A stretch of 12,852 nt of DNA, taken from Opitutia bacterium (GTDB taxonomy: Bacteria > Verrucomicrobiota > Verrucomicrobiia > Opitutales > Opitutaceae). Under the pieces are notes generated by a model, which saw nothing but the letters and a program-made list of their open reading frames with translations, was not told where the DNA came from and searched no databases. Shown here one piece after another: positions 1 through 12,852 of the stretch. The position numbers were made by a program, and so were the translations under genes. Position 1 is the first letter of the stretch, and the number at the start of each line of letters is the position of its first letter. Location of the stretch: positions 1-12,852 of the forward strand of contig PMKA01000154.1 in NCBI GenBank assembly GCA_003157575.1. The letters run 5' to 3'.

Positions 1-191
1 GCGTCCCAGAAACGCGCCAAAAACAACATGGTTCCCGCCGCCGCCGCCCCTATACCGACCACGTCGGTGTAGAAGAACAGCAGGAAGTTCATGAACATCT
101 GGAAGTAGAAGTTCGAGGCCGTGTCCCCCAGCCCGTATGCGACTTTTTCCTGGAAGCGAAGTTTGTCCGATGCGGTCGTGGCAATCGACAT
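1..191 (-). CDS. GPH-family sugar:cation symporter, N-terminal fragment
   Basis: Reading the minus strand from the ATG at 191-189 gives 63 residues running off the left edge with no stop. The protein begins MSIATTASDKLRF and continues through EKVAYGLGDTASNFYFQ, then a hydrophobic first membrane helix ending LLFFYTDVVG, then a second helix leading to ARFWDA. The pattern of a short cytoplasmic leader, YGLGD, a first helix ending in FYTDV, and R-x-W-D-A at the end of helix 2 is characteristic of glycoside-pentoside-hexuronide:cation symporters (MelB/XynP/YicJ type) of the major facilitator superfamily. These import oligosaccharides or glycosides with Na+ or H+ across the inner membrane. The substrate cannot be told from this fragment. 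No Shine-Dalgarno sequence is obvious upstream. It is divergent from the aldo/keto reductase, with an 85-bp gap. Family call is firm; specificity unknown. Confidence 0.85.
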   Translation of the reverse strand, partial: MSIATTASDKLRFQEKVAYGLGDTASNFYFQMFMNFLLFFYTDVVGIGAAAAGTMLFLARFWD

Positions 192-262
192 GGTGATTGC
201 AACGTATCAAGTCTTACAAACGCCCGCAACTTTCTGATAGCCTGGTGATCGGACCTCGCCCC

Positions 263-267
263 AGGAG
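263..267 (+). promoter_or_regulatory. Ribosome binding site supporting the TTG start of the aldo/keto reductase
   Basis: AGGAG at 263-267 lies nine bases before TTG at 277. The next in-frame ATG (310) has no comparable site upstream. The residues between TTG and that ATG (YEAKAERYDS) also resemble the N-terminus of E. coli YghZ (…NPERYGQM), so TTG is preferred. Confidence 0.7.
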
Positions 268-276
268 CTCGCGATC

Positions 277-1269
277 TTGTACGAAGCAAAAGCAGAGCGC
301 TATGACTCGATGACCTACCGGCGGTGCGGGAGAAGCGGCGTGCGCCTGCCCGCCATTTCCCTCGGGCTCTGGCACAACTTCGGCGCCAAGGACGATTTCT
401 CCAACAGCCGCGCGATGATCCTGCGCGCTTTTGACCTCGGCATCACTCATTTCGACCTCGCCAACAATTACGGACAGCCCGCCGGATCCGCCGAGCTCAC
501 CTTCGGCCGCGTCCTGAAGGAAGACCTGGCATCCTGGCGCGACGAAATCATCGTCTCCACGAAAGCGGGTTACGACATGTGGCCCGGTCCCTACGGGGAT
601 TGGGGTTCCCGCAAATACCTGCTCGCAAGTCTCGACCAGAGCCTCAGGCGCCTCGGCCTGGACTACGTCGACATCTTCTACAGCCACCGTCCCGACCCCT
701 CCACCCCGCTGGAAGAGACGTGCGGCGCCCTTGCCCAGGCGGTCCGCTCGGGCAAGGCGCTCTACGCCGGCGTCTCCAACTACGGTCCCGAACAAACCCT
801 TCGGGCGGCGGCGATCCTTCGCGAAATGGGCACCCCCTGCCTCATCCACCAGCCGCGCTACAGCATGTTCGAACGCACGCCCGAGCAGGGATTGTTCGAC
901 GTGCTGGTTCGTGAAGGCATCGGCGGCATCGTCTTCTCCCCGCTCGCCAAGGGCATGCTGACCAGCCGCTACTTCGCCGGCATCCCGGCGGATGCACGTG
1001 CCTCTCGCGACCCGCGGTTCCTCCGGCCCGAGCACATCACCGACGTCGTGCTCGCAAAAACCCGTCAGCTCGACGTCATGGCCCGGGCGCGCGGCCAGTC
1101 CCTGGCCCAGATGGCCCTTGCCTGGGTGCTCCGCCAGCCGGCAATCACCTCCGCCCTCATCGGCGCTAGCAAAGTCAGCCAGATCGAGGACAACCTCGGC
1201 GCGATCAAGAACCTTGATTTCAGCCGGGACGAATTGACTGCGATCGACGGCATCCTCGCCGGGCCGTAA
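277..1269 (+). CDS. Aldo/keto reductase, YghZ/GpR-like (L-glyceraldehyde 3-phosphate reductase family)
   Basis: This 330-residue NADPH-dependent aldo/keto reductase has a (beta/alpha)8 barrel fold and is cytoplasmic. The catalytic tetrad is visible as D60 and Y65 in THFDLANNYG, K96 in VSTKAGYDMWPGPYG, and H137 in IFYSHRPDP. The stretches LPAISLGLWHNFG, SRKYLLASLDQSLRRLGL and LIGASKVSQIEDN match E. coli YghZ almost word for word. YghZ reduces L-glyceraldehyde 3-phosphate and methylglyoxal, so a carbonyl-detoxifying or sugar-aldehyde-reducing role is likely; the actual substrate is inferred, not seen. The TTG start is chosen because of AGGAG nine bases upstream and family-like residues before the first ATG. 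Length is normal for the family. The gene is monocistronic by layout: a divergent transporter lies on the left, and a REP pair and a convergent gene on the right. Confidence 0.93.
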   Translation: MYEAKAERYDSMTYRRCGRSGVRLPAISLGLWHNFGAKDDFSNSRAMILRAFDLGITHFDLANNYGQPAGSAELTFGRVLKEDLASWRDEIIVSTKAGYDMWPGPYGDWGSRKYLLASLDQSLRRLGLDYVDIFYSHRPDPSTPLEETCGALAQAVRSGKALYAGVSNYGPEQTLRAAAILREMGTPCLIHQPRYSMFERTPEQGLFDVLVREGIGGIVFSPLAKGMLTSRYFAGIPADARASRDPRFLRPEHITDVVLAKTRQLDVMARARGQSLAQMALAWVLRQPAITSALIGASKVSQIEDNLGAIKNLDFSRDELTAIDGILAGP

Positions 1270-1295
1270 TTTGATTCTCGCGGAACCAGGCAATC

Positions 1296-1354
1296 GTAGG
1301 AGCCTGCTTGCAGGCGATTCGGCCTGATGGATTCACCTGCAAGCAGGTTCCAAC
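1296..1354. repeat. REP palindrome pair (R1) between convergent genes
   Basis: Two inverted copies of a GTAG-headed palindrome lie here. The left arm 1296-1318 begins GTAGGA and contains the hairpin GCCTGC-TT-GCAGGC. The right arm 1331-1354, read on the minus strand, begins GTTGGA and contains ACCTGC-TT-GCAGGT. The outer stem pair is changed from G:C to A:T, so pairing is preserved. The arms can also pair with each other into one long stem. It sits in the 112-bp gap between the stop of the aldo/keto reductase and the stop of the phosphoribosyltransferase, where it could act as a bidirectional terminator or mRNA stabiliser (inference). Architecture matches REP/BIME sequences described for RAYT transposases. 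Confidence 0.85.
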
Positions 1355-1381
1355 ATCGTCTGACCTTCCCCTCAGAGCCTC

Positions 1382-1789
1382 TCAGCACGTCCGCCACGGC
1401 CACAGCACGCAGCCGTCAACGTCGCGAATCAGCGCGAAATCCACCTTCCCTTTCAACACAAACGGAAGCACCTCCACGTCCGCCGGCAGCAACGCGCGCG
1501 CGGCCTGCCAGCTCTTGCCGGAAACGTAGACATCGTCGACCAGCAGGACGCGTTTCCACCGGCCGAGGTCCGGCACCGCCGAGAGGAGTTTCGGCTCTCC
1601 AAAACGCGGCTCGTTGGCCTCATCCCGGTAATTGAGCGCGATGACCTTGAGTTCCAGGCCGAGCCGCTGCGCAACGAGCGCCGCCGGCACAACGCCGCCG
1701 CTGGCGATGCCCACCACCCCGTCGATGCGTTCGGGAAAACGCCATTGGGCCATGCGTTCCAAGATGTCCCGAAAGGCCAGCGGTGTCAT
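1382..1789 (-). CDS. Gpt-like purine phosphoribosyltransferase
   Basis: This 135-residue small type I phosphoribosyltransferase is predicted to be cytoplasmic and to transfer the ribose-5-phosphate of PRPP to a purine base (salvage). Visible motifs are the pyrophosphate loop VVGIASGGVVPAALVA near residues 25-40, the PRPP-binding signature VLLVDDVYVSGKSW in the second half, and a C-terminal DGCVLWPW resembling the aromatic base-binding end of xanthine/guanine phosphoribosyltransferases. The start MTPLAFRDILE at 1789 is chosen on family grounds. The frame stays open further upstream to an ATG at 1921, but those extra 44 codons run through palindromic repeat A, so a longer annotated start would be an artefact. 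No Shine-Dalgarno site is obvious. The exact base (xanthine, guanine, hypoxanthine) is not determinable here. It ends convergent with the aldo/keto reductase and is divergent from the DUF362 gene. Confidence 0.85.
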   Translation of the reverse strand: MTPLAFRDILERMAQWRFPERIDGVVGIASGGVVPAALVAQRLGLELKVIALNYRDEANEPRFGEPKLLSAVPDLGRWKRVLLVDDVYVSGKSWQAARALLPADVEVLPFVLKGKVDFALIRDVDGCVLWPWRTC

Positions 1790-1833
1790 GCTGGACGAAA
1801 TGTAACCCGCCGTCGCTCCGCCGCAACCAAATG

Positions 1834-1919
1834 AACCTGGATTCCGCAGTTGAGGCGGAATCCACTCGCTCACGCTCGCGGCCACAAGGAATGGAAGCCT
1901 CAACTCGGGAACCCAGGAC
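1834..1919. repeat. Palindromic element family 2, intergenic copy A
   Basis: This is an imperfect palindrome of about 82-86 bp. Its left terminal arm is AACCTGGATTCCGCAG followed by TTGAGGC (1834-1856). The right arm (1897-1917) is the inverted counterpart GCCTCAACT…GGGAACCCAGG. The centre carries TCCACTCGCTCACGCTCGCG (1861-1880), a second partial inversion with GGAATGGA. The same element, inverted, occurs at 7022-7107 with only a handful of differences. Here it lies in the 279-bp divergent gap between the phosphoribosyltransferase and the DUF362 gene. It has no stop codons in several frames, which creates false N-terminal extensions. I do not recognise a named family. Confidence 0.85.
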
Positions 1920-2068
1920 AAAGATCCCGCTGGTAAAGTCCGGCGTGCTGCTCCCGCCGGTCAATTCCCGCCGCGTTTTCGCCAAGCAATGCGGCGTCGG
2001 AAAGCATCTTCGAGTGTAGCTTGGGCGGAACTTGACTGCACCCGGATACCCGAATTGATGCTTCCTCC

Positions 2069-3022
2069 ATGAAAAGCCGCCGTGATTTCCTCAAGACTGG
2101 GCTCGCGCTCGGCGCCACCTTGTCGATCGCCACCCGGAAGAACATCTTTGCCGCCGAGGCGCCCGCAAGTGGCGAAGCCGCTCCGGCGCCCGTCACAGCA
2201 TCCGCCGCGGCCAGGCCCGTGCTCGTCGCCGTGCGAGACGGCAGCCGGACTGCAATGCTCGACCAGGCGCTGGCCGCGCTCGGAGGCATCGGGACCTTCG
2301 TCAAAAAAGGCCAGACGGTCCTTGTGAAGCCCAACATCGGCTGGGACGCACCGCCGGAGCGCGGCGCCAACACCCACCCGGAGCTCGTCGGTCACCTCGT
2401 CAAACTCTGCCTCGATGCCGGGGCGAAATCCGTCAGCATTTTCGACAACACCTGCGACCAGTGGCAGAGGACGTACGGAAACAGCGGGATTGAACGGGCC
2501 GCGCGGGATGCCGGCGCCATCGTCGTCAACGGCAAGGACGAGAGCCTCTACCGCGAGGTCGAGATACCGGGCGGCGTCAAACTGAAGCAGGCAAAGGTGC
2601 ACGGACTGGTGCTGGACAGCGACGTCTTCTTCAACGTGCCGGTGCTCAAGCACCACAGCGGCTCCCTCATGACGGCGGGGATGAAGAATCTGATGGGCGT
2701 GATCTGGGACCGCGGCGCCTATCATCGCGCCGATCTGCACCAGACGATCGCAGACTTCCTCACCTTCAAGAAGCCCACTCTCACCGTGCTCGACGCCTAC
2801 CATCCGATGTTCCGCAACGGCCCCCGCGGAGTCTCGGTGGAGGACGTCGTCGAGAAACGCATGCTCTTCGCCTCGACCGACATCGTGGCGCTGGACGCCG
2901 CAGCAGCGAGACTGCTGGGTCACCAGCCCTCGGATGTGCGGCATGTGAAGATCGCCGATGAGATGAAGCTGGGCACGATGGATCTCAATCAGGTCGAGAT
3001 CCGCCGGTTTAATCTGACTTGA
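2069..3022 (+). CDS. Tat-exported DUF362 domain protein
   Basis: This 317-residue protein has a twin-arginine signal at its N-terminus: MKSRRDFLKTGLALGATLSI, with the RR motif at residues 4-5, a hydrophobic stretch, and a probable cleavage site near AAEAP. The rest is a DUF362 domain: VLVKPNIGWDAPPERGANTH, PELVGHLVKLCLDAGAKSV, FFNVPVLKHHSGSLMTAGMK, NLMGVIWDRGAYHR and a C-terminal STDIVALDAAAARLLG. DUF362 is of unknown biochemical function and often sits with or is fused to ferredoxin domains. This copy has no cysteine cluster motif of its own, but the very next gene is a polyferredoxin overlapping it by 3 bases. The Tat signal suggests that the protein folds, perhaps with a cofactor, before export to the periplasm. 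No clear Shine-Dalgarno site precedes ATG 2069. The domain call is firm; function is unknown. Confidence 0.9.
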   Translation: MKSRRDFLKTGLALGATLSIATRKNIFAAEAPASGEAAPAPVTASAAARPVLVAVRDGSRTAMLDQALAALGGIGTFVKKGQTVLVKPNIGWDAPPERGANTHPELVGHLVKLCLDAGAKSVSIFDNTCDQWQRTYGNSGIERAARDAGAIVVNGKDESLYREVEIPGGVKLKQAKVHGLVLDSDVFFNVPVLKHHSGSLMTAGMKNLMGVIWDRGAYHRADLHQTIADFLTFKKPTLTVLDAYHPMFRNGPRGVSVEDVVEKRMLFASTDIVALDAAAARLLGHQPSDVRHVKIADEMKLGTMDLNQVEIRRFNLT

Positions 3023-4782
3023 ACCGCCGTCTGAAACTGCTCCGCGTCGGCGTGGCCCTGGCGATCTTCGCCGGGCTGACGGCGGCGTTGGCGGACTTTC
3101 GCGGCGCGATCCCGCCCCGCGTCGGGCACTGGCTCGCCTCAGCGCAATTTGTGCCTTCGCTGGTGGCGCTGATCGCCGGGACTGCCTTTGGAATCGTCGC
3201 GCTGGTCATCCTGCTCGTCACTCTCGCGGCCGGCCGCGTGTACTGCTCCGCGATCTGTCCGCTGGGCATCCTGCAGGACGTCATCGCACGCGTCTCCTCG
3301 TGGTGGCCCGGCCGAAAGCAGCCGCGCCAGCGCTACGCTCCGCCATCCACGTGGATCCGGCAGGCTGTGCTCTGGGTGACGGTGGCCGGGGTTGTCGCGG
3401 GCTGGGGCGGCCTCGCCCTGGCGGCGTTCGATCCGTACAGCAATTTCGGCCGGATCACCTCGGGACTGCTCCGCCCCGTGCTCACCCTCGCGAACAACGC
3501 GGTCGTGGGTCCGGCAAATGCGGCCGGCCTCACCGCCCTTTACCGGGTCGAGCCCCATTGGGCCAGTTTGTGGGTGCTGCACCTTCCGATCCTGCTTTTG
3601 ATCGTGCTCGTCGTGCTGGTCGTGTGGCGGGGGCGGCTCTACTGCAACACGCTCTGCCCGCTCGGAACATTGCTCGGCATGTTCGCCCGCAAAGCCGCGT
3701 TCCGGCTGGAAATCGACAAGAATGCCTGCACCAAATGCGCCGCCTGCATGCGCATCTGCAAGGCGCAGTGCATCGAGCTGCGAAGCGGCGCCATCGATTT
3801 CTCCCGTTGCGTCACGTGCTACGATTGCATCGGCGCGTGCGACAACGGCGGTATCCGCTACCGCTGGACGTGGCGGCGCCGGAAGCCTGTGACAAGTCCC
3901 GCGAAATCCGAGGGAATTGTAGGAGCGAGCTTGCTCGCGACCCCGCCGAAAGCACCGCCTGCCCCTCGACACGCTTGGGGCACTGAGCTTGTCGAACGGG
4001 CAAGCAGGCTCCAACAGCGGAATGAATCCGGCTTGGCCGGAATTCCCCCGGCGACTCCCGTGCCTTCCGGCGACGTCCCCGACCCGGCCCGGCGCGCGTT
4101 CATCGCGGGCGCAGCGACGGCTCTGGCGGTTTCCATCGCCGGAAGCGCGCGCCTGCAGGCGGGGCCGCAGGCTCATGATCGCGACGCGGAGGAACCCGGC
4201 AGGGACCGTCGCGCAGGCCCCTACACGCGCACGATCTGCCCGCCGGGTTCCGGCGGCATCGACCGGTTCCTCGACCGTTGCACAGCGTGTCAGTTGTGCG
4301 TGAGTGCGTGTCCCACCCACGTGCTTCAGCCCACCTGGGCCGGCTATGGCCTCGCCGGCATCATGAAGCCCCGGATGGATTACTCGATTGCGTTCTGCAA
4401 TTTCGAGTGCCGGATCTGCGGCGAAGTCTGCCCCACCGGCGCGATAACGCTGCTTGCCCTGGCGGAAAAACAGGTCACCCAGATCGGCGAGGCCCATTTC
4501 GACGAGAAGAAGTGCATTGTCATCGTCAAGAGTACCGACTGTGCGGCCTGCTCCGAGCACTGTCCCACGAAGGCGGTCTACACAGTGCCCTACGGGGACA
4601 ATCTCCGCCTGCCCAAGGTCAATCCCGTCCTCTGCATCGGCTGCGGCGGCTGCCAGTACGCCTGCCCCGCCCTGCCCGAGAAAGCCATCACAGTCGCGAG
4701 CCGCAATCTGCACGGGCGGGCCGAGAGACCTGTCGAACAGAAGGTCGCGCCTCCCGCCTCCGCAGGCGATTTCCCATTCTAA
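3019..4782 (+). CDS. Membrane polyferredoxin, NapH-like membrane domain plus C-terminal ferredoxin domain
   Basis: This 587-residue electron-transfer protein begins at TTG inside the TTGA that ends the DUF362 gene, so the two genes overlap and are probably translationally coupled. Residues 1-210 form a NapH/MauN-like membrane part of about four to five helices with two CxxxCP motifs (VYCSAICPLG, C76/C80; LYCNTLCPLG, C209/C213). Two [4Fe-4S] motifs follow: C237/240/243/247 and C264/267/270/274. A linker at 300-332 is encoded by an inserted REP-type repeat. After it comes a Tat-like hydrophobic segment (DPARRAFIAGAATALAVS, from 355). Four more cluster motifs follow: C421/424/427/431, C460/464/467/471, C499/508/511/515 and C539/542/545/549. 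The whole could carry six [4Fe-4S] clusters and move electrons across or along the inner membrane, probably to or from the neighbouring DUF362 protein (inference). From memory, Bacteroidetes have single-chain relatives with the same order of parts, so the fusion itself is not an accident; the repeat-derived linker is the odd part. Confidence 0.88.
   Translation: MNRRLKLLRVGVALAIFAGLTAALADFRGAIPPRVGHWLASAQFVPSLVALIAGTAFGIVALVILLVTLAAGRVYCSAICPLGILQDVIARVSSWWPGRKQPRQRYAPPSTWIRQAVLWVTVAGVVAGWGGLALAAFDPYSNFGRITSGLLRPVLTLANNAVVGPANAAGLTALYRVEPHWASLWVLHLPILLLIVLVVLVVWRGRLYCNTLCPLGTLLGMFARKAAFRLEIDKNACTKCAACMRICKAQCIELRSGAIDFSRCVTCYDCIGACDNGGIRYRWTWRRRKPVTSPAKSEGIVGASLLATPPKAPPAPRHAWGTELVERASRLQQRNESGLAGIPPATPVPSGDVPDPARRAFIAGAATALAVSIAGSARLQAGPQAHDRDAEEPGRDRRAGPYTRTICPPGSGGIDRFLDRCTACQLCVSACPTHVLQPTWAGYGLAGIMKPRMDYSIAFCNFECRICGEVCPTGAITLLALAEKQVTQIGEAHFDEKKCIVIVKSTDCAACSEHCPTKAVYTVPYGDNLRLPKVNPVLCIGCGGCQYACPALPEKAITVASRNLHGRAERPVEQKVAPPASAGDFPF
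3917..4015. repeat. REP palindrome pair (R2) embedded in the polyferredoxin coding sequence
   Basis: The left arm 3917-3941 begins TTGTAGGAGC and contains the hairpin GCGAGC-TT-GCTCGC. The right arm 3998-4015, read on the minus strand, is GTTGGAGCCTGCTTGCCC, in which the second half of the stem has decayed. The arms belong to the same family as R1 and R3, but here they are separated by about 56 bases that contain a different palindrome (3962-4001). The block lies in frame within the interdomain linker of the Fe-S protein and encodes about 33 residues (…VGASLLATPPKAPPAPRHAW…). Confidence 0.85.
3962..4001. repeat. Nested imperfect palindrome of a different sequence type
   Basis: The inverted ends TCGACA (3966-3971) and TGTCGA (3990-3995) extend to imperfect arms TCGACACGCTTGG and, on the other strand, TCGACAAGCTCAG. 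The sequence is unlike the REP arms that flank it, which suggests one repeat landing inside another. Similar TTCGACA…TGTCGAA-type repeats are, from memory, dispersed in several high-GC genomes; no named family is asserted. Confidence 0.6.
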
Positions 4783-4817
4783 TGCTCCATTGCAGCGGTT
4801 CTTCGTTTCGTATGGAA

Positions 4818-4875
4818 TTGTAGGAGCCTGCTTGCAGGCGATAGGGTTGCATCGCTTGCGAGCAAGCTCCTACAA
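4818..4875. repeat. REP palindrome pair (R3) upstream of rsmE
   Basis: Two 25-base arms in inverted orientation, 4818-4842 and 4851-4875, are separated by eight bases. Both read TTGTAGGAGC at their outer end. The left hairpin stem is GCCTGC-TT-GCAGGC and the right, read inwards, is GCTTGC-TC-GCAAGC. Of the three differences between the arms, two are the two sides of one base pair (C:G versus T:A), so the hairpin is conserved while its sequence varies. It lies in the 119-bp gap between the polyferredoxin and rsmE genes, both on the plus strand. Confidence 0.9.
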
Positions 4876-4901
4876 CCTGACCGAGATCCTATGCATAGAC
4901 T

Positions 4902-5654
4902 GTGAACCTCATCCTCTTTACGCCCGGGGAAATCGCCCGCCCGTTGCCGTGTGACGACCGGCGCGCCGTACACATTCTGCAGGTTCTGCGGCGTCGCGAA
5001 GGCGGTGCCTTTGACGCCGGTCTCATCAACGGCCCCCGCGGCAAGGGCACGCTGACCGCCATCCGCCCGGAGGGCCTGACGCTTTCCTTCGCCTGGGGCG
5101 CGGAGCCGCCGCCACCCGACCCGCTTATCCTCATCGCCGGCCTTCCGCGGCCACAGACCGCCCGCGACATCCTGCGCGACGCCACGTCGCTCGGGGTGGC
5201 CGCGATCCATTTTGTCGTCACCGAGAAAGGTGAACGCAGCTACGCAGACAGCACGCTATGGACGTCGGGCGAATGGCAGCGCCATCTGGTCGCGGGAGCT
5301 GAACAGGCGTTCGACACACGGCTGCCAGAGGTGACTCACGGCCGCCTTCTCATCGAGGTGGTCGCCGCCCTTCCGCCGGATGCGGTCCGTTTCGCACTCG
5401 ACAATTATGAAGCGTCGGCGCCCTTGTCAGCCCAGGCCCTGTCCGCCGGCGCGCCGGGTTGTCAGGATGAGAACAACGCGATGCGCGCGATCGCCCTGGC
5501 GTTCGGGCCCGAGCGCGGGTGGTCAAACGTCGAACGCGCGACCCTGCGCGGCGCAGGTTTTGCATTCGTGCATCTCGGAGCCCGCGTCCTGCGTGTTGAG
5601 ACCGCGGTTACCGCAGCCATTGCGCTGATCAAGGGGAAGCGCGGCCTGATGTAG
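4902..5654 (+). CDS. rsmE: 16S rRNA (uracil-1498-N3)-methyltransferase RsmE
   Basis: This 250-residue SPOUT-class methyltransferase transfers a methyl group from S-adenosylmethionine to N3 of U1498 of 16S rRNA in the small subunit. Motifs in order are the N-terminal PUA-like part with HILQVLRRREG, then GLPRPQTARDILRDATSLGV (the 'LPK…KATELG' region), TEKGERSY, AGAEQAFDTRLPEV, the SAM-knot motif LAFGPERGW (G202-P203-E204) and the C-terminal LGARVLRVETA (225-235). Most family members read GPEGG, so the R205 here is a small deviation. GTG is the start because it gives the family-typical MNLILFTPGE opening; no strong ribosome binding site is seen. Length is normal. It follows the REP pair R3 and is probably transcribed on its own. 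Confidence 0.92.
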   Translation: MNLILFTPGEIARPLPCDDRRAVHILQVLRRREGGAFDAGLINGPRGKGTLTAIRPEGLTLSFAWGAEPPPPDPLILIAGLPRPQTARDILRDATSLGVAAIHFVVTEKGERSYADSTLWTSGEWQRHLVAGAEQAFDTRLPEVTHGRLLIEVVAALPPDAVRFALDNYEASAPLSAQALSAGAPGCQDENNAMRAIALAFGPERGWSNVERATLRGAGFAFVHLGARVLRVETAVTAAIALIKGKRGLM

Positions 5655-5727
5655 CCGGTTTACTCCGGCGAGATTCGCAAAAACGATCAAGCCAGCGGCG
5701 GATATTTGCAGTATAAAGGTTCCGCCA

Positions 5728-6690
5728 ATGATGAACCCCGGGCACAAGGCATCGACTCTTCGCTTCTACAAGGAGCAGATGCTGCGTGTGCTGGTGCATA
5801 TCCAGGAACACCTCGACGAAGACCTGGTGCTTGAGGATCTCGCGAAACGCGCCTGCCTGTCGCCGCACCATTTCCATCGTGTGTTTCGCGGCATGCTCGG
5901 CGAGCCGCTCGCCGCCCACGTGCGCCGATTGCGGCTGGAGCGGGCGGCCGGCGATCTGAGGTCGACCCGCCGGTCCGTGATCGAGATCGCCCTTGGAACC
6001 GGCTACGAATCCCACGAGGCGTTCAGCCGGGCATTCAAATCGGCGTTCGGCCGGTCGCCATCGGGCTTTCGCGGACGGGAGGAAGGGCCGGTCCAGCTCC
6101 CCGCCCGTTCAGGGGTCCACTATTGCAGCGGCAGGCCGCCGTCCGACTTCCGCGCCGTCACCCACCGCCTTTTCGCCATGAAAATCGCAATCGAAACTGT
6201 TGCCCCGATGCGCGTCGCGTTTGTGCGGCACACCGGGCCGTATGATCAATGCGGCGCCGCCTGGGACCGGCTCTGTTCCTGGCTCGGCAAGGAGGGCTAC
6301 CTCGGAGCGGGCTGCCGGCTCATCGGCGTCTCCTACAACGACCCTGAGAGCACGCCGCCGGAGAAGATCCGTTATGACGCCTGCGTGACCGTCGACGCCT
6401 CGTTCCAGCCGGCTGGTGACATCGGGGTCCAGGTGATCGGCGGCGGCGACTACGTGCGGGCGACCCATTTCGGGCCCTACTCGAACTTGAAGGAGACCTA
6501 CGGCCGGCTCATGGGCCAGTGGCTTCCCCGCAGCGGCCGCCACCTGGGCGACGCACCGTGTTTCGAGGAATACGTCAACTCGCCGGAGAACACGCCGCCG
6601 GCCGAGCTGATCACCGATGTCTTTGTCCCCCTCTCCCCGCTGAATTCACCGCTGTCCACGGCGACGACGAAAGCCGCGCCCTGCGACTGA
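5728..6690 (+). CDS. AraC-family regulator fused to a GyrI-like effector-binding domain
   Basis: This 320-residue transcription factor has an N-terminal DNA-binding half and a C-terminal ligand-binding half. Residues about 14-115 carry two helix-turn-helix units, the first around LEDLAKRACLSPHHFHRVFR, the second ending in the AraC signature ESHEAFSRAFKSAFGRSP. From about residue 151 (MKIAIETVAPMRVAFVRHTG) starts a GyrI-like domain, with the GPY motifs HTGPYDQ and HFGPYSN and the ending ELITDVFVPL. This is the arrangement of E. coli Rob and related multidrug-sensing regulators, where the GyrI-like pocket binds hydrophobic or cationic small molecules. The last 15-20 residues are a Ser/Thr/Pro-rich tail. 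AAAGG at 5715-5719 is a fair ribosome binding site for ATG 5728 (5731 is an alternative). It heads a same-strand set of three GyrI-domain genes and probably controls them (inference). Confidence 0.9.
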   Translation: MMNPGHKASTLRFYKEQMLRVLVHIQEHLDEDLVLEDLAKRACLSPHHFHRVFRGMLGEPLAAHVRRLRLERAAGDLRSTRRSVIEIALGTGYESHEAFSRAFKSAFGRSPSGFRGREEGPVQLPARSGVHYCSGRPPSDFRAVTHRLFAMKIAIETVAPMRVAFVRHTGPYDQCGAAWDRLCSWLGKEGYLGAGCRLIGVSYNDPESTPPEKIRYDACVTVDASFQPAGDIGVQVIGGGDYVRATHFGPYSNLKETYGRLMGQWLPRSGRHLGDAPCFEEYVNSPENTPPAELITDVFVPLSPLNSPLSTATTKAAPCD

Positions 6691-6710
6691 CCGATCGTTG
6701 CGCATGAACC

Positions 6711-6714
6711 AGGA
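6711..6714 (+). promoter_or_regulatory. Ribosome binding site favouring ATG 6722
   Basis: AGGA at 6711-6714 is seven bases before ATG 6722. Upstream in-frame candidates (TTG 6698, ATG 6704) lack such a site. The Lys/Thr/Ser-rich leader from 6722 looks like a normal flexible N-terminus. Confidence 0.5.
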
Positions 6715-6721
6715 ACCCCTC

Positions 6722-7471
6722 ATGAAGACGAAGCCCACCGCCCGCAAGACCTCCACGAAACTCTCCGCATCCGCAGAACCTGCGGCCAAGCTCGACCTCG
6801 GGAAGATCTTCCGGGCCGAGTATCTCGCACCCCGCAAGCCGGTGGTTCTCGACACCGCGCCCGCCCGCTACCTCGCCATCGAAGGCACGGGCGCTCCAGG
6901 CGGCGACGTATTTCAAGCGAGGATCGGCGCGCTCTACTCAATCGCATTCACTGTGAAGATGACGCGCAAGTTCTCCGGCGAACAGGACTACTCGATATCC
7001 CGGCTGGAGGCGCGCTACATGAATCTAAATTCCGCGGTTGAGGCTTCCACTCCTCGTGGCCGCGAGCGTGAGCGAGTGGATTTCGCCTCAGCTGCGGAAT
7101 CTAGGTTGAATCTCGGGGACGCCCCGCTCCCGCCGGCCCACCAGTGGCGCTGGCAACTGTTCATCCGCACCCCGGAGTTCGTCGCTGCGGACGAACTCGT
7201 GCGGGCGGTGGCGGCCCTGCGCAAGCGCGGCAAGGAAGGCGAGGCCGCGCTGGTGCACCTCGAATCGATCGCCGAGGGGCGCTGCGTGCAGATGCTACAC
7301 GTCGGCCCGTACGACAAGGAGTGCGACACCGTCGCCACGATGAAACAGCTCGCCGCCGCCCGGGGACTGCGCTTTGCCGGGCCGCATCACGAGATCTACA
7401 TTTCGGATCCGCGGCGTGTCGCACCGGCAAAGCTCAAAACCATCCTGCGTTTCCCGGTCGTGCCGGTGTGA
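6722..7471 (+). CDS. GyrI-like small-molecule-binding protein carrying an in-frame repeat insertion
   Basis: This 249-residue protein has a low-complexity leader (about residues 1-25, rich in Lys, Thr and Ser) followed by a stand-alone GyrI-like domain of the COG4832 type. Matching stretches are LDLGKIFRAEYLAPRKPVVL, YSIAFTVKM, HQWRWQLFIRTPEF, QMLHVGPYDKE and HHEIYISDPRR…LKTILRFPV. The next gene is a recognisable paralogue, and alignment by eye shows one extra block here: residues 101-129, between LEARYM and GDAPLPPAHQWRW. This block is exactly palindromic element B. Some GyrI-like proteins are reported to hydrolyse cyclopropanoid natural products and give self-protection; others only bind ligands. 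Which applies here is not known. Genes upstream and downstream are 31 and 52 bp away on the same strand. The insertion is in a loop and the flanking frame is intact, so the protein is probably still made. Confidence 0.85.
   Translation: MKTKPTARKTSTKLSASAEPAAKLDLGKIFRAEYLAPRKPVVLDTAPARYLAIEGTGAPGGDVFQARIGALYSIAFTVKMTRKFSGEQDYSISRLEARYMNLNSAVEASTPRGRERERVDFASAAESRLNLGDAPLPPAHQWRWQLFIRTPEFVAADELVRAVAALRKRGKEGEAALVHLESIAEGRCVQMLHVGPYDKECDTVATMKQLAAARGLRFAGPHHEIYISDPRRVAPAKLKTILRFPVVPV
7022..7107. repeat. Palindromic element family 2, in-gene copy B
   Basis: The inverted terminal arms are AATCTAAATTCCGCGG + TTGAGGC (7022-7044) and GCCTCAGCTGCGGAATCTAG + GTT (7085-7107). The centre contains the inner inversion TTCCACTCCTCGTGGC / GCGAGCGTGAGCGAGTGGA. 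Reverse-complemented it aligns with copy A at 1834-1919 over its whole length. AATCT occurs at 7022-7026 and again at 7109-7113, 87 bases apart, that is exactly 29 codons; this may be a target duplication or a micro-homology. It has no stop codon in the frame of the host gene. Confidence 0.9.
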
Positions 7472-7507
7472 CGGACGGAAGAGGGCGCCTCTCGTTGTTC
7501 AGCCTCC

Positions 7508-7514
7508 AAAGGAG
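7508..7514 (+). promoter_or_regulatory. Strong Shine-Dalgarno site for the second GyrI-like protein
   Basis: AAAGGAG at 7508-7514 is nine bases before ATG 7524. It is the best ribosome binding site in the window and fixes the start well inside a longer open frame that begins at 7374. Confidence 0.8.
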
Positions 7515-7523
7515 AACAAAACC

Positions 7524-8141
7524 ATGGCAAAAGTGAACGTTAGAAAAGAACTGAAAACCCTGTATGAGCCTCCCTCAAAGGAGGTCGTTCGCATTGAAGT
7601 CCCGGCGATGAATTTTCTAATGGTTGACGGCGAAGGAGACCCGAACTCCTCCCGACAATTCAAAGAAGCCGTCGAAACCCTCTATTCGCTTTCTTACACT
7701 CTGAAGTTCATGGTCAAGAGAGGCCCCAAGCGCATCGATTATGGCGTCATGCCCCTGGAAGGGCTGTGGTGGTCCGAAGACATGTCGACGTTCACGGCCG
7801 GCGACAAATCCGGGTGGAAATGGACGATGATGATCATGCAGCCCGGATATATTTCCCGGGACTTGGTTGATGCCGCCATCGTTGAAGTGAGAAAGAAGAA
7901 AGACCCTGTGGCGCTTCGCAAATCGAGATTCGAGACGTTTCAAGAGGGACTCGTTGCGCAGACAATGCACATCGGCCCGTTCTCCGACGAGGGGCCGACC
8001 GTTCAACGGGTGCATGCGTTCATTGACGGCTGTGGCTGCAAGCGTTCGGGGAAACACCATGAAATCTACTTGAGCGATATCCGGAGAGCCGATCCCAAAG
8101 GATGGAAGACCATCATCAGACAGCCGATGATCGGGGCCTGA
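7524..8141 (+). CDS. GyrI-like small-molecule-binding protein, uninterrupted paralogue
   Basis: This 205-residue protein is a single GyrI-like domain of the COG4832 type. Clear stretches are RIEVPAMNFLMVDGEGDP, ETLYSLSYTLKF, RIDYGVMPLEGLWW, WKWTMMIMQPGYIS, AQTMHIGPFSDEGPTV and HHEIYLSDIRRADP…WKTIIRQP. It is a paralogue of the preceding gene without the 29-residue insertion and without the Lys/Thr leader. Such proteins bind, and in studied cases sometimes hydrolyse, small hydrophobic molecules; the substrate here is unknown. Base composition differs from the neighbours to the left. Lines 7561-7620 and 7621-7680 have 29 and 34 G+C of 60, against 48 of 60 at 1081-1140 and 46 of 60 at 3361-3420. 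It may therefore have arrived separately rather than by local duplication. The start is fixed by AAAGGAG. Confidence 0.88.
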   Translation: MAKVNVRKELKTLYEPPSKEVVRIEVPAMNFLMVDGEGDPNSSRQFKEAVETLYSLSYTLKFMVKRGPKRIDYGVMPLEGLWWSEDMSTFTAGDKSGWKWTMMIMQPGYISRDLVDAAIVEVRKKKDPVALRKSRFETFQEGLVAQTMHIGPFSDEGPTVQRVHAFIDGCGCKRSGKHHEIYLSDIRRADPKGWKTIIRQPMIGA

Positions 8142-8263
8142 CCGAAGCCCGCCGCGGACGCCGCTGAAGTTCAAAAAAGAACCGCCGGCGGCACCGCCGC
8201 TCAGCGCCTCCAGCCCATAGGGCAGCTCCCACCGCACGGTTCGAATCCCGGTTGAGTGTCAGC

Positions 8264-8287
8264 CGGGACACAGCCGACGGTGTCCCG
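8264..8287 (+). terminator. Stem-loop downstream of the GyrI cluster, possible terminator
   Basis: CGGGACAC (8264-8271) pairs perfectly with GTGTCCCG (8280-8287) around an eight-base loop. There is no T-run after it, so an intrinsic terminator is doubtful. GTCCC at 8282-8286 can alternatively pair with GGGGAC at 8291-8296, giving two mutually exclusive hairpins. Confidence 0.3.
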
Positions 8288-8342
8288 ATCGGGGACGCGA
8301 TTGTTGGACGTTGGCCTTGACTATCTAGGTAACAAATGATTC

Positions 8343-8359
8343 ACCTAGATTGTCTAGGT
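8343..8359. promoter_or_regulatory. Palindromic operator for PadR autoregulation
   Basis: ACCTAGA-TTG-TCTAGGT is a perfect seven-base inverted repeat with a three-base spacer, ending six bases before the PadR start at 8366. A further half-site, TCTAGGT, lies at 8324-8330. A TTGACT at 8317-8322 could be a -35 box, but no good -10 sits at the right distance. PadR regulators commonly repress their own operon by binding such palindromes, so the position fits autorepression (inference). Confidence 0.65.
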
Positions 8360-8365
8360 TTAATT

Positions 8366-8698
8366 ATGCCTCCGAAAAAACCTGAACTGCTTTCTGGAAC
8401 TCTTGATCTGCTGATTCTTCGCGTGCTCAACGGCGGGCCCTTGCACGGCTTCGCGATTGCCGAGCGAATTCACGTCCTGTCGCGGGAGGTGTTGACCGTG
8501 GAGGAAGGATCGTTGTACCCCGCACTCTATCGCATGGAAGCGAAGGGATGGATCGAACCGGAATGGGGAATTTCTCCGAGAGGACGTCGAGCCAAGCTCT
8601 ATGCGTTGACCAAGGACGGGCGTAAGCAATTGGCGAACGAACAACAAATCTGGAGTCAGATGGTCTTCGCGATTGGAGACGTGCTAAAGAACACCTGA
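8366..8698 (+). CDS. PadR-family transcriptional regulator (acidobacterial-permease-associated type)
   Basis: This 110-residue winged-helix DNA-binding protein is cytoplasmic and presumably dimeric. It opens MPPKKPELLSGTLDLLILRV, followed by PLHGFAIAERI and the highly typical VEEGSLYPALYRMEAKGWIE and LYALTKDGRKQL, which form the wing. This is the short PadR subclass found directly upstream of 'acidobacterial duplicated orphan permeases', and that is the case here: the permease starts six bases after this stop. An in-frame ATG at 8336 would add ten codons, but these lie across the palindromic operator and are not family-like, so 8366 is chosen. It probably represses itself and the permease until an unknown inducer is present. 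Confidence 0.92.
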   Translation: MPPKKPELLSGTLDLLILRVLNGGPLHGFAIAERIHVLSREVLTVEEGSLYPALYRMEAKGWIEPEWGISPRGRRAKLYALTKDGRKQLANEQQIWSQMVFAIGDVLKNT

Positions 8699-8704
8699 GA
8701 TTTC

Positions 8705-11347
8705 ATGAACGGGTGGAGACCATTTCGCTATTGGGCCGGCACGCTGTTCTCGAAGCGCCGGCTTGAGCAGGAAATGGCCGATGAAATCCGAGAGCATCTC
8801 GAAGAGCGAGCGGAGCGTTACATCGAGTCGGGAATGTCCCCGGAGGAAGCGCGCAATGCTGCAAAACGCGACTTCGGCGGAGTGGATCAATTGAAGGAGC
8901 GATGCCGCGATCAGCGCGGCTGGGCCTGGGCAGAGCAAACGGTGAAGGATTTCCGCTTCGCAGCGCGGTCGCTGGCGAAGTCGCCTGGATTCACTCTCGC
9001 CGTGGTGGCCACGCTGGCGATAGGCATCGGCGCAACGACCGCGATCGTCAGTTACGCCCGACCCATTCTATTCCCGAGGATACCCTACGTGCAGCCGGAG
9101 CGGATGGTGGTCGTGACAAATCCCGACGTTACCGGTAGCCAACCCGAGAACCCGTACCCGTTCTTTTCCTATTCCTCCCGATTCGTCTTCTTTCGAGAGA
9201 GTGCGACCTCGTTCGCAGCGCTCGGCGCCTCTCGGTTCGATCAGATGAACCTGGTTGTCCACGACGATCCCGCTGCTGCTTATGTTAGCTGGGTGACAAC
9301 GGACTACCTTGCTTTGTTCGGGGCGACCGTCGAACACGGACGACTCTTCCTGCCGGAAGAATACCGCAGCGACAGCGGCGATGTCGTTCTCTTGAGCTGG
9401 GCGATCTGGCAAAAACGGTTTGGCGCGGATCCAAGTATTGTTGGCCAAGATATCTTCCTTGGAGGAAAGGCTCGGCGGGTGGTCGAGATTCTGTCCATGC
9501 AGTTCTCTCCATCGAATTATTTCAGCGCGGCCGATGTCTACCTTCCCGATTCGCCGTCGCCGACTCCGATGGCGCTTCCTTTCCAATGGTTTCAGGTCGT
9601 GGGCCGGCTGAAGCCGGGTATCACCATAGAGCAAGCGCGAGCGGAACTTGCCCGGCTGCATCCGCCAGTTCCGACCATGGACTCCGCATACCTCGAAAGT
9701 ATAAACCCCCGTATCGTTCCCCTGGTCGCTTATTACCAAACCGACCAGAACTACGTCTATTGGGTCTTCATCGGCGCGGTCGGGTTCTTATACGCCATCG
9801 CCTGCAGCAACGCCGTCAGCTTGATGCTGGCGCGGACGGTGGGGCGCCGCCGCGAGCTTGGCGTGCGCCTGGCAATGGGCGGGAGTCACTGGCAGATCAT
9901 TCGTCTCCTGCTGATCGAGAGCCTTGTACTGGCCACGGTGGCTGGTTTCATCGGCATTCTGATCGCCCAATGGGGATACTGGGCACTGATGTCGCGGCAT
10001 CCACACCAGGCATCGACGACAGCCATCCAAATCTGGGCGCTGAACCTGCCGACGCTGGCCACCGTCGCGGCAGTTAGCATGCTGACAAGCCTATTGGTGG
10101 TGCTTGTTCCCGCGTTGCGGATCAAGCACACCCAGCTGAGTGATGCGCTCAAAGAAGGGGCAGGCTCGTTGGGCGACAGCCGGCGGCTGCAACGGCTGCG
10201 TAGCGGGCTCGTCGTGATCCAGGCGGCCCTAGCTGTCGCCATGTTGGCGGGCGCGGGGTTGACCCTGCGGAGCTTTTGGCGATTGGAACGGGTCAAACTA
10301 GGTTTCGATCCCGCGAACAAACTGGCCGTTACCGGATTCCTCCCAGACAACATCACGCAAGATGTTTTTCTTCGCCTGACTGCACGTTTCCGTGACGATA
10401 TCGCCAGACTGCCGTCGGTCGCTGAGGCGACGTACTCAGGGATTCTGCCAATGGCGGATTTCGCCTCTCCTTGGACAATCAAGATCGACGGTCGACCAGA
10501 ACTTGGGGAAATTCAAGTCAGCTCAAACCGTGTGTCTCCGGAATATTTTGGCACCTTGGGTTTGCCCGTCCTGGCGGGTCGCGGCTTTGCCGGGATGCGG
10601 CCAAGCGATCCGCCGGTCGCAATGATCAACGAGACGGCAGCCCGACGCTATTTTGGGTCAACCAGTCCGATCGGAAAGCGCCTTGATCTTGATCGTTGGG
10701 GCAAATGGGAGATCATCGGGGTAGTTGGCGATGTCCGGGAGGTGGGGCGCCGCATGGAAATCCGGCCCCAGATTTATTATCCGTTCTGGCAACCCCCGGT
10801 CGTCACGAGCAGTTTTATTGAACTCGTCCGTCTGGCGTCCGCTCCTCCACTGGGGTTGGAGGCGATGATCCGGCGGGCTGCGTATGCCGCCGAGCCACGT
10901 CTCATCGTCAACGTGCGATACCTGGCCGACAACGCCCGGCAAGACGTGCAGAACGAACGCGATGCAATGTTGATCCTGCAAGTTCTGTCTGCGTTGGCGC
11001 TGGTGCTTGCGGCGACAGGCCTTTTTGCCGTAATGGCCTACGCGGTGGCGCAGCGGCAGAGGGAGTTCGGCGTTCGGATGGCGCTCGGCGCCGCGCCGGG
11101 CGACCTGCTGCGGCTCGTTATGCGGCGGGGACTTGTGCTCGCGGCCACAGGTGCGGTGTTTGGGCTTGGCGCCGCGTGGGGCTTGTCGCGCTTCCTGCAG
11201 AGCGTGCTTTTCGAAACAAGCCCTCACGACCCCATGATTTACGTGGCGGTGGCCGCAATCCTCCTCAGCGTGGCCGGGGCTGCCTGTTGGCTGCCCGCCC
11301 TGCGTGCCACCCGGGTCAACCCTGTGGAAGCCCTACGCGCGGAGTGA
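8705..11347 (+). CDS. Orphan ABC-type permease of the ADOP (acidobacterial duplicated orphan permease) family
   Basis: This 880-residue inner-membrane protein has two MacB/FtsX-like halves in one chain. Residues about 15-65 are the soluble prefix (EIREHLEERAERYIESGMSP…RDFGGVDQLKERC). The first membrane helix is near 97-125 (GFTLAVVATLAIGIGATTAI). A large periplasmic MacB core-type region follows. Three helices of the first FtsX domain lie at about 353-430 and include GRRRELGVRLAMGGSHWQII. The duplicate half begins near 498 (RSGLVVIQAALAVAMLAG), has a second periplasmic region, and ends with a second FtsX domain (QREFGVRMALGAAPGDLLRL…WLPALRATRVNPVEALRAE). MacB-like proteins transmit force across the membrane to eject peptides, lipoproteins or drugs, powered by an ABC ATPase. 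None is encoded in this window, hence 'orphan'. The gene is co-transcribed with padR. The substrate is unknown. GC content is below that of the left part of the window. Confidence 0.93.
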   Translation: MNGWRPFRYWAGTLFSKRRLEQEMADEIREHLEERAERYIESGMSPEEARNAAKRDFGGVDQLKERCRDQRGWAWAEQTVKDFRFAARSLAKSPGFTLAVVATLAIGIGATTAIVSYARPILFPRIPYVQPERMVVVTNPDVTGSQPENPYPFFSYSSRFVFFRESATSFAALGASRFDQMNLVVHDDPAAAYVSWVTTDYLALFGATVEHGRLFLPEEYRSDSGDVVLLSWAIWQKRFGADPSIVGQDIFLGGKARRVVEILSMQFSPSNYFSAADVYLPDSPSPTPMALPFQWFQVVGRLKPGITIEQARAELARLHPPVPTMDSAYLESINPRIVPLVAYYQTDQNYVYWVFIGAVGFLYAIACSNAVSLMLARTVGRRRELGVRLAMGGSHWQIIRLLLIESLVLATVAGFIGILIAQWGYWALMSRHPHQASTTAIQIWALNLPTLATVAAVSMLTSLLVVLVPALRIKHTQLSDALKEGAGSLGDSRRLQRLRSGLVVIQAALAVAMLAGAGLTLRSFWRLERVKLGFDPANKLAVTGFLPDNITQDVFLRLTARFRDDIARLPSVAEATYSGILPMADFASPWTIKIDGRPELGEIQVSSNRVSPEYFGTLGLPVLAGRGFAGMRPSDPPVAMINETAARRYFGSTSPIGKRLDLDRWGKWEIIGVVGDVREVGRRMEIRPQIYYPFWQPPVVTSSFIELVRLASAPPLGLEAMIRRAAYAAEPRLIVNVRYLADNARQDVQNERDAMLILQVLSALALVLAATGLFAVMAYAVAQRQREFGVRMALGAAPGDLLRLVMRRGLVLAATGAVFGLGAAWGLSRFLQSVLFETSPHDPMIYVAVAAILLSVAGAACWLPALRATRVNPVEALRAE

Positions 11348-11495
11348 TTCTGCGGCGATATATCTATGCCTCATTCTAAAACAGCTGTGGTCCAGAACGC
11401 CGCCGAACCAACACCCACTCCATTTTAGCCACACCGGAGGCGCGAGTTGAGGATGGACAGCAGATGCTCCGGATCGTACCCGTTGACGCCGTTCA

Positions 11496-12347
11496 ATGCC
11501 GCAAACGAAAAAGGCTGCGCTGGTTCTTTCAGGCGGGGGTGCGCTGGGCGCCGCGCACATGGGCGCGCTCAACGTGCTGGAAGCCGAAGGCTTCGAATTC
11601 GACTTCATTTCCGGCGTCTCGGCCGGTGCGATTGTTGGTGCGCTCTCCGCCTGCGGCAGACGAAGCGGTGAGATGGTCGGGCTTCTCAAGACGGTGGATT
11701 TCTTTTCGCTCGCCTTCCAGATGACAACGTTTCGCGTGGCGCGCCGCGGGAGCGACAAACTCGATGCACTGCTGACGGAATTTTTCGGCGACAGGTGCTT
11801 CGAGGATCTCAAAGTGCCGCTGGTGATCGGCGCAACCGATTTCCAGAACGGCGAGCGCGTATTGCTCAAACGGGGGCGGATCCGGGATGCGGTCCGCGCC
11901 AGCATCTCCGTGCCGCTGTTCTTCGAACCGTTCTGGCATCCCGGGGAGCGGCGCTGGCTGGCCGATGGAGGTCTCACCCAGAATTTGCCGCTCGACTGTG
12001 CGACGGGTTCCTACGGCGGCTCGCTCATCTACGCCGTCGATGTGGCCACCGCGCTCAATCCCGGTCGCGCGGTGAATCCTCCGGTGAAATGGAAGGAAGG
12101 GGCCAAACAGACGATTCAGCGGGCATTCCGGATCCTGTTTCTCAGCCAGCAGGCCGCGCTGGCTCCGGATCCGCGCGTCGTCAGGATACTGCCCGATGTC
12201 GCGGAGTTCTCCGCCTTTGATGTGCGGAGGATCGATCGGATCATGAAAGCGGGGGAGCAGGCGGCCCGGGATGCGCTGGCCCCGCGCGCAGCGCCTCAAC
12301 TGCCAGCACCGCCGGGATCCGGCCCTATCCAATCGGCCCCGGAATAG
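11496..12347 (+). CDS. Patatin-like phospholipase (RssA-type)
   Basis: This 283-residue serine acyl hydrolase has the Ser-Asp catalytic dyad. Visible are the oxyanion loop SGGGALG (G13-G15), the nucleophile elbow GVSAG with S42, and LADGGLTQNLP with D157 in the DGG motif. ISVPLFFEPFWH precedes the DGG as in other bacterial patatins. It would release fatty acids from phospholipids or other acyl esters. No signal peptide is seen, so it is probably cytoplasmic or peripherally membrane-bound, like E. coli RssA, although the family also includes secreted members. The C-terminal 20 or so residues are a Pro/Ala-rich tail. ATG 11496 gives the canonical short N-terminus (KKAALVLSGGGALG); no Shine-Dalgarno site is evident. 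Its end overlaps the end of the convergent gene by 23 bp. Confidence 0.93.
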   Translation: MPQTKKAALVLSGGGALGAAHMGALNVLEAEGFEFDFISGVSAGAIVGALSACGRRSGEMVGLLKTVDFFSLAFQMTTFRVARRGSDKLDALLTEFFGDRCFEDLKVPLVIGATDFQNGERVLLKRGRIRDAVRASISVPLFFEPFWHPGERRWLADGGLTQNLPLDCATGSYGGSLIYAVDVATALNPGRAVNPPVKWKEGAKQTIQRAFRILFLSQQAALAPDPRVVRILPDVAEFSAFDVRRIDRIMKAGEQAARDALAPRAAPQLPAPPGSGPIQSAPE

Positions 12348-12852
12348 GCACGCTATGCTTGTGCTGCTTCGGTGCCGCGCGGCGCGCCTGCTGTTCGGCT
12401 GCGCTGTAATTCTCAGGCATCTTGTCGGCGATGTCATGGAGTTCGCCACCCTGCCAGGCGATCGCCAGGATAACTTCACTCACCACCGGATCAACCAGCA
12501 CCATTCGGCGCACTTCTGCTAGAAACCGGTCCGATCCCCCCTCACCTCGCTCGCATTTGGTCAACCGAAGGTCGAAATCCGCCTCGAAATAGCGCATCGT
12601 TCCGACCCGGCGCAATCCTGATTCGTCGAAGAGATGCATCCACTTCTGCGCGAGCCCTGCGGCGATCGGGAACATGAATGCGAAGCTTTGTCCGTGGACG
12701 GTCAGGCCCAGGCTCGCCTCGCTCGAACCCCTGCCGGTGAAGGACTCGGAAAAGAGCGCGCTGTAGTCGATCTCCTGGTGCAATTCGTCGCAACCGGTCA
12801 TGCGAAAAACAAAGCGCCCGGCCTTCGCATCGTAGTGGTCGATGGCCAGCTT
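12325..12852 (-). CDS. Unrecognised protein, C-terminal part (5' end outside window)
   Basis: The minus-strand frame is open from the right edge (12852) to TAG at 12325, giving at least 175 residues. An ATG lies at 12801. The 17 codons before it (KLAIDHYDAKAGRFVFR) are open and look coding, so the true start is probably beyond the window. I do not recognise the family. Visible stretches are LGLTVHGQSFAFMFPIAAGL, WMHLFDESGLRRVGTMRYFE, RRMVLVDPVVSEVILAIAW and a charged, Ala/Gln-rich tail ending KHSVPIPGPIG. There is no clear transmembrane segment, signal or cysteine motif. It converges on the patatin gene with a 23-bp overlap of the two 3' ends. Confidence 0.55.
   Translation of the reverse strand, partial: KLAIDHYDAKAGRFVFRMTGCDELHQEIDYSALFSESFTGRGSSEASLGLTVHGQSFAFMFPIAAGLAQKWMHLFDESGLRRVGTMRYFEADFDLRLTKCERGEGGSDRFLAEVRRMVLVDPVVSEVILAIAWQGGELHDIADKMPENYSAAEQQARRAAPKQHKHSVPIPGPIG

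Follow-up and report, generated by a model that had tools for sequence, protein, structure and literature searches.

Dispersed palindromes that enter bacterial genes are known from several systems, described here as far as the cited passages go. Rickettsia palindromic elements (RPEs), of about 150 bp, lie in frame in unrelated genes, to whose products they add a peptide (PMC10969869); RPE sequences are described as carrying CGTC at one of their ends, and RPE-4 and RPE-6 are counted among the CGTC families (PMC3733652). Repetitive extragenic palindromes (REPs) are shorter (20-40 bp), carry a GTAG tag at one end and are tied to RAYTs, and in-frame GTAG palindromic repeats within open reading frames (ORFs) have already been published for Opitutus terrae, which belongs to the same phylum as the genome studied here; more than half of the intragenic GTAG or CGTC inserts are dimers or groups encoding 20-30 residues (PMC3733652). 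Bacterial miniature inverted-repeat transposable elements (MITEs) are sequences of 70-300 bp that have inverted ends, encode no transposase and occur as many dispersed copies (PMC3733652).

The window, by which we mean the whole 12,852-nucleotide stretch analysed, belongs to an Opitutia genome (G000) of 546 contigs and 73.6% completeness. The block inside its GyrI-like gene is a real hairpin-forming repeat, confirmed at the place where the original prediction, made from the window alone, had put it: the RNA fold reaches -51.9 kcal/mol (z -6.7 against shuffles; DNA z -3.8), and an Rfam scan at gathering thresholds returned no match. The limits first given, 7022..7107, do enclose a repeat, although the best-supported ones are those of Table 1; the AATCT repeats at its ends lie 87 bases apart, as had been noted, and the further copy expected near position 1834 is real. 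That second copy, 90% complementary to the first over 78 nt, lies between divergent genes, upstream of the likely ATG of a phosphoribosyltransferase-like gene (Pfam), and three of the five bases of its flanks (TTTGT/TTCAT) agree. Taken together, the evidence set out below makes it very probable that an 82-bp miniature transposon, non-autonomous and presumably moved by a transposase acting in trans, entered the GyrI-like gene in frame and added 29 codons to it; the resulting peptide would be tolerated.

The element is a nearly complete palindrome. Twenty full copies (18 from G000 and two from G005, a genome of the same genus) align over 82 columns with a mean identity of 87% (alignment A1), and their consensus has 21-bp ends, CCTAGATTCCGCAGTTGAGGC, and a centre with GTAGC(C/T)GCGAGCGTGAGCGAGTGG. 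The ends read CCTARATTC, and GTAG is present in the centre only. With its terminal inverted repeats, target duplication, small size, lack of a transposase gene and dispersed copies, the 82-bp element fits the description of a MITE; it differs from such MITEs as NEMIS, RUP and ERIC in being a near-complete palindrome, in forming a whole number of codons together with its duplication and in having an open frame on both strands. The likeness to RPEs that had been drawn from the sequence holds for in-frame insertion into unrelated genes, seen in six of 27 two-ended copies, but a MITE that has terminal inverted repeats and duplicates 5 bp of its target is the better description: its length of 82 bp, its CCTARATTC ends without a CGTC tag, the duplication and a host of another phylum set it apart from RPEs as the cited passages describe them. 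With the GTAG REPs of O. terrae, in the form in which that source presents them, it has the GTAG core in common, located in the element's centre, and it differs from them in its 82-bp length, long inverted ends, target duplications and, among the G000 model matches listed, the absence of any link to a RAYT.

Table 1. Features of the element, of the window around it and of the ORFs and related elements considered in the text.
Feature	Position	Strand	Basis and remarks
GyrI-like gene (PF06445); ORF insertion 1	6722..7471	+	249 aa; Pfam
Uninterrupted GyrI-like paralogue	7524..8141	+	205 aa; Pfam; pairwise alignment, 32% identity to the 6722..7471 gene
Palindromic MITE-like element, 82 bp, within GyrI-like gene	7024..7105	+	Model R1 match 1-82, 100 bits; alignment A1 (20 copies)
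Left terminal inverted repeat, TCTAAATTCCGCGGTTGAGGC	7024..7044	+	21-mer pattern search, 3 mismatches
Right terminal inverted repeat, outside-in CCTAGATTCCGCAGCTGAGGC	7085..7105	-	21-mer pattern search, 1 mismatch
Element centre, core GTAG/GTGG-C(C/T)GCGAGCGTGAGCGAGTGG	7045..7084	+	Core also solo and as tandem arrays at other sites of the genome
5-bp direct repeat (target duplication), left copy, ATGAA	7019..7023	+	4 of 5 bases in common with right copy
5-bp direct repeat, right copy, TTGAA	7106..7110	+	Flank comparison
Second copy in the window	1836..1917	-	Model R1, 97.8 bits; inverted repeat I1
ORF insertion 2: MBL-fold hydrolase			Pfam
ORF insertion 3: RskA-like anti-sigma factor			Pfam
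ORF insertion 4: hybrid histidine kinase, between receiver and Hpt domains			Pfam
ORF insertion 5: HypF, 121-bp version, after acylphosphatase domain			Pfam
ORF insertion 6: periplasmic binding protein of G005, at start, probably signal peptide			Pfam
Larger MITE-like elements of G002 and G004	L201 1428-1586; L202	L202 minus	21-bp end matches

Several other repeats accompany the element. Its centre occurs in tandem arrays with units from about 30 bp upward (L040, L043, L050, L052, L054, L155 and L161), and at L159 (816-890) tandem centre repeats lie in frame in the YjeF_N match of a protein that fuses YjeF with NAD(P)H-hydrate dehydratase. Some copies house another hairpin repeat (CCCCTCGAC...CTCGGGGCCTTGAGCCTGTCGAAACGG-like) in their centre, at a roughly constant site after GTGAGC (L021, L043, L044, L048, L151 and L154). 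The window further contains a distinct REP family (GTAGGAGCCTGCTTGCAGGCGAT) at 1292-1354, 3915-3941 and 4816-4875; the REP at 3915-4020 lies inside a 587-aa 4Fe-4S ORF (3019-4782), in frame and apparently in a linker. Elsewhere in the genome, a REP of the 1292-1354 family flanks the RAYT locus of contig C98 (L194), likely the RAYT engine of that REP itself.

Searches of the genome and its relatives, as had been proposed, established that the element is not confined to the two window sites. BLAST at E<=10 gave at least 79 matches in G000 (40 of 130 candidates scored) and a covariance model at E<=0.1 at least 110 (150 of 3,615 candidates scored), both lists mixing full, partial and centre-only matches with opposite-strand double counts; with such numbers, the block is not a product of chance. 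The 21-mer end alone, with up to three mismatches, was found 26 times in forward and 25 times in reverse orientation in the same genome, some of these matches lying outside two-ended copies, against 0 and 0 for the reversed control. Contig C199 also gave end matches, which were set aside as a pair of similar stretches running the same way and separated by 1,116 bp.

The distribution outside G000 is narrow. At E<=1e-6, BLAST over 38 genomes detected the element in G000 and G005 only. Scanning 150 genomes of the family with the model (30 candidates scored in each, under stricter filters) yielded matches at E<=0.001 in at least 21 genomes, but among the matches listed the strong full-length ones were confined to G000 and G005, two genomes of one Opitutia genus, and the best score elsewhere was 37 bits, compared with 78-104 for good copies, many of these matches being centre-only. 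A pattern scan of GTDB genomes, which required near-exact ends and which most diverged copies would escape, returned 40 stretches, one of them (L108, a G005 contig) matching the consensus. One two-ended G005 copy has a perfect 5-bp repeat, and the same stretch is present in the public record PLOH01000070.1 (Opitutia bacterium isolate fen_1464). The element was not found at E<=1e-5 in the plasmid and phage collections searched. Within the genus, the 21-bp end matched once in G002 and once in G004, with no match in G001 or G003. The G004 and G002 matches belong to larger MITE-like elements (about 202 and 159 bp, limits by eye) with similar ends and a different interior; perfect TTCAA repeats flank the one in G004, and the one in G002 has no perfect repeat.

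The target duplication was assessed on 27 two-ended copies picked by hand and by eye (25 from G000 and two from G005), truncated and tandem copies being left out. At a single fixed offset, picked after an earlier test on 23 copies, 81 of the 135 positions in the flanking 5-mers agree, whereas re-paired flanks agree at 55.8 on average and 77 at most, none of the 20,000 re-pairings being as high as observed. The earlier test, which took the best of 49 offsets and included two copies with wrong limits, gave values as high as observed in 6 of 2,000 permutations. Copy by copy, agreement is complete in five cases and amounts to four bases in seven, three in five, two in four, one in five and none in one, so that in 10 of the 27 copies at most two of the five positions agree, which counts against a duplication. 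The duplicated target is frequently NTSAN. Eleven copies have NTSA on both sides, and every one of them has the same S base in its two flanks (six G, five C), as a duplicated target, unlike longer inverted ends, would lead one to expect. A 31-bp remnant on contig C453 has, by eye, CTGAA on both sides.

Element and duplication together make 82 + 5 = 87 bp, or 29 codons. The consensus has one open frame per strand (LDSAVEASAPRSRERERVDSASTAESR and LDSAVEAESTRSRSRLRGAEASTAESR), its other frames containing stops; single copies vary, and in some a stop is missing from one of these further frames. No stop interrupts the open frame in 24 of the 27 copies on the plus strand and in 25 on the minus strand. 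Intergenic copies share this openness, and selection for coding is therefore unnecessary to account for it. When the copies were tabulated by location and phase, as had been suggested, six proved to lie inside ORFs (called with a codon score that was trained on the loci themselves, no annotation being used), all six in the open phase (Table 1). A TGA stop of a neighbouring predicted ORF falls within the duplication in six of the 27 copies, a TAG stop is supplied by two, and 12 touch no predicted ORF. A seventh flagged ORF, at L014, was set aside: the predicted ORF, of 396 aa and in another frame, runs across the element close to the ORF start and is tentatively read as an over-long start call, while a second, O-antigen-ligase-like ORF ends within the element in the open frame. 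Three loci from an earlier ORF screen are likewise uncounted, namely L005, a TTG-started N-terminal extension with a likely ATG downstream, and the array loci L040 and L054.

The claim that the palindrome lies wholly inside the coding sequence at 6722-7471, in frame and adding 29 residues, is supported by many further copies, by the five further ORFs interrupted in the same phase, and by orthologues that do not have the block. This empty-site comparison covers three genes: those for the GyrI-like protein, the anti-sigma factor and the hybrid kinase. The closest GyrI orthologue, in G019, matches residues 13-101 and 131-248 on contiguous DNA, such that exactly 29 residues are absent, and on this basis the insertion-derived part of the protein corresponds to residues ~102-130; the finding that would have told against an insertion, orthologues carrying the same 29 residues, thus did not occur. 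The G005 anti-sigma orthologue is also shorter by exactly 29 residues, with a single ATTGA at the site where G000 has ATCGA and ATTAA, each one base off. Orthologues of the hybrid kinase in four genomes of the genus (G001, G003, G004 and G005) differ by the same 29 residues, a figure also given by the alignment coordinates in G002. Counting against the insertion reading, alignment coordinates of more distant relatives give differences of 30 (G024), 27 (G023) and 27 (the paralogue in the window) for the GyrI-like protein, and of 23 (G018) and 32 (G031) for the anti-sigma factor; a stop interrupts the GyrI match in G002, which provides no clean length figure. The MBL-fold gene had no orthologue but itself in 38 genomes at E<=1e-10. 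The adjacent paralogue at 7524-8141, proposed as the uninterrupted half of a natural experiment, does lack the block in the alignment, but at its level of identity it is a weaker comparison than the orthologues.

It is far more certain that the element is a MITE duplicating 5 bp than which transposase family moved it. Published ends of ISEcp1, of the IS1380 family, are CCTAGATTCTACGT and ACGTGGAATTTAGG, and its direct repeats measure 5 bp, or 4-5 bp in some cases (PMC7864471, PMC2887853). Over the first 9-10 bases, the left end CCTAGATTCTACGT and the reverse-complemented right end CCTAAATTCCACGT, as given in the relevant passages of these papers, equal the two common end variants of the element, CCTAGATTC and CCTAAATTCC, while the inner bases differ; this likeness was proposed first and checked afterwards against the published ends, which lessens its weight. 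Direct repeats of 5 bp are common to both (PMC7864471, PMC2887853), and the element itself differs in having no transposase gene. Because of its CCTARATTC ends and 5-bp duplication, we consider IS1380 the most likely engine family, at a level of confidence somewhat above even. A profile search for the PF13701 transposase gave no match in G000, a genome 73.6% complete, and a single match above the cut-off among the six genus genomes, in G004. There, an IS1380-type insertion sequence (L195, 1361-2856) has an open transposase frame and a perfect 5-bp repeat, CTTAG. Its ends agree with those of the element at 12 and 13 of 21 positions, but 18 of 8,466 positions of the locus score 12 or more, and the resemblance is thus weak.

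The history of the insertions may be envisioned as follows. The element would have been moved by a transposase supplied in trans, for which the IS1380 (ISEcp1) family is the likeliest source; insertions into genes in other phases would mostly bring stop codons and then be purged, and the surviving copies would be those in linkers or loops, those at which the duplication keeps a TGA stop codon and those between genes. The extra peptide would be translated and tolerated rather than functional.

Under a different scenario, which we regard as improbable, GTAG-type REPs, as a dimer or cluster, make up the element and a RAYT (a Y1 tyrosine transposase) moves it, as in O. terrae, so that neither a MITE nor a DDE enzyme is involved. 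The GTAG-tagged core in the centre, found also solo, in arrays and, weakly matched, in further genomes of the family, speaks for it, as do five Y1_Tnp matches in G000, but the ends are 21-bp inverted repeats rather than GTAG, and the copies as a set show 5-bp duplications, for which IS200/IS605-type enzymes are not known. The five contigs with Y1_Tnp matches carry no element copy among the model matches listed (flanks of four of the five read), and the RAYT of contig C98 is flanked by a different REP, GTAGGAGCCTGCTTGCAGGCGA. Inverted ends alone would be compatible with a RAYT, some RAYT genes being flanked by long inverted repeats unrelated to REPs, and O. terrae is the species with the most intragenic GTAG repeats in the passages of the source concerned (PMC3733652).

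More weight, though still well short of an even chance, attaches to the possibility that the element did insert but that the GyrI-like protein is now dead, the open frame being a coincidence of a young insertion. One open frame in a GC-rich palindrome of 82 bp would not be rare, and the openness of nearly all copies, intergenic ones included, points the same way. A dead gene fits less well with an ORF that is intact on both sides of the insert and retains conserved GyrI motifs, or with six ORF copies that are all in the open phase. Moreover, the alignment to a solved homologue, 3b49, runs to its residue 82 and resumes at 96, the break coinciding with the insertion site, which places the insert in a poorly conserved stretch of the protein; an AlphaFold model of the two window paralogues (pLDDT 41.8) was too poor for use. 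That the 29 residues are instead ancestral and were lost from the orthologues and the paralogue can be given almost no credence: loop lengths do vary in the GyrI-like family, but the element's sequence stands at dozens of unrelated sites, with direct repeats as a set, and the closest orthologues of three different genes are without exactly 29 residues. An artefact of assembly or binning is no easier to credit, since the fragmentation and incompleteness of this metagenome-assembled genome and the N runs inside some copies are set against many different flanks and the two-ended G005 copy with its perfect repeat, found again in a public record.

Among open-licence papers, searched by title and the start of the abstract, no description was recognised of this element or of an IS1380-type MITE in the group. 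The original prediction, which knew of no description of this sequence, agrees with these searches, but in-frame GTAG palindromes had already been reported for O. terrae (PMC3733652). Within the scope of these searches, what is new is that inverted ends, a 5-bp duplication, an insertion step of 29 codons and uninterrupted orthologues in sister species occur together; novelty lies in that step and in the probable engine, in-frame palindromes themselves being known.

Ever since the Rickettsia elements were discovered, it has been puzzling how palindromes can enter the proteins of bacteria and not destroy them. Here, a target duplication can be seen, sister species have uninterrupted orthologues, and the sum of 82 and 5 offers a simple mechanical reason for the preservation of the frame. 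More tentatively, and with doubt outweighing confidence, a whole-codon unit open on both strands would mean that about one-third of intragenic insertions, in either orientation, give a peptide-extended protein and not a knockout, and repeated insertion may have been a source of linker segments in anti-sigma, signalling and hydrogenase-maturation proteins of the genus. With this element, the insertion, phase and tolerance of such palindromes could be measured in a host other than Rickettsia.
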